Assembly (NCBI GenBank): GCA_002280725.1
Contig: NCEM01000010.1
Location: 1-64,000 of the forward strand
DNA: 64,000 nucleotides
Direction of reading: 5' to 3'
Source: Alphaproteobacteria bacterium 32-64-14
GTDB taxonomy: Bacteria > Pseudomonadota > Alphaproteobacteria > Caulobacterales > Hyphomonadaceae
Below are positions 1 to 64,000 of the stretch, piece after piece. The position numbers were made by a program, and so were the translations under genes. Below the pieces are notes generated by a model. The model was given only the letters and a program-made list of their open reading frames with translations, ran no database searches and was not told the DNA's origin. Every line of letters starts with the position of its first letter. The stretch's first letter is position 1.

Positions 1-1005
1 GGTGCCGCCATGGTTGCGCTGGATGGTTTCGTCAGCCTGCGCGAACGGCTTGAACAGGCGGCCGAGCGTGTCGGCGTCCATGCCGGCGCCTGTGTCGCGC
101 ACGCGGATTTCGATCATCTGTGCGCCATCGGCGCCGCGGCGCGTTCCCACGAAAATCTCGACGTTGCCTTCGCGTGTGAACTTGATCGCGTTGGAGACAA
201 GGTTGGAGACGCACTGCTGCACGCGGACGGTGTCGAACGAGAGATAGGCGGGGAGTTCGGCGTCGAAGGCGAGGGTGAGGTCCAGCCCCTTTTCCCCGGC
301 GCGCGGTTTCCAGAGGCGCATCTGGCGGCGCATCATGTGATGCAGGCTGGCGTCGGTGGGAACGATGTCGAACTTGCCGGCTTCGATTTTTGACAGATCG
401 AGCACATCGTTGAGGAGCGCCATCAGCGTCTTGCTGGACTCCAGGATCGTGCTGACGAATTCCTGCTGCTGCTTGTCCAGCGGCGTGCCTTCCAGCACTT
501 GCGCCATGCCCATGATGCCGTTGAGCGGCGTGCGGATCTCGTGACTCATGTTGGCGAGGAAGGCGGACTTCGACTGGCTCGCGGCTTCGGCGGCTTTCTT
601 CGCCTTCTTCACCTCGGCCTCGCGGCGGCGGAGGTCGGTGATGTCGACCGAGATGCCGGCTTTGCGGCCGCGCGACATCTGGCGGAAGGTGGCGAGCACG
701 GTGCGGCCATCTTCTGTTTGCGTCATGTAGGTCTCGCCCGACTGGAAGTAGGCGAAGTAGGTCTGGGCAGAGTCAGCGAGTTCCGCATCGGTTGCGTTGG
801 GCAGGGCGGAGCGCAGCTGGGCGGTGAGCGCCTCGAGGTGCGTCATGCCATCCGACATGCCCTGGTAGTAGGTGCGGAAACGGCGATAGGCGACGTCGTT
901 GACGAACAGCTGGCGATCGTCAGGGCCATAGATGGCGATACCATCGTTGAGCGCTGCGAGCGCTTCAAGCACGGTTGATACGTCAAGCTTCTCTGACGCG
1001 GACAT
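1..1005 (-). CDS. PAS-type sensor histidine kinase (C-terminus beyond window)
   Basis: Partial gene running off the left edge. The reverse frame reads from an ATG at 1005. Residues about 15-125 look like a PAS sensor region, followed by a short charged coiled coil and the HisKA phosphoacceptor motif MSHEIRTP, with the histidine at residue 155. The ATPase N-box (LVSNAIKFT) and the first G-box (DTGAGM) follow. It autophosphorylates on histidine and passes phosphate to a response regulator. The MSHEIRTPLNG type is common in hybrid kinases, so a receiver domain may lie beyond the edge. No membrane segment is visible, so it is probably cytosolic. The signal is unknown. Confidence 0.9.
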   Translation of the reverse strand, partial: MSASEKLDVSTVLEALAALNDGIAIYGPDDRQLFVNDVAYRRFRTYYQGMSDGMTHLEALTAQLRSALPNATDAELADSAQTYFAYFQSGETYMTQTEDGRTVLATFRQMSRGRKAGISVDITDLRRREAEVKKAKKAAEAASQSKSAFLANMSHEIRTPLNGIMGMAQVLEGTPLDKQQQEFVSTILESSKTLMALLNDVLDLSKIEAGKFDIVPTDASLHHMMRRQMRLWKPRAGEKGLDLTLAFDAELPAYLSFDTVRVQQCVSNLVSNAIKFTREGNVEIFVGTRRGADGAQMIEIRVRDTGAGMDADTLGRLFKPFAQADETIQRNHGGT

Positions 1006-1096
1006 TGCATTTCCCCCGGCTGCACCTCTGACGGGCACGGCTCGAAGATCGAGTATGGTGGGGTAAGGTTAAAGGTTGGTGGGCGCCGGGTGGCGC

Positions 1097-1642
1097 CTAG
1101 GCCTCGCCTGCGCCCGCGGGCCTGCGGGTCGAGCAGGAAGCAGCCGCTTTGCGGACGGCGCGGAGTTCCGTCATCAGCGACATCCAGCGGCCAGCGCCGA
1201 TGGCGTCGACAAGTTCGGCCTGGACGCGGGACCAGGCGGGGGTCGCCTTCTCCATCAAGGCGCGGCCCTGGTCGGTGAGGCTGAGCAGGCGCTGGCGGCG
1301 GTCGGTTCCACGCGCCACGCCGACCAGCCCGGCTTCGGTGAGCGGACGGATGGCGCGGGGTACGCCGGAGGCGTCCATGCCGAGAACGTCGGCGAGGGAG
1401 CCCACCGTCATGGGCCCCATGTTTCCCAACGTCATCATCAGGTTGAACTGGTGGCCGGTGAGGCCGAAGGGCGCGAGCGCCGGATCGTAAGCAGAAACCA
1501 CGGCGCGCGACGCGCGGGAGACGTGGCGCAGGATACAGGCATCAGGGGATGTCGCCGTCAGGGCGCTTGACGGCGCCGAGACAGACTCATCCGTACCGCC
1601 TTTTCGCGGAGCGAACTGGTCCGGCATGTTCTTTTCCGACAT
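1097..1642 (-). CDS. MarR family transcriptional regulator
   Basis: A 181-residue protein with a MarR winged helix. About 35 polar residues precede a dimerisation helix, then the recognition region (GSLADVLGMDASGVPRAIRP) and a wing with the typical basic DRRQR turn. Start chosen at the ATG at 1642, which has an AAGG ribosome site six bases upstream; an ATG at 1627 is possible. The open frame continues upstream past 2200 but that part is the shadow of the EamA gene. The target is unknown. It sits just downstream of the EamA transporter on the same strand, which it could control, though no operator was recognised. Confidence 0.85.
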   Translation of the reverse strand: MSEKNMPDQFAPRKGGTDESVSAPSSALTATSPDACILRHVSRASRAVVSAYDPALAPFGLTGHQFNLMMTLGNMGPMTVGSLADVLGMDASGVPRAIRPLTEAGLVGVARGTDRRQRLLSLTDQGRALMEKATPAWSRVQAELVDAIGAGRWMSLMTELRAVRKAAASCSTRRPAGAGEA

Positions 1643-1719
1643 TGCCTTGCGGCAATCCTGATCCCGCTGAAACGAGTACCGGCATGGACCCCAAGCGTCA
1701 ACGGCGGGGGCTGCTGGCC

Positions 1720-2592
1720 TCAGCGCCGGCCGGCGAGCCAGACGCCGAACAGCACGAGGACGCAGCCGGCCAGCTGGATCTGGGTCAGCGCCTCGTTGAA
1801 GAGCGGCCAGGCGATCATCGCGCCGGTGACGGGCTGGATCAGGAGCAGGAGGCCCGCCAGCGCGGCGGGCGTGCGGCCGACGCCGGCGACGATGAGGCCC
1901 TGTCCGAGCACGTGCGCCACAACGGCGAGGGCGAGCGGCCAGATGAACCAGGAGATATCCGGCGGGATCAGCGTCTCGCCCTGGATCAGGGTGGAGCCGC
2001 TGCAGACGACAAGCGTGGTGGCGGTCGACCAGAACAGGACGTTCATCGCCGACATGTCCCGCCGCGCCAGCTTGGCGAAGAAGAGGTAGAGCCCGACCAT
2101 CACGGCAGCGACCGTGGCGAGAAGATCGCCTGCGAGTGCGGATGGGTTGCCCGCCGCCGCGCCGCGCGAGAGCAGAAGGGCGCCAAGCAGGGCGACGGCC
2201 AGCGCGACCAGCCAGATGCGCGCGGGTCGCTCCTTCAGCACGACCCATGCGATCAGCCCGACAGCAGCGTTGCCGAGATTGACGAGGAAGGTGGCGTTGG
2301 CGACCGACGTCATCACCAGCGAGGCGTGCCAGAAGGCGATGTCGAAGCCGAAGAAGGCGCCCGCCAGCAGCGCCATGCGCGAGGGCTTCTCGATCTTGCC
2401 CCCGCTGGCCCAGATGACAGCGGCGATCATGGGAAGGGCAAAGGCGAAGCGCCAGAAGGCGGTGGCCTGAGGCTCAAAGGGCGAGAGACGCAGACCGATA
2501 GGGGCGAAGCCGATTGCGACTGCGCCCGCCATCAGCATCAACGGCCCGGCCCATGACGGCGCGGGCGACAGCGTGGATGTGGGGGTGTTCAA
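1720..2592 (-). CDS. EamA/DMT superfamily transporter
   Basis: About 290 residues with ten hydrophobic segments in two EamA repeats, the usual size for drug/metabolite transporters of the inner membrane. Substrate cannot be told from sequence. Start inferred as TTG at 2592, which overlaps the stop of gluQ (TTGA), suggesting translational coupling. The open frame reaches further upstream to 3018, but that part overlaps gluQ and is not coding-like. The C-terminus has the family pattern of an alternating small-residue helix (PVTGAMIAWPLFNEALT), where the glutamate is typical. The TTG start is the least certain point. Confidence 0.85.
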   Translation of the reverse strand: MNTPTSTLSPAPSWAGPLMLMAGAVAIGFAPIGLRLSPFEPQATAFWRFAFALPMIAAVIWASGGKIEKPSRMALLAGAFFGFDIAFWHASLVMTSVANATFLVNLGNAAVGLIAWVVLKERPARIWLVALAVALLGALLLSRGAAAGNPSALAGDLLATVAAVMVGLYLFFAKLARRDMSAMNVLFWSTATTLVVCSGSTLIQGETLIPPDISWFIWPLALAVVAHVLGQGLIVAGVGRTPAALAGLLLLIQPVTGAMIAWPLFNEALTQIQLAGCVLVLFGVWLAGRR

Positions 2593-3464
2593 GCAGGCAA
2601 TCCGATGCGAGCGCGAATGTCGGCGGGTGATAAGCCCGAGGCGCGCAGGGCCGCAAGCGTCACCGCGCCATCGCGCTTGGCGAAGCGCTTGCCATCTGGG
2701 CCGGCCAGCAGCGGATGATGGAAATAGACGGGGCGCGGCAGGCCGAGCAGGTGCTGCAGCAGCACATGGATGTGCGTTGAAGCGCGAAGATCCTCGCCGC
2801 GGATGATGTGTGTCACGCCCTGCAGCGCATCGTCGTGGACGACAGAGAGGTGATAGCTCGTGGGCGTGTCCTTGCGTGCGATGATTACATCGCCGAGAGA
2901 TTCTGGACGCGCCGTTACGATCTGTTCTTCGTTCGATCCGATCTGGCGCTCGACAAAAACCAGTCGCGCGAATTCTTCGCCTAGCAGGTCTTGTGAATAT
3001 CTTATCGAGAGGCGCCACGCGAATGGATCACCGCGCGCAACGCGCAAGTCTTCTTCGTCATGACTCATCGGCTGAGCCGGTCCGCGATAGATCACACCCT
3101 CAGGGCCTTCCCCGAGTGTGTGCGGCGCGGACATGGACTGCTCCATGATTTCGCGGCGCGTTAGGAAGCAGCGATAGACGACGCCGAGCTGTCTCAGCCT
3201 GTCGAGCGCGGCGGCATAGCCGGCCATGTGTTCGGACTGTCGGCGGACGGGCAGAGGCCATGTCAGGCCGAGCCAGGTGAGGTCTTCCACGATGCCCGCC
3301 TCGAACTCGGGGCGGCAGCGGCCCTGGTCGATATCCTCGATGCGCAGCAGGAAGACGCCGCCATTGGCCTGCGCCGTGTCGTGCGCGAGGCATGCAGAAT
3401 AGGCATGGCCGAGATGCAGCCGTCCGGTGGGGCTGGGCGCGAAGCGCGTCGTGAATGGCTTCAC
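2589..3464 (-). CDS. gluQ: glutamyl-Q tRNA(Asp) synthetase
   Basis: A 291-residue truncated glutamyl-tRNA synthetase homologue without an anticodon-binding domain, the size expected for GluQ. It activates glutamate and attaches it to queuosine in the wobble position of tRNA(Asp). Visible are the class I HIGH-type motif (PSPTGRLHLGHA, residues 10-21) and the KMSKS-type loop as KRFAKRDGA near residue 255. Start is a GTG at 3464 with a GGGA element upstream. The cysteine pattern that holds zinc in the E. coli enzyme is incomplete (YRCFLTRREI). It overlaps the EamA gene by four bases. Confidence 0.92.
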   Translation of the reverse strand: MKPFTTRFAPSPTGRLHLGHAYSACLAHDTAQANGGVFLLRIEDIDQGRCRPEFEAGIVEDLTWLGLTWPLPVRRQSEHMAGYAAALDRLRQLGVVYRCFLTRREIMEQSMSAPHTLGEGPEGVIYRGPAQPMSHDEEDLRVARGDPFAWRLSIRYSQDLLGEEFARLVFVERQIGSNEEQIVTARPESLGDVIIARKDTPTSYHLSVVHDDALQGVTHIIRGEDLRASTHIHVLLQHLLGLPRPVYFHHPLLAGPDGKRFAKRDGAVTLAALRASGLSPADIRARIGLPA

Positions 3465-3479
3465 GCCCAGATCCCGGTT

Positions 3480-5444
3480 CTACTTGCTGTGCTCAACCTT
3501 GAGGCCAAGCTCCTTGAGCGTTACGCCCGGCGCCTGCGCGGTGCTGGTCATCTTTTGGCCGAAGGCCGAGAAGGTCATCGGCTGCGGCGGCTGGAAGGCG
3601 AGGTTCAGCTTTCCACCCTGCATCACGAAGTTCGCGACCGGGGTCACGAAGGGAGCGATGTCGGGCGTGGCGCCAAACGTGGTCAGCATGCCGCCGGCCA
3701 TCTGGCGCAGGGATTCTCCGGTCTGGCCTTCAAGCGGGTTGAAGCCAGACGGGTCGGCCGCCGCCATGATCGGACCCATGTCGGCCGTGAAGTTGAACAT
3801 CTTCGTCAGGCCGCCATTGTCGACGATGTTGACGTTGATGAGCTTCAGGGTCGAGCGTTTGTCGAACAGCTGGGCGACGCCGTCCATGTTCGTCATGCCG
3901 GCATCTTCCGGGATCATGTCGGAGACCGACTTGAAGTCCGGGAAGCCGCCTTCGTATTTGAGGCCCATCTGCATCAGCTTGTCGCCGCCGAAGCCAAGGT
4001 CGACCTTGGCGTCGCCTGATGTGGCGTTCCAGTTCCAGCCGAAGTTGAAGTTCATGTTGGGGCGGGCGAGCCCATGCTTCTCCATCGTGGCGGCGATGGC
4101 GGCAAAATCCGGCATCGGGGGAGGGGCGTAGGCAGGATCAGCATCCGAAGCCGGACCGTATTGTTCGGCCTGGATCTGGCTGGCGAATTCGCCGCTCATC
4201 TGGGTGATGGCCGCAAAGTCAATCACGGCGTTTGTCGCGGACGCCTTGATCTCGGTCGGGATGAACCAATGGAATTTGCGGGCGTCGAAGCTGGATTCGC
4301 CGACCGTCATGATGTCCTTGCCGCCGACCTTCATCACCTGGTTCTGCATGGTGATCAGGCCATAGCTGAGCAGGTCGGTCTCGGTGCGCGGCGGCATCGT
4401 GCCCTTCGCCATGTACGAATAGAGCTTGTCGAAGCGCATGTCCTCGATGCCCATGTGCTCGATGGCATAGGAGAAGTTCATCGCCGGGGCGCCGGTGACA
4501 GAACTGGCGGATGCGTCGAAGGCGATCATCATGCCGCGAATAAAGCTCGCATCGACGTCGCCGCCGCGCATGCCGCGCGTGCCGGTCGTCTCGGCGCTGA
4601 CTGTCGCACTCACCTTTTGGCCCATCTGGGTCATGGCGAAGTCCGCCTTCATGTCGAAACCGGCGAAGGTGTCGATGCCCAAGGTGCGCATGAAGCCCAT
4701 GTATTGCTGCATGAACACGGCCCCAGGTCCGTACATGTCGGCTATGCCGCCGGTCGGCGGCGCAACAGATGCCTCATACGGACGCAGCACGACATCGTTG
4801 AGAATGATGCGTCCGAAACCGAAATCGTAGCGGTCGAACGAAGTGGCGAACATCGCATCGTCAAATTCGAACGACGGCTCGGACGTGGGCGGCCAGCCGT
4901 CCGGAGCGCCTTCTGGCGGCACGGTAGCTGTTTCCGGCGTGATCGCCACCGGCGGTTCGACGGCGGGCGCGACGCTCATGGACTGGTTCAGCATCGTCGC
5001 CATGCCGAAGAGCGAGATGCCCTTCGCGTCGATGCGTGCGGCGAGCGGAGCGGATTCCGTCAGACGTTGGCCCGAGAGGCGAGCCTTGGCGAAATCGGAG
5101 TCGAAGTCGTAGAGGCGCAATTCGTCGATGTTGATGCCGACGCCCGGTGCGGAGGCGAGGCCGAGTTTCACCTGCGTGAGGACGGTTGAGCCCGTGGCGG
5201 CGTCAAATGACAGATTGCCCCAGGTGAGCGTCACGTCCTTGGGCAGCGCATCGCGGACGGCAGCGAAATCAGTCGGGGCAGTCGCCTTGCCCTTGAAGCT
5301 TTCGGTCTGCAGCTTGGTGACAAGCGCCTCGACAGCCTTCGGGTCCGTTTCGACGGCGCTCAGTGCAGCCGAGCCACCCTGACCGCAGCCCGCGAGTCCC
5401 GTCGCGAGCGCCAACGCAAACAAGCCAGCCCTGAATGTGCGCAT
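3480..5444 (-). CDS. large predicted lipoprotein, function unknown
   Basis: A 654-residue protein with a clear lipoprotein signal: basic start MRTFR, hydrophobic core and lipobox LAGC at residues 17-20. The mature protein is soluble-looking, rich in Gly, Met, Phe and Asp, with repeated stretches naming small beta-type segments and a low-complexity Pro/Thr/Glu part around residues 165-190. Similar residue patterns recur (for example FAGFDMKADFAMTQMGQKV and NFGWNWNATSGDAKVDLGFGG), as in beta-repeat periplasmic proteins such as DUF945-like ones, but I cannot assign a family. It ends 16 bases upstream of the gluQ start and is read in the same direction, so it may be cotranscribed. Confidence 0.8.
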   Translation of the reverse strand: MRTFRAGLFALALATGLAGCGQGGSAALSAVETDPKAVEALVTKLQTESFKGKATAPTDFAAVRDALPKDVTLTWGNLSFDAATGSTVLTQVKLGLASAPGVGINIDELRLYDFDSDFAKARLSGQRLTESAPLAARIDAKGISLFGMATMLNQSMSVAPAVEPPVAITPETATVPPEGAPDGWPPTSEPSFEFDDAMFATSFDRYDFGFGRIILNDVVLRPYEASVAPPTGGIADMYGPGAVFMQQYMGFMRTLGIDTFAGFDMKADFAMTQMGQKVSATVSAETTGTRGMRGGDVDASFIRGMMIAFDASASSVTGAPAMNFSYAIEHMGIEDMRFDKLYSYMAKGTMPPRTETDLLSYGLITMQNQVMKVGGKDIMTVGESSFDARKFHWFIPTEIKASATNAVIDFAAITQMSGEFASQIQAEQYGPASDADPAYAPPPMPDFAAIAATMEKHGLARPNMNFNFGWNWNATSGDAKVDLGFGGDKLMQMGLKYEGGFPDFKSVSDMIPEDAGMTNMDGVAQLFDKRSTLKLINVNIVDNGGLTKMFNFTADMGPIMAAADPSGFNPLEGQTGESLRQMAGGMLTTFGATPDIAPFVTPVANFVMQGGKLNLAFQPPQPMTFSAFGQKMTSTAQAPGVTLKELGLKVEHSK

Positions 5445-5557
5445 CTATCCCTCCAGAATTCCTGGAAAGGTGCATATCCGAGACTGCATATTCTGGCGAG
5501 CCGTTCTGTGCGCAGGACGGGGCGTATTAAATATGTTTAGGAGTGATCCCGAACCGC

Positions 5558-6361
5558 CTAGTCCGACGTGCCGCGCAGGGTGTCCCACGAACGGGTGGGG
5601 TTGAGCATGGCGCGGAAGTAATCGCGGTTGGAATCGACCAGCGCCTTGGGCATGTCGGACCCGGCGACGGCGGAGATTTCCTCGAACTTGCCCTGCAGGC
5701 CCAGCACCATCATCAGGTTCTGAGTCACGCGGCTGTCGGCGCCGGGCAGGGCGATGGCCTGGCGAAGCGTCTGTTCGGCAAGGCCGGGCTTGCCCTCGAG
5801 TGCGTAGGACAGGCCGAGGTTGGAGAGGATCTTCGGATTGTCGGGCGAGAACTCCAGCGCGCGGAGGTAATAGCCCTGCGCGGAGGCGTGCTGGTCGAGG
5901 GAGTCCATCGTGACGCCGATGACGGACAGCATGCGCCAGTCGCCCTGTCCGGCCACTTCGGCGCGGGCAAGCGCCATGGCGGCGTCCTGCGCCTTGCCCT
6001 GATCGAGCATGGCCTGCGCGAAGATGATGGTGAGTTCAACGTCGCCCGGCTTCATCGAGAGCGCCTGCGCCGAGACCTCGGCCGAGCGGGCGCCGGAGCC
6101 GATGCTGCGCAGGACGCGCGAGTATCGCAGGGCGGCTTCGTATTCGTTGGGGTTCTTCTCGTACTCGGCCGCCCAGAACTTGGCCTGCGTGAGCAGGTCC
6201 TGCTGCTCGGCCAGCGCACGCTCGGCGGGCGTCGCGGGCAGCAGCGTGGTGGTGGCGTCGTCGATCATCGCCAGTTCCTGCTCGGTGGGAGCAGGGGCGG
6301 CGGCGCAGGCGGTCGCCAGGGCGGCGAGGCTGAGCGCGGCGGCAAAACGGATGGCACGCAT
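5558..6361 (-). CDS. TPR-repeat lipoprotein (TadD-like)
   Basis: A 267-residue lipoprotein: signal peptide with lipobox ATAC near residue 19, then three or more tetratricopeptide repeats (for instance around residues 130-200, with the segment PKILSNLGLSYALEGKPGLAEQ). TPR lipoproteins of this form resemble TadD, the pilotin-like factor of Flp/Tad pili, and are frequent in alphaproteobacteria. No other tad gene is near, so the pilus role is only a family hint. It probably acts at the periplasmic face of a membrane as a protein-binding scaffold. The start ATG at 6361 is the only one giving the signal peptide. Confidence 0.85.
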   Translation of the reverse strand: MRAIRFAAALSLAALATACAAAPAPTEQELAMIDDATTTLLPATPAERALAEQQDLLTQAKFWAAEYEKNPNEYEAALRYSRVLRSIGSGARSAEVSAQALSMKPGDVELTIIFAQAMLDQGKAQDAAMALARAEVAGQGDWRMLSVIGVTMDSLDQHASAQGYYLRALEFSPDNPKILSNLGLSYALEGKPGLAEQTLRQAIALPGADSRVTQNLMMVLGLQGKFEEISAVAGSDMPKALVDSNRDYFRAMLNPTRSWDTLRGTSD

Positions 6362-6483
6362 GGGCGTTTCCCAGAGTAAGTGGGCGAATCTTACCGGAAG
6401 CTTGATGGCAATCGGCTCAACGAAGCGTTAACTCGCGGCTCGGAGTCCGAGATATCACCAAGGCCAAATCTGGTAGAGCACTG

Positions 6484-7170
6484 TCAGGGTGACACTGGGA
6501 CTAGGCTTTCAGCGATGAAAGCAATTGAGCCATCGGGCATCGTGACTTGAATCCAACTTGGATCGGACGTTTTACTGAACTGCTCGAAGCAGACGCCTTT
6601 TGCGACATTGCCGACGAGGTCGTAGTTTGCGCCGGGGCCTGCGCGCAGGTTGGCATCACGTCGAGCACATCGTTGTCCGGTCGAGCCGACAGCAGGTGCG
6701 ACCGAAATTTCGACTGAGGTTGGACCCTCGGTCGTCGGTCGTCCAAACAAATCGAGAGGACTCGGGACAAGTCCGGCATAGGCTATCATGAACCAACCTT
6801 TGCCCCAAAAAATCACTGAGACCACCACGACCTTGGCCACATCAAGCAGAGCATCTTGCCAACTTTGCCAACGTGGACCCAGCCAAGTATTATTTGAAAC
6901 GCTGATGCTCCCACTCCAGATAAAGCTTCCCAACCGCTTGGCGCCACGAGTCCACATTCCGAGGAGGTCGATTGGTTCTAATGTGCCTCCTGTTTCAGTA
7001 GAGAGCTGGAAGACAAACTTGACTAGCCAAACGGCACCAGCGACCACGGTAAAGCTCACCCACACGATCAGTCCAAACGTGATCCAAAGCGGCAAAATGA
7101 TAAGAATGGAAAACGCGGCGCGTACAATGACGGCAGCCCAGCCAGCCAACGACTTTGAAGTAGTTGCCAT
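6484..7170 (-). CDS. membrane protein with C-terminal SH3-like domain
   Basis: A 228-residue orphan. Residues 10-55 hold one long or two closely spaced membrane helices, and residues about 105-130 hold another. The last 60 residues resemble a bacterial SH3 domain: CARRDANLRAGPGANYDLVG, then SDPSWIQVTMPDGSIAFI. SH3b domains often bind peptidoglycan or protein ligands, so this end should lie outside the cytoplasm. Base composition is visibly less GC-rich than the neighbours and codon use is looser, which suggests recent acquisition. The middle of the protein is not recognised. Confidence 0.75.
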   Translation of the reverse strand: MATTSKSLAGWAAVIVRAAFSILIILPLWITFGLIVWVSFTVVAGAVWLVKFVFQLSTETGGTLEPIDLLGMWTRGAKRLGSFIWSGSISVSNNTWLGPRWQSWQDALLDVAKVVVVSVIFWGKGWFMIAYAGLVPSPLDLFGRPTTEGPTSVEISVAPAVGSTGQRCARRDANLRAGPGANYDLVGNVAKGVCFEQFSKTSDPSWIQVTMPDGSIAFIAESLVPVSP

Positions 7171-7352
7171 ATTTCATCCCCCCAATAATTTCAGACGCCC
7201 GGCTGTTGGATGAAGCCATCTAACCTGCTCTCAACTCAAGGGGTGACGTGGGGCAATTGACACGAGATCGGTCGTTTTTGTTCTTCTTTAAATTCTAGGA
7301 CTTCCTGCAGCTCATCATAGCGTCGATAGCTTCCTCGTTCGAGACTTCCTCA

Positions 7353-8714
7353 ATGCACCCCATCTTTTTGTCCCCTTCTTCCGCGGCGATCCCGCTGGTC
7401 CTGCTGACTGCGAAGGGTCTGGGGCCGTGGACAAAAGACCAGCCGGACAATGTGAAGACGCTGGTGGACGCCACGGGCTTCAAAGCGGAGACGGGGAAGG
7501 TGCTGCTGGTGCACGGCGCCGACGGGACGATCGCGCAGGCGCTGGCCGGGCTGGGCGAGGGGAAGGATGGCTTCGCGCTGGCGAGTGTGCCGGGGTCGTT
7601 GCCGGCGGGGGATTATGCTTTGGCCGATGTGCCTGCGGGCATGAATGGCGAGACTCTGGTGCTTGGCTGGGCGGACGGGGCCTATCGCTTCACCAAGTAC
7701 AAGACAGGCGACAAGCCGCGCAGGCTGGTGCTGCCGAAGTCCGTCGATGCTGCGGAGGTGAGCCGGCAGGCCGAGGCGATCGACTGGCTGCGCGATCTGG
7801 TGAACACGCCGCCCAACGACATGGGACCGGCGGAAATCGCCGCGGAAGCAGAGGGACTCGCGAAGGCGTTCGGCGCCAGCATCGAGATCACGCTCGGCGA
7901 GGAGCTCGAGACTGGTTTCCCGATGGTGCACGCTGTCGGAAAAGGCTCAGGCCAGGCGCCGCGTTTCATCGAGATTGCATGGGGCAAGGAGAGCGATCCC
8001 CAGATCGCCATCGTCGGCAAGGGCGTGGCGTTCGATACGGGCGGGCTCAACATCAAGACTGCCGGCATGGGGCTGATGAAGAAGGACATGGGGGGGGCGG
8101 CGCACGCGCTGGCGCTCGCGCGCCTGATCATGGGCGCCGAGCTTCCCGTGCGCCTGATCTGCTGCGTGCCTGCGGTCGAGAATTCCATCGGGCCGAATTC
8201 CTTCCGGCCCAGCGACATTCTCAAGTCGCGCAAGGGTCTGACTGTTGAGATCGAGGATACGGATGCGGAGGGCCGCCTGATCCTGGGCGATGCGCTGACG
8301 CGGGCGAGCGAGCACAAGCCGGAGCTGATTATCGACTTTGCAACCCTGACGGGCGCCGCGCGCGTGGCGCTGGGGCCCGATCTCGCGCCGCTTTATACGG
8401 ACGATGATGCGCTGGCGACGGACATGAACGAGGCGGCGCGGACCACGGGCGACCCTGTGTGGCGCATGCCGCTGTGGCCGGGATATGAAGGCGGGCTGCG
8501 CTCTCCCATCGCGGACATGAAGAATCTTGGCGATGGGCCGATGGGCGGTTCCATCACGGCGGCGTTGTTCCTCAAGGCTTTCGTTTCGGCGCCGAGCTGG
8601 GCGCACTTCGATATCTGGGCCTGGCGGCCCGCAAGATATGGCCGCCCGGCGGGCGCGGCGGCGTGCGGATTGCGTGCCGTGTGGGGCGTTTTGCGCAAGC
8701 GATACGGCGGCTAG
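7353..8714 (+). CDS. M17 family leucyl aminopeptidase
   Basis: A 453-residue cytosolic aminopeptidase that removes N-terminal residues from peptides using two metal ions. The catalytic C-terminal domain starts near residue 180. Metal and catalytic residues lie in GKGVAFDTGGLNIKTAGMG, MKKDMGG and DTDAEGRLILGDAL. The first residue of the usual NTDAEGRL signature is Asp here. The N-terminal domain is shorter than in E. coli PepA, as in the smaller alphaproteobacterial enzymes. It is preceded by about 180 bases without a gene and stands alone in its direction, followed by a MarR-like gene. Confidence 0.93.
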   Translation: MHPIFLSPSSAAIPLVLLTAKGLGPWTKDQPDNVKTLVDATGFKAETGKVLLVHGADGTIAQALAGLGEGKDGFALASVPGSLPAGDYALADVPAGMNGETLVLGWADGAYRFTKYKTGDKPRRLVLPKSVDAAEVSRQAEAIDWLRDLVNTPPNDMGPAEIAAEAEGLAKAFGASIEITLGEELETGFPMVHAVGKGSGQAPRFIEIAWGKESDPQIAIVGKGVAFDTGGLNIKTAGMGLMKKDMGGAAHALALARLIMGAELPVRLICCVPAVENSIGPNSFRPSDILKSRKGLTVEIEDTDAEGRLILGDALTRASEHKPELIIDFATLTGAARVALGPDLAPLYTDDDALATDMNEAARTTGDPVWRMPLWPGYEGGLRSPIADMKNLGDGPMGGSITAALFLKAFVSAPSWAHFDIWAWRPARYGRPAGAAACGLRAVWGVLRKRYGG

Positions 8715-8837
8715 GCAGCCCCGCGCGCGGGAGGCAAGACCTGTTTCGATTCATGGAGCGAATTTTATCGTTCTGTTCTGCTTGAACCCCGCTCCAATTC
8801 GAGCGAGTCTAAGTGAGGGGCTGGCAATGGAGTTGTC

Positions 8838-9278
8838 ATGGATCGCGCATCCGCGCTTGCCCTACTCAAGGATGTATTGGCGGAAACTGTTCGCGCCGAT
8901 GGTCCCGATCTCAACGTAAGACAGGCGGCCATTCTCTTGCGAGTTTCGCTTGAGCCTGGTCCGCATACCGTCCGCGGTCTGGCCGAGGCGCTGAGCCTGG
9001 GCAAGCCTGCGGTGAGCCGCGCGCTTGATGCGTTGTCGGGTCTGGGTCTTGCCGTGCGGGTTCCGGACGAAAGCGACCGTCGCAGTGTTCTCGTGAATTC
9101 GACCGCACGTGGCCTTGCCGCGCTCGCGGGACTCGGCGACCGGGTGATCAGCTGCGAGCGGCGGCTGAGCCAGAAGCCGCCGGTGCAGATACCGCTGCCT
9201 GTGACGCCACAACAGGCGCCGCGTACCATTCAGGCGGTGTCTTCTGGGAGCAACGACACCGCTTCGCATGCCGCCTGA
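8838..9278 (+). CDS. MarR-like winged-helix regulator
   Basis: A 146-residue protein. The N-terminal 95 residues form a MarR-type winged helix: VRGLAEALSLGKPAVSRALD is the recognition helix, followed by a wing with PDESDRRSVLV. The C-terminal 50 residues are Pro/Gln/Ser rich and probably disordered, unlike ordinary MarR proteins, which end in a dimerisation helix. It lies just upstream of the NlpC/P60 hydrolase gene on the same strand with 36 bases between, so the two may be cotranscribed. Target unknown. Confidence 0.8.
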   Translation: MDRASALALLKDVLAETVRADGPDLNVRQAAILLRVSLEPGPHTVRGLAEALSLGKPAVSRALDALSGLGLAVRVPDESDRRSVLVNSTARGLAALAGLGDRVISCERRLSQKPPVQIPLPVTPQQAPRTIQAVSSGSNDTASHAA

Positions 9279-9314
9279 GTTTAAGGTGGCCGCCTAGGAA
9301 AGTGCCGACAGACT

Positions 9315-10133
9315 ATGCAGGCTGATTGGGGCCCGGGCGATGCCCGGTTGACGCCGAAGTCCGTTTCAGGGTCCGGGGAGGCAATGCGCGTCTCCGCCGG
9401 CTCTGCGGCGTTGCGCAAGTCGCCGGATGGCGCGGCCGAGCAGATCAACCAGATCCTGTTCGGCGAGCCGGTGCGCGTGTTCGAGCGGGATGGCGAGTGG
9501 GGCTATGTCCAGCTTGGCCTAGATCACTATGTGGGCTGGACGCGGCTTGCGAGCCTGGCGCCGGCGGGCAGAGACCCAACCCACCGGGTCCGCGTGCTGC
9601 GCACCTTCCTGTACGAGCGCGCCGACATGAAGAGCCGCCCGATGCGCGCGATCTCGATGAATGCGCGGATGGCGCTGGGCGAGACCTCCGGGAACTTTGT
9701 CGCGGTGGATGGCGGCGGCTGGGTGTTCGCACGGCACGTGGTGGCGCTTGAAGATAACGAGACGGATTTCGTTGGTGTGGCCCAGCGGTTTGTCGGCTCG
9801 CCCTATCTGTGGGGCGGACGGGAGAGCGCGGGGATCGACTGTTCCGGGCTTGTGCAGGTGTCGCTGCAGGCGACGGGCGTCTATCCGCTGCGCGACAGCG
9901 ACATGCAGGAGCGGACGCTGGGCCTGCCGCATCAGCCGGACGCGGCGTTCACGAATTTGGAGCGCGGCGATCTCGTGTTCTGGAAGGGGCATGTCGGGAT
10001 CATGTGCTCGCCGACCATGCTGCTGCATTCGAGCGCGCGGGACATGCATTGCGAGATCGAGCCGTTGGGCCAGGCGGTGGATCGCATTAGGCCGATCGCG
10101 GGGGATGTGCGGAGCGTGAAGCGGTTTGGGTGA
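9315..10133 (+). CDS. NlpC/P60 family cell-wall hydrolase with SH3 domains
   Basis: A 272-residue protein. Two SH3-like domains occupy residues 20-150, with the first containing WGYVQLGLDHYVGWTRLASL. The NlpC/P60 catalytic domain follows: DCSGLVQ holds the cysteine (about residue 176) and GDLVFWKGHVGIM holds the histidine. Such enzymes cleave gamma-D-Glu-diamino acid bonds in peptidoglycan peptides, and in alphaproteobacteria this domain order is common for recycling or remodelling enzymes. No signal peptide is visible, so cytosolic recycling is likelier than secretion. It may be cotranscribed with the MarR-like gene upstream. Confidence 0.88.
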   Translation: MQADWGPGDARLTPKSVSGSGEAMRVSAGSAALRKSPDGAAEQINQILFGEPVRVFERDGEWGYVQLGLDHYVGWTRLASLAPAGRDPTHRVRVLRTFLYERADMKSRPMRAISMNARMALGETSGNFVAVDGGGWVFARHVVALEDNETDFVGVAQRFVGSPYLWGGRESAGIDCSGLVQVSLQATGVYPLRDSDMQERTLGLPHQPDAAFTNLERGDLVFWKGHVGIMCSPTMLLHSSARDMHCEIEPLGQAVDRIRPIAGDVRSVKRFG

Positions 10134-10170
10134 GGGGCTGCCGTGGTACTGAACAACTACCACAATGACG

Positions 10171-10283
10171 GTGTCATTCCCGCCGCAGGCGCGTAGCGCC
10201 GGAGAGCGGGAACCCAGGAGCGTCTTGCACCGTTGTAGCAGCCCCTGGGTTCCGGCTCGCGCTTCGCGCGTCCGGAATGACAC
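10171..10283 (+). repeat. 113-bp imperfect palindrome, REP-like element
   Basis: The outer arms gtgtcattcc (10171-10180) and ggaatgacac (10274-10283) are perfect inverted copies. Inside lies a second perfect pair, ggaacccagg (10209-10218) and cctgggttcc (10244-10253). Each half also holds GC-rich small hairpins (gcgcgtagcgcc; cgcgcttcgcgcg). The whole would fold into a long stem-loop as RNA. Similar GTCATTCC...GGGAACCC elements are dispersed in many proteobacterial genomes. It lies between the NlpC/P60 gene and dnaG, where it could act as a transcript-end structure. Confidence 0.75.
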
Positions 10284-10391
10284 GTGTGGGAAGTCTGCAG
10301 CGTTGGGCGCGTGGATGAGCAGGTGCTCCAGCAAATTCAGTTAGTTAGCAGACGGCCGCTTGATTCCCGCGAATCAGCCCACACTTCCCTG

Positions 10392-10397
10392 TATAAT
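10392..10397 (+). promoter_or_regulatory. possible -10 element for dnaG-rpoD
   Basis: A perfect TATAAT lies 89 bases upstream of the dnaG start in the otherwise gene-free stretch 10284-10485. There is no good -35 hexamer at the standard spacing, so this is only a candidate. Confidence 0.3.
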
Positions 10398-10485
10398 CGT
10401 CCACAGGATCGGCTGGCTGGCTGCTGGCGCGCATAGGGCGCGGCGGCTAGCGGGGTCGATTGGGCCTTATGCCACCAGGGTAGCA

Positions 10486-12405
10486 ATGCGGTTCCCGGAG
10501 GAATTTCTCAACGAGCTGAAGTCGCGCGTGCGGCTCTCGGACGTCGTGGGGAAAAAGGTCCAGCTCAAGAAGCGCGGCAAGGACTGGGTCGGGCTGTCGC
10601 CATTCTCGGCGGAGAAGACGCCGAGCTTCTACGTCCACGACGATCGCGGCTTCTACAAATGCTTCTCCACGCAGAAGTCGGGCGACGCCATTACCTTCCT
10701 GATGGAGACGGAGCGGCTGACGTTTGCCGAGAGCGTCGAGAAGCTTGCGCGTGACTATGGGCTGGAGCTTCCCAAGTCTTCGCCGGAAGAGGCGCGGCAA
10801 TACAAGCGGCGCACCACGCTGATCGAATGGGTGGAGAAGGCGTGCGCCTTCTATGAAGACCAACTGCGCAAGCCCGCCGGGGCCGAGGCGCGCGACTACC
10901 TGCAGAAACGCGGTTTCGGCCCCGAGGCTTGGAAACGCCATCGCATGGGCTTTGCGCCCGATGGTTGGCGCGGATTGTTCGAGCTGCTCACCAAGGAAGG
11001 CGCGACCACCGAGGAGCTGATCGAGGCGGGCCTCGTCGTGCAGCCGGAAGAGGGCGCTGATGGCAAGTCGCGCCAGCCATGGGATCGTTTCCGCAACCGC
11101 GTGATCTTCCCGATCACCGACACGGGCAACCGCGTGATCGCATTCGGCGCGCGGACGCTCGATCCGGACGGCAAGCCGAAATACCTCAACTCGTCCGACA
11201 GCCCGCTCTTCCACAAGGGCCGCACGCTGTATCGCTACATGGCGGCGCGCGAGGAGATGGCGAAGATCAAGGATGGCCCGCTGTCGCAGGGCCTTCTGGT
11301 CACCGAGGGTTATGTCGACGCCATCGCGCTGGCGGAAGCCGGCATCGGCACGGCGGTGGCCCCGCTGGGCACGGCGCTGACGGAAGAACAGCTCGATCTG
11401 CTTTGGCGGGCGGGGCCGGAGCCGATCCTGTGCTTTGACGGGGATGCGGCGGGTATCCGGGCGGCGTGGCGCGCCTGCGACCGGGCGCTGCCGATGATCG
11501 AGCCGGGCAAGACGCTGTATTTCGTGATGCTGCCGGACGGGATGGACCCGGACGATGTCGTGCGCGTGCGCGGGGCGCAGGCGATGCGCGACATGCTGGC
11601 TGGCGCGCGGCCTCTGGTGGACCTGCTGTGGACGCGGGAACTCGAGGCTGAACCGCTTGATACGCCTGAGCGGAAGGCCGGTTTTGAGGCGCGGCTTTTG
11701 CGCGCAGTGGAGCAGATCAAGCATCCCGGCGTGAAGAGGGCCTATGAGCGCGAGCTGCGGGACCGGTTGTACTGGCACGCACGCGGCACGCGAACCTGGG
11801 GCCAGTCTGGCGCCCAGACGGGTGGAGTGACCCTAGGGAAGAAGGGGTCTTCGCCCGGCCCGACCCGCTGGCCGGGCCTCCGGCTGGTGGTCCGGGCGCT
11901 CGAGAGCCCGAAGATCATGGAGCAGGCCCCCGAGGCGCTGGCCAAGGCCGTGTTCGACGACCCGGACGTGGACGCCATCAGAAACGCTGCGTTTGACGTC
12001 TACAATGGCTCCGAAATGCTTGACCGGGCTACGGTTGCAGCCCATCTACGTAGCCTTGACCGCAAGCGGGCTGTCGAACTTTTGGAAACCTTCCCGGTCG
12101 GGCAGCCGATGGACCCTTTGTCGAACGAGGGGCGCGATTGGCTTGACGCGATTGGGCGGTTCCATGTCGCCAGGACGCTGATAGCCGAGGTGGAGGCCAC
12201 GAAGCGGGCAGACGAAGAGGGCGTCGAGATCATGAGCGCCGCCCATCAGGCCAGAATCATGCAGAAGGTGATCGCCCGGCGCAGCGCCAGCCGATCAGTG
12301 GTTGATGAAACGGTGACCTCTCCCGCGCAGGACGGCGTTCAGGAACTGAGGAACGCGCTCGGAGGGATGGGGGCCGCAATGGAGTCGAAACGCTCTGAAG
12401 ACTGA
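10486..12405 (+). CDS. dnaG: DNA primase DnaG (zinc ligands missing)
   Basis: A 639-residue primase that makes RNA primers for replication. Start chosen at ATG 10486 ([15 protein letters not shown], the family start), which follows a TAGCA leader; the open frame upstream is not coding-like. The N-terminal zinc-ribbon fold is present, but the canonical CPFH...CFGC ligands read SPFS (residues 38-41) and CFST (59-62), so three of four are lost. The TOPRIM core has EGYVDAIAL and [11 protein letters not shown]. The C-terminal 150 residues should bind DnaB. From memory, zinc-less DnaG is common in alphaproteobacteria. It is followed by rpoD, 25 bases on. Confidence 0.96.
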
Positions 12406-12430
12406 TCTCAAGAACAAGGCAAAGTCCGCC

Positions 12431-14926
<2,496 letters not shown>

Positions 14927-14948
14927 TTTCGCCGGATACCAAACAGAC

Positions 14949-14979
14949 AAGGCCGTGGCTTCCCGCCACGGCCTTTTTT
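14949..14979 (+). terminator. Rho-independent terminator of dnaG-rpoD
   Basis: A perfect 10-bp stem, aaggccgtgg with ccacggcctt, closes a seven-base loop (ttcccgc spacing) and is followed directly by a run of six T. It sits 22 bases after the rpoD stop and before the convergent permease gene. Confidence 0.93.
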
Positions 14980-14997
14980 GTTTGCGTTGTTGCGCGC

Positions 14998-16398
14998 TCA
15001 GGCCGGCTTCTTCCGCATCGCATAGCGCGCGCCGTAAACCGCGAGGCCGATAGCCATCCAGATGAAGAAGCGGATCTGGGTTGCGGGCGGCAGGCTGATG
15101 AACAGGTAGATGCAGCCGATGATCGCGAAGGGTGCGACGACCCAGGCGAGCGGCGTGCGGAAGGGGCGTGGGCGGTCGGGCTCCCGCCGGCGCAGGGCGA
15201 GCAGGCTGGCGCCGACGGCGGCGAAGGCTGCGAGCGTTCCGGCATTGGCGAGCGCGGCGATGTCGCCCAGCGGCAGAAGGCCCGCGAGGATGGACACCAG
15301 CGCTGCAGTCACCACGACAACGAACACAGGCGCGCCGCGCTTTTCGTTGATCGAGCCGAGGCGGCGCGGCAGCAGGCCATCGCGCGCCATGACGAAGAAG
15401 ATGCGCGACTGGCCGAAGAGGAAGGCGAGGATCACAGTGGGCAGGGCGATCACGGCGACGCCGGCGATGGCGGCGGACAGTTCGGGATGGCCAAGCGTGC
15501 GGATGATGAGGGCCAGCGGCTCGTCGCTCTTTGCGAAATCGCCGGGCGGCATGGCGCCGATGGCGGCAAGCGCGACAGCGATATAGATGAAGGTGCAAAT
15601 GGCCATTGAACCGATGATGCCGATGGCAAGATCGCGCGCGGGGTTCTTGGTCTCCTCCGCGGCGGTGGCGACGGCGTCGAAGCCGTAGAAGGCGAAGAAG
15701 ATGATCGCGGCAGCCCCCATCACGCCATAGGTGACGCCGTTTGCATCCGTGACCGGGCTAAAGCCGTGCGGCATGAACGGCTCGAAATGCGCGGGATTGA
15801 AGGCGGGCAGGGCCAGCGCGATGAACAGGACGAGCGCTGCGATCTTGAGGCCGACGAGTGCGGAGTTGACCGCCGCACTCTCGCGCGTGCCAAGGCAGAG
15901 CAGGCCCGCGACGGCGAACAGGATGAGCACGGCGGGCAGGTTGATGATGCCGCCCTCGCTTGGGCCGGCGGTCAGCTGGGGCGGCAGGTTGACGCCGACG
16001 CTGGTGAGGAAACTGTCGGCATAGCCTGACCAGCCAACCGCGACGGCGGCGCAGACGACCGAGTATTCGAGGATCAGCGCCCAGCCGATGACCCAGGCCG
16101 GAAGCTCGCCAAGTGCGGAATAGGAGTAGGTGTAGGCCCCGCCCGAGGCATGCATCATGCTGGCAAGCTCGCCATAGCAGAGCGCCACGCAGGCGCAGAC
16201 CAGGCCAGCGATGCCGAAGGAGATCAGCACGGCGGGCCCCGCGCGATCCGCTCCCACGCCGATCAGCGTGTAGATGCCGGTGCCGACGATGGCCCCGACG
16301 CCAAGCGCGATGAGATGCACCGGCCCCAGCGTGCGGCGCAAGCGCGGGCCTTCGTGTGAATCCGGCGAGCCTATCGGCTTCCGTGTCCAGATACCCAT
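14998..16398 (-). CDS. APC family amino acid permease
   Basis: A 466-residue inner-membrane transporter with about 12 helices. The first helix carries the LeuT-fold glycine motif (LIALGVGAIVGTGIYTLIG, residues 27-45), typical of cationic amino acid/APC exchangers. The FYGFDAVATAAEETKNPARD stretch near residue 230 is the family's helix 6 to loop signature (CAT-like, YfnA type). Start at ATG 16398 with a GGAGG ribosome site; the upstream MAEC start lacks one. It probably imports amino acids by proton symport; the substrate is not readable. Convergent with rpoD. Confidence 0.92.
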   Translation of the reverse strand: MGIWTRKPIGSPDSHEGPRLRRTLGPVHLIALGVGAIVGTGIYTLIGVGADRAGPAVLISFGIAGLVCACVALCYGELASMMHASGGAYTYSYSALGELPAWVIGWALILEYSVVCAAVAVGWSGYADSFLTSVGVNLPPQLTAGPSEGGIINLPAVLILFAVAGLLCLGTRESAAVNSALVGLKIAALVLFIALALPAFNPAHFEPFMPHGFSPVTDANGVTYGVMGAAAIIFFAFYGFDAVATAAEETKNPARDLAIGIIGSMAICTFIYIAVALAAIGAMPPGDFAKSDEPLALIIRTLGHPELSAAIAGVAVIALPTVILAFLFGQSRIFFVMARDGLLPRRLGSINEKRGAPVFVVVVTAALVSILAGLLPLGDIAALANAGTLAAFAAVGASLLALRRREPDRPRPFRTPLAWVVAPFAIIGCIYLFISLPPATQIRFFIWMAIGLAVYGARYAMRKKPA

Positions 16399-16470
16399 GC
16401 GGCCCCTCCGTTGCAGGAGGCAGCATTCAGCCAAGTGGGCTGCAACTTCAAGTGCGGGTTTGGCCGCTTC

Positions 16471-17325
16471 CTACAATCCCGCGAACGTGCCGTCGCAGAC
16501 GCTGGGGTCGCCGTTCTGGAAGCCGCGGCGCAGCCATTCCATGCGCTGGGCGGAGGAGCCGTGCGTGAAGGACTCGGGCCTGACGGCGCCGCCTTGGCGG
16601 CGCTGCAGTGTGTCATCGCCGATGGCCCCGGCGGCCTCGATACCGGCTTCGAGGTCGCCGGGCTCGAAGCTCACCTCGCCGTTGGAGACTGCGGGCGCAT
16701 TGGAGGCCCACACGCCGGCATAGCAATCGGCCTGCAGCTCAAGCGCGACGGAGTAGCGGTTGCCTTCTTCCTGTCCGAGCGAGCGCTGCGCCTGCTGCAC
16801 TTTCTGTGAGGCGCCGCTGAGCACCTGCATGTGGTGGCCGACTTCGTGTGCGAGCACATAGGCGCGCGCCGATTCCGCGCTGCCGGCGCCAAGTTCCTCC
16901 ATCTGCTTCCAGAAGGAGAGATCGAGATAAACCTTCTGGTCGCCGGGGCAGTAGAACGGGCCCATCGCGGCCTGTCCCTGACCGCAGGCTGTGCCTGTGC
17001 CGCCTTCGTAGATGACGATGCTGGCGGGCGGCTTGTAGCTGTCGCCGAACTTGGCGGCCCAGACATCGTTGATGTTGGCGCTGATCTTGTCGACGAAGAG
17101 GCCCTCGGGATCGCCGGGCGTGCCGAACGTGCCTTCGCGCTGCGAGGCGCCGCCACCCGTGACCTGGCTGACGATGCTGTTGGCGGCGTTGGGATCGATG
17201 CCGAGGAAATAGGCCGCGATTGCGACGATGATGGCGATGCCGCCGCCGCCCGCGGCCATTGCGCCGCCACTCATGCCGCGCCGGTCCTCGACCCCGCCAC
17301 CCGACCGTCCGCCTCTCCAACGCAT
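16471..17325 (-). CDS. neutral zinc metallopeptidase (YpfJ/PF04228 family)
   Basis: A 284-residue membrane-anchored protein. A Gly-rich basic N-terminus (MRWRGGRSGGGVEDRRG) precedes one helix at about residues 22-42, leaving the catalytic part periplasmic. The zinc site HEVGHHMQ lies near residue 190, and the family segments ACGQGQAAMGPFYCPGDQ and ADCYAGVW are present with two conserved cysteines. The substrate is unknown for the family. It is 70 bases upstream of nothing related: the permease on one side, the protease/lipoprotein pair on the other. Confidence 0.92.
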   Translation of the reverse strand: MRWRGGRSGGGVEDRRGMSGGAMAAGGGGIAIIVAIAAYFLGIDPNAANSIVSQVTGGGASQREGTFGTPGDPEGLFVDKISANINDVWAAKFGDSYKPPASIVIYEGGTGTACGQGQAAMGPFYCPGDQKVYLDLSFWKQMEELGAGSAESARAYVLAHEVGHHMQVLSGASQKVQQAQRSLGQEEGNRYSVALELQADCYAGVWASNAPAVSNGEVSFEPGDLEAGIEAAGAIGDDTLQRRQGGAVRPESFTHGSSAQRMEWLRRGFQNGDPSVCDGTFAGL

Positions 17326-17399
17326 GCGATATCTCCCGATTGCCGCCGGTGCATTAGGCCAGATCGCGGCGGCTATGGGAAGCTAGGTTGGCCGCACTC

Positions 17400-18254
17400 T
17401 CAGGTAATGGCCGCGCCGGGCCGTCCTTCGCTGATCCATGTGTCGATCTGGCTGCGCATGACCTGATCGTAGCGGCGTGCCCGGTTGGTTCCGATATCGT
17501 CGCAGACGTGAACGCCGGCGAAGGTGATCGTGCCGTCCTCATCGTAACGGAAGACCGGTCCACCGCTCTGGCCGGGCATTGTGTCCATCGTGTAATTGAA
17601 GTTCGCGGCCGTGACCGACGGGATGCTGACATTGCCGAAGCACATCATCAGCGTGAGCGGCGAACAGCTGCCGGGATAACCTGCGACGGTGAGGCGGCTG
17701 CGCGCGAGATCAACGTCGCTCATCGCGGCCTGGGTTGGCAGCTTGAAGTGCGTGCCGGCCCATTTGCCCAGCGAGTCGTCGGCCAGCGTGATAAGCGCAA
17801 AGTCATGCTGGCGCCGCTGCGCGTCGTTCGGGCCGCATTTGCGATAGGCCGGAAGACAGCTGAGCTTGGCGCCACGCGATTTGCCCTGCCGCACGCCCTT
17901 GTACACGCCGATCTGCGCAACGATGGACGTTGCCCAGGATTTGTTGGCGAGGCGAAAGACGTTATGCGCGGCCGTGAGCACAAGGTTGGGCGCGATCAGC
18001 ACGCCGCTGCCGATATAGGTCGACGTTGCATTCGGCTTGGTGTCGTGGGGCATCGTGATCGTGAGCAGTACCAGCGGCCGCCACGGTGCGATGGTGACGT
18101 CTTCAACATCGACGCTGTTGGGATCGCCGTTGTTGCCCTCAAGGCCCGTGCCCTTGAGGCTGATGTCCGGTTCGGGCTGGCCAAGATCCAGCGTCACGCC
18201 CGAGCGTTTGCGATCGTACCAGGCGGTGATCAAGCCGGGGGGCTGCGATGTCAT
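17400..18254 (-). CDS. trypsin-like serine protease (S1/V8 type)
   Basis: A 284-residue protease with the full triad: His in LVLTAAHNV (about residue 92), Asp in HDFALITLADD (about 148) and Ser in MPGQSGGPVF (about 228). The cysteines could form disulphides (SCLPAYRKC; YPGSCSPLTLMMCFG). No signal peptide is visible, yet such folds usually act outside the cytoplasm; the first 40 residues are polar. Its ATG overlaps the stop of the upstream lipoprotein gene (ATGA), so the two are translationally coupled and probably work together. It resembles glutamyl endopeptidase-like proteins; specificity is not readable. Confidence 0.85.
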   Translation of the reverse strand: MTSQPPGLITAWYDRKRSGVTLDLGQPEPDISLKGTGLEGNNGDPNSVDVEDVTIAPWRPLVLLTITMPHDTKPNATSTYIGSGVLIAPNLVLTAAHNVFRLANKSWATSIVAQIGVYKGVRQGKSRGAKLSCLPAYRKCGPNDAQRRQHDFALITLADDSLGKWAGTHFKLPTQAAMSDVDLARSRLTVAGYPGSCSPLTLMMCFGNVSIPSVTAANFNYTMDTMPGQSGGPVFRYDEDGTITFAGVHVCDDIGTNRARRYDQVMRSQIDTWISEGRPGAAIT

Positions 18255-19807
18255 CGATTGCCTCCCGGCTTTGCATCCGTGGCCTCGCCCGATTTGACGG
18301 GTTCAACTGTGGTCTTGGCGCCGGTGGCTATGTTGACGTTGAAGAGCCTGTCATCCGAGCCGCGTTCGATCGTGGTGATCGGGGCCTGATCGAGCTTCCA
18401 TACGCCTGCGCCAGTGGTGTCGTCTGATGGATCGATCTGCAGGGCGAGCGAGCTGGATTCGTCCGATGCGGCCCCACCCACACCGCCGCCGCCATCGGCA
18501 ATCTCGGCTTGCGCACCGGAGGCGTCGAGCGGGGGCGAGACGCCGATCTCGCCGAGTTCGGCGACGGCCTCCTCCAGGGTTTTCTCGCTTTGCTCCAGCG
18601 TCTCCGCAGCCCGCGCGGTTTCGGCGATCATGTGGGTCTTCTGTGCGGGCGGGGCGGCCGCCTCCGCCTTCTGTGTGCGTGCCAGGGCGGCAGCGGCCGC
18701 ATCCCGCTCGCGCAGGTATTTGTTGTAGGTGTCGATCGCGGCCAGGCGCTTTTGTTCAGAGGCGAGCAGGTTGCCCGTCTGCGTGCCGTAGTTGATGCGC
18801 AGCTGGAACACCTTGCTGACGCCATCGAACAGACTGGTGATCACCTGCAAGGGGATCGCCGTGATCGCCACAAGCTCGCTCTTGCGCTCGACAGCAATGG
18901 TGGCGGGTATGCCATGCACGAGATCGACGCGCGTCTTTGCGTCGGCGAAGATGCCAGCCTCGAGATCCATCGCGAGAATGGGCGACTTGTTCGGCATCAT
19001 CACCAGTTCGGAATGGTCGCTGACGTCGCCGATTTTTACGCTAAGCGTGTAGGGCGCGGGCGCGCGATAGCAGATCGAGCTGTGGCAATCCTTCGGTTCG
19101 GCAAGCGGGCGAAGGGCCTCGAACGCGAACAGGGGGTTGATCGAGACGGAGAAGTAGTTGGCGTCGCGCAGCTTCTCGCATGTGGCGCGATTGGGGGTTG
19201 GAACAGGCTCAGCGTCTGCTGCGGTTGGCGGGGCGCATTCAAAGAAGGCGATGGCGCGCTTGCGGAGGGAGTCATTGAGTTCGGTCAACGTGCAGGTTTC
19301 GCCAAACTCGCAATTCTTGCCCAGGAACGGATCGATCACGGTCGAGAACAGGAGGCGCTCCTCGCCCTGCGGGACTGCATCGGACTCGTCGCCGGTTATG
19401 GAAGGCGTCCGGTTCACGCTGCCGATCGCGCCCAGGCTTTGCGCTATGTTGCGGAGAATTTCGCCGGCCTGACCCGTCGATTGCGAGTTGATGTAGCTGA
19501 GCAGGCGGGTCTGCGGGTTGACTACCACCACATACTTCTGGTCGGCGAGCATCGATGTGGATGCGGTGAGGGCGAAGGTCGCTTCGGGGTCGCCGACGAG
19601 AAAGGGGCGACTGATGGCGAGATAGAGTTCTGCCCGGTCGTTGGCGAGGCCCTTGGCGTAGAGCTCCACACGCATGACGGCCTTGGGCGCGGAATACTGG
19701 ATGCCGGTGATGACGCCGCCTGCGCCGTAGTCGACATGGCGCGACGTGACAGACTGGCAGGCTGCAAGCGCGAGCGCCGCCAGCGCGATTGCGCAAATCC
19801 GGATCAT
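18251..19807 (-). CDS. predicted lipoprotein with C-terminal coiled coil
   Basis: A 518-residue lipoprotein: signal MIRICAIALAALALAACQS with the lipid cysteine at residue 17. Start ATG 19807 has a strong GGAGGGG ribosome site; the open frame above it is shadow. Residues 20-330 look beta-rich, with possible disulphides (CEFGETC; CHSSIC). Residues about 345-430 form an Ala/Glu/Lys coiled coil, and the last part is Gly-rich then acidic. I recognise no family. The ATGA overlap with the serine protease gene points to a shared function, perhaps as partner, substrate or anchor for the protease. Confidence 0.82.
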   Translation of the reverse strand: MIRICAIALAALALAACQSVTSRHVDYGAGGVITGIQYSAPKAVMRVELYAKGLANDRAELYLAISRPFLVGDPEATFALTASTSMLADQKYVVVVNPQTRLLSYINSQSTGQAGEILRNIAQSLGAIGSVNRTPSITGDESDAVPQGEERLLFSTVIDPFLGKNCEFGETCTLTELNDSLRKRAIAFFECAPPTAADAEPVPTPNRATCEKLRDANYFSVSINPLFAFEALRPLAEPKDCHSSICYRAPAPYTLSVKIGDVSDHSELVMMPNKSPILAMDLEAGIFADAKTRVDLVHGIPATIAVERKSELVAITAIPLQVITSLFDGVSKVFQLRINYGTQTGNLLASEQKRLAAIDTYNKYLRERDAAAAALARTQKAEAAAPPAQKTHMIAETARAAETLEQSEKTLEEAVAELGEIGVSPPLDASGAQAEIADGGGGVGGAASDESSSLALQIDPSDDTTGAGVWKLDQAPITTIERGSDDRLFNVNIATGAKTTVEPVKSGEATDAKPGGNR

Positions 19808-19968
19808 CGGTCCCCTCCGTGATGACACAGCATATCGGCAAAAGAGGGCGGGCAGGAAGGCCCGCCGCGCGGCGTGCCCGTTTCTCGCTCTGTACGCGAA
19901 GGCCCGGAAGCGACGCTTTCGCGGCGCGGATTGCGTGATATCCATCCGCCGCAGGGAGATTCAGCGCC

Positions 19969-20802
19969 ATGAAGCATGACATTCGCGTCGGGGTTGGCGG
20001 CTGGAGCTTCGATCCCTGGGACGAGACCTTCTATCCGCCGGGCCTCTCGAAGGCGAAGCAGCTGCGCCATATGAGCCGGCGGGTGACCGCGCTCGAGGTG
20101 AACGCGACCTACTATTCCTCGTTCAAGCCGGACACATTTGCGAAGTGGCGGGACGAGGCGCCGGAGGGGTTTGTGTTCAGCCTCAAGGCGCATCGCTTTT
20201 CGACAGTGCGCAAGACGAAGGAGGACATGCAAAAGTCGGCCGGCCTGTTTCTCGATCAGGGCGTCACGCAGCTGAAGGAGAAGCTGGGACCGATCAACTG
20301 GCAGTTTCCGGCGACGCGGAAATTTGATCCTGAGTATTTTGCGAACTTCCTGTCGGTTCTGCCGCGGAAGAAGGATGGTCTCGAGTTACGGCATGCTCTG
20401 GAAGTGCGCGGGCAGGGGTTTAACGATCCGAAATTCCACGACTTGCTGACGAAGCATGGCGCGACGGTGGTCTATGCCGAGGACGATGCGTTTCCGAAGG
20501 TGCGCCATGAGGGCAGCGATTTCACGGTTGCGCGTCTGATGCAGTCGCAGGCGGATCAGGCGGCGGGCTATCCGAAGAACGAGATCGACCGCTTCGCGAA
20601 GATGGCGACGGACTGGTCGAAGAAGCAGGACGTGTTCGTGTTCTTCATCTCGGGCGCGAAGGAACGCAATCCGGCAGCGGCCGAGGCGCTGCAGAATGCC
20701 TTGGGCATTGCGCCGGCGTTTCCGGATGAGCCTGTGGCTGGGAAGAAGGCAGCCGCCAAGGCGTCTCCTGCGAAGAAGGCTCCGGCCGCCAAGAAGAAGT
20801 GA
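19969..20802 (+). CDS. DUF72 (YecE-like) protein with Lys/Ala tail
   Basis: A 277-residue protein of the DUF72 TIM-barrel family. The N-terminal hallmark VGVGGWSFDPWDETFYP, then LEVNATYYSSFKPDTFAKW and FVFSLKAHRFST, match the family closely. Its molecular function is unknown; members are often next to repair or stress genes. The last 25 residues are a Lys/Ala/Pro tail (KKAAAKASPAKKAPAAKKK) not needed for the fold. The stop overlaps the next gene's GTG start, so the VOC gene is probably coupled. Confidence 0.92.
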   Translation: MKHDIRVGVGGWSFDPWDETFYPPGLSKAKQLRHMSRRVTALEVNATYYSSFKPDTFAKWRDEAPEGFVFSLKAHRFSTVRKTKEDMQKSAGLFLDQGVTQLKEKLGPINWQFPATRKFDPEYFANFLSVLPRKKDGLELRHALEVRGQGFNDPKFHDLLTKHGATVVYAEDDAFPKVRHEGSDFTVARLMQSQADQAAGYPKNEIDRFAKMATDWSKKQDVFVFFISGAKERNPAAAEALQNALGIAPAFPDEPVAGKKAAAKASPAKKAPAAKKK

Positions 20803-21188
20803 CGAACATGCGTCTTAATCAGGTCACTGTGCCACTGGGCGATTATGAGGCGAGCAAGGCGTTCTATCTGAAGCTTGGCCTCAAGCTTATTGTCGATGCG
20901 CCGCCGCGCTATGCGCGGTTCGAGATGCCTGAGGGTGGGTCGACGTTTTCGATCGAGAAGGTGGACGGCGTCAGCGGCAGCGCGTGGCCGCTGATCTGGT
21001 TCGAGAGCGACCGGCTGGACGAACTGGTGGCGGAGCTGAAGGCGAAGGGCGTTGTGTTCGAGCGCGATCCAGAGACGATGACCTATCTCTGGCGTGTCGC
21101 CACCCTGCGCGATCCGGCGGGGAACATGCTTGCGCTTTATCATGCGGGCGAGAACCGGCTGGACCCGCCCTGGCGCGTGAAGAGTTAG
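20799..21188 (+). CDS. VOC superfamily (glyoxalase-like) protein
   Basis: A 129-residue single VOC module: strand-helix-strand pattern with MRLNQVTVPLGDYEASKAFY at the start and DPAGNMLALYHAGENR at the end, where the metal-binding glutamate normally falls. Such proteins are metal-dependent isomerases or dioxygenases, or antibiotic-binding proteins; the substrate is not readable. The start may be the GTG at 20799, giving a GTGA overlap with the DUF72 gene, or the ATG at 20808. Confidence 0.87.
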   Translation: MTNMRLNQVTVPLGDYEASKAFYLKLGLKLIVDAPPRYARFEMPEGGSTFSIEKVDGVSGSAWPLIWFESDRLDELVAELKAKGVVFERDPETMTYLWRVATLRDPAGNMLALYHAGENRLDPPWRVKS

Positions 21189-21204
21189 GACGCCTGCGGC
21201 TTAG

Positions 21205-21654
21205 CTACTTCGCCAGTTTCCCGCTGATGACTTCGCGGGGCTCCTCGAAGCAGCGGCCGCGCATCAGGACGAAGTCGGAGGGAAACCAGTCGCTGGTGAA
21301 GGCAACGATCACGCGGCCCCAGTTGCGCGTCGTGCGGCCGTGATCGTCGATGATCGCGAACGGGCAGATCAGCGTGGTGTCGTCTTCATCGTCGTGGCTG
21401 ACATCGGGCTCTGACCAGTAGCCCTCGAGCGGGCCCATGCCGCCGAACTCGCCGGCGAGGCCGTTGAGGTAGAGATAGCCGACATTGTCGCCGAACGGGA
21501 CGGGGTATTCGAGAATGCCCGCGCCGCCACTTTCATCCGCGTAGGTCACCTTGCCCCAGGCGGTGTCCCACGCGACGGGCGCGGGCTCCTGCGCAACGGC
21601 GGTGGCGCAGCCGCCGAGCATCGCAAGCGCGAGAAGGGCGGCGTGGAGTTTCAT
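21205..21654 (-). CDS. small predicted lipoprotein, function unknown
   Basis: A 149-residue protein with a lipoprotein signal, MKLHAALLALAMLGGCATA, cysteine at residue 16. The mature part has many aromatic and acidic residues and a CPFAIIDDHGR...RCFEEPRE segment with two cysteines. No family recognised. It starts four bases downstream of the mltA stop, so it belongs to the mltA transcript and probably acts in the envelope. Confidence 0.78.
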   Translation of the reverse strand: MKLHAALLALAMLGGCATAVAQEPAPVAWDTAWGKVTYADESGGAGILEYPVPFGDNVGYLYLNGLAGEFGGMGPLEGYWSEPDVSHDDEDDTTLICPFAIIDDHGRTTRNWGRVIVAFTSDWFPSDFVLMRGRCFEEPREVISGKLAK

Positions 21655-21658
21655 GGCG

Positions 21659-22948
21659 TTAGCCTGCAGGTGTTGGTGTTGAAGGCGCGGCGGCGACGGG
21701 GGCGTTGAAGTTCTTCGGCAGCAGCGTCCACCATTGTGGGTTAGCGGAGTTCATGCGCTCGGCGAATGCGCCGGCCTCTGCGCCTGTGCCGGCGAAGACG
21801 TCACCGCGATTGGGGCCGCGGCGGATGGCGCCACCCGTATCTTGCGCGACGAACAAGCGCTGGAAGGCGCCGCCCTGATAATCGCCCGAGACGAACACGA
21901 TTGCGCCGTAGGGATGGAAGGCCGGGTCGACCGCGATCGAGCCCATTGGCGTCAGCGGCACGTTGGCCGCGCCTTTCGGGCCGGCGGCGTAGTCACTGAT
22001 CGTTTCTTCCTGGAAGAACACGTAGGATGGATCGGCGTTGAGGGCGGATTTCTGCTGCGCCGGGTTCTGGTCTAGCCAGGCGCGGAAGTTTGACCAGGTG
22101 GGGCTGGGCAGGCGGCCGGAGTTGCGCAGCGCGCCGAGCGCGGAGTTCCACTTGTAGCCGTTCTGCGCGGAGAACTGCGCGCGCGCCTCGCTGCCGTCCG
22201 TGAAGCGCAGGCGGCCGGAGCCCTGGACCTGCAGGTTGTAGACATCTGCCGGGTGGGCATAGCCGATGATCTGGCCGAGGAAGGGCGTAATCGCCTCGCG
22301 CTTCGGGTATGGCACGATGCGGTCGCCGTTCAACTTGCCGTTGAGCGTGCGGGGCGCGCCGCGCAAGGTCTCGTTGTCATAAGCCTCCGCGAAGGCGCCG
22401 AGATCGACCGTGATCATGTCGGGCGGGCGCTTGAGCAGGGGCTCGGAGAAGGCGGGTGTCCACTCGCGGCTGGCCGAGATCACAGGCTCGAAATAGGCGG
22501 TGAGCCTGGCTTCGCCCGGACCGATGACGAATTGCGGATCGAAGTAGGATTCGAAGAACCAGCGTTCCTGTCCGGGCTGGATCACGCTGGCGGCGTCGCA
22601 GGCGTTGAACCAGTCGCCGGCCTTGCCGCCATAGCGGCCGCCGGAAAGGGAGGCGTCGGAGCTGCGCTGGCGCAGGGAGATGCACTGGCGTTTGAACGCG
22701 GCGAGGGCGGGGGCCATGTCGGCGGAGGCCCAGCCGGGAATATCGCCGAACGCCACCGGCACGAGCGAAAAATCGCTGGGTGGCGTGATGGGCGGCAGCA
22801 CCGGCGGAATCGTGGGCGTCTCGGGGCCGGTGACCGGCGGGCGCGGTGTTGGCGTGGTTCCGCCGATCTTGATGGGCGCCGGGCGCGAGGAGGCGCATGC
22901 GCCAACGGCGATAGCAAGCGAAACCGAGAGGATGGCGCGGCTGATCAT
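21659..22948 (-). CDS. mltA: MltA family lytic murein transglycosylase
   Basis: A 429-residue lipoprotein that cleaves glycan strands of peptidoglycan to anhydro products. Start ATG 22948 (MISRAILSVS) with a GGAGACG ribosome site; lipobox VGAC at about residue 19. After a Pro-rich linker, the MltA domain shows LTAYFEPVISASREW, the VQGSGRL segment and the C-terminal 3D domain (VAQDTGGAIRRGPNRGDVFAG), whose aspartates are catalytic. The size matches the alphaproteobacterial enzyme. A small lipoprotein follows four bases later. Confidence 0.95.
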   Translation of the reverse strand: MISRAILSVSLAIAVGACASSRPAPIKIGGTTPTPRPPVTGPETPTIPPVLPPITPPSDFSLVPVAFGDIPGWASADMAPALAAFKRQCISLRQRSSDASLSGGRYGGKAGDWFNACDAASVIQPGQERWFFESYFDPQFVIGPGEARLTAYFEPVISASREWTPAFSEPLLKRPPDMITVDLGAFAEAYDNETLRGAPRTLNGKLNGDRIVPYPKREAITPFLGQIIGYAHPADVYNLQVQGSGRLRFTDGSEARAQFSAQNGYKWNSALGALRNSGRLPSPTWSNFRAWLDQNPAQQKSALNADPSYVFFQEETISDYAAGPKGAANVPLTPMGSIAVDPAFHPYGAIVFVSGDYQGGAFQRLFVAQDTGGAIRRGPNRGDVFAGTGAEAGAFAERMNSANPQWWTLLPKNFNAPVAAAPSTPTPAG

Positions 22949-23030
22949 TCGCGTCTCCAAAACGAAATACGGCAGTCCCGGGTGTTATCGACCAGAAATG
23001 ATAGCGCGAAATTATGGCGCGGCGACCGGG

Positions 23031-23315
23031 CTACTGCTCGGGAGTTCCCTCGGGGGCTGCGGCGACCGGCTTGATCGCGAACTCGTTGCCCGGCTCTCCC
23101 CGCGGAACCAGCGTGTAGAAGCCCTCGATTTCCAGCCGGATCACGACCGGATCGGGCGAATGGTTGCGGAAATGCCAGCCGAAAATCCCGTCGAGCGGGG
23201 CGGTCATCGAGCCCTGGTCCGATAGAAGCCGCTCCTTGCGGAAGTTGACCACAGTCGAAGGAATGGTGCGGGTGCGCAACTGACGGCGACCCGACAGGCA
23301 TCCGATCCCGATCAC
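23031..23315 (-). pseudogene. C-terminal fragment of a transmembrane-anchor protein family
   Basis: An open frame of up to 94 codons from a GTG at 23315. Residues about 27-70 (KERLLSDQGSMTAPLDGIFG, then WHFRNHSPDPVVIRLEIEGF) match, from memory, the C-terminal end of alphaproteobacterial transmembrane-anchor proteins of around 200 residues. The helix and central domain that should come first are absent, and the DUF2177 gene starts just beyond on the other strand. Either a 5'-truncated relic or a short free-standing version. An internal ATG at 23210 is a possible start. Confidence 0.45.
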
Positions 23316-23345
23316 GTGCGTATGAAAGGTTGAGAGGATCGCGCC

Positions 23346-23753
23346 ATGGAGCTTGTGAAGTCTGCTATCGCGGCCGGGATCGTGCTGGCGGTGCTGGATG
23401 CGCTGTGGCTCGGCATGATTGCCAGGAACTTCCTGGTGCAGCAGTTGGGCGAGAAGCTGCGCCAGCCACTGAACTGGCCGCCGGCGCTGGCATTCTACGC
23501 GCTCTATTCCGTGGCGCTGGGCTTCTTCGCGGTGAGCCCTGCCATGGCGGCGGGTGGGGACGGGCTGGTGGCGCTGGGCCTTGGTGCGTTTCTCGGCATT
23601 GTTGCGTATGGCACCTACGACCTCACCAACTGGTCGACCTTGAAGGGCTGGCCGCCGCTGTTTGCCGTGGTGGACATGGCATGGGGCGCGGCTGTGTCGG
23701 CCATGTCGTCGGCCGGCGGCGTCATGCTGCTCAACGCTACTGGACTCTGGTGA
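23346..23753 (+). CDS. DUF2177 family membrane protein
   Basis: A 135-residue protein with four membrane helices. The opening MELVKSAIAAG..DALWLGMIARNF and the later YDLTNWSTLKGWPPLFAVVDMAWG are the DUF2177 signatures. Function unknown. It ends one base before the stop of the convergent HTH gene. Confidence 0.92.
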   Translation: MELVKSAIAAGIVLAVLDALWLGMIARNFLVQQLGEKLRQPLNWPPALAFYALYSVALGFFAVSPAMAAGGDGLVALGLGAFLGIVAYGTYDLTNWSTLKGWPPLFAVVDMAWGAAVSAMSSAGGVMLLNATGLW

Positions 23754-23966
23754 TCACGCTTCCCAGCTGAACACGTCCTCGATGCCGACGCCGAACACCT
23801 GCGCGATGCGGAAGGCGGCTTCGAGCGAGGGGCCGTACTTGCCAGCCTCGATCGCGGCGATGGTCTGGCGCGTGACGCCGATACGCTCGGCGAGGTCGCT
23901 TTGCGTCATCTCGCCGTGCTCGAAGCGCAGGCGGCGGATGTGGTTGGCGATGGGAAGCTTCGCCAT
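23754..23966 (-). CDS. Cro/CI-type HTH regulator
   Basis: A 70-residue single-domain regulator of the XRE family. The helix-turn-helix is MTQSDLAERIGVTRQTIAAI, followed by EAGKYGPSLEAAFRIAQVFG. This small form is typical of regulators paired with a membrane protein. It is encoded two bases downstream of the four-helix membrane protein, so the two form an operon. A short inverted repeat ahead of that operon (24435-24456) is a candidate self-operator. Confidence 0.92.
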   Translation of the reverse strand: MAKLPIANHIRRLRFEHGEMTQSDLAERIGVTRQTIAAIEAGKYGPSLEAAFRIAQVFGVGIEDVFSWEA

Positions 23967-23968
23967 GC

Positions 23969-24406
23969 TCAGTAGCCGCGCCGGAACAGGACGATCTGCG
24001 TGATGGCGACGGAGAGGGCGGACGCCACCATCGCGAACGTACCGATATTCACGGTGCGGACAATCACTTGGCCGAAGTCATCTCCCTTGAAGACAACGTG
24101 CGTAAGAATGAGCGTGGCGGCGACGCCGATCATCAGCACATAATAGCCGATCACGTGCGAGCGAGCGTGGATCAGGCGCTCACGCTCGTCGCGCGGCGTA
24201 TGTGCATCCTTGGGATTAAGGAGCGCGGCTAGTACGTTGAGACCCACCTGCAGAACCACGAGGCCGATGATGCACAGCAGGCCGAGATGGAACGCTTGCC
24301 AGGTGGCGGGGCGGACAAGTCCGGCCAGCAGTGCGCCGTAGTAGGCGCCAAAACAGATCACGATGGTGATCAGGGTGATCCAGGCCGTGCGTTCACGGAA
24401 TGACAT
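23969..24406 (-). CDS. four-helix membrane protein, HTH partner
   Basis: A 145-residue inner-membrane protein with four helices: about residues 9-28, 40-62, 88-108 and 117-138. A polar loop DAHTPRDERERLIHARSHVIG lies between helices two and three; it resembles the DUF2178-type loop of membrane proteins encoded with small XRE regulators. The next gene is such a regulator with a two-base gap. Function is unknown; a sensory or autoregulatory role is an inference from the pairing. Confidence 0.82.
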   Translation of the reverse strand: MSFRERTAWITLITIVICFGAYYGALLAGLVRPATWQAFHLGLLCIIGLVVLQVGLNVLAALLNPKDAHTPRDERERLIHARSHVIGYYVLMIGVAATLILTHVVFKGDDFGQVIVRTVNIGTFAMVASALSVAITQIVLFRRGY

Positions 24407-24434
24407 GACGAATCCTAAAAAAGGGACTGGACAC

Positions 24435-24456
24435 GATGTATAGAATCTTTTACATC
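24435..24456 (-). promoter_or_regulatory. inverted repeat, candidate operator
   Basis: gatgta and tacatc separated by ten bases, 29 bases upstream of the membrane protein/HTH operon in an AT-rich island. A plausible site for the Cro/CI-type protein encoded in the operon; arm length of six is short, so chance is possible. Confidence 0.35.
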
Positions 24457-24550
24457 ATGACCAGTTTTCTTTCCACGGCATAACAGCCGCACCGGCGCGC
24501 GGCAACGCGATTCGGGGCCTGTGTTGTTGCGCCCAAGCCAGGAGGTCCTG

Positions 24551-24889
24551 ATGCGAAGTCCCGCTGCTTTGGCGGCTCTGATGCTGTGCGCCGGTTGCGC
24601 GCTGCCGCCCCCGCAGGCCGAGCCGCTCGAGCGGTCCGATCCCCACGTGGCGGAGTTGTTCAATGTCCTGCGCGCCACGCTAGGGGCTGGCGACCCGGTG
24701 GACATGGACAAGCTGGAGTTCCGGCTTCGCGAGATGGGCCGCGCCCACGCGGTGGAGTGGGAGAGCGAGCAGGCTCTAGCCGAGGCGATGATGCTGCACA
24801 CTGGCCGTGAGGCTCTGGCTGCCGCCCGGACCCACCCCGAGATTCTCGATTCGCTCGACGCCTTCAACCGCGCCATCGGCGCCTGGTAG
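24551..24889 (+). CDS. small predicted lipoprotein, paralogue A
   Basis: A 112-residue protein starting at ATG 24551 with a GGAGG ribosome site. Signal MRSPAALAALMLCAGCALP has the lipid cysteine at residue 16. The mature part is helical: FNVLRATLGAGDPVDMDKLEFRLREM and a C-terminal helix. It aligns without large gaps with the exported protein encoded 19 bases downstream (FNVL..G.GD.VD pattern), so the two look like a tandem duplication, now diverged. No known family. Confidence 0.8.
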   Translation: MRSPAALAALMLCAGCALPPPQAEPLERSDPHVAELFNVLRATLGAGDPVDMDKLEFRLREMGRAHAVEWESEQALAEAMMLHTGREALAAARTHPEILDSLDAFNRAIGAW

Positions 24890-24908
24890 CACTTCAGGGA
24901 GACTGATC

Positions 24909-25298
24909 ATGACACGCACGATCGCCATCGTCCTCGCCGCCGTAGCCGCAACGGCAGGCCTCGTTGCGCCCGCGCAGGCGCAATCGCACGGGAACCCGCA
25001 GGGCAACAGCACAGTGAACATCCAAGGCCCGCAGGGCGCTTTCGCCGAGAAGGCAGTGATGATGCCGTTCTTCAATGTGCTGAAGGAGGCGCACGGCCTA
25101 GGCGACAAAGTCGACCTTGCGGCGATGGAGGACAAAATCCGCGCGCTGGTCCCAACTCTGGCGGGTGGGCAGCCGTCGAAAGCGATGGAGGATCACGTAC
25201 TCGGCGTCGCCCATCAGGCGCTGGCGATGGGCGTAGGCAAGCCGAAGATGTTCGAGAGCTACGAGACCTTCATGGCCGAGATGCTGGGGCCGGAATAA
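24909..25298 (+). CDS. small exported protein, paralogue B
   Basis: A 129-residue protein with a cleavable signal peptide ending APAQA (about residue 24), starting at ATG 24909 after GGGAGACTG. The mature part repeats the pattern of the preceding lipoprotein: FFNVLKEAHGLGDKVDLAAM, then a Met-rich C-terminal helix. Free in the periplasm where its sister is lipid-anchored, it may form a pair with it. Function not recognised. Cotranscribed with paralogue A. Confidence 0.82.
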   Translation: MTRTIAIVLAAVAATAGLVAPAQAQSHGNPQGNSTVNIQGPQGAFAEKAVMMPFFNVLKEAHGLGDKVDLAAMEDKIRALVPTLAGGQPSKAMEDHVLGVAHQALAMGVGKPKMFESYETFMAEMLGPE

Positions 25299-25344
25299 GT
25301 GCGGGCGGCGGCCAACAGGCAGGCTGCAAGCACCATCGCGCGCA

Positions 25345-26787
25345 TCATTCCCCGCCGGCGTAGATCTTGACCAGCTGATGCAGGAACATACGGCCTTCCA
25401 TCAGCTGTTTCACGCCCACGCGCTCGTTGAGGCCGTGCGCGCCTGACGTGTTGGGGTCGGCGAAGATGCCCGAGACGCCGTAGGTCGTGATGCCGGCGGG
25501 CGTGGTGAAGCGCGCGTCTGTGGCGCCGGTCGACATCTGCGGGATGACCGGCACGCCCGGCCACATCTTTTCGGTAAGCTGTTCGATCGGCTTCAGGATT
25601 TCCGGCGGCAGCGGCGGCGGCTTGATCGGCGTTTCCGGCGGCGAGCGCATGGCGACCTTCACGTTGGCGTTGCCGATCACATTCTCCAGCACGCCGAGGA
25701 TTTCCTGCTGCGAATGGCCGGGGAAGATGCGGCAGTTGACGTTGGCCGTCGCGCGCTGGGGCAGCGCGTTGGGCGCGTGGCCGGCGGTGAGTTCGGTGGC
25801 GACGCAGGTGGTGCGCAGCGTGGCGTTGTAGCCGGGGTTCACGGTGAGCCGGCGGATCGCGGCGGCGTTCTCGCCATCGGCGGCGTCGCGCATGTCCTGG
25901 CCTTCCTGGCCGGGCGTGATCTGGCCCATGCGGCGGAAGAATCCGCGCGTGGCCGCGTTGAACTCGATGGGGAATTCGTAGGCCTGAACGGCCATCAGCG
26001 CCGCACCGAGTTCATAGATCGCGTTGTCGGGCACGGGGCGGGAGGAGTGGCCACCCGGATTGGTCACTTCGATGGTGTAGTCCTGGTAGAGTTTCTCGCC
26101 GGCCTGCACGCCGTTGAAGGTGTATTTGCCGGTCTCGGCATCGATCCGGCCGCCGGCGCCTTCGTTGAGGGCGAACTCGGCGGAGATGAGGTCGAGATGG
26201 CTTTCGACCATGTACTTGGCGCCGATGAAATCGTTGGCGCTTTCCTCCCCGCAGTTGAGCATAAGCTTGATCGTGCGGGCGGGCTTGTAGCCTTCGCGCT
26301 TGAAGCGGATCATCGAGTCCGTGAAGATCGCGGCCATCGCCTTGTCGTCGGTTGCGCCGCGCGCATAAAAATAGCCGCCTTCCTCTGTGAGCACGAAGGG
26401 ATCGCGCACCCAGTCCTCGCGCTTGGCTTCCACGACATCGATGTGGGCCATCAGCATGATGGCCTTCGCAGTCGGGTCCGAGCCGGGGAGGATAGCGACA
26501 AAGTTGCCATCCTGTGGGCGATTGGGCTTCGGGTTCACGAGGATGTAGAGATCGCTCTCGGGATAGCCGGCGGCGAGCAGGCGCGCTTTCATCCGCTCCG
26601 ACGCCAGCGTGCAGGAGCCGACTGACAGCGTGGTGTTGGTCTCGATCAGCTCTTTGTACAGGTCACGGAAATCTGCCTCATGCGCGCCGGGATCGCGGGA
26701 GAACGTGCTGGGGTCGCCTGAGGGCGAGACCGGCGTGGTGCAGGCCGCGAGCGCTAGGGTGGAAGCGGCGAGAAGCGTGAGGCGCAT
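25345..26787 (-). CDS. M20 family metallopeptidase, lipoprotein form
   Basis: A 480-residue exported peptidase or deacylase. Signal with lipobox LAAC at about residue 15. Two-zinc site residues are visible: LMAHIDVV (His, Asp), GATDDKA (bridging Asp), LNCGEESAND (catalytic Glu pair), and the later N-terminal part of the dimerisation domain GGHSSRPVPDNA. M20 enzymes cleave small peptides or acyl amino acids. The lipid anchor places it at the periplasmic side. It stands alone in a run of minus-strand genes. Confidence 0.92.
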   Translation of the reverse strand: MRLTLLAASTLALAACTTPVSPSGDPSTFSRDPGAHEADFRDLYKELIETNTTLSVGSCTLASERMKARLLAAGYPESDLYILVNPKPNRPQDGNFVAILPGSDPTAKAIMLMAHIDVVEAKREDWVRDPFVLTEEGGYFYARGATDDKAMAAIFTDSMIRFKREGYKPARTIKLMLNCGEESANDFIGAKYMVESHLDLISAEFALNEGAGGRIDAETGKYTFNGVQAGEKLYQDYTIEVTNPGGHSSRPVPDNAIYELGAALMAVQAYEFPIEFNAATRGFFRRMGQITPGQEGQDMRDAADGENAAAIRRLTVNPGYNATLRTTCVATELTAGHAPNALPQRATANVNCRIFPGHSQQEILGVLENVIGNANVKVAMRSPPETPIKPPPLPPEILKPIEQLTEKMWPGVPVIPQMSTGATDARFTTPAGITTYGVSGIFADPNTSGAHGLNERVGVKQLMEGRMFLHQLVKIYAGGE

Positions 26788-26849
26788 GGCGGCGTGTCCC
26801 TGAATCTGTGGGGCGACACAACCATGCCGTGCGCGCTACGCCAAGTGCC

Positions 26850-27275
26850 TCAGGGCCAGGCCGAGATGATGCCACCGGCGACGAGCGTGCCGAGCAGAAG
26901 GTGGATCAGGTCCATCACCAGCAGGCCGGGCTTTTCCGGGCTGTAGACGAAGGAATAGAGCCGCGCGGGCAGCACGATGAAGAACCAGACCTGCAAGCTG
27001 ATCATCAGGCCGGTGGCGAGGTTGTAGACGCCGGCCATCTTGAGGATGAGCGCGAGGCCGATGGCGGTGAGGACCGGCATGATCCAGGAGATCGCCATCT
27101 TCCACATGTGCGGCGCGAGCTGTTCCTTGGTGTAGCCCGACAGCTGCATCCAGAGTTTCGAGAAGACTGCGCCATAGATGATGAAGCCGATGGCGTAGAT
27201 CGCGACGGCGGCGGCGATGATGGCGAGCCAGTTGTCGCCGACGATGATTGCGGGCGTGGTTGTGTCGATAGGCAT
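26850..27275 (-). CDS. DUF1761 family membrane protein
   Basis: A 141-residue protein with four helices (about residues 14-36, 63-84, 87-107 and 117-138). The opening NWLAIIAAAVAIYAIGFIIYG and the conserved W before the cytoplasmic loop fit DUF1761. Function unknown. Confidence 0.85.
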   Translation of the reverse strand: MPIDTTTPAIIVGDNWLAIIAAAVAIYAIGFIIYGAVFSKLWMQLSGYTKEQLAPHMWKMAISWIMPVLTAIGLALILKMAGVYNLATGLMISLQVWFFIVLPARLYSFVYSPEKPGLLVMDLIHLLLGTLVAGGIISAWP

Positions 27276-27391
27276 GGGTCGCTCCCCGGTCTCCCTGGGC
27301 GGAGGCTATGGCTGCAGGTTCAGCGAGTCCATTTGCCGCGTTGGGCATGGCGTGGGGGAAGGTCAAAGCAAAAGGTCTGTCGACGCGGCGA

Positions 27392-27640
27392 CTAGGTCCA
27401 GCCCCCGCCGGGATCAAACAAGTAGGCGTGGTCGGCGAACCATCGGCGGACGGGTGGGATCAGGAGCGCTATGACGCCGGTTACTGCGCCACCAGCAATC
27501 GCCGAAAGGACGGCTACATCGCGATCCATGCCGGCGATCATGCAGACCAGCCCCACGACAATCAGGCCCACCAAGCCAGCTGCAATGAATGGCGCAATCC
27601 AATCCCGACAAAAGCGCCAGATGTGTTTGAGCACGGACAT
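27392..27640 (-). CDS. small two-helix membrane protein
   Basis: An 82-residue protein from the ATG at 27640 (MSVLKHIWRFCRDW); an ATG nine codons upstream (27667) is also open. Two helices lie at residues about 15-35 and 43-65. The start lacks a good ribosome site, so expression is uncertain. No family recognised. Just ahead of the etfBA terminator on the opposite side of the intergenic stretch. Confidence 0.55.
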   Translation of the reverse strand: MSVLKHIWRFCRDWIAPFIAAGLVGLIVVGLVCMIAGMDRDVAVLSAIAGGAVTGVIALLIPPVRRWFADHAYLFDPGGGWT

Positions 27641-27701
27641 GTGTGGAGAATGGCTACGAAGGCGCATGGCCGCAAGCAGACAAAAAGCGGATTACCAAAG
27701 C

Positions 27702-27730
27702 AAAAGGCCCGCCGGTTAGGGCGGGCCTTT
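27702..27730 (-). terminator. Rho-independent terminator of etfBA
   Basis: A perfect 11-bp stem (aaaggcccgcc with ggcgggccttt) closes a six-base loop. Read on the minus strand it lies about 60 bases past the etfA stop and ends in TTTTG. Transcription from the etfBA operon should stop here. Confidence 0.85.
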
Positions 27731-27788
27731 CGGTGTTCAGTAGGCCGCTGTGTGGCGTGTGCCGGGCAGGGTCCCGGCGGTCCAGAGA

Positions 27789-28718
27789 TTACAGCTTGCT
27801 CGTCAGTTCCGGCACGATCTTGAAGAGGTCGCCGACGAGGGCGTAGTCGGCGATCTGGAAGATTGGGGCTTCCTCATCCTTGTTGATCGCGACGATGACC
27901 TTCGAGTCCTTCATGCCGGCGAGGTGCTGGATGGCGCCCGAGATGCCGATGGCGACGTAGAGCTCCGGGGCGACGACCTTGCCGGTCTGACCGACCTGGA
28001 AGTCGTTCGGGGCGTAGCCCGCGTCAACGGCGGCGCGCGAGGCGCCGACGCCGGCGCCGAGCTTGTCAGCGAGCGGCAGGATGTACTGGTTGAACTGTTC
28101 AGCCGAGGCAAGCGCCCGGCCGCCCGAGACGACGCGCTTGGCCGAGGCCAATTCGGGACGATCCGACTTCTGCAACTCTTCCGAGATGAACGTCGCCTTG
28201 AAGGGGCCAGCAGGCGCGGCAATCGTTTCGACAGCAGCGGAGCCAGCGCCAGCAGCCGCCTGGAAGGCTGTGCCGCGGACGGTGACGACCTTCTTCGCGT
28301 CGCCGGACTTGACCGTCATGATCGCGTTGCCGGCGTAGATCGGACGCTCGAAGGTGCTGGTGTCGAGCACCTTCGTGATTTCCGAGATCTGCATGACGTC
28401 GAGCTTGGCGGCGATGCGCGGCGTGACGTTCTTGCCCGTCGTAGTGGCGGGGGCGAAGAAGGCGTCATAGCCAGCCATCAGCGGAACGACGAGCGCTTCG
28501 ACGGCTTCGGCGAGCGCATGCGAGAAGGCGGCGCCTTCGGCATGGAGCACCTTGCGGACGCCGGGGATCTTCGCGGCGGCTTGTGCTGCGGCGCCGGCGT
28601 TGTGGCCGGCGACGAGCACGTCGATGTCGCCACCGAAGGCTTGCGCCGCGACGACCGTCTTGGCGGTGACGTCGTTGAGCGCGTCGTTGCTGTGTTCAGC
28701 GAGAACGAGAACGGCCAT
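27789..28718 (-). CDS. etfA: electron transfer flavoprotein alpha subunit
   Basis: A 309-residue subunit that binds FAD and carries electrons from acyl-CoA dehydrogenases to ETF-QO. Opening [16 protein letters not shown] fits. The FAD-binding C-terminal half shows [32 protein letters not shown] and [12 protein letters not shown], which is the ETF-alpha signature. etfB ends two bases upstream, so the subunits are made together. The partner dehydrogenase Mcd is 20 kb away in this window. Confidence 0.97.
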
Positions 28719-28720
28719 GA

Positions 28721-29467
28721 TCAGATCGCTCCAACGGACTTGAGTTTGGCGATGAGCGCGTCGACGTCGGCGACTTTCTCGCCGGCTTCGCGTTTCTTCG
28801 GCTCGGCGACCTTCACCACGGTGAGGCGCGGCGTGACATCGACTCCGTAGTCGGCGGGCGACTTGGTGTCGATCACCTTCTTCTTCGCCTTCATGATGTT
28901 CGGCAGCGAGGCAAAGCGCGGCTCGTTGAGGCGCAGGTCGGTGGTGACCACGGCCGGGAGTTCGAGCGAAACGGTCTGCAGGCCGCCATCGACTTCGCGC
29001 GTGACCGAGAGCTTCTCGCCATCCTTGGCGATGGCCGAGGCAAACGCGCCCTGCGGCCAGCCGAGCAGGGCGGCCAGCATCTGGCCGGTCTGGTTGGCGT
29101 CGTCGTCGATCGCCTGTTTGCCGGTGATGACGAGGCCGGGTTGTTCGGCTTCGACGATCTTGGCGAGGATCTTGGCGACGGCGAGCGGCTCAACCGCCAC
29201 GTCGGTCTGGACCAGGATACCGCGATCACCGCCCATGGCGAGACCGATGCGGATGGTTTCCTGGGCTTGCGCCGGACCGATGGAGATCAGGACGATCTCG
29301 GTGACGACGCCCTTTTCCTTCATGCGCACCGCCTCTTCCACGGCGATCTCGCAGAACGGGTTCATCGCCATCTTTATGTTGGCGAGATCAACGCCCGAGC
29401 CATCGGCTTTCACACGCGGGCGAACGTTGGGGTCGATCACCCGCTTGACGGGCACAAGCACCTTCAT
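28721..29467 (-). CDS. etfB: electron transfer flavoprotein beta subunit
   Basis: A 248-residue subunit that forms the ETF heterodimer and binds AMP. Start [20 protein letters not shown] and the [18 protein letters not shown] segment are family hallmarks, as is [15 protein letters not shown] near the C-terminus. First gene of the etfBA operon; about 280 bases upstream hold no gene. In many alphaproteobacteria it follows the cobalamin adenosyltransferase gene, here displaced (see findings). Confidence 0.97.
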
Positions 29468-29749
29468 CGGTGGAATCTCCGGTATCTTCGGACTTCTGGC
29501 GGTCGAAAAGGTCCCCCGGACGCCCCGCTATGGTGCGCCTGCGAACCAGCGGCTTCCTGTTATGCAGCAGACGCGCCGGAATCAAGTTTCGTGATGTGCC
29601 GCGGGGCAAAAAGCGTCGATTTGGCGCGAATGGCGGGGCGTCAAGGGAAACAATCATGCCCGACACCGGGTTTTGCGCGTGGCTTTTGGGACTGGTGCGC
29701 TAGCCTGCCCGTGCAAATCCGGGATGACACCGGAAGCGGAGGGGACATC

Positions 29750-30814
29750 ATGAAGCGCGGAATCGGTCGCCTGACGGGCGTTGTTGGCGCGGCGCTGCTC
29801 GCCATGGCGGGTTGCGCCACGAGCGGGGAGCCGCAGCAGATCGCCAGCGCCGAGACGGCGGCGAGCGTGGCGCGGGGGCTCGATTGCTCGTTCCTGACCG
29901 AAGCCGATGCCGCCGCCAGTGCGGGCGTGCCCAACGTGGCGCATGATGGCGTGCGCCTCGATCCCCAGCCGCCGCCTTCGACCGATCCGAATGACGCGAT
30001 CGCCCAGCGGGCCAACATTCCACGCTCGGCCCAGCCGCCACTGACGCCGAGCCAGACACGCATCCTGATGTGCGGGTATGAGCTGGACGCGGCGAATGCG
30101 CGGATGCCGTTCGCGTTGTTCGTGCCCGACAATTATGATCCCGCGAAAAAGTGGCCGCTGATCGTGGACCTGCATGGCGCGGGCGTGACGCCGCTGCAGC
30201 AGATCCTGTTCGATGGCACGACGGATTTCGCCCAGCGCGATGGCTATATCGTTCTCGCGCCGATGGGGTTCTCGACATTTGGCGGCTGGGGGCCGCCGCG
30301 CGGAACGCCAGTTCTGGTCGAGACGGCGGACATCAATCCGGCGACCGGCGAGAAATGGGCGACGAATGCGTTGTCTGAACACGATGCGCTGACGGTGCTT
30401 GGCATGGTGCGCGACAAATTCAACGTCGATCCAGATCGCATCTACCTGATGGGTCATTCGATGGGTGGGTTCGGGACGTTCTTCCTGGGCGCCAAGCACA
30501 ACTCGCTGTGGGCCGGCATCGCGCCGATTGCGGGCGGGGGTGTGGGACCGAATGCGCCGGCGGAGGCGCTGAAGGGCGTGCCCGTGCTGGTGATGCATGG
30601 GGCGGAGGACAATGTGGTGCGCAAGGAAAGCTCGCGTGCCTCCGTGCGGGCGCTGCAGGCGGTTGGCGCGCAGCACATCTATCTGGAGTTTCCGGGGCTG
30701 GAGCACGAGTTCTTCATCCGGCGTGGACGCGAGAACCTCGAGAAAGTGTTCCACTTCTTCAACCTCGTCTCGCGGAAGACGAATGTGGGACCGATACCGC
30801 AGCCTGCGCCGTGA
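29750..30814 (+). CDS. exported alpha/beta hydrolase (esterase, depolymerase-like)
   Basis: A 354-residue lipoprotein: signal MKRGIGRLTGVVGAALLAMAG then Cys. The alpha/beta fold has LIVDLHGAGVTP (oxyanion strand), the nucleophile elbow GHSMGGFG with its serine at about residue 245, PVLVMHGAEDNVV carrying the acid, and GLEHEF with the His. It resembles PHB-depolymerase/feruloyl esterase-like periplasmic hydrolases. The substrate is not readable. The upstream 281 bases hold no gene. Confidence 0.9.
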   Translation: MKRGIGRLTGVVGAALLAMAGCATSGEPQQIASAETAASVARGLDCSFLTEADAAASAGVPNVAHDGVRLDPQPPPSTDPNDAIAQRANIPRSAQPPLTPSQTRILMCGYELDAANARMPFALFVPDNYDPAKKWPLIVDLHGAGVTPLQQILFDGTTDFAQRDGYIVLAPMGFSTFGGWGPPRGTPVLVETADINPATGEKWATNALSEHDALTVLGMVRDKFNVDPDRIYLMGHSMGGFGTFFLGAKHNSLWAGIAPIAGGGVGPNAPAEALKGVPVLVMHGAEDNVVRKESSRASVRALQAVGAQHIYLEFPGLEHEFFIRRGRENLEKVFHFFNLVSRKTNVGPIPQPAP

Positions 30815-30863
30815 CGTTGCCGGCGCCAGCCGTTATCGTGTGCGCAGTTCTCCAGGAGTTTCC

Positions 30864-31154
30864 ATGGCCGATCCGTTCGATGATGCCTTCTACATGCGCG
30901 CGGATGCGCACATCACGCTGTCCAACGAGCAGGTCGATGACGCGGCGCCCGAGATGGTGAACGCATCGATGATGTTTGCCTCGGCGCGGTTCTGCGCGTG
31001 GTTGTCGGCGGGCGGGTTCAAGACCGGCGAGGCGATGGCGGCCAAGCACGGCGAGACGATCGAGTATTTCGTGGCTGGATTTCGCCAGATGCTCGAAGGA
31101 AACATGGATGCCTACATCGCGAACTTCGACACCTACGTGAGGCCGAAGGAGTAG
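30864..31154 (+). CDS. DUF3144 family protein
   Basis: A 96-residue soluble protein starting at ATG 30864 after CAGGAG. The segment APEMVNASMMFASARFCAWL and then HGETIEYFVAGFRQMLEGNM fit DUF3144, a family of unknown function. It lies 49 bases upstream of the dehydrogenase gene on the same strand. Confidence 0.88.
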   Translation: MADPFDDAFYMRADAHITLSNEQVDDAAPEMVNASMMFASARFCAWLSAGGFKTGEAMAAKHGETIEYFVAGFRQMLEGNMDAYIANFDTYVRPKE

Positions 31155-31203
31155 GCGCCGGAAACTCGCGCGCGTAGGCTCTCCTGAAAATCGGGAGAAA
31201 CAC

Positions 31204-32082
31204 ATGGCGGGACGTCTCGAAGGCAAGGTTGCGGTGATCACCGGCGCGGCGAGCGGAATCGGCCGCGCCACGGTCGATCTTTTCGTTGCGGAAGGCGCGT
31301 GCGTGATTGCCGCCGACCTGCAGGAAGACAAGGGCGCGCAGATCGAGCACGAGCACAAGGGCAAGGCGCGCTTTGTCCGCTGTGACGTCATGCAGGAAGA
31401 CGAGATCGCGGCTGCGGTGAACGCGGCGAAATCAGAATTCGGCAAGCTCGACATCCTGTTCAACAATGCCGGTACGGGCGGCGCGCGCGACATGGCGGAT
31501 GCCGTGACGGCCGAAAGCTTCGACAGCGTGATGCACCTGCATATCCGCGCGGCGCTGTTCGGCATGAAGAACGCGGTTCCGATCATGCGCGGGCAGGGCG
31601 GCGGTTCGATCATCTCGACGGCGTCGATTGCCGGGCTGCGCACGGGGTATGGGCCGCTGCTGTATTCGATCGCGAAGGCGGGCGTGGTGCACATGACGCA
31701 CGCAGCGGCGGCGCAGCTGAGCCCGGAAAATATCCGCGTGAACTGCATCTGCCCGGGCATGATCGCCACCAACATCTTTGCGTCGGCCATGGGTCTGCCA
31801 CGCCAGTACGCCGAAACGCGCATTGATGCGTTGGCGGAGGCGAGCAAGCACACGCAGCCCATACCGCGCGGTGGACGCGGGTCCGACATTGCGGAGGCTG
31901 CGCTCTATCTCGGTTCCGATGGATCGGGCTTCGTGACGGGGCATGCGCTGGTGGTGGACGGCGGCATCACGCTGGGGCCGAATGATGCGGCGCGCATGGC
32001 CACGTTCGGGCCTGTGTTCGGCGCGCTGGGCGCGGATGCGGAAACGATTGCGGCGCTTTTCAATCCACCGAAACCCGGCTGA
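31204..32082 (+). CDS. SDR family NAD(P)-dependent oxidoreductase
   Basis: A 292-residue classical short-chain dehydrogenase. Rossmann loop TGAASGIGRA (residues 14-23), NNAG at about 90, catalytic Ser in IISTASIAGL and YSIAKAG with Tyr and Lys. The end GGITLGPND is typical. An acidic residue after the second strand (ADLQ) suggests NAD preference. Substrate not readable. The 20-residue C-terminal tail past the usual end is extra. Confidence 0.92.
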   Translation: MAGRLEGKVAVITGAASGIGRATVDLFVAEGACVIAADLQEDKGAQIEHEHKGKARFVRCDVMQEDEIAAAVNAAKSEFGKLDILFNNAGTGGARDMADAVTAESFDSVMHLHIRAALFGMKNAVPIMRGQGGGSIISTASIAGLRTGYGPLLYSIAKAGVVHMTHAAAAQLSPENIRVNCICPGMIATNIFASAMGLPRQYAETRIDALAEASKHTQPIPRGGRGSDIAEAALYLGSDGSGFVTGHALVVDGGITLGPNDAARMATFGPVFGALGADAETIAALFNPPKPG

Positions 32083-32147
32083 GGCGTCACGGAAATGCCA
32101 TCGCGGCGCGGGTTGTCCCATCCGCGCAAAGGCGCCATTTCAGGGTT

Positions 32148-32606
32148 ATGGCTCTGGATTTCTTCAAGCGGCTGATGGGGGCGACTGCGCCTGCCGAGCT
32201 TCACGACAGTGACGCACGCACGGCTGTTGCGGCGGTGCTGGTAATGGCCGCGCGCGCGGATGGAGATTATGGCCTGGGCGAACAGGCCGTAGTGGATCAT
32301 GTGCTTGGCACACGTTTCGGGCTTGATGCGGCGGGCGCAGAGGCGCTGCGCCAGCAGGGCGAGGATGCCGAGCTGGAATCCATCGACATCTACCAGTTCA
32401 CCAAGGCGATCCGCACGGCCATCGCCATAGAGGATCGCGTGGCCATTGTGGAGGCGTTGTGGGCTGTCGTGCTTGCAGACGGCGCGCGCGATCCGCACGA
32501 GGACTCACTGATGCGCCAATTGGTGGACCGGCTGGGCCTGTCACCGATGGATTCAGCGCTGGCCCGCCAGCGCGTGCAGGGCGGCGGTAGTGTAAGCGGG
32601 ATGTAA
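32148..32606 (+). CDS. TerB family protein
   Basis: A 152-residue all-helical protein of the TerB/DjlA-like superfamily. The hallmark pairs of acidic helices are seen: VLVMAARADGDYGLGEQAVV and EALWAVVLADGARDPHEDSL, both with the ADG motif. Metal binding is known for the family; a tellurite link is not implied here because no ter cluster is present. Ends convergently with the serine hydrolase gene. Confidence 0.9.
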   Translation: MALDFFKRLMGATAPAELHDSDARTAVAAVLVMAARADGDYGLGEQAVVDHVLGTRFGLDAAGAEALRQQGEDAELESIDIYQFTKAIRTAIAIEDRVAIVEALWAVVLADGARDPHEDSLMRQLVDRLGLSPMDSALARQRVQGGGSVSGM

Positions 32607-32624
32607 GTAGCCTGCGCGCTAAAG

Positions 32625-33842
32625 TTATTCGCCGCTGGCGGTGACGGGCGTGGCGCCGGCCTGCAGGATCTCATCCATGCGGAACCAGTCGGTCTTCGGC
32701 AGGCCGAGCTGATAGTCGAGCCAGGCGGGCACGATCTTGCCGGCGCGCGAGCCGCGCGAGTTCGACAACACGACGATGCCTGTCTTGCTGTCCGGCAGCC
32801 AGGCGATCTGCGCGATGTAACCTTCCACGCTGCCCGAATGCGTCATCAGCTTGTGGCCGGCATACTGATAGATGCGCCAGCCAAGTGCGTACGATGTCGA
32901 GGTCACCGGCGTTTTCAGCGAGCGCTGGCGCGCGGATTCCGGCGGCGTGTCGATGCGGCCGCGGTGCGCGTCGGCGAGAACCGCCTGCGGCAGCACGTCG
33001 GGCCTGCCGCCCATCTGCGCGATCAGCCATTTCGACATGTCGGTGATCGAGGCGTTCATGCCGCCGGCTGCGGGCACCTTGTAATAGTAGTCCGTGACCG
33101 GCGTTGAGACCCAGCCGAGTCCTGCGCGCCTGTGCGGGCGGGCCCAGTTGCCGGTTGCGACCAGCGCCTTCTGGCCGAGCGAGGCGGTGGTCATGCCGAG
33201 CGGTTCGAGGATGCGGCTCTCAAGCTCCTGTGCATAGGAGCGGCCTGTCGATTTCTCGATCGCGGAGGCGATGATGTTGAACGTGGTGTTCTGGTAAGTG
33301 AAGCACGCGCCGGGTTTGCACGTCTGCTTCACAGAGCCATACTTGGCTAGAATGTCCTGCGGCGCTGTGCCGGATTCGAGCAGGTTGTCGTAGGCATAGG
33401 GCGGAAGGCCGGTGCTGTGGGTCAGCACGTTTTCGAGCGTGACGGCCTGTGTGTCCTTCGCGCTCTTCAGCTTGAACTGCGGGGCGTAGGTGATAGCGCG
33501 GGCCTGCAGGTCGAGCTTGCCTTCGGATTGCTCGAGCGCGGCGAGCGTGCCGGCGAAGCCCTTCGACAGTGACGCGAGGCGGAAGACGGTGTCGGGCGTG
33601 ACGGGCTGGTTGCCGCCGGCTTCGCGCACGCCATAGGTGCGCATCAGCACGATCTTGTCTTCCTTCACCACAGCGACGGCGAGGCCGACGAAGTCAGGCG
33701 CGGTGGCGGCGTAGTCGAGCTCTTTCGCGAAATCGACCAGCGCCTGGTACTCGCGCGTGGCCTGTGCGCGCGCGGGAGCGGGCAGCGAAAGCGGGGCCGC
33801 CAGGGACAGGACGAGCGCAAACAAGGCCGAGCGACGTTTCAA
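32625..33842 (-). CDS. serine hydrolase, beta-lactamase/penicillin-binding (class C-like)
   Basis: A 405-residue exported enzyme. The active-site Ser-x-x-Lys is SLSK in VFRLASLSKGFAG, and the Tyr-x-Asn is in FTYQNTTFN. The C-terminal HSGSVEGYIAQ segment fits the third motif. Such proteins are peptidases, esterases or lactamases. TTG 33842 gives KRRSALFALVL as a signal peptide start with a GGGGGG element upstream; a TTG further up at 33881 is possible. It lies convergent to the TerB gene. Confidence 0.88.
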   Translation of the reverse strand: MKRRSALFALVLSLAAPLSLPAPARAQATREYQALVDFAKELDYAATAPDFVGLAVAVVKEDKIVLMRTYGVREAGGNQPVTPDTVFRLASLSKGFAGTLAALEQSEGKLDLQARAITYAPQFKLKSAKDTQAVTLENVLTHSTGLPPYAYDNLLESGTAPQDILAKYGSVKQTCKPGACFTYQNTTFNIIASAIEKSTGRSYAQELESRILEPLGMTTASLGQKALVATGNWARPHRRAGLGWVSTPVTDYYYKVPAAGGMNASITDMSKWLIAQMGGRPDVLPQAVLADAHRGRIDTPPESARQRSLKTPVTSTSYALGWRIYQYAGHKLMTHSGSVEGYIAQIAWLPDSKTGIVVLSNSRGSRAGKIVPAWLDYQLGLPKTDWFRMDEILQAGATPVTASGE

Positions 33843-34049
33843 CCAAACCCCCCGAACTGGGTGGATCACGGAGGGTGGCAAATCACCACCGGACTCCCCG
33901 ATCCTTCGCGAAACAGGTTAACGGCGAACTAGGCGGGATTTTGTCAGGTTGCGGGCTGACTGGCGAGTGACTGCCGAACGTCCACGGGCACTTTTCCGAG
34001 ACGGTTCTGGCCCTGCGCGCGGGCGGGATCCAACGGCAGGCATCTGGCC

Positions 34050-34628
34050 CTACCGGTTGGCGCCGGGAACCCAGAGCACGTCGGATGCGCCATTGTCGTT
34101 GCAGCGGCGGGCAGCGACGAACAGGAAATCCGACAGGCGGTTGGCATAGGCCAGCGCCGGCCCCGAAACGATCTCGCCGGGCGTGGCGGCGAGTTGGGCC
34201 ACCAGACGCTCGGCGCGGCGGGAGATGGTGCGCGCGACGTGCAGGTAGGCGGCGGCGGCCGACCCGCCGGGCAGGATGAAGCTGGTGAGCGCCGGGATCG
34301 CGGCGTTCATCGCGTCAATCTCGGTTTCGAGCCGGGTGACCTGGGCTTCCACGATGCGGAGCGGCGTCCAGCCGAGCGGCTTCTCGCGCTCGGGGGTTGC
34401 GAGGTCGGCGCCGAGGTCAAACAGGTCGTTCTGGATGCGGCCAAGCGCGGCGCTGAGGTCGGGATCGCTGGCGGTGTGGAGGCGGGCGACGCCGATGGCC
34501 GAGTTCGTTTCGTCCACCGCGCCATAGCTCTCGACGCGGAGGCTCCACTTCTCGACGCGCTCGCCGGTGGCGAGGCCCGTCGTGCCGTCATCGCCTGTGC
34601 GCGTGTAGATCTTGTTGAGAACGACCAT
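34050..34628 (-). CDS. cob(I)yrinic acid a,c-diamide adenosyltransferase (PduO type)
   Basis: A 192-residue enzyme that adds the adenosyl group to cob(I)alamin, giving the coenzyme for mutases. The ATP-binding opening KIYTRTGDDGTTGLATG and the end helix NRLSDFLFVAARRCN are hallmarks. Start ATG 34628; a GTG five codons up is possible. The B12 product would serve ethylmalonyl-CoA and methylmalonyl-CoA mutases, which fits Mcd in this window. A hypothetical gene lies upstream, then the HIG1-like gene. Confidence 0.95.
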   Translation of the reverse strand: MVVLNKIYTRTGDDGTTGLATGERVEKWSLRVESYGAVDETNSAIGVARLHTASDPDLSAALGRIQNDLFDLGADLATPEREKPLGWTPLRIVEAQVTRLETEIDAMNAAIPALTSFILPGGSAAAAYLHVARTISRRAERLVAQLAATPGEIVSGPALAYANRLSDFLFVAARRCNDNGASDVLWVPGANR

Positions 34629-34675
34629 GTCGCTAGTTCGCACCGCCCAGCATGAGGGTCAATGCGCGCCCGGAA

Positions 34676-35074
34676 TCAGGCGTAGGCCTCGAAACGGCCC
34701 GTGATCGGCGCGGCCAGCACGTCGAGCGACGGGCGCGGGGCGCGCAGGAACGGGATGCGAGGCGTTGCCTTGCCAGAGACCGGCGGCAGGAACTGCCAGC
34801 CGCGCAGGCGCGGGGCGCATGCGAGAACCGGGTCCACCGCGCCGTCTGCGCCCGTGATCGTCAGGCAGCATTGGCCGTCCAGCGTGCGGACGATGTCAGC
34901 TTCCAGCGTGGGGTTCACGCGCTTGATGCGGTTGTTGATGGCTTCAATGGCCCATTCGGCGTCGGCTTCGCCGCGCGAGAGGGCTTCGAGCGCGTTGGAG
35001 ATGCCTTCGGCCTCGGCGGCGAACCACGTCCAGAAGCGCCTGGGGCTGGAATCGAAATCGCGCTTTCCGAACAT
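34676..35074 (-). CDS. hypothetical protein, helical
   Basis: A 132-residue protein from ATG 35074 (MFGKRDFDSSPRRFWTWFAA) after a GGGAG site; the earlier ATG at 35158 has codons that do not look coding. The centre, ALEALSRGEADAEWAIEAIN, is helical; the C-terminal half is Pro/Arg-rich. It lies between the adenosyltransferase and the HIG1-like gene on the same strand. No family recognised. Confidence 0.7.
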   Translation of the reverse strand: MFGKRDFDSSPRRFWTWFAAEAEGISNALEALSRGEADAEWAIEAINNRIKRVNPTLEADIVRTLDGQCCLTITGADGAVDPVLACAPRLRGWQFLPPVSGKATPRIPFLRAPRPSLDVLAAPITGRFEAYA

Positions 35075-35222
35075 CTGTATTCTCCCACCGCGGATCCGAC
35101 CCGTTGATCCTGTCATGGACAGTTTCAGGTCTGGATAATCGGATGAGTCGAATTTCATCGATCCTGCCCGAACGCAGGATGAACGCCGCAAAAAACGCGC
35201 GGTTCCGGTGCGTGGAGATTGC

Positions 35223-35426
35223 CTAGCGGAAAGCTCCGGCGGCGAAGCCGAGGGCGCACAGCATGATGATGGCGATGAACTGGACCAGCACGCGCAGGCG
35301 CATCAGCTTGTTTGACCGCGAGCGGGCCTGACCATCCGTGCGGACGAGGTTCACGATCCCGAAGGCGAGAACCACGAACACCGCGCCGATGGCGACGTAG
35401 ACGCCGTATACAAGCCAAGTTTCCAT
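35223..35426 (-). CDS. twin transmembrane helix protein (HIG1-like)
   Basis: A 67-residue protein with two helices (residues about 6-27 and 45-64) around the conserved loop SNKLMRLRVLVQFIAI. This is the HIG1-type small membrane protein of alphaproteobacteria, which the family links to respiratory supercomplexes. It is typically encoded just before the cobalamin adenosyltransferase and etfBA, and here the order on the minus strand agrees but for extra genes. Confidence 0.88.
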   Translation of the reverse strand: METWLVYGVYVAIGAVFVVLAFGIVNLVRTDGQARSRSNKLMRLRVLVQFIAIIMLCALGFAAGAFR

Positions 35427-35500
35427 GGGGCCAACCTACGCCCGAAACGGCAGTTGCGCCATCGGGCAACAGTGTCGCGACGCAGGGCCTGGCCGCGGGG

Positions 35501-36019
35501 CTAGCGGCTGCCATCCGGGGCGAAGCGTTCGTCGGTCCAGACCAGTTCGTTGAACGACATGGCCGCTCGCAGCTCGGCGACCAAGCGCCGGATGGCGTTC
35601 TCGCCGCATCCGACACGGTATTTCAGGGTCTTCTGGCGGCCCTCGGCGGTTCGCCACGTGATGTCGACCACGGGCGGACCCGGCTGGCAGGAGGGCAGGG
35701 AACTGGCCGTCTGGTCCGGCTTGAGGGTCCAGAACTGGACCTCCTCAAGGGCCGTCTCGGCGCGGGCCCAGGCGGTTTGATCGAGAACGCCCTCCTGGAC
35801 GCCGATCGTCCGCACGAAGCGCTCGCCGTGCATCATGTAGGACCCATCGGGGTGAAGCGTGGTGGCGTAGACAGGGCAGGTGGTCTCGCAGGCGCCTTCG
35901 GCCAGCACGATGACCGCGTCGCCTTCCTGGGCCTTGATAACGCCCTGCTCCGCCGGCGAGCAGGCGCAGGCGAGCGCAGCGAGCGAGCCCGCAAGCAGGA
36001 TGCGGAGACGTCCGATCAT
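35501..36019 (-). CDS. DUF6438-like predicted lipoprotein
   Basis: A 172-residue lipoprotein; signal MIGRLRILLAGSLAALACAC, lipid cysteine near residue 20. The mature start GACETTCPVYATTLHPDGSY matches, from memory, the DUF6438 motif with its two cysteines, and SCQPGPPVVDITW/RVGCGENAI hold further cysteines. Function unknown. The next gene on this strand begins at 36855, past a hairpin. Confidence 0.75.
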   Translation of the reverse strand: MIGRLRILLAGSLAALACACSPAEQGVIKAQEGDAVIVLAEGACETTCPVYATTLHPDGSYMMHGERFVRTIGVQEGVLDQTAWARAETALEEVQFWTLKPDQTASSLPSCQPGPPVVDITWRTAEGRQKTLKYRVGCGENAIRRLVAELRAAMSFNELVWTDERFAPDGSR

Positions 36020-36050
36020 GGCCGGATGTCTAGTGTGCTTCGCAATTGTT

Positions 36051-36076
36051 GGCGAGAGCGGTGATCCGCTCTCGCC
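36051..36076 (-). terminator. stem-loop after the methyltransferase-like gene
   Basis: A perfect 11-bp stem (ggcgagagcgg with ccgctctcgcc) and a four-base loop, 15 bases past the stop of the 36091 gene in its own direction. It lacks a T-run, so it may be a weak or Rho-assisted terminator or an RNA-stability hairpin. Confidence 0.5.
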
Positions 36077-36090
36077 TCCAGCCCCAGAAT

Positions 36091-36855
36091 CTAGGGCTTC
36101 CGGAAGCGGAACAAGAACTGGTCGGTGTGGCGGCGCAGATCGGCGGCGAACGGCGATTTCGTGCGATCGTCCTCCGGGTTCGCGAGGATGTCGCTCTTTT
36201 CGACGTAGACGAGACCCGCCGCCTTGGCTGCCGCCAGCACATGGGCCGGATCGATCCGGTGGAGCGTCTGCGCGGACGTCGCGGCGGGTGTGCCGGCGAC
36301 TGCGGCGTGGTCCATGGCGATGAATTCGCCGCCGGGCTTCAGCACGCGGGCGATTTCGGCAAAGGCGGCTTCAGGATTGCCGAGGCCCTGCGTGTCCTTC
36401 GGCGTGAACCACACTTCGTGGGGGCCGAGGATCCACAACACCTTGTCGACGGAGCCGGTCGTAGCTTCGAGCTTGTCGAAATGGCTCTTGGTGATGACGG
36501 CGTTGGGCAGCTGGCCGCCATCCACGCGCGCCTTGTAGGCGGGATCGCCGTAAGCGAACTCGGGCGGATATTGCACGATCAGCTTGCCCTGCGGTCCGAT
36601 CGCTTTCGAGATCAGGAACGAGAACCAGCCCCGTCCGCCTTCCATCTCGACAACCGTGTCGCCCGGGCGAAGACCGGCGAAGGCCAGGACCTCGGCGGGC
36701 TTGCGGGCCGCGTCGTCCTTGAGATCGTCAACTGGCCGCGCAGGGTCGGCGAGGATGGCGGCATAGTCTGCAGCGGCGAGCGGCGCAGGACCAGACGCGC
36801 AGCCGAACGCCAACAGCATGGCGGCGCCTGCAGCGAGCAGGGTGATGGGTTTCAT
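36091..36855 (-). CDS. exported methyltransferase-like lipoprotein, copy 1
   Basis: A 254-residue protein with lipoprotein signal MKPITLLAAGAAMLLAFGC. The rest is a class I SAM methyltransferase fold: VVEMEGGRGWFS is the degenerate nucleotide loop, DKVLWILGPHEVW the second strand, and LKPGGEFIAMDHAAV motif near the fourth. The cofactor loop is altered (GGRG). Being lipid-anchored is strange because SAM is cytosolic. It is the closest relative of the gene upstream (36892). Confidence 0.85.
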   Translation of the reverse strand: MKPITLLAAGAAMLLAFGCASGPAPLAAADYAAILADPARPVDDLKDDAARKPAEVLAFAGLRPGDTVVEMEGGRGWFSFLISKAIGPQGKLIVQYPPEFAYGDPAYKARVDGGQLPNAVITKSHFDKLEATTGSVDKVLWILGPHEVWFTPKDTQGLGNPEAAFAEIARVLKPGGEFIAMDHAAVAGTPAATSAQTLHRIDPAHVLAAAKAAGLVYVEKSDILANPEDDRTKSPFAADLRRHTDQFLFRFRKP

Positions 36856-36891
36856 GTGTGTCTCCTCCGAGAACGCTTCGTCCGGTGTGTT

Positions 36892-37662
36892 TCAGAGCTT
36901 GCGGTAGCGCAGCAGGAACTGGTCCGTCTTGCCTTGCACGGCTGGGTCGAACACGCCTTTGGAATGATCGTCAGCCGGATTGGCGAGCAGCGCGCTTTCT
37001 TCCTCCAGCACGAAACCGGCGGCGGCGATCATCGGCTTCACGAGGGCCGGATCGATGCGGTGCAGGTCGTTGCCGGAGGTGGCGGGCGTGCCGGGCTTGG
37101 CGACGTGGTCCACGACGATCAGGTAACCACCCGTCTTGAGGACGCGCGCGATATCCTTGAAGGCGCCGGCAGGGTCGCCCATCGGTGCGTTGCCGCACGC
37201 GGCCTTGCACCACATTTCATGCGGGCCCTGGAACCATGTGACGACATCGACCGAGCTGTCGGCGGCATCGAGCTTGTCGAAGGTTGACCATGACACGCGC
37301 ACGTTGGCGAGGCGGTTGTCCTTCAGGCGGGCGTCGAGTGCGTCCTTGTAGAAGCGCTCGAACTCTTTCGGGCTCTGCATCGTGACCTTGCCCGATGATC
37401 CGACGGCGCGGGACAGAAGCTCGGTGTAGTAACCGGAGCCGGCTTCCATCTCGAACACGGTCTTGCCCGGCGCCACGCGCGAGAAGGCGAGCACGTCTGC
37501 GGGCTTGCGGGCGCCATCGCGCTCATAGTCGCCTGACATCCTGCCCGCAGCGGAAATCGTCGTGGAGAAGTCAGCGGCCGACGGCGCGGTCGCACAGCCG
37601 GCGGCGATCATCGCCAGAACTACCGCAAATGCTGCGGAAATGGCCGGGGTGCGAAGCTTCAT
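36892..37662 (-). CDS. exported methyltransferase-like lipoprotein, copy 2
   Basis: A 256-residue paralogue of the downstream gene with start ATG 37662 after GGGAGAGAC. Signal MKLRTPAISAAFAVVLAMIA then GCAT, the lipid cysteine at residue 22. Core features: TVFEMEAGSGYYTELLSRAV (motif I), VVTWFQGPHEMWCKA and LKTGGYLIVVDHVAKPGTP. It shares the spacing of the sister gene throughout, so this is a tandem duplication. The two read in one transcript with 36 bases between. Confidence 0.85.
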   Translation of the reverse strand: MKLRTPAISAAFAVVLAMIAAGCATAPSAADFSTTISAAGRMSGDYERDGARKPADVLAFSRVAPGKTVFEMEAGSGYYTELLSRAVGSSGKVTMQSPKEFERFYKDALDARLKDNRLANVRVSWSTFDKLDAADSSVDVVTWFQGPHEMWCKAACGNAPMGDPAGAFKDIARVLKTGGYLIVVDHVAKPGTPATSGNDLHRIDPALVKPMIAAAGFVLEEESALLANPADDHSKGVFDPAVQGKTDQFLLRYRKL

Positions 37663-37768
37663 CTGTCTCTCCCTGGGAGGCATCCAAGCGCCTTTGCGCG
37701 GGACAATACACGCACTGGTGGCGCGGGCCACGCCCGAGATTTTTTCATCGCTTCGATGAAATCGGGGC

Positions 37769-37810
37769 TTGAAGATAGTTTAATGCTGAAGTATATAGTT
37801 CAACATTAAA
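37769..37810 (+). promoter_or_regulatory. promoter and overlapping dyad operator of the nitroreductase/MarR operon
   Basis: TTGAAG (37769-37774) and TATATA (37792-37797) are 17 bases apart, a near-ideal sigma-70 promoter. The arms tttaatgctgaa (37779-37790) and ttcaacattaaa (37799-37810) are inverted with one mismatch and flank the -10. A repressor bound there would block the promoter. MarR family proteins use such sites; the operon encodes one. A second inverted repeat, ttcatcg/cgatgaa, lies at 37744-37760 in the divergent gap. Confidence 0.72.
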
Positions 37811-37851
37811 CAACATCCGGCGTTAACCGGACCAGCAAGGGAAGAACGAAA

Positions 37852-37947
37852 ATGTGCATTCTGTATGGCCTCTCGACGGTCCTGGTTGTGGCCTGGCTGA
37901 CGACTGCCCTGGCCACTGTCTCGCAGCTTGGCGTCGGAGCAGCGTGA
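37852..37947 (+). CDS. 31-residue single-helix membrane peptide
   Basis: ATG 37852 with a good AGGGAAG ribosome site, 31 codons, one helix (MCILYGLSTVLVVAWLTTAL and on). Its TGA overlaps the nitroreductase ATG in the form TGATG, so the next gene's translation is coupled to it. It is 41 bases past the dyad operator. It may be a real small membrane protein or a leader peptide that controls the downstream start. No relatives recalled. Confidence 0.6.
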   Translation: MCILYGLSTVLVVAWLTTALATVSQLGVGAA

Positions 37948-39095
37948 TGGCCTCGCGCCGCGGAGTTCTGAAACTCATTGGCGGCGGGGTGGTGCTTGCC
38001 GCCGTCGCCGGCGGCGGCTGGTATGTCGCCAATGGCCCTTCCGGCGCTTCGCGCGCCGCATGGAAGGAAGCGGGAACCCCGAAAGAAAAGCGCAGGCGGT
38101 TCCTCTCTTATGCGCTGCTGGCCCCCAATCCCCACAATCGCCAGCCCTGGCTGGTCGATCTCGCGGGCGAGGATGAACTCGTTCTCTATTGCGATCTGGA
38201 TCGCAGGCTGCCTGAGACAGATCCTTTCGATCGACAGATCGTCATCGGCTGCGGCGCTTTTCTCGAACTGCTGTCCATCGCGGCGGCCAGCGAAGGATAC
38301 CGTGCGGACATCACGCCGTTTCCCAAGGGCGAGCCCGCGCCAACGCTGGATGCCCGGCCGATAGCCCATGTCCGGCTGGTGGCCGACAGCGCCTCCCGCG
38401 ACGCAGCCTTTGATTACATTCTCAAGCGCCAGACCAATCGCAACGACTATGAGGAGCGCGGAGTCGAGGCCGATATTCGCAGCAAGCTTGAACTGGCGGG
38501 CAGCCTTCCAGGCTTCAAGCTGGGCACAACCGGGGAGGGCGAGCTTGCAGCGAAGCTGCGAGACCTCACCTGGCGGGCGCATGAACGCGAGATGCTGACG
38601 CATCGCACGCTGAAGGAAAGTGTCGATCTCATGCGGATCGGAAACGCCGAAATCGAAAAATACCGCGACGGCATATCGCTCGACGGCCAGATGATCGCCT
38701 TTGCCAGCCTGACCGGGATGATCTCCCGCGAAAGCATGCTCGATCCCAAGTCCGATGCATTCAAGATGGGCATGGACCAGTATCGCAGGATGGCTGCATC
38801 CGCGCGGTCGTTCGCCTGGCTGACGGGACCGCCGGGGCGGCCGGCCGAGATTGCGGCGGGGCGAGCCTATGCGCGGTTTGCGCTGAAGGCGGCTGAACTG
38901 GATCTTGCCGTCCATCCCTGGAGCCAGAGCCTGCAGGAATTTGCCGAGATGCGCCCGCTATACGAAGAAGTGAATGCCCTGCTGGGCGGCGGTGAATCGG
39001 TGCATATGCTGGTTCGCATCGGATACGCCGCCCCGGATGTCACCGCGCCGCGCCGTGGACTTGCGGCGCTGATCAGGGAGACAGGGCAGGGATGA
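37947..39095 (+). CDS. nitroreductase-like protein with Tat-like signal
   Basis: A 382-residue protein. The start MASRRGVLKLIGGGVVLAAV is a Tat-like twin-arginine signal. The fold resembles Acg/nitroreductase-like proteins: LAPNPHNRQPWLVDL is the hallmark N-terminal segment, and the FMN-type region follows at about 290-330. Acg-like members often lack activity and bind FMN to deplete it. The gene is the second of an operon and overlaps both its neighbours by a few bases (TGATG and ATGA), so three products are made together. Confidence 0.85.
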   Translation: MASRRGVLKLIGGGVVLAAVAGGGWYVANGPSGASRAAWKEAGTPKEKRRRFLSYALLAPNPHNRQPWLVDLAGEDELVLYCDLDRRLPETDPFDRQIVIGCGAFLELLSIAAASEGYRADITPFPKGEPAPTLDARPIAHVRLVADSASRDAAFDYILKRQTNRNDYEERGVEADIRSKLELAGSLPGFKLGTTGEGELAAKLRDLTWRAHEREMLTHRTLKESVDLMRIGNAEIEKYRDGISLDGQMIAFASLTGMISRESMLDPKSDAFKMGMDQYRRMAASARSFAWLTGPPGRPAEIAAGRAYARFALKAAELDLAVHPWSQSLQEFAEMRPLYEEVNALLGGGESVHMLVRIGYAAPDVTAPRRGLAALIRETGQG

Positions 39096-39541
39096 ACCAG
39101 CGCGAAGACCCCGTGTCGTTCTATTTCAGGTTCTTCAATGAGATCGGGATCATCGCCCAATTGTCGGGCAACAAGCTCGAGCGCGTCCTGCCCGAAGGCA
39201 TGTCGCTCGCCCAGTTCACGGTGCTCAATCACTTCTGCCGGCTCGGCGGCGCCTGGTCACCGACCCGGCTGGCCGCAGCCTTTCAGGTGACGAAAGGCGC
39301 CATGACGAACACGCTGCAGAGGTTGGAAGCACAGGGTTTTGTCACGATCCGGCCCGACGATGACGACGCACGTGCGAAGCTGGTGGAGATAACCGGCGCC
39401 GGTCGCGCGGCCCGTGAGGCCGGTGTGCGCGCGACGAGTCCGATCGTGGCCGGGCTTGCGGACCTCGTTCCGTTGGCAGACGTAAAGGCGGCGTTGCCCT
39501 TGCTGGAGTTTGTCCGCAAGACTCTCGATGCAGGGCGCTAG
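39092..39541 (+). CDS. MarR family transcriptional regulator
   Basis: A 149-residue MarR protein: helices at the ends, recognition helix AAAFQVTKGAMTNTLQRLEA and wing IRPDDDDARAKLVEITGAG. The ATG overlaps the nitroreductase stop (ATGA). As third gene of the operon it is the likely repressor for the dyad at 37779-37810, forming a feedback loop. Ligand unknown. Confidence 0.92.
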   Translation: MNQREDPVSFYFRFFNEIGIIAQLSGNKLERVLPEGMSLAQFTVLNHFCRLGGAWSPTRLAAAFQVTKGAMTNTLQRLEAQGFVTIRPDDDDARAKLVEITGAGRAAREAGVRATSPIVAGLADLVPLADVKAALPLLEFVRKTLDAGR

Positions 39542-39652
39542 CGATCGGGGTGTTGACGTTACGTGGGGGTTCCGTATGGGGCCGGTCGGGGGTAGTCTGC
39601 TCGCCAGGACAAGCGCCGCATACAAGGCGTACCCAATATAGGAGGATCGACC

Positions 39653-40720
39653 ATGCGGATGCTGAAACCCGCCCTGAGAGCAACCGTGGCGGCGATTGCT
39701 GTTGCGCTCCTTGCTGCGCCTGCCATGGCTGACGTGCCGCGCGCAGCCGATGGCAAGCCGGACCTTACGGGCATCTGGACCAACGCCTCGCTGACGCCGC
39801 TGTCGCGCGCGCAGGGGCAGAAGGCGCTGGTGGTCAGCGAGGCGGAAGCAACCAAGATCGCCGCCGGCACGGGGCTGGCCGGCATTTCTGCTGACGACCC
39901 GGACTTCAACGACTCGGGCTATTCCGATCCGAACAAGGGCGCGCCTGCGAAGGGCGGTGATGATTTCGGCCTGAAGGGCTATGACAAGTTCTGGACGCAG
40001 CCCGGCGAGAACCTTGCCTTCGTGAAGGGCGAGTGGCGCACGTCGAACATCGTGGAGCCTGCCAGCGGCCAGCTGCCGTACAAGGATCCGGCCAGCCAGA
40101 TGAAGCGCCAGATCGAAGGCTTCCAGCGCTACATGACCGGCAACGCGCCATACGAAGGTCCTGAAGAGCCCACGCTGTCCGAGCGCTGCCTGATCGGCTT
40201 CGGTCAGACCGGCGGCCCTGGCATGCTCAGCGTGCTGTACAACAACAACTACCAGTTTGTGCAGACGCCGGACCACATGCTGATCCTTGTCGAGATGGCG
40301 CACGATGCGCGCATCGTGCCGATCTTTGCGTCCGCCGATGAGGCGCGCCGCAACCATCGCCCTGCGGTGATCAAGCCCTGGCTGGGTGACACGGTCGGCT
40401 GGTGGGAAGGCGATACGTTCGTGATGGAGACGATCAACATCAATCCGTTGCAGGCGGGCGAGCAGTCCTTTCCGGTTTCGGCCAAGGGCGTGGTGACCGA
40501 GCGCCTGACACGTACGGGCGAGAAGGACGTCTTCTACGAGTTCAGCGTCAACGATCCCGAGACGTACACGCAGCCCTGGCGCGCCGAGATGGCGTTCTAT
40601 CCCTCGACCGGCTGGTATGAATATGCCTGCCACGAAGGCAATCACGGCATGGTCGGCATTCTGGCCGGCGCGCGCGAGAAAGAACGCCAGGCGACGGGCG
40701 CGGCCAAGCCGACGCGCTGA
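39653..40720 (+). CDS. exported protein, paralogous family member 1
   Basis: A 355-residue exported protein; signal MRMLKPALRATVAAIAVALLAAPAMA. Mature start DGKPDLTGIWTNASLTPLSR resembles the DLSGxW openings of uncharacterised exported proteins. Shared with the gene at 51103: the block RCLIGFGQTGGPGMLSVLYNNNYQ, HDARIVPIFASADEARR, WLGDTVGWWEGDTFVMET and YEYACHEGNHGMVGILAGA. Conserved Trp, His and Cys suggest an enzyme or binding protein. Function unknown. A paralogue sits 11 kb away. Confidence 0.85.
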   Translation: MRMLKPALRATVAAIAVALLAAPAMADVPRAADGKPDLTGIWTNASLTPLSRAQGQKALVVSEAEATKIAAGTGLAGISADDPDFNDSGYSDPNKGAPAKGGDDFGLKGYDKFWTQPGENLAFVKGEWRTSNIVEPASGQLPYKDPASQMKRQIEGFQRYMTGNAPYEGPEEPTLSERCLIGFGQTGGPGMLSVLYNNNYQFVQTPDHMLILVEMAHDARIVPIFASADEARRNHRPAVIKPWLGDTVGWWEGDTFVMETININPLQAGEQSFPVSAKGVVTERLTRTGEKDVFYEFSVNDPETYTQPWRAEMAFYPSTGWYEYACHEGNHGMVGILAGAREKERQATGAAKPTR

Positions 40721-40810
40721 TCTGAACTGCGATCAGAAGGGCCGCATGGTTTCCCGCGATGGGATGATCATGCGGCCCGTTTTGCGAGACCTGACGGGGA
40801 GACTCAAGCG

Positions 40811-41332
40811 ATGGCAATCACGCTCTACGACACGACTGTGGCTCTGTTCATCCAGACTCTGGGAGCCATGGATGGGTTCCTGAAGCGCGGACTGGCGCAC
40901 TGCGAGGACAACAATATCGATCCGGCTGCCGTTCTCGAAACGCGCCTGTTCGATGACATGCTGCCGCTCCGCTATCAGGTGCAGGCCTCGATCGGGCACT
41001 CGGTGGCCGCCATCGAGGGTGTGAAGACCGGCGTCTTCAAGCCGCCTTATGGCGATGCATCAGCAAGCTATGCCGGCATTCAGGCGGCGGTGACGCAGGC
41101 GCTGGAGAAGCTCAAGGCGTACACGCCAGCGGAGATCAATGCGCTGGAGGGCAGGGACGTGGTGTTCGTGCTGGGCGATCGGCAGATGCCGTTTGTCGCC
41201 GAGGGTTTCCTGCTGACCTTCTCGCTCGCCAACTTCCATTTCCACGCGACGACCGCTTACGACATCCTGCGATCGAAAGGCGTGCCGCTGGGCAAGCGCG
41301 ACTATCTGGGGCGATTGAACCTCAAGGGCTAG
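40811..41332 (+). CDS. DUF1993 family protein
   Basis: A 173-residue helical protein of the DUF1993 family (DinB-like four-helix bundle). Hallmarks are MAITLYDTTVALFIQTLGAM, ADMLPLRYQVQ as DDMLPLRYQVQ, and FHATTAYDILRSKGVPLGK near the end. Function unknown; metal binding as in DinB relatives is possible. Convergent with the next gene. Confidence 0.93.
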   Translation: MAITLYDTTVALFIQTLGAMDGFLKRGLAHCEDNNIDPAAVLETRLFDDMLPLRYQVQASIGHSVAAIEGVKTGVFKPPYGDASASYAGIQAAVTQALEKLKAYTPAEINALEGRDVVFVLGDRQMPFVAEGFLLTFSLANFHFHATTAYDILRSKGVPLGKRDYLGRLNLKG

Positions 41333-41333
41333 A

Positions 41334-42518
41334 TCAACGGAACAGCGCGAGGTCGACGGCTTCGCCCATAACCTTGTAGCCGGCGTCGTTGGGGTGCAGC
41401 CAGTCGCCTGACTGCAGCTCGACCCGCATCTTGTGCGGACTAGCCGGATCGCGCGTTGCAGCGTCGAAGTCGATGAAGCCGTCGATCTCGGGTGTGGTGC
41501 GGATCCACGCATTCACCTGCCGGCGCACGGCCTCGCCATTCTCGTGGAAATAGCGGGCGCCCTCGTAGGGAAGCAGCGTTGCGAAATAGACCTTCATGCC
41601 GTGCGCCTTTGCGCGTTCAGCGAGCTGGCGATAGCCGCCGATGAGTTGTTCGGCCGAAGGCGGCGAGGCTCCGCCGAGGCCGATGTCGTTGATGCCTTCG
41701 AGCACGACCAGCCACTTCGCGTTGGGAACGGCGAGCACGTCGCGGTCGAAGCGGGCAAGGGCGCTTTCGCCGAAGATCGCAGCGCCCTGCGACAGCACGC
41801 GGTTGCCGGCGATGGCCTGATTGCTGATCGCACGGGGCGTTGCGGCGGCGGCCAACCGCCCGGCGAGCACATCCGGCCAGCGGCGGTTTGTGTCTGCGGT
41901 GGAGGCAGTGCCGTCGGTGATCGAATCCCCGAACGCCACGATGGTGGCAGGCCTATCGCTCTCGACCTCAATGCCCGAGATGAAGGCGCGGTTGATGAAC
42001 GTCTCTTTTGCCGTGAAGTCCGCGTTCGTGAAATCGCCGGGGCCGGAGACATGCGACGTCGCGATGGCCGCGAAGTGGCAGGTGCAGGGCCCGGTCGGCT
42101 TGGGCAGATAGATGCTGACCGACAGCGACTGCAGCGCTTTCACATCGAGCCGCACCGGGTCGCTGAGAAGCGGCGCGCCGGCCGGGATGGTGACGGAACG
42201 ATTGCCGCCGAAGGTGATGGGCGCCAGTGCGCCGGTTGCTTTGTCATCGGGGCCTGCTAGCGCGATTGTCGCCGCGCCGATTTCGAGCGGGGCTGTTCCA
42301 TACTCGTTGGTGAAGCGGATGCGCACGCCGCCGCCGCCCTGACTCAGCTGCACAACCTGTCTCACAGTCTGGTTATCGAACGCGCGTCCGCCAGAGGGCG
42401 GAATAGTGGGCGATGCGCCCCAGGCGCCGGCCCATCCGGGTTGCACGGGCGCGGGATCGGGGTGCGTGGCGCATGCGGCGAAAGCCAGCGCCACAAGGGC
42501 TCCAGGCAGGTGTTTCAT
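41334..42518 (-). CDS. SGNH/GDSL esterase, lipoprotein
   Basis: A 394-residue exported lipase/esterase-type hydrolase; lipobox near residue 16 (LAFAACA). Block I is IVAFGDSITDGTAS with the Ser, block III GINDIG, block V DWLHPNDAGY with the Asp and His. The N-terminal 150 residues form a beta domain common in the secreted GDSL proteins of this group. It probably deacylates a polysaccharide; the substrate is not readable. Confidence 0.9.
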   Translation of the reverse strand: MKHLPGALVALAFAACATHPDPAPVQPGWAGAWGASPTIPPSGGRAFDNQTVRQVVQLSQGGGGVRIRFTNEYGTAPLEIGAATIALAGPDDKATGALAPITFGGNRSVTIPAGAPLLSDPVRLDVKALQSLSVSIYLPKPTGPCTCHFAAIATSHVSGPGDFTNADFTAKETFINRAFISGIEVESDRPATIVAFGDSITDGTASTADTNRRWPDVLAGRLAAAATPRAISNQAIAGNRVLSQGAAIFGESALARFDRDVLAVPNAKWLVVLEGINDIGLGGASPPSAEQLIGGYRQLAERAKAHGMKVYFATLLPYEGARYFHENGEAVRRQVNAWIRTTPEIDGFIDFDAATRDPASPHKMRVELQSGDWLHPNDAGYKVMGEAVDLALFR

Positions 42519-42742
42519 CGTTTGCCCCCCGAATCTTCAAGGCCTCATGAGGCAGGGCCTTTGTGCCGCCACACTAGCGCGCTGAAAGGACCGGGGTAGC
42601 TGCAGCCGCGATATTTTCGCCGGGATGGCGGTATTTACGGTCTTGCGGGTGGCCTATAGGACTTGAAGCAGGGGACCGCGCCCATCAGGTTTGAGCGGCG
42701 TGGACCAGCCGCGACGTGCGGGCGGGAAAGGTTTTTTTCGAG

Positions 42743-43480
42743 ATGAGTCTGCTCAAGAAGATCTATCCGTTCAACGCGGAGCAGACCGTCAACATCGCCA
42801 GCGAATTCGGCCCGCTTGTCGCCCTGTTTGTCGTCAACGCAATCACCGGAAATGTCGAGGCCGGAACCTGGGCGCTGCTGATCGGCACGGGCGTCGCCAT
42901 GGTCGCCATGCAGATCGTGCTGAAGCGCCTGCCGATCTTTCCACTGATCGCGTCGGCTATCACAATTATCTTCTCGGCGCTGACGCTGGTCACGCATGAC
43001 CCGATGTGGGTGATGATCAAGGTGACGCTGTTCAATGCGGCCTTCGCGATCTTCCTTTTCGTGGGCCTCATGATGAAGAAGAACTTCTTCAAGTACATCA
43101 TGGAAGGCACCTTCCACTACACGCAGAAGGGCTGGGACCAGTTCACCTGGAGCTTTGCCTGGTTCTTCGTGGCGACCGCCATCGGCAACGAGGTTGTCCG
43201 TCTCGTGTTCGCACAGACGCCAGCGCCCGGAGCCGCCGTACCGATGTACAACATTCTCGGTATGCAGATGGACGGCGTGAACGTGTGGATCATGTTCAAG
43301 GTCGCCATCATCATGCCGGCGAGCGCGCTCTACGTGTTCATTCTGACACGCATCATGCAGAAGCACCGCCTGCCTGATCCGAAGGTCGAGACCGAGCGCA
43401 AGGACGCGATCGCGACAGCCGTCACCGGCGTGCCTGTCGCCCACAAGAAGGAAGCGCCGGACGCGAGCCCGGCGGGCTGA
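42743..43480 (+). CDS. IspZ/YciB family intracellular septation protein A
   Basis: A 245-residue membrane protein of the YciB/IspZ family, linked to cell envelope and division in other bacteria. Start ATG 42743 after GGAAAGG. Five or six helices; the hallmark NAAFAIFLFVGLMMKKNFFK and the WDQFTWSFAWFFVATAIGNE region are visible. The C-terminal 35 residues are polar. Preceded by about 220 bases without a gene. Confidence 0.88.
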   Translation: MSLLKKIYPFNAEQTVNIASEFGPLVALFVVNAITGNVEAGTWALLIGTGVAMVAMQIVLKRLPIFPLIASAITIIFSALTLVTHDPMWVMIKVTLFNAAFAIFLFVGLMMKKNFFKYIMEGTFHYTQKGWDQFTWSFAWFFVATAIGNEVVRLVFAQTPAPGAAVPMYNILGMQMDGVNVWIMFKVAIIMPASALYVFILTRIMQKHRLPDPKVETERKDAIATAVTGVPVAHKKEAPDASPAG

Positions 43481-43497
43481 TACCGTCGCGCCGGCGT

Positions 43498-46173
43498 TTA
43501 TCTCGGCGGCGAGGCGTGGGCCGGACCGCGGAAGATCGCGTTCGCAACCAGCACGTTCAGCCCATCGAGATAGGCGCGGACGGTCGGGTTCTGCGTGAAC
43601 ACGATCAGCTGGCCGCGACCTTTCGGCTCGACGACGACGAACGGCTTGAAGGCGAGCTGGCGCTTGGTCTCTTCCCACAGATAGCCTGACGTCAGCAGCT
43701 CAGCAGGTCCGGCGAAGCTGACCACGTTGACGCCCTCGTCGCGGCGGACGGGCGTGTAGATGTCGCTTCCGGTCATCAGCACGTTGAGCGAAGGCTTGAG
43801 GCCCGCCGCCATCCAGTGGTCCATGTCCGGCGTCGCCTTCACCAGCGCGCCGGGCGATGCATCCGGGGATTCCTCCACCGGCGCCTCGGCCGCGTGCAGG
43901 GCGTCCGCCGTGGTCAGCTCCGTGCCGGGGGTGGTAGATTTTGCGGCGTCTGGCTTGTCGGGTTTCGCCGCGTGGTAAGCAGTTTCGCGACGGATCGAGG
44001 ACATCTCGGATTTCGGATTGGACACGAAACGCGCGGCCTGTCCCATGGCGATGACCACGCCGCCGCGCTCCATCCAGCCGCGAAGCGCTGCGCCATCATC
44101 GCCCATCACGCCGGCGTAGTCGCCGCCATCAGGCAGGATCACCACGTCGAACTGCGACAGATCGGCGCCCGCGAGATCCGATGTGCGGACCGGCACGACC
44201 GGGTATCCGAACTGGCGCTCGATAACAAAGCGCAGGTTGCCGGCGGACGCCGCGCGCGTCGGCGTGTCCCACGCCAGCGCGATGCGCGGCGCCTTGTGCG
44301 AGACGACACGATCGCTGCCGAAGCTCGGCCCGTCCGTGATCCAGCTGTCGTCGACGCCGACGACATCGGCGCCGGTAGCAGCCGCAAGGCGCGACAGCTT
44401 GCTGGCGAGATCATCGGTCGCTGATTTGCGGAAGATCAGCGTACCGGCCGGATAGGCGCGACCGTCATGTGTGAAGGCGACGTCAGCGCTTGAAACCGCG
44501 ATGCCCTCGCGCAACGCAGCGGCCAGCAGACGCACGGCGGCGGTCGAGCCCCAGGGTGCGAGGAAGCCATAGGCAGCCTCGGGCCGCGTGACCGCGCCGG
44601 GCAGCGGCGTTTCAGCGGAGAAGGCGGCGAGGGGGCCAGTGGCCTCATCCGCGCAGCGATCGGTCGTGACGTTGAACATCAGCGGCAACGACCAGGCGGT
44701 GACGTCGTAGAGTTCCGGTTCGAGATCCTTGGCGCGGCGGCGTTCCTGCTCCTGCATGAACTTTGCGTCCAGCGCCACTTGCGGCTCCAGCAGCGTGCGC
44801 GCGAGGCGTCCAGCGGGCTGGGCCAGCGAGATGGCGTAGGAGCCGGCCGGATAGGTCTTGCGGCAGGCGCGGATGTCGGCTGTCGCGCGCCGCACGTCGA
44901 TGCCCTGCTCAGCCAACAACTTTGCCAGACGGTCCGCAGTCGATTGGTCGGCCTGCGGCGGGATCAGATAGGTGCGCACGGCCCCCTTGCGGCCTTCCTC
45001 GATAGCGGAGGCGCGGTAGGCGTAGAAATCGCGCAGCATCTTCTCGCGGTTGATCGACATCGTCTCCAGCGTCGCGATGGACGAGGTGAAGTGGCGGCGC
45101 ACGGTGTCCTGGTAGGTGAGGTCCGTGCCGTCGGACTTGCGGCCGACGAGACCGCGCGAGGACGCCTGCTCGTACGTGGCGCCGATGGAGCCGTGGAAAA
45201 GCGGCCAGGCGGCGCCGTAGCCGGGATAGAAGGCGTCGAAGATTTCGCGCGTGTAGTAGGAGAAGCCGAACTGGTCGAACCAGCGCGCGTTGTTGCGGCC
45301 GATCACCTTCAGCGACTCGCGCTGGCTCTGCGTGATGTCGGGGTTGTAGGGGTCGGCCTCTGGCGAAAAGAAATAGGACGAGTCCGTGCCCATCTCGTGC
45401 AGATCCACGAAGACGAGCGGGAACCATTGCTGGAAGATCGCGATGCGGCCCTTCGTTTCCGGCTGGGTGATCGACAGCCAGTCGCGGTTCATGTCGAACA
45501 GGTAGTGGTTCACGCGCCCGCCCGGCCATTGCTGGTTGCGCTCGGCGGCGATGGGGCTGCCAGCAGGCGCGAGGCCCAGCGTGTCGTAGAAGCCGTTGAC
45601 GAAGCGGTCGCGTCCATCGGGGTTCTGCACCGGGTCGATGAAGACCAGCGTGTTGGCGAGAATGCGTGCCACCGCCGGATCGTCTTTCGCGGCGAGCAGG
45701 TGATAGGCCGTCATCATCGCGGCGTCGGCGGAGGAGATTTCATCGCCGTGGACGCCATGCGCCAACCAGACGGAGCCGGGCGTGCGTGCGATGATCGCGT
45801 CGGCGGCGGAAGCAGATGTGCGGCGCGGATCGGCGAGGGCTTTCATGTCTGCCGAGAAGCCATCGAGGTTGGCCATGCGCTCGGTCGATCCGATCACGGC
45901 ATAGACCAACTCGCGGCCCTGCCAGCTTTTGGCGTAGGGCGTGACCTTGATGCGCCCGGGCGCGGCCTTCTCGAGCTCGCGGAAATAGCGGACGACATCG
46001 GCGGACGGTGTGATGCGCTCGCCGGAGGGCTTGTCCAGGACGGATTCGATGGTGGGGATCGCGGGATCGTACACCACGCCCGGGATGAAGGTCTGCGCCA
46101 GTGCGGGGGCAGAACCTGCAAGAGCCGCAAGCCCGAGAGCCAAGGCAGCAGCGGCGGCGCGCAGGAGATTCAT
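43498..46173 (-). CDS. M14 family zinc carboxypeptidase, exported
   Basis: An 891-residue secreted metallopeptidase; signal MNLLRAAAAALALGLAALAG to the ALA-Q site, start ATG 46173 (46182 also possible). The M14 site has His and Glu in LAHGVHGDEISSADAAMM and the third ligand in VDLHEMGTDSSYF. The C-terminal half is a long domain with a possible class I glutamine amidotransferase-like fold (VVILPDGGDYAGVMGDDGAA). Long M14 proteins of this type are common in marine bacteria. It probably supplies peptides. Confidence 0.92.
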   Translation of the reverse strand: MNLLRAAAAALALGLAALAGSAPALAQTFIPGVVYDPAIPTIESVLDKPSGERITPSADVVRYFRELEKAAPGRIKVTPYAKSWQGRELVYAVIGSTERMANLDGFSADMKALADPRRTSASAADAIIARTPGSVWLAHGVHGDEISSADAAMMTAYHLLAAKDDPAVARILANTLVFIDPVQNPDGRDRFVNGFYDTLGLAPAGSPIAAERNQQWPGGRVNHYLFDMNRDWLSITQPETKGRIAIFQQWFPLVFVDLHEMGTDSSYFFSPEADPYNPDITQSQRESLKVIGRNNARWFDQFGFSYYTREIFDAFYPGYGAAWPLFHGSIGATYEQASSRGLVGRKSDGTDLTYQDTVRRHFTSSIATLETMSINREKMLRDFYAYRASAIEEGRKGAVRTYLIPPQADQSTADRLAKLLAEQGIDVRRATADIRACRKTYPAGSYAISLAQPAGRLARTLLEPQVALDAKFMQEQERRRAKDLEPELYDVTAWSLPLMFNVTTDRCADEATGPLAAFSAETPLPGAVTRPEAAYGFLAPWGSTAAVRLLAAALREGIAVSSADVAFTHDGRAYPAGTLIFRKSATDDLASKLSRLAAATGADVVGVDDSWITDGPSFGSDRVVSHKAPRIALAWDTPTRAASAGNLRFVIERQFGYPVVPVRTSDLAGADLSQFDVVILPDGGDYAGVMGDDGAALRGWMERGGVVIAMGQAARFVSNPKSEMSSIRRETAYHAAKPDKPDAAKSTTPGTELTTADALHAAEAPVEESPDASPGALVKATPDMDHWMAAGLKPSLNVLMTGSDIYTPVRRDEGVNVVSFAGPAELLTSGYLWEETKRQLAFKPFVVVEPKGRGQLIVFTQNPTVRAYLDGLNVLVANAIFRGPAHASPPR

Positions 46174-46282
46174 GTGAGACATCCCGTTTTGGTCTCACAA
46201 CCTATCGCATGCGTCAGGGCAAAGTCAGCGTCAGTCGCCTTAGCGGCGAGCGCCAGAACCGCCTGATTTGCGGGCGATGCGC

Positions 46283-47923
46283 CTACTGGCCGATCAATCC
46301 GCCGGGCGGGGTGTAGTGAACCGCCGCGCCTGGCCCGAGCGGGATGTCGAAGAACACCCAGGCCGCCGTCATCGCCATGCCCGCCACCGCGAAGGTGAGC
46401 GCATAGGGCAGCATCAGCGCCAGCAGCGATCCAACACCGAACGAATTGTCGTATCGCCGCGCGAAAATGAGGATCAGCGGGAAGTAGGACATCAGCGGCG
46501 TCATGATGTTCGTGAAGCTGTCGCCCATGCGATAGGCGGCGGTGGTCATTTCCGGCGAGATGCCCAGCAGCATGAACATTGGCACGACAACTGGCGCGAG
46601 CGCGCTCCATTTGGCCGAGGCCGAGCCGATGAAGAGATCGAGAAAGGACGAGAAGGCGAGGACGCTGATCAGAAGGATGGGGGCAGGCAGGCTGATGGCC
46701 TTCAGGACTTCTGCGCCGTTGATGGCCGCGATGGGGCCGAGGCGCGACCAGTTGAACATCGCCACGAAATGGGCCGCGAACAGCGCAAACACGATGTACG
46801 GCGCCAGCGACCGCACGCCATCGACCATGCGGTCGATCACGTCGCGGGTGTTCTTCACCGCCCCCGTGGCGGCGCCGAATGCGGTCCCGCAGGCAAGGAA
46901 CAGCAGAGCGAACGCGCCGATCAGCGCGCTGTAAAAGGGCTGCAGCTGGGCCGGACCTTCGGACTTCTCGTCGATCAGCGGCGTGTAGCCGGGCCAGAAG
47001 CACATGGCGGCGAAGAAGCCGACGACGACAAGCGCCGCGATGCCGGCCCGGGCGAGGCCGCGCTTTTCTTCGGTCGTGACGGCGGACTTGGCGAGTTCGG
47101 CCCGCAACGCATCGTCGGCCTGCCCACCCCACTTGCCGAGGCGGGGCTCGACCACACGATCCGTAATGAACCAGATGATGGGCGTGAACAGAACGACGAT
47201 GGCCAGGATGAACCACCAATTGCCCACGGGGTTCATGCGCCAGGCGGGGTCGATGATCTGCGCGGCTTCCTCCGTGAAGCCGAACAGCAGGACGTCGAGT
47301 TGGCCCGGCGTGATGTTGCCGGCAAATCCGCCGGACACGGCAGCGAAGGCGGCGGCAAGCCCGACCAGGGGATGGCGGCCGACGGCGGCATAGAGAAGGG
47401 CGGCTAGCGGGATGAACACGACGTACGCCGCTTCGGAAGCGTGATGCGAGGTCATGCCGATGATGCAGACCAGCGGCGTGAGAATCACGCGCGGCGCGTC
47501 GCGCAGGCTAGCGCGGATGAGGGCGCTGAACAGGCCGACACGCTCGGCCACGCCAGCGCCGATCATTACAAGCAGCGCAAGGCCGAGCGGCGCGAACCCC
47601 GTCAGTGTGCGCGGCATTTCGGTGAGCAGGCGGGAGATGTTCACTTCGGAGAAGAGCGATTCCGCCGTGTAGGTGAGCACGCCATCCCTTAGCATCGAAT
47701 ACTGCGGCGCGGTCTCGCCCGGATAAGCGAGAGACGCTGACCAGCCCAGCGACGAGCCGATGGCCGACAGGATCATCAGGAAGCCGATCAGCCAGACGAA
47801 AATCATGATCGGGTCGGGCAGGAAGTTGCCGACCTTCTCGACGACGCCGAGGAAGCCTTTCTGGCGGTTGTTTTCTGGCTGGCGCTGCAATTCGGGTGTG
47901 GCCTTCCGGGCGGCGTCGCTCAT
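46283..47923 (-). CDS. AbgT family transporter
   Basis: A 546-residue inner-membrane transporter with about 12 helices, start ATG 47923 with GGAG. AbgT members carry p-aminobenzoyl-glutamate or export sulfonamides. Hallmarks are the FLGVVEKVGNFLPDPI opening, LVMIGAGVAERVGLFSA, and the FIGSASAKWSALAPVVVPMF hairpin. It follows the M14 peptidase gene and could import products. The open frame upstream to 48043 is not the real start. Confidence 0.93.
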   Translation of the reverse strand: MSDAARKATPELQRQPENNRQKGFLGVVEKVGNFLPDPIMIFVWLIGFLMILSAIGSSLGWSASLAYPGETAPQYSMLRDGVLTYTAESLFSEVNISRLLTEMPRTLTGFAPLGLALLVMIGAGVAERVGLFSALIRASLRDAPRVILTPLVCIIGMTSHHASEAAYVVFIPLAALLYAAVGRHPLVGLAAAFAAVSGGFAGNITPGQLDVLLFGFTEEAAQIIDPAWRMNPVGNWWFILAIVVLFTPIIWFITDRVVEPRLGKWGGQADDALRAELAKSAVTTEEKRGLARAGIAALVVVGFFAAMCFWPGYTPLIDEKSEGPAQLQPFYSALIGAFALLFLACGTAFGAATGAVKNTRDVIDRMVDGVRSLAPYIVFALFAAHFVAMFNWSRLGPIAAINGAEVLKAISLPAPILLISVLAFSSFLDLFIGSASAKWSALAPVVVPMFMLLGISPEMTTAAYRMGDSFTNIMTPLMSYFPLILIFARRYDNSFGVGSLLALMLPYALTFAVAGMAMTAAWVFFDIPLGPGAAVHYTPPGGLIGQ

Positions 47924-48039
47924 GCGGCGTCTCCTGTTGGTTAGACAGGAGACGATACTCGCCGACCCTGCGTTCGTTCGATCATGTCGTGGGCCAGGCG
48001 GTTCTACAACCCGGCCGATCTCGAGCCTTAGCTTTAGCC

Positions 48040-48999
48040 TCAACGTCCCAAGCGTGGAATGTAACGGATGTAGATAAGCGAGGCCAATAGCTCGACCATT
48101 GTTTGAGTGACGATAATCGACGGCAGCAACGGAACCGCGCCGGGGACGGCCAGAGCGATCGGCAGCACAACAAGTGAGTTTCGTGTTCCCGCGCTGAAGG
48201 CCACCGCACGTCCGGCCGGTTCATTAAGCCTGACAAGCTGTGAAACGAGCCATCCGGCGATTGGAGCGAGAATGGCGAACGCCACATAGACGGGCAGAAC
48301 GCGCAACGCCGTCTCGCTGGCTGGTCCTAGCTGGGGTAGGACCGCGATGACGACAACGAATAGCACCAGCGCGGTTGCGGGAACGGGAAGCAGCCCTAGC
48401 GCAGAGGTCGCACGTTCGCCGAGCCGACTCCGTGCGGCCCAGACCTGAAATGCAATGGCAAGAGCGAGTGGGATAGCGATCAGCCAAACGAAGGCGTGGA
48501 TGAACGGCCCGACTTGAACGAGCCGTGCGGCCTCGTCCCCTAGAAACATGCTCAGGTAAATCGGCAGCAACAGGATCTGAACAATCAACAGCGCTGGCGT
48601 CGACGCCAACAACAGCCGGGCGTCGGCGCCTCCGAGATGAGAGAAAGTCACGACATAGTCGATGCACGGTGTGAGTAGCACCAGCAGCACACCGAGACGA
48701 ATAATCGGATCGGCGGGAACAAACTGGATCAGTCCAGCCACGAGTAGCGGCACAACGATGAAGTTGACGACTAGAAGCGCTGTAAGAAAGCGGACCTCCT
48801 TTAACGCCTGACCGAGCGCCGCAAGCGGCACCTGAAGAAATGTAACGAACAGCATCAAAGCGAGTGCTGGATTGATAGCTGCTTCAAGCGCCGTCGTACC
48901 AGAGAGCATAAGCGCGGCCACGGCCCCCAGCAGAACGGCGGCAAAATAGATTGCGACCTGTTGCGCTTCCATTTTGTGGCGGAGTTGGTCGCGATTCAT
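48040..48999 (-). CDS. arsenic resistance (Acr3-like) permease
   Basis: A 319-residue protein with about ten helices of the bile acid-sodium symporter/Acr3 fold. The conserved cysteine stretch VLLTPCIDYVVTFSHLGGAD (cysteine at about residue 112) is the Acr3 signature and is thought to bind or pass arsenite. No arsR or arsC lies near, and the base composition is slightly lower in GC than its neighbours, so transfer is possible. The substrate is inferred from family only. Confidence 0.82.
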   Translation of the reverse strand: MNRDQLRHKMEAQQVAIYFAAVLLGAVAALMLSGTTALEAAINPALALMLFVTFLQVPLAALGQALKEVRFLTALLVVNFIVVPLLVAGLIQFVPADPIIRLGVLLVLLTPCIDYVVTFSHLGGADARLLLASTPALLIVQILLLPIYLSMFLGDEAARLVQVGPFIHAFVWLIAIPLALAIAFQVWAARSRLGERATSALGLLPVPATALVLFVVVIAVLPQLGPASETALRVLPVYVAFAILAPIAGWLVSQLVRLNEPAGRAVAFSAGTRNSLVVLPIALAVPGAVPLLPSIIVTQTMVELLASLIYIRYIPRLGR

Positions 49000-49199
49000 G
49001 CGTGTCGTTCCTCATTCTGGCGTCGTTTAAGCAGCGGCCTTGCAAGCTTTTTGCGCATGACGTCGGTCAAGCGTTTACGGCTCGACGCTGACGTCCGCTA
49101 CGGCCCGGCAACTCCTTGCAGAGACAGACTGAAACAGTTGTGTTTCCGTTCACCGCCAGCGGGGGGCGAGGCGCCTGGTATGGTCACCGCGCCTGCGCT

Positions 49200-50885
49200 T
49201 CAGTTCTTCGCGCCGATGAACTCGTCGATCGTTCGGCGGGCGATCACCATGGCCTGCACTTCGCCGGCGCCCTCGAAGATGTTGAGGATGCGGGCGTCGC
49301 AGAGGACGCGGCTGATCGGGTATTCCAGCGCGAAGCCGTTGCCGCCGTGAACCTGCAGCGCGTTATCGGCGGCGCCCCAGGCGATGCGGGCGGCGAGCAT
49401 TTTCGCGAGGCCGGCTTCGAGGTCGCAGCGCTTGCCGGCGTCCTTCTGGCGGGCCGAGAAATAGGTGAGCTGTCGGACGCCGACGAGTTCGGCGGCCATC
49501 ATCACCAGCTTGTCGGAGGTGCGCGGAAAGTCGAAAATCTGGCGGCCGAACTGCGTGCGTTCCAGCGAATACTTCAGGCCAAGCTCCAGCGCGCATTGCG
49601 CAACGCCGATGGCGCGCGCGGCGGTCTGGATGCGGGCGCCTTCGAAGGTCGCCATCAGGTGCTTGAACCCCTGGCCCTCGACTTCGCCGAGCAGGTTTTC
49701 GAGCGGGACTTCGAAGCCATCAAAGCCGAGTTCGTATTCCTTCATGCCGCGATAGCCGAGCACTTCGATCTCGCCGCCGGTCATGCCTTTGGCGGGGAAG
49801 GGGTTGCCTTCGACGCCGCGCGGCTTCTCGCAGATGAACATGGAGAGGCCGGAGAAATTGTTGGTGTCGGGGATCGAGCGGGCCAGCACGGTCATCAGGT
49901 CGGCGCGGGCGGCGTGCGTGATCCAGGTCTTGTTGCCGGTGATCTTCCAGGTGTCGCCATCCTTCGTGGCGCGCGTCCGCAGGCTGCCGAGGTCCGAGCC
50001 GGTGTTCGGTTCGGTGAACACGGCGGTCGGCAGGATTTCGCCCGAAGCGATGCCGGGGAGATACTTCTCCTGTTGTGCGCGCGTGCCGCCGTTGAGGAGA
50101 AGCTCCGCCGCGATTTCCGAGCGCGTGCCGAGCGAGCCGACGCCGATATAGGCGCGGGAGAGTTCTTCGGACACGACACACATCGACGTCTTGCCGAGAC
50201 CAAGGCCGCCGAACTCTTCGGGGATGGTGAGGCCGAAGACGCCCATCTCGCCCATCTGCTTGACGACGCTGTCCGGGATCAGCTCGTCCTTCATGTGCCA
50301 CTGGTGGGCGTAGGGTTCGACGACTTCCTTGCCGAAGGCGCGGAACTGGTCGCGGATCTGTTCAAAGGTTTCCTCAAGGCCAGTGTATTCCACCGTCGCC
50401 TTCTGGCTTTCGAGGAAGCCACGGATGTGTCTGGCGGCCGCCATGCGTGCGGCGGGCGTGTTGCCGCTCATGACCAGTTTGGTGATCGACGGCGTGAACA
50501 GCTTCTGCATGATCGCCTGATCGTGCGTCATGTCGATCGGGCGAACGATTTCGACCTGCGTCATCGGCAGGCCGCCGATTAGCTGGCTGAGATATTCGCC
50601 AAACAGAATCTGCGTGAGGAGCTGTTCGATCTCGCCGAACCGGCCTTCGTCCGCGATGCGGTCAGCCCAGTTGGCGGTTTCCTTCAGCGTCTCGACATAG
50701 GTCAGCACCCAGGCGAGGCCGTGGGTGGCGCGCTGTTCCTCGTCGATCTTACGGCGGTCCACCTTGCCGGCAGGGGCGACAGTGGCGGCCACGGCGCGGC
50801 GCAGATCGAGGAAATAGGCCTCGGCGTCGGACGCGGCCTGACGGACGGTGGCCCTGAGGTCCGAAATCACGACGCTGTCCGACAT
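49200..50885 (-). CDS. mcd: (2S)-methylsuccinyl-CoA dehydrogenase
   Basis: A 561-residue acyl-CoA dehydrogenase with a 150-residue N-terminal extension, as in Mcd of the ethylmalonyl-CoA pathway. The extension carries EEQRATHGLAWVLTYVETLK and GRFGEIEQLLTQILFGEYLS, which match Mcd. The core has the FAD-binding TGNKTWITHAARADLM and the C-terminal GGNGFALEYPISRVLCDARI. Mcd makes mesaconyl-CoA and feeds electrons to ETF. Start ATG 50885 after GGGAG. A generic acyl-CoA dehydrogenase is the alternative. Confidence 0.78.
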   Translation of the reverse strand: MSDSVVISDLRATVRQAASDAEAYFLDLRRAVAATVAPAGKVDRRKIDEEQRATHGLAWVLTYVETLKETANWADRIADEGRFGEIEQLLTQILFGEYLSQLIGGLPMTQVEIVRPIDMTHDQAIMQKLFTPSITKLVMSGNTPAARMAAARHIRGFLESQKATVEYTGLEETFEQIRDQFRAFGKEVVEPYAHQWHMKDELIPDSVVKQMGEMGVFGLTIPEEFGGLGLGKTSMCVVSEELSRAYIGVGSLGTRSEIAAELLLNGGTRAQQEKYLPGIASGEILPTAVFTEPNTGSDLGSLRTRATKDGDTWKITGNKTWITHAARADLMTVLARSIPDTNNFSGLSMFICEKPRGVEGNPFPAKGMTGGEIEVLGYRGMKEYELGFDGFEVPLENLLGEVEGQGFKHLMATFEGARIQTAARAIGVAQCALELGLKYSLERTQFGRQIFDFPRTSDKLVMMAAELVGVRQLTYFSARQKDAGKRCDLEAGLAKMLAARIAWGAADNALQVHGGNGFALEYPISRVLCDARILNIFEGAGEVQAMVIARRTIDEFIGAKN

Positions 50886-51102
50886 TCCCGTCCACTCCCG
50901 TTTCGACACGTTTCCCGTAGCCGATTGCGGCGTTGCAGCAAAGATCATGTCGTTCGCCTCGACACATCCCCGTGTTTCGGGCGAATCTCGCCCCGCAACC
51001 CGATTTCAGCGGCTTGATTGCATACGCAGGCTCCTTCAAAACCGTTCAGAGGTAGACGCTGCGGCAAGACATCGCGCATCGCCTTAGCGGAGGAGACGTC
51101 CA

Positions 51103-52230
51103 ATGAAGTTCACCGGTTTGCGGACTGCGATGCTCGCATCGGTTGCGATGCTGATGGCTGCGGGGGCGGCACACGCCCAGAGCGAGCCGGGTTACACCCC
51201 GCCCAAGACGCCATGGGGCGCGCCGGACCTGCAGGGGTTCTGGAGCAATGCCTCGATCACCGACATGCAGCGCGATCCGCAATATCCAAACCTGGTGATG
51301 ACCGAAGACGAAGTCGCCCGGATGGAGGGCGCGGACTACTACAACAATCGCACGCGCGAGGACGCGAAGCCCGCTGATGTTACGAACCTCAAACTTCTGG
51401 ATGGATCGGACCTTCTCTCGGGCGGCGGCTACAACGCATTCTGGGTCGACCAGGGCAGCAATGTTGCGCGCGTGAGAGGCACGCCGCGATCGTCCTGGAT
51501 TGTTGAGCCGGCTAGCGGCCGCATACCGCGCATCGGCGCGCCTGCAGTCACTGCTCCTGCTGCTGCTCCTCCGCGCCCGACGGGAGCCGCCGCGCCGAGC
51601 GGCACGGTGCAAGGGCCCGGCGCCGTCAGCCGCACCGCTGGCGGTGGCTTCGGCAGCTACGACAATCCCGAGAACCGCCCGATGGGCGAGCGCTGCATCA
51701 TCGGCTTCGGCAACACCGGTGGGCCGGTGATGACCAACGTGCTCTACAACAACACGTACCAGATCGTGCAGTCGCCAACGCATGCGATGATCCTGGTGGA
51801 GATGGTTCACGATGCGCGCATCGTTCCGATCTTCGCCAACGCCGAGGCGGCGCGCGCCGGCTATCGTCCGAGCGCCATCACGCAGTGGCTGGGCGATTCA
51901 GTCGGCTGGTATGAAGGCGACACGCTGGTGGTGGAGACCCGCAACGTGCATCCCCAGCAGCGCGGCTATGTCTCCAAGGCGGGCAAGCTGACCGAGCGCT
52001 TCACGCGCTGGAATGCAGGGCAGGTGGTCTATGAATTCACGGTGGAAGATCCCACGCAGTTTTCCCAGTCGTGGAAAGGCGAGATGGCGTTCAATGCCTC
52101 GAAAGAGCCGTCCTACGAGTACGCCTGCCATGAGGGCAATCACGCGATGTACGGCATTCTCGCCGGCGCCCGCGAGAAAGAGCGGGACGGCAGCACGGTC
52201 GCGGCCAACGCCGACGAAGAAGGCCGATAG
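51103..52230 (+). CDS. exported protein, paralogous family member 2
   Basis: A 375-residue exported protein; signal MKFTGLRTAMLASVAMLMAAG to AHA-Q. It shares the layout of the 39653 gene: PDLQGFWSNASITDMQRDPQ opening, RCIIGFGNTGGPVMTNVLYN, HDARIVPIFANAEAARAG, WLGDSVGWYEGDTLVVETRN and YEYACHEGNHAMYGILAGA. An Ala/Pro-rich insert (about residues 145-170) is extra. A P460-type cytochrome follows on the same strand, so an electron-transfer or oxidative role is an idea only. Confidence 0.86.
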   Translation: MKFTGLRTAMLASVAMLMAAGAAHAQSEPGYTPPKTPWGAPDLQGFWSNASITDMQRDPQYPNLVMTEDEVARMEGADYYNNRTREDAKPADVTNLKLLDGSDLLSGGGYNAFWVDQGSNVARVRGTPRSSWIVEPASGRIPRIGAPAVTAPAAAPPRPTGAAAPSGTVQGPGAVSRTAGGGFGSYDNPENRPMGERCIIGFGNTGGPVMTNVLYNNTYQIVQSPTHAMILVEMVHDARIVPIFANAEAARAGYRPSAITQWLGDSVGWYEGDTLVVETRNVHPQQRGYVSKAGKLTERFTRWNAGQVVYEFTVEDPTQFSQSWKGEMAFNASKEPSYEYACHEGNHAMYGILAGAREKERDGSTVAANADEEGR

Positions 52231-52407
52231 GCGCCCACGATTACTTCAATCCGGCGTGAGGTAAGCCGCCTTGGCGCAAAGCGTGCGGACTTTGTCCGCA
52301 TTCGCGGGGCAGGGGCCGTTGCGGTCCGGCGCGGCTGGGCGCTCCATTGCGTTCGGGTCGGATCACGCACCTCGCCCGTGAGAGGCGAGACAAAAGGGAC
52401 ATCAAAT

Positions 52408-52965
52408 ATGAAACGCCTCCTCATGTCGTGCGCGGCTGCTGCGGCTGGCGCGGGCCTGCTTGCGGCTGCAGCGTTTGCCGGGCCGACGTTCGACGAACAG
52501 GGCCGCATCGTGATCCCCGAGAACATGGATCGCTGGCCGACAGTCGGCGCCACGTATGCCCTGCAGTACGAGGGCGATGGCGGGATGACGCTGAACACAG
52601 TGCGGCTCGATCCTGCAAGCTACGACGCCTACGCCGCCACGGGTACGTTTCCGGTTGGCGCCATCCTTCAGCTTGAGGTGAGATTGCCTGTCGAGGAGAT
52701 GGCGCCGGCAAAGGGCGGCAAGACGCAAGGCGCCATCGTTGGCCGCTCGCTGCATGTGAAGGACGAGAAGGGCGGGCCGGGCACGTGGACCTTCTACGGC
52801 TTTGGCCCCGGCGCGAAGACGGGCAACGCCATCCCGCGCAGCCAGGCCTGCTATGCCTGCCACGATGAACACGCCGGCAAGACCGACACGGTGTTCATGC
52901 AGTTCTACCCGGCGCTGGCGGAAGCCCGCGCGCGTGTGGCGCAGGCTTCCGCCGCCGGACAGTAG
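52408..52965 (+). CDS. cytochrome P460 family protein
   Basis: A 185-residue exported protein, start ATG 52408 after AAAAGGGAC. Signal MKRLLMSCAAAAAGAGLLAA to AFA-G. The single c-type haem motif is CYACH (residues about 158-162), followed by DEHAGKTDTVFMQFYP. The beta-rich mature part with the haem motif near the C-terminus is the P460 fold. P460 enzymes oxidise hydroxylamine or detoxify nitrogen oxides. It lies 177 bases past the exported paralogue and may share its transcript. Confidence 0.85.
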   Translation: MKRLLMSCAAAAAGAGLLAAAAFAGPTFDEQGRIVIPENMDRWPTVGATYALQYEGDGGMTLNTVRLDPASYDAYAATGTFPVGAILQLEVRLPVEEMAPAKGGKTQGAIVGRSLHVKDEKGGPGTWTFYGFGPGAKTGNAIPRSQACYACHDEHAGKTDTVFMQFYPALAEARARVAQASAAGQ

Positions 52966-52966
52966 A

Positions 52967-53581
52967 TCAAGCTGCCTTGATCAGACCTTCGGCAACCAGC
53001 GACGCCTGCACCGCTGGGCGCGCGGAGACGCGGGCCTGATAGGCGAGAAGTTTCGGGAAGGCCGACAGATCGACCTTCAGCGACGCCGCCCAGTTAGTGA
53101 CCGTGTAGAGATACGCATCCACGGTCGCGAACTGGTCGCCCGTCAGATACGTGCGGCCATCGGACAGCATTTCCTCGATCAGCTTGTAGCGCGTGTACGC
53201 CTTGTCGATCGTGGCCTTGCGGGCGTCGTCCGTGATCGCGGGATTGAACAGGGCGCCCAGCGACTTGTGCAGCTCTGTCGAGATGTAGACGGCAAGCTCA
53301 TCCTGCTTCACGCGCGCCTTGGTGCCGTGAGCGGGGGCTAGCTTTGCGCCCGGTTTGAGATCGGCGATGTAGCCGTGAACGACAACGTTCTCGGTGAGGA
53401 TATCTCCATCCTCCATGCGCAGGGCGGGCACATAGCCCTTGGGGTTCACGCTGAGAAAATCCTCGCCGTGTTCTGTCTTCTTGTCGCGTCCAACGCGCTC
53501 GAGCTCGACGGGAATACCCGCCTCGCGCAGCAGGATGTGCGAAGCGAGCGAGCAGGCGCCGGGCATGTAGTAGAGTTTCAT
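52967..53581 (-). CDS. glutathione S-transferase
   Basis: A 204-residue cytosolic GST. Opening MKLYYMPGACSLASHILLRE is the beta-class start with the catalytic cysteine at residue 10 (ACS), followed by the thioredoxin domain to about 80 and the helical domain with LTGDQFATVDAYLYTVTNW. The beta class conjugates glutathione to electrophiles. Divergent from the HxlR gene across 122 bases with inverted repeats. Confidence 0.94.
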   Translation of the reverse strand: MKLYYMPGACSLASHILLREAGIPVELERVGRDKKTEHGEDFLSVNPKGYVPALRMEDGDILTENVVVHGYIADLKPGAKLAPAHGTKARVKQDELAVYISTELHKSLGALFNPAITDDARKATIDKAYTRYKLIEEMLSDGRTYLTGDQFATVDAYLYTVTNWAASLKVDLSAFPKLLAYQARVSARPAVQASLVAEGLIKAA

Positions 53582-53621
53582 GTGGGATTATCCTCCGTGT
53601 CCTGTGCACGGAGTTAGGGCG

Positions 53622-53687
53622 CGCGATTACATTTGGAAACCACATGTCGATATGTTACCAGAGATAATCGCGTAACCGCCAGGTAAC
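53622..53687. promoter_or_regulatory. divergent control region, candidate HxlR operators
   Basis: Between gst (minus) and the HxlR gene (plus). cgcgatta (53622-53629) and taatcgcg (53665-53672) are perfect inverted copies; acat/atgt (53642-53655) lies inside, and gttacc (53654) with ggtaac (53682) form another pair. HxlR-type regulators bind such AT-rich dyads next to their own gene. Individually weak, together suggestive. Confidence 0.45.
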
Positions 53688-53703
53688 CTAGGGAGTTGGG
53701 GGA

Positions 53704-54075
53704 ATGCCGCTCAAGGTCCGCAAGAGCGCCGTGCGCCAGCAGGCCGAGATGTGCCCCATCGGCGCCTGCATGGACCTGATCGGCGGCGCGTGGACGCCCA
53801 ACATCATCTGGTATCTGTCCGGCGGCGCGCGGCGCTTCTCCGAGTTGCGCGAGGATGTGAAGCGGATCTCCGCGAAAATGCTCTCCACCCGCCTGAAAGA
53901 GATGGAGGCTGCCGGCATCATCGACCGCACCGTTATCGACAGCTCGCCGCCATCGGTCGAGTATTCGCTGACCCCGCTTGGCCGCGAACTGATCCCCGCA
54001 ATCGAATCGATCGCGCGCGTTGGCTACAAGCTGAAACGCGAGCAGGCGAAGAAGCGGATCAGTGTCGCGCGCTGA
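53704..54075 (+). CDS. HxlR family transcriptional regulator
   Basis: A 123-residue winged-helix regulator. Hallmarks are CPIGACMDLIGGAWTPNIIWYL and RRFSELREDVKRISAKMLSTRL, with a wing ending EYSLTPLGRELIP. The two N-terminal cysteines could make it redox-sensitive. Start ATG 53704 after GGAGTTGGGGG. Next to a GST gene and the reductase, it probably controls them in response to electrophiles. Confidence 0.93.
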   Translation: MPLKVRKSAVRQQAEMCPIGACMDLIGGAWTPNIIWYLSGGARRFSELREDVKRISAKMLSTRLKEMEAAGIIDRTVIDSSPPSVEYSLTPLGRELIPAIESIARVGYKLKREQAKKRISVAR

Positions 54076-54088
54076 TCCTGCGCTCTCT

Positions 54089-54730
54089 CTACCATTTCGA
54101 TATCATGTAGTGCGTCGCGCCTTCGCCGGAGAACATCCGCGCCTTGAAGCCCAGCGCATTGAGGTCGATGCCATGGAGCAGATGTTCGCCGCGCCCGAGC
54201 AGGACGGGCGAGACTGCAAGGTGCATGTCTTCGATCTGGCCTGCCTGCAGGTATTGCCGGATCGTCGATGCGCCGCCGCCGATGCGGACATCCTTGGCTC
54301 CAGCTGACGCCTTCGCGCGCTTGAGCGCGGCGTCGGGGCCGTCGGTGACGAAGTGGAAGGTCGTGTCGGACAAGCTGAATGATGCGCGTGGATAGTGCGT
54401 CAGCACGTACACGTCGCAATGATAGGGCGGGGCATCGCCCCACCAGCCTTTCCAGTTGTCATCCAGCCAGTCGCCTCGCACGGGCCCAAACATGTTGCGG
54501 CCGAGGATCCACGCGCCGACATTCTCGAACGAGCGTTCCGCGAAGCCGTTGTCGACGCCGTCTGCGCCACCGTCCTTGCCGAAGACAGCCTTCTGGATCG
54601 CCTTCGTCGGGAAGAACCACGTGTGCAGTTCCTGCCCGCGTTCGCCCAGAGGATTTTCGAGCGTCTGGTTTGGCCCCGCGCCGAATCCATCGACCGAGAT
54701 CGAGAAACAGTCGACGCGGACCTTCCCCAT
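54089..54730 (-). CDS. dihydrofolate reductase-like (RibD C-terminal) protein
   Basis: A 213-residue protein of the RibD_C/DHFR-like superfamily; start ATG 54730 (MGKVRVDCFSISVDGFG) after AAGGGA. The NADPH site segments are GGGASTIRQYLQAGQIED and a DVRI strand before it, and GRNMFGP is the loop after strand two. It likely reduces a small molecule with NADPH. Convergent with the HxlR gene, 13 bases between the stops. Confidence 0.88.
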   Translation of the reverse strand: MGKVRVDCFSISVDGFGAGPNQTLENPLGERGQELHTWFFPTKAIQKAVFGKDGGADGVDNGFAERSFENVGAWILGRNMFGPVRGDWLDDNWKGWWGDAPPYHCDVYVLTHYPRASFSLSDTTFHFVTDGPDAALKRAKASAGAKDVRIGGGASTIRQYLQAGQIEDMHLAVSPVLLGRGEHLLHGIDLNALGFKARMFSGEGATHYMISKW

Positions 54731-54807
54731 GGAAATTCCCTTCACGCCCGTGATCGCAGGCGCGGCGAACCTAGCGCGCCAGTCGCAAAGCGAAAGCGGT
54801 GGGTGGG

Positions 54808-55986
<1,179 letters not shown>

Positions 55987-56019
55987 TCACGCAACGCCCG
56001 AACGGGACTTGAGCGTGGA

Positions 56020-56073
56020 GAGTCGCTGACCCGGGTAAATAACCCATTGAGTCAATGGTTAAGCGGCATTTAC
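56020..56073 (-). promoter_or_regulatory. ccrM control region: two GANTC sites and CtrA-like box
   Basis: GAGTC sites at 56020-56024 and 56049-56053; the second is the exact centre of the 15-bp palindrome ccattgagtcaatgg (56044-56058). A box GTTAA-N7-TTAC lies at 56058-56073, one base off the CtrA consensus TTAA-N7-TTAA. It is about 80 to 95 bases ahead of the ccrM start. Methylation of GANTC and CtrA binding could both set the timing. Confidence 0.65.
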
Positions 56074-56098
56074 CATAATGGTTCTGGAGCGGTCGAAA

Positions 56099-56557
56099 CT
56101 AGTCCAACAGCCAACGCAGTTCTTCCGTGCGGCTGCGTGTGATCATCGCAAGGCAGGAAAAATGGACCGCCGGGCGCATCGAGCCGCCAAAGAAGGTGAG
56201 GCTGCGCGCCGCGCAGAAATCGCCGCTGCTGGCGATCCATGCCTTCTGCGACTCGGCAAGCGCCACTTCCGCGCCGGCAAATTCCGGCCCTTCCTCGGCA
56301 TAGGCGCGGTCTTGTTCGCGGAATTGCGCGATCGCCAGTTCGTAGGCAGCGGCCATGTCGCGTTCGGCCGCTTTGAAGTCGGCTTCCGCGCACATGTTCA
56401 TCTCGGCCTGGAATAGCGGGTCGGCGCAATTGAGCGCGTGGCCGGGCTGGGCGAGAGCGGCGGGGGCGCACAGCGTGGCGAGTGTGGCGAGAGCGGCGGG
56501 GGCGCACAGCGTGGCGAGTGTGAGCAGCAGGGCTGCAAGCCTGGCATGTGATGTCAT
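56099..56557 (-). CDS. LprI/DUF1311-like secreted protein
   Basis: A 152-residue secreted protein, start ATG 56557 with AAGGGGAC. The mature part has four cysteines in the LprI pattern (LNCADPLFQAEMNMCAEADF; DFCAARS; HFSCLAM) and a helical AERDMAAAYELAIAQF. Family members inhibit lysozyme. The signal peptide is unusual: a 12-residue hydrophobic unit is present twice, from an exact 36-bp tandem repeat. It follows ccrM's upstream region. Confidence 0.85.
   Translation of the reverse strand: MTSHARLAALLLTLATLCAPAALATLATLCAPAALAQPGHALNCADPLFQAEMNMCAEADFKAAERDMAAAYELAIAQFREQDRAYAEEGPEFAGAEVALAESQKAWIASSGDFCAARSLTFFGGSMRPAVHFSCLAMITRSRTEELRWLLD
56450..56521 (-). repeat. exact 36-bp tandem duplication in a signal peptide
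   Basis: Two identical 36-base units, 56450-56485 and 56486-56521, keep the reading frame and double the core LATLCAPAALA of the LprI-like signal peptide. Identity is complete, so the duplication is recent. Confidence 0.95.
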
Positions 56558-56695
56558 CGGTTCGTCCCCTTGGCGCCTCACGGCGTAAGCTAGGCGATTG
56601 CTGTGGCGCTTTGAAGGCCTTGCCCATCCAGGCCGCAGCGAGCAAGCCTTGGCCGGTGGCGCCGGGATGATCGGGCGCTGCATGCGGAGCTTGGA

Positions 56696-57478
56696 ATGCC
56701 CAGCCCACCGATGTCGCGCAGGCAGGTCGCAGCGGGGCTCGCTGTTGCGGGGCTGGCGGGCGCGTGTGCATCGGGCGCGGCGGACGTGGCCGTTTCCGAC
56801 GGGAGACTTTCCGCCCGGCCTGGGCCTGTCTCGGCGGCTGCTTCGCAACGGGGCGCCTTCCGGCTCGATACGTGGCCGCAGCCGGACGTGTTCATTCCAC
56901 CGGGCCATGATGTACTGAAGCCTGCGCCGCTAATGTTGCTGCTGCATGGCGGCGGGGGAGGCGGCGACAGGTTGCTGCGCGCATTTGTGCCGCTGGCGAG
57001 CGAGCACGGCGTGCTGCTGCTGGCGCCGGAGGCCGAGCGGCGGACGTGGGATGTGGTGCGCGCCTTCCAGTATGGCGGCGAGCCGGAATTCGGCGCCGAT
57101 GTGAAGCGCGTGGACGCTTCGCTCGAGGCGCTGTTTGCGCAGGCGGTGGTTGACCAGAGGCGGATCGCGATTGCGGGCATGTCGGATGGGGCGAGCTATG
57201 CGTTGTCGCTCGGCCTGCGCAACGCGGCGCTGTTCTCGCACATCATCGCGTTCTCGCCGGGCGGCATCGCGCCTTTTTCTGGCCGGCCCAAGCCTCGCAT
57301 CTTCATCTCGCACGGCCGCAGGGATCGCGTGCTGGCGTTCGACAACACGGCGAGCGGCATGGTGGGTGGGCTCAAGACCGCGGGCGCGGATGTGACCTTC
57401 ACGCCGTTCGATGGCGATCACGAGCTGCGGCCGCAGGAGATGCGCGCGGCGATGGACTGGTGGCTCAAAGCTCGGTAG
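56696..57478 (+). CDS. alpha/beta hydrolase, Tat-like lipoprotein esterase
   Basis: A 260-residue phospholipase/carboxylesterase-type enzyme. Signal SRRQVAAGLAVAGLAGACASG combines a twin-arginine pattern with a lipid cysteine at about residue 24. The fold has LMLLLHGGGGGGD, the nucleophile GMSDGASYAL (Ser about 162), ISHGRRDRVL with the acid and DHELRP with the His. It releases acyl groups from esters; the substrate is not readable. Alone in its direction between LprI and the orphan gene. Confidence 0.85.
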   Translation: MPSPPMSRRQVAAGLAVAGLAGACASGAADVAVSDGRLSARPGPVSAAASQRGAFRLDTWPQPDVFIPPGHDVLKPAPLMLLLHGGGGGGDRLLRAFVPLASEHGVLLLAPEAERRTWDVVRAFQYGGEPEFGADVKRVDASLEALFAQAVVDQRRIAIAGMSDGASYALSLGLRNAALFSHIIAFSPGGIAPFSGRPKPRIFISHGRRDRVLAFDNTASGMVGGLKTAGADVTFTPFDGDHELRPQEMRAAMDWWLKAR

Positions 57479-57508
57479 CCCAATTTTGCGAAGTTCCTCG
57501 GCTAGAGG

Positions 57509-58261
57509 CTAGCGGAACATCGCATAGGTCTCTGGGAAAACTTCTCGAACCCACTCCACGTAAGTCGAACGATCAGCGGGCCATTTCTTCAGCTTTGCCC
57601 ATGCACCGAAAGCGAAATCGGCGGCGAAGTGATCCTCAAAGCCGTGGTCTTGAGCTTTACCGTGAATGTAGCCTTGCAAGAGCCAGCTAAGTTGTTCGTC
57701 GGTTTGGCTGTATGTCAGAGTCCTGAAAGTTGAAAAATCGCGACGCTTGCCCGGCTCGGCGTAAGCGCTACGGCCCAGCAGTAGGAACAACAGACGGAAT
57801 AGCGAAGCGATGACTTGCGCGTTGATAGCGTCCTTGCCATTGGCTGACTTGAGTCTGTCCAATGCTCGATCAAGCTCTTGCTCAATCGCCTTCCTGTGAC
57901 TCTTGTCGATGGAGCCAATGGAGCGGAATACTGACAGGCGCAGAACCTCAAACGTGCGGACATAGAGATTCTTCCAGAACTTCATATCCGAGATGTCTTT
58001 GGATTTGTAAAACTCACGCGTGATCCGCACTTCGGAATTCAATGCATCGGCTCCGCTCTTCGGCGCGGTGGTCCTTTTACCCGTCTCGCGGTCAAAGTAC
58101 TCTCGGCGCTCATAGCCAAAGAGCGCCACGCCCCAATTTTCTAGCGCCAGCCCATCTTGAGAAAAGTGCTTCTGATCTTCGCGCAAAGGAACCCTGGGTG
58201 CGGGGTTGTCAGAACCCACGAACGCGACGCTGATCGGCGACACCCCCTTTGCCTTTGTCAT
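57509..58261 (-). CDS. orphan protein, function unknown, lower GC
   Basis: A 250-residue soluble protein with no signal or helix. Helical and charged, with SFWK-like residues around 115 and AKLKKWPADRSTYVEWVREV near the end. Codons are visibly less GC-rich than its neighbours, so it was probably acquired. No family recognised. It resembles phage or defence accessory proteins only in being solitary and foreign-looking. Confidence 0.7.
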   Translation of the reverse strand: MTKAKGVSPISVAFVGSDNPAPRVPLREDQKHFSQDGLALENWGVALFGYERREYFDRETGKRTTAPKSGADALNSEVRITREFYKSKDISDMKFWKNLYVRTFEVLRLSVFRSIGSIDKSHRKAIEQELDRALDRLKSANGKDAINAQVIASLFRLLFLLLGRSAYAEPGKRRDFSTFRTLTYSQTDEQLSWLLQGYIHGKAQDHGFEDHFAADFAFGAWAKLKKWPADRSTYVEWVREVFPETYAMFR

Positions 58262-58367
58262 TTTCCCTCACGTTTGAATTCAGCTATGAGCTTTTTAAGC
58301 AAAGCTGGCACTCGTTGCATCCGCTTCAAGTGACGCTGAGCCTAATCTCATTCTAGTCCGCCGCTAT

Positions 58368-59498
58368 CTAGCTTTCATCAAATAGCCCCATCTGGGAGCC
58401 TGCATCTTTAAGCGTCGGCGCGCGGAACAGATCCGTGCGCAGGCTGCCATCCGCCTTGTTCATGCCAAGACGCCGGATCGTGTTGCGGAAGCGCGCCGAG
58501 ACCAGTTGCGCGTAAGGGCTTTCGCCGCGCTGGCGCACTTTCCATTCCGAGCGATAGTCCTCGCCCTTGTGCATGGAGCGCAGCAGCGACATCACGCGCC
58601 TGGCGCGGCGGGGATAATGCGTTTCCAGCCATTCGGTGAACAAGCCGGCAATTTCGAGCGGCAGGCGCAACATCACATAGCCCGCGCGTGTGGCCCCGTG
58701 CTCATGGGCGGCTGCGAGAAGATTCTCCAGCTCCGGCTCATTGAGCGCGGGGATCAGCGGCGCTGTCATCGCCGTCACCGGAATGCCGGCGTTGCTGAGC
58801 TCCCGCATCGTCTCCAGCCTGCGATGCGGCGCGGCGCAGCGTGGCTCCATCGTGCGGGCAAGCTTGCGGTCGAGCGTCGTGAACGAGACTGCGACCGAGA
58901 CGAGGCCCTTGGCCGCCATGGGAGCTAGAATATCGAGATCGCGCAGCACCAGCGCAGACTTGGTGATGAGGGCTGCGGGATGATCAAACTCCGCCAGAAC
59001 TTCGAGAATGTCGCGCGTGATGCGCAGCTCTTTCTCCAGCGGCTGATAGATGTCCGTGTCGCCCGCCAGCATGATCCGGCCCGGCTTGTACGACTTCTTC
59101 GACAGTTCGCGCCGGAGCAGGGCAGGCGCGGACGGCTTCACGAAAATCTTCGTCTCGAAATCGAGGCCCGGCGACAGGCCGCGATAGGCGTGGTTCGGCC
59201 GGGCATAGCAATAGATGCAGCCATGCTCGCAGCCCTTGTAGGGATTGATCGTGCGATCAAAGGAAATGTCGGGCGAGGCGTTGTAGGTGATGATCGTCTT
59301 CGGTTTCTCGAGGATGGTTTCCGTCTTCAGCGTCTCGGGCTTTTCATCGGGCTCCCAGCCATCATCGAACGGCTCGGCATACTGGCTCTCGAACCGGCCG
59401 GTGGCGTTGGACAATGCGCCGCGACCGCGCGCCTGATCCCGCTCACGCGCCCAGTCGGCCTCCTGCGATCTCGTTTTCCAGTTTGTCCGGGGCGGCAT
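58368..59498 (-). CDS. PA0069 family radical SAM protein (spore photolyase-like)
   Basis: A 376-residue radical SAM enzyme from ATG 59498 (MPPRTNWK); starts further up at 59549 or 59567 are possible. The cluster motif is CEHGCIYC, followed by LDFETKIFVKPSAPALLRRE and IMLAGDTDIYQPLEKELRITR. It is closest to spore photoproduct lyase-like proteins, which repair DNA. A triple GAAC/AAAC array just upstream is a possible LexA site, so SOS control fits. Substrate unknown. Confidence 0.88.
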   Translation of the reverse strand: MPPRTNWKTRSQEADWARERDQARGRGALSNATGRFESQYAEPFDDGWEPDEKPETLKTETILEKPKTIITYNASPDISFDRTINPYKGCEHGCIYCYARPNHAYRGLSPGLDFETKIFVKPSAPALLRRELSKKSYKPGRIMLAGDTDIYQPLEKELRITRDILEVLAEFDHPAALITKSALVLRDLDILAPMAAKGLVSVAVSFTTLDRKLARTMEPRCAAPHRRLETMRELSNAGIPVTAMTAPLIPALNEPELENLLAAAHEHGATRAGYVMLRLPLEIAGLFTEWLETHYPRRARRVMSLLRSMHKGEDYRSEWKVRQRGESPYAQLVSARFRNTIRRLGMNKADGSLRTDLFRAPTLKDAGSQMGLFDES

Positions 59499-59561
59499 TA
59501 ACCCTGTCTGCCTTCCATGTCCGCTTTCGATGTCCTGTCCGCTAACCATGCTTGCAGGACA

Positions 59562-59587
59562 GAACATATATCAAACAAAAAACGAAC
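59562..59587 (-). promoter_or_regulatory. candidate LexA (SOS) box array
   Basis: GAAC-N7-AAAC-N7-GAAC, three half-sites at an exact 11-base step, in an AT-rich island upstream of the radical SAM gene. Alphaproteobacterial LexA binds GTTC-N7-GTTC, that is GAAC-N7-GAAC on the other strand. Each pair here is one base off because the middle half-site is AAAC. Confidence 0.55.
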
Positions 59588-59704
59588 AAACCAGCATTGC
59601 GGCCGGAGGTGGCACGTGAGAGTTGTGGATTCCGGGATTGCACAGGGCCTTGACCGGCCCCGGCTGGAACCGGCTTTTACCGGCTTCCTGCCGCAAGCAG
59701 GCGG

Positions 59705-59727
59705 CGGGCCGACTTGGTGTCGGCCCG
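59705..59727 (-). terminator. stem-loop after the alpha/beta hydrolase gene
   Basis: A perfect 9-bp stem (cgggccgac with gtcggcccg) and five-base loop, about 50 bases past the stop of the 59778 gene. No T-run follows, so it may be a weak terminator. Confidence 0.4.
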
Positions 59728-59777
59728 TCGCCATTTGCTTCGTTGATATGGTGAAAGCGGCGTCGCTGAGGTCGCCG

Positions 59778-60917
59778 CTACTTCGCCAGATGCGTCACGA
59801 ACCAGCGGGCGGCAGCGCTCGATGAAATCTCGAACGGCTTGCCGGAATACATCTCGAAGTGGGTGATGTCGGGCACCACGATGTATTCCTTGGGACCTGT
59901 GGCGAGGTCGATTGCGGCCTTGCCGGCGCGATCGTTGTTGATGAGCTCGTCATACTGCGCGACGATCACCATGAACGGGCGGTCGCCGATGTTGCGCGCC
60001 CATTGCAGCGTGTTGTTCTCGCGGTTGGCCTCGATCATCTCGGCATCGATCAGGATCGAGCGCGAATAGCCCGTCCACATCTCGGCGCCCTGGCCGGTGC
60101 GGGCGCGGGTGATCGCATCCTGCAGGATCTGTCCTGAATAGGCCTGCGGGGGCGTGCCATCAGGATTGCCGCCGATGCCGGGGATCTGGATCGCGATCGC
60201 TTTCACGCGCGCGTCCTGCCCGGCCGCCGCAACCGAGTTGCCGCCGGCATAGCTTGAGCCCCAGACGCCGATGCGATCCGGGTCGACGCCCGGCTCGCCC
60301 TGGATGAAGGAGATCGCGTTGCGATAGTCGTCCTGCTGGTCACGCGCATCGAGGCGCGTGCGCTTCACCCACACGGTGGCGTTCTGAATGATCTTGTGGC
60401 GCGTCTCGTCCTTCTCCATGCCGCCGCCGAGATCGATGGGGGAGAGCAGGCGCACCTGGCCTTCGGAATTGCCCCAGCCGCGATAGTCGATCGTCATGGC
60501 GACGAGGCCGTGTTGTGCGAACACGGCGGCGTACTTTTCGATCGAGACGTGGCTGCCGGCCCAGCCCTGGCCCATCACGATGGCGGGCATCTTCTTCGCG
60601 GGATCAAAGCCCTTGGGGTAGAAGATCTTGGCGTAGGCGGGCGTGCCTTCGGAATAATAGACGACTTCCTTCGTCGTCACGCCTGCGGGCATGACATACC
60701 CGTAGTCGCTGGCGTCGAGGCCCTTCTTGGCGACAGGCTTGCCGGTGCGCGGATCGTTGGCGACCACTGGCGAGGCGGGCTTGGGCGGCGGCGTGGGGAG
60801 GGTAACGGTCTGCTCGACCTTGGGCGGGTTTGCCGACGGCTTTTCGGGATGAACCATCGTGCCGGCCTGCTGCATGAAAGCCAGCGAGACGAGCGAGGTC
60901 GCAACAGCGGTAAACAT
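59778..60917 (-). CDS. alpha/beta hydrolase, exported
   Basis: A 379-residue protein, start ATG 60917 after GGAGGAAATG. An N-terminal hydrophobic segment (MFTAVATSLVSLAFMQQAG) is a signal or anchor, then a Pro-rich linker. The hydrolase shows MGQGWAGSHVSIEKYAAVF, the nucleophile GVWGSSYAGGNS (Ser about 195), ITHFEMYSGKP with the His, and the PFMVIVAQYDELIN acid. DienE lactone-type hydrolases of this kind act on esters or peptides. It stands between uracil-DNA glycosylase and the SOS-linked gene. Confidence 0.87.
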   Translation of the reverse strand: MFTAVATSLVSLAFMQQAGTMVHPEKPSANPPKVEQTVTLPTPPPKPASPVVANDPRTGKPVAKKGLDASDYGYVMPAGVTTKEVVYYSEGTPAYAKIFYPKGFDPAKKMPAIVMGQGWAGSHVSIEKYAAVFAQHGLVAMTIDYRGWGNSEGQVRLLSPIDLGGGMEKDETRHKIIQNATVWVKRTRLDARDQQDDYRNAISFIQGEPGVDPDRIGVWGSSYAGGNSVAAAGQDARVKAIAIQIPGIGGNPDGTPPQAYSGQILQDAITRARTGQGAEMWTGYSRSILIDAEMIEANRENNTLQWARNIGDRPFMVIVAQYDELINNDRAGKAAIDLATGPKEYIVVPDITHFEMYSGKPFEISSSAAARWFVTHLAK

Positions 60918-61034
60918 GGCATTTCCTCCGAGCATGCGGCGCTGTCATCGCGCCGCTTGCCCGAAGGTTAGCCGACAGGCGGCGGGCCGCCAATCAAAAG
61001 ACTGTCGATACTGGAGCGGACGCCATGCGGTGAC

Positions 61035-61886
61035 CTACAGCCCCGGACCGCGCTTGATGCCCATCTCGTCGCACAGCCTCGCGATGGTGCGCAGGTCGTC
61101 CCACGCTTTTGCCTTCTCGGCGGTGTTGCGCAGGAGGTAGGCGGGATGCAGCGTCGGGATGGTGGGGATCGCGGCGAGGCCGTCCTGCGCGTAGGACAGC
61201 TTGCGGCCGCGCAGCTTCATGATGCCATCCGTGCGGCCAAGCATGGCGTGCGTCGCGAACTTGCCGACAGTGAGCAGGAGTTTGGGCTGCTTGAGTTCGA
61301 TCTGGCGCATCAGGAAGGGCGCGCAGATCTGCATCTCGATCGGCGAGGGGTCGCGGTTGCCCGGCGGGCGCCAGTAGATCAGGTTGGTGATGTAGACATT
61401 CTCCTGCCGCGACAGGCCGACGGTCGCCAGCATCTTGTCGAGGAGTTTGCCGGCGCGGCCGACGAAGGGCAGGCCGGTTGCGTCTTCCTCGCCGCCGGGC
61501 GCCTCGCCCACGATCATGATGGGGGCGTCGAACGCGCCGTCGCACACCACCGTGTTCTTGGACGCCTTCTTCAGCTCGCAGCCATTGAAGCCCGCGACGG
61601 CGGAGCGCAGCTCGGCCAGCGTGTTGGCCGCGGCAGCCAGGCGGCAGGCGTCGGCGATGGGGTTGTTGCCCAGCCTGCGCGGTTCGGGGCGCGGGCCAGT
61701 TGGCGCAGCGGAGGCGGCGCGCGTTTGCAGGTTTCCGGGGGCCGGCGCGCGTTCTTGCGAACGGGTCGCGGATGTTCCTCGCCTGGCAAGGAGCCGGGCG
61801 GACAGCACGCGACCCTCTTCCAGGCCCATATCGGCCCAGAATTCGGCCAGCGCCCTTGCGGCGAGATCTGGCTGGGGGTGCGTCAC
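61035..61886 (-). CDS. uracil-DNA glycosylase, family 4/5 type
   Basis: A 283-residue DNA repair enzyme that removes uracil. Motif A GEAPGGEEDATGLPFVGRAG, and motif B HPAYLLRN at the C-terminus. The Fe-S cysteines are partly present (GCELKKASKNTVVCDG and QICAPF), as often seen in alphaproteobacteria. A 90-residue Pro/Arg-rich N-terminus precedes the core. Start GTG 61886. It is divergent from ETF-QO, a usual alphaproteobacterial arrangement. Confidence 0.92.
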   Translation of the reverse strand: MTHPQPDLAARALAEFWADMGLEEGRVLSARLLARRGTSATRSQERAPAPGNLQTRAASAAPTGPRPEPRRLGNNPIADACRLAAAANTLAELRSAVAGFNGCELKKASKNTVVCDGAFDAPIMIVGEAPGGEEDATGLPFVGRAGKLLDKMLATVGLSRQENVYITNLIYWRPPGNRDPSPIEMQICAPFLMRQIELKQPKLLLTVGKFATHAMLGRTDGIMKLRGRKLSYAQDGLAAIPTIPTLHPAYLLRNTAEKAKAWDDLRTIARLCDEMGIKRGPGL

Positions 61887-61959
61887 GCCGGCTTTGTCTC
61901 CAACCTTGTTGCTTCTGAAACCTAAGGCTAACTAGCCGGACCTATATGGGATTTCCGCC

Positions 61960-63576
61960 GTGGGGACGAATCCCCGGCGACTGGGAGTCCGCATCAAGCA
62001 GCTGGCCGCCGAGACCGGGAAAGACGTCTCGGTCGTGGTCCTTGAGAAGGGCTCCGAGGTTGGCGCGCATATCCTCTCGGGCGCCGTCATGGATCCCAAG
62101 GCCATGAACGAGCTGATCCCGGACTGGAAGGAGAAGGGCTGCCCGTTCGAAACGGCGGTCACGAAGGACACCTTCATCGTGCTGGGCGAGCAGGGGTCCA
62201 TCCCGCTGCCGGTCTTCCTGATGCCGCCGATGCTGCAGAACCATGGCATGTATATCGGCTCGCTCGGCAACGTGACGCGCTGGATGGCGAGCCAAGCCGA
62301 GGCGCTGGGCGTCGATGTGTATCCCGGCTTTGCCGCATCCGATTTCACCTATCGCGAGGATGGATCGATCAAGGGCGTGATCGCCGGCGTGATGGGCATC
62401 GAGAAGAATGGCGAGCCGGGCCCGAACTATTCGCCGGGCATGGAGCTCAACGGCAAGTATGTGCTGATCGGCGAGGGCGTGCGTGGCTCGCTCGCGAAGA
62501 AGGTCATCAAGGACTTCAAGCTGGATAAAGACAGCCAGCCGCAGAAATTCGGCATCGGCGTGAAGGAGCTGTGGCAGGTGCCTGCCGCGCAGCATCGCCC
62601 GGGCTATGTGCAGCACACGTTTGGATGGCCGCTGGGCAACAGCGTGGGCGGCGGATCGTTCCTCTATCACTTCGGCGATCGCTATGTGGCGGTCGGCATG
62701 GTGGTGCACCTCAACTACAAGAACCCGTGGCTGTCGCCTTTCGAGGAGTTCCAGCGCTTCAAGCATCACCCGGAAGTCAGCAAGCATCTCAAGGGCGGCG
62801 AGCGCGTGTCCTATGGCGCGCGGGCGATCACCGAGGGCGGATGGCAATCGATTCCGAAACTGACCTTCCCGGGCGGCGCACTGATCGGCTGCTCGGCCGG
62901 CTTCGTGAACCTGCCGCGCATCAAGGGCAGCCACAATGCGATGAAGACCGGCATGCTGGCCGGCGAAGCAGCGTTTGCGGCGGTGGTCGATGGCCGCCAG
63001 GGCGATGAGCTGAAGGCGTATGCCGAAGCGTTCAAGACCAGCTGGGTCGCCACGGAGCTGAAGAAGGTTCGCAATGCGAAGCCGCTGTGGTCGAGGTTCG
63101 GCACGGCGCTTGGCATCTCGCTCACGGGCTTTGATCTTTGGGTCAATACGCTGTTTGGCGGGTTCTCGTTCTTCGGCACGATGAAGCACGGCAAGAACGA
63201 TGCGAAGTCGCTGGAGCCTGCTGCCAAGCACAAGAAGATCGTCTATCCGAAACCGGATGGCGTTCTCTCGTTCGACCGCCTGACCTCGGTCGCGTTCTCC
63301 TTCACCAACCACGGCGAGGACCAGCCCGCGCACCTGAAGGTGCTCGACATGGAGCTGCAGAAGAAGAGCGAGCTTGGCGTGTTCGCCGGGCCGTCCAACC
63401 GCTACTGCCCGGCGGGCGTCTATGAGTGGATCGAGGACGGCAAGGGCGACAAGAAGTTCCAGATCAACGCGCAGAACTGCGTCCACTGCAAGACGTGCGA
63501 TATCAAGGATCCGAACCAGAACATCAACTGGACAACGCCCGAAGGCGGCGGCGGACCGAACTATCCGAACATGTAG
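61960..63576 (+). CDS. ETF-ubiquinone oxidoreductase, N-terminus defective
   Basis: A 538-residue ETF-QO that moves electrons from ETF to quinone. FAD, Fe-S and quinone parts are recognisable: VVVLEKGSEVGAHILSGAV, HTFGWPLGNSVGGGSFLYHF, and the C-terminal 4Fe-4S cysteines (NRYCPAG; QNCVHCKTC). The family start, with GxGxxG in VVGAGPAGL, is replaced by VGTNPRRLGVRIKQLAA. A stop codon (TAG) lies in frame 30 bases upstream of the GTG and no ATG is in frame, so the first 20 or so codons are missing or damaged. See findings. Confidence 0.88.
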   Translation: MGTNPRRLGVRIKQLAAETGKDVSVVVLEKGSEVGAHILSGAVMDPKAMNELIPDWKEKGCPFETAVTKDTFIVLGEQGSIPLPVFLMPPMLQNHGMYIGSLGNVTRWMASQAEALGVDVYPGFAASDFTYREDGSIKGVIAGVMGIEKNGEPGPNYSPGMELNGKYVLIGEGVRGSLAKKVIKDFKLDKDSQPQKFGIGVKELWQVPAAQHRPGYVQHTFGWPLGNSVGGGSFLYHFGDRYVAVGMVVHLNYKNPWLSPFEEFQRFKHHPEVSKHLKGGERVSYGARAITEGGWQSIPKLTFPGGALIGCSAGFVNLPRIKGSHNAMKTGMLAGEAAFAAVVDGRQGDELKAYAEAFKTSWVATELKKVRNAKPLWSRFGTALGISLTGFDLWVNTLFGGFSFFGTMKHGKNDAKSLEPAAKHKKIVYPKPDGVLSFDRLTSVAFSFTNHGEDQPAHLKVLDMELQKKSELGVFAGPSNRYCPAGVYEWIEDGKGDKKFQINAQNCVHCKTCDIKDPNQNINWTTPEGGGGPNYPNM

Positions 63577-64000
63577 GCTGGCTGGAGGGCTGGTGTTGAA
63601 CGGGTCGCGACCTCGCAGGTGAAGCCTGCGAGGCGGGTTGCGGGATTTGCGAAGACATCGAAGACGGGTGGGCCCCTGGCGCCGGCCGCGTTGGCAACTG
63701 CGGTGAGCACGCGCTCGTGGTTCGACGGACGCGCGGCCATGGCCGCGCTAGGCGGATGGCCTGCCGTTGCGCGAGGCGTTCGATATCGGCGCAGTCCAGC
63801 GCGAGACTGCGAATGCGCTTGACGAGAGCGACGAGTGAGCGGGCGCGCGCCGGGCGGTGGAAAGACTTTCTACCGGGGATGAAGCGCAGCTTCGCGATCT
63901 GGTGCGCGCGGGCGGCGATGACGAGGCGAAGGGTGGACTCGTAATCGATGAGAGCGGCTTCGAGGGCGATGCGGGCGTCGGGGTTGCTGGCCAGTTCGTC
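63561..64000 (-). CDS. partial unrecognised ORF at the right edge, possibly frameshifted
   Basis: Read from the right edge, the minus strand is open and coding-like (high GC at third positions) from 64000 to about 63741: DELASNPDARIALEAALIDY, then a helical, basic part ending in DIERLAQRQAIRLARP. From 63740 the coding signature moves to another frame (start MAARPSNHERVLTAVANAAG) and ends at a TAG at 63561, overlapping the ETF-QO end by 16 bases. One gene with a frameshift, or two small genes, are both possible. No family recognised. A 9-bp hairpin (63611-63633) lies inside. Confidence 0.35.

Follow-up and report, generated by a model that had tools for sequence, protein, structure and literature searches.

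Two adjacent genes, here termed A and B, code for an exported pair of proteins with a methyltransferase fold in the window (the whole stretch of 64,000 nucleotides that was analysed), an observation that our analysis confirms. The prevailing view of class I methyltransferases is that of SAM enzymes of the cytosol. A and B resemble such enzymes but carry a predicted signal for export and membrane anchoring, as do nearly all relatives found, and a role distinct from ordinary methylation is hence probable; the likeliest reading is that of periplasmic enzymes whose pocket has been remodelled and may no longer depend on SAM. That both are working periplasmic enzymes and not ordinary SAM methyltransferases is the reading that we prefer, with a confidence that falls somewhat short of even. 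The features of the pair are the following.

36892..37662, minus strand: gene A, the upstream copy, coding for an exported class I methyltransferase-fold lipoprotein (predicted) of 256 aa (ORF, Pfam, model, 3dh0 match)
36091..36855, minus strand: gene B, the downstream copy, coding for an exported class I methyltransferase-fold lipoprotein (predicted) of 254 aa (ORF, identity to A, model, 3dh0 match)
37594..37662, minus strand: predicted lipoprotein signal of A, residues 1-23, lipobox AAGC, Cys23 (sequence)
36799..36855, minus strand: predicted lipoprotein signal of B, residues 1-19, lipobox AFGC, Cys19 (sequence)
37426..37458, minus strand: motif I of A, VFEMEAGSGYY, residues 69-79, with the acid and GxG kept and the first Gly replaced by Glu (column counts, 113 members)
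36622..36654, minus strand: motif I of B, VVEMEGGRGWF, residues 68-78 (column counts)
37369..37386, minus strand: end of strand 2 in A, VTMQSP, residues 93-98, with Ser97 at the expected place of the ribose acid (3dh0 alignment)
36565..36582, minus strand: end of strand 2 in B, LIVQYP, residues 92-97, with Tyr96 at the equivalent of Ser97 of A (alignment columns)
37216..37227, minus strand: GPHE of A after strand 4, residues 146-149 (family columns)
37105..37110, minus strand: Asp185-His186 of A after strand 5 (both in 108 of 108 core members)
37051..37062, minus strand: HRID of A, residues 201-204 (H201 and R202 each in 108 of 108 core members)

The pair is confirmed at these exact coordinates, with A starting at an ATG at 37662 and being followed, after a gap of 36 bp, by B, and the two products share 47% identity over 243 aligned columns, which bears out the tandem paralogues described in an earlier note on this DNA. 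Given the 36 bp spacing, A and B may well constitute a two-gene operon. In both N-termini (...MIAAG-C23 in A and ...LLAFG-C19 in B), a short basic segment leads into a hydrophobic stretch and then into a lipobox ending in Cys, with Ala at position +2, and both proteins are thus predicted from their sequence to be bacterial lipoproteins that would face the periplasm. The earlier note had read lipoprotein signals on both, and the occurrence of export signals in nearly all of the distinct relatives, reported below, supports it.

Fold and family assignment

The class I methyltransferase fold, also proposed in that note, is upheld by the agreement of Pfam, structure prediction and the match to 3dh0. 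Pfam matches are weak but real, comprising Methyltransf_31 (2.9e-6), Ubie_methyltran (1.1e-5) and Methyltransf_11 (1.7e-5) for A and Methyltransf_11 (3.4e-4) for B, and the latter domain is matched by 19 of the 24 members of a family alignment. With the family alignment as input, AlphaFold2 produced confident models for both A (pLDDT 90.7, pTM 0.86) and B (pLDDT 91.3, pTM 0.88), and models and structure matches alike place the two proteins in the class I Rossmann-type fold.

The closest solved structure to both models is 3dh0, a SAM-dependent methyltransferase of Aquifex aeolicus solved by structural genomics (Z 20.6 for A and 20.0 for B, in each case over 176 residues at 2.8 Å), which also ranks first by profile (6.1e-14) and by Foldseek (1.0e-12). 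The His-Glu-Leu that follows strand 4 is common to 3dh0 and the family, but 3dh0 has the strand-2 Asp and shares only about 20% identity. The match begins near the 3dh0 N-terminus (residue 13-16), and there is hence no room for a leader in 3dh0. A likeness is also apparent to the UbiE/COQ5 quinone C-methyltransferases (PF01209), for which A scores above the Pfam cut-off (25.4 versus 20.1 bits) and B below it (16.2 bits), and the 29 bits of A against the curated NCBIfam family NF001240 lie far under its cut-off of 378. In the UbiE encoded by the same genome (L128), unlike in A and B, the strand-2 Asp is present and a signal is missing. A and B probably descend from cytosolic SAM methyltransferases of a UbiE/YcgJ-like type. 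Finally, a subfamily named 'methyltransferase' that carries a TFRNxHN motif, which we take to be the one labelled COG4798 and which is represented in this genome by L004 and L006, is likewise exported and conserves the equivalents of His148 and His186 together with an NPxD motif; it differs in having no His201-Arg202 pair and in presenting a C-terminal insert, and its alignment at the end of strand 2 is uncertain.

Export across the family

Export was assessed on 147 family ORFs from the first 115 loci, which yielded 113 distinct members once 34 repeats had been dropped. A fixed sequence rule assigned a lipobox to 96 of them, a type-I signal to 15 and no signal to two (L005 and L095), in both of which a signal is visible by eye. 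The same rule scored none of 22 controls, these being the other proteins of this genome that match Methyltransf_11 or Ubie_methyltran, and in the control run it missed one of five family loci (L152, the same gene as L005). A start-site artefact is ruled out by the presence of signals of two types in 111 of the 113 distinct relatives and in none of the controls, and it is extremely improbable that the signals are a product of annotation and the proteins ordinary cytosolic methyltransferases, even though a cytosolic branch of the family does exist. Export through the Tat pathway, which could carry SAM within the folded protein, was also discarded, since only 4 of the 113 signals show an RR pattern.

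The residue at position +2 of the 96 lipoboxes is Ala in 48 cases and Asp in only 3. In E. coli, lipoproteins are sorted according to this residue, and by that rule the rarity of Asp would indicate the outer membrane, where A and B, which have no Asp at +2, are probably located. Some members, chiefly gammaproteobacterial, carry a signal that is cleavable but provides no lipid anchor, and export is thus better conserved in the family than anchoring.

The cytosolic branch comprises five members (L184, L185, L224, L225 and L228) that have no signal and start just after the expected end of the leader; L224, L225 and L228 are plasmid-coded proteins of 210 aa from Nostoc and Rhizobium. The only member of this branch on the tree, L184, falls among relatives that are otherwise exported (support 83), a placement suggestive of signal loss. 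In two Rhizobium records (L225 and L228), genes for short-chain dehydrogenases or other oxidoreductases are found close by. Two other plasmid relatives, L223 and L226, have a signal at the N-terminus by eye, and the former (L223:3866-4651, from Rhizobium) combines it with an insertion inside the glycine loop.

The cofactor site and its pocket

The glycine loop had been described in the earlier note as degenerate in both proteins (MEGGRGWFS and MEAGSGYYT), a description that the family alignment does not sustain. Of the 113 distinct members, 108 have Glu and 5 have Asp as the motif I acid (column 71), G75 is kept in 110 and G77 in all 113, and Glu replaces the first Gly of GxGxG in 109, so that this Glu is itself conserved. 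Apart from that replacement, acid and glycine loop agree with the class I superfamily, and with GxG kept a degenerate loop was dismissed as the key feature. The broader perception that the cofactor site departs from the norm was nevertheless correct, the departure being found at the end of strand 2, a place that had gone unnoticed.

The profile alignment to 3dh0 places the Asp of its AIDV on residue 97. The acid in this place hydrogen-bonds to the ribose hydroxyls of SAM; it is common but conserved only in part (PMC1282579). In none of the 108 core members is residue 97 Asp or Glu: it is Asn in 76, Tyr in 11, Ser in 10, Ala in 6, His in 4 and Gly in 1, so that the motif II acid is absent from the core. 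The acid is also absent in 37 of the 38 middle-distance members; the sole exception, L187, is an exported protein that keeps the Asp and has a twin-arginine-like signal by eye. For the 32 members of the distant subfamily, alignment of the strand-2 column is unsafe, with 4 Asp among its commonest residues. Four members with scores in between, and one truncated ORF, belong to none of these three groups. In the motif III acid region of the core, column 129 is Asp in 105 members and column 127 is mixed, with Asn in 41, Asp in 15 and His in 14, and either column may be the one that faces the base. Strand-2 calls were made from alignment columns for the family and by eye for the controls; a regular expression proved too loose, matching residues that flank the site in the family. 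By eye, 18 of the 22 controls have the acid, two are unreadable and two (L125 and L129) do not have it. The latter pair, judging from their motifs, are presumably cyclopropane-synthase-like, and cyclopropane synthases are SAM users; hence, absence of the acid is no proof of SAM loss. The acid is likewise absent, and the pocket similarly altered, in the cytosolic branch, which resides in a compartment where SAM is available.

These data bear directly on the proposal that A and B might be true SAM-dependent methyltransferases acting outside the cytoplasm, on SAM that is leaked, exported or derived from lysed neighbours, and with the ribose contacted by Asn, Ser or Tyr and a neighbouring Gln. The intact loop and motif I acid agree with such a role, as do the cyclopropane-synthase-like controls, the cytosolic branch and the active-site residues shared with cytosolic YcgJ and 3dh0, and Asn, the commonest replacement, could still hydrogen-bond to the ribose. 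Extracytoplasmic use of SAM remains, however, a rather unlikely explanation in view of the loss of the acid across the whole core and of the Tyr at the ribose position of B; moreover, we know of no periplasmic SAM pool.

The pocket, taken as 24 columns at the ends of strands 1-5 that were picked from general knowledge of the fold, has a mean entropy of 0.70 bits in the core versus 1.59 bits for the 189 other columns, and none of 20,000 random column sets is as low. It is no more conserved than the remainder of the protein in the middle-distance group of 38 (5,536 of 20,000 random sets as low) and shows intermediate conservation in the 32 distant members (191 of 20,000). Six polar residues are invariant in the 108 core members (H148, D185, H186, H201, R202 and D231), residue 149 is Glu in 105 and Asp in 3, and His148 extends to all 38 middle-distance and 30 of the 32 distant members. 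The invariant His, Asp and Arg at the strand ends look catalytic. Since H148 and D185-H186 align with the His and Asp-His of cytosolic YcgJ, and His148 also with a 3dh0 residue, they may represent inherited methyl-transfer machinery. A and B have thus kept the fold, the glycine loop and conserved His and Asp residues where strands 4 and 5 end, the active-site region of class I enzymes, and have rebuilt the place that normally grips the SAM ribose. As working periplasmic enzymes, they would most likely act on small molecules of the periplasm, either with no methyl group being drawn from SAM or with some other ligand occupying the former SAM site.

Precedents for a methyltransferase fold without methyl transfer are SpnF, SpnL and LepI, and SpnF (Z 17.0) and SpnL (Z 18.0) present the same fold as A together with a different chemistry (PMC10491745). 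These precedents are, however, enzymes of biosynthesis, they retain the binding of SAM or SAH, and they are single cases and not an exported family.

Distribution, selection and gene neighbourhood

The family is represented by six copies in this genome and by 9 in G005, and a match at E 0.001 is found in 60 of 61 genomes (this genome and 60 relatives). A and B are adjacent in 13 of the 15 genomes of the window's genus, the exceptions being G008, in which the copies are separate, and G012 (77% complete), which has only distant members. A tree of 151 rows, built by a quick method, resolves A and B into distinct clades of 7 rows (support 97) and 8 rows (support 99), respectively, both within a 73-row core clade (support 99); an inner B clade (support 98) takes in G020, a genome of another genus. 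The separate, supported clades of A and B imply that the pair is old, and a recent tandem duplication is ruled out. In the window's genus, residue 97 is Ser or Ala in A in most genomes and Tyr in B; Asn occupies this position in most distant core members and in both copies of G002 and G014. Given their difference at the ribose position, the ligands of A and B may differ as well, and the suggestion in the earlier note of separate specificities fits two lineages that are both old and divergent at this residue.

Both genes are under purifying selection. Against three orthologues each (NG86), dN/dS is 0.116, 0.122 and 0.275 for A and 0.062, 0.073 and 0.098 for B. The loss of catalysis contemplated earlier is consequently not favoured, with dN/dS between 0.06 and 0.28 and a core pocket so much more conserved than the rest, which makes these look like working proteins and not relics. 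For the same reasons, and with the adjacent pair maintained in nearly all genomes of the genus, there is very little chance that A and B are decaying pseudoenzymes left over from gene duplication, in spite of the alteration of their cofactor site.

A scan of a named-genome collection confirmed 186 loci, of which 80 were kept; most are from Hyphomonadaceae, Parvularculaceae and related Alphaproteobacteria, and some, going by record titles, from Gammaproteobacteria. The neighbours in these 80 loci indicate no substrate or partner gene, and no neighbour family occurs in more than 25 of them. The shared neighbours, named by eye as FAD-linked oxidase-like, YciO/Sua5-like and YaaA-like genes and located mostly in Parvularculaceae (again by record title), look like a reflection of local gene order. 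This neighbourhood is relevant to a further possibility, namely that A and B are lipoproteins without catalytic activity, acting as receptors, chaperones or scavengers, whose old SAM cleft holds a nucleoside-like or other small molecule. The predicted lipid anchor of most members, the altered end of strand 2 and the several copies per genome would all suit such proteins, but no transporter or receptor partner recurs in the 80 loci and the invariant residues at the strand ends look catalytic, which makes a purely binding role quite unlikely. Returning to an enzymatic function in the periplasm, a plausible although tentative elaboration is that this widespread exported branch has abandoned SAM, keeping the fold and the active-site His and Asp for another reaction or cofactor in the periplasm, with the paralogues of one cell (six here, A and B among them) tuned by exchange of the residue that once held the ribose.

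Our search of the open-access literature, which covered titles and the beginnings of abstracts, with subscription papers mostly outside it, returned no exported methyltransferase-fold lipoprotein family of bacteria, and the database name of the family proteins is 'methyltransferase'. A conserved exported family whose nucleoside site has been rebuilt would imply either extracytoplasmic activity of SAM or the recruitment of the fold for some other chemistry in the envelope. In both cases annotations would have to be corrected in numerous genomes; the family profile has matches at E 1e-25 in 71 of the 398 genomes sampled from the phylum.

Several further elements were observed around these genes. 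A gene for a DUF6438-type lipoprotein lies near a family gene in 9 of the 80 loci, being the next gene downstream in 8, and the copy in the window is at 35501-36019 (PF20033, 3.3e-14). In five gammaproteobacterial loci (L087, L089, L099, L102 and L103) the family gene is preceded by an ABM monooxygenase-like gene and followed by a NIPSNAP gene, names that derive from Pfam matches of the L087 copies. Between gene A and a divergent nitroreductase-like gene, an inverted repeat at 37778-37811 (13-base arms with one mismatch, 8-base spacer) is a possible operator; the pattern drawn from it has one match in the window, with none expected in shuffles, and no copy of the palindrome precedes A in the 9 related loci inspected. 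Beyond it, a hydrophobic ORF of 31 codons (37852-37947, by eye) overlaps with its stop the ATG of the next gene (TGATG), and the nitroreductase-like protein starting at 37947 scores just below the Pfam cut-off (22.2 versus 23.5 bits). A MarR-type regulator is encoded at 39092-39541. The segment 39653-40720 codes for an exported-looking protein of 355 aa with no Pfam match at E 0.001, and a family related to it is found near family genes in 11 of the 80 loci, including three gammaproteobacterial ones.
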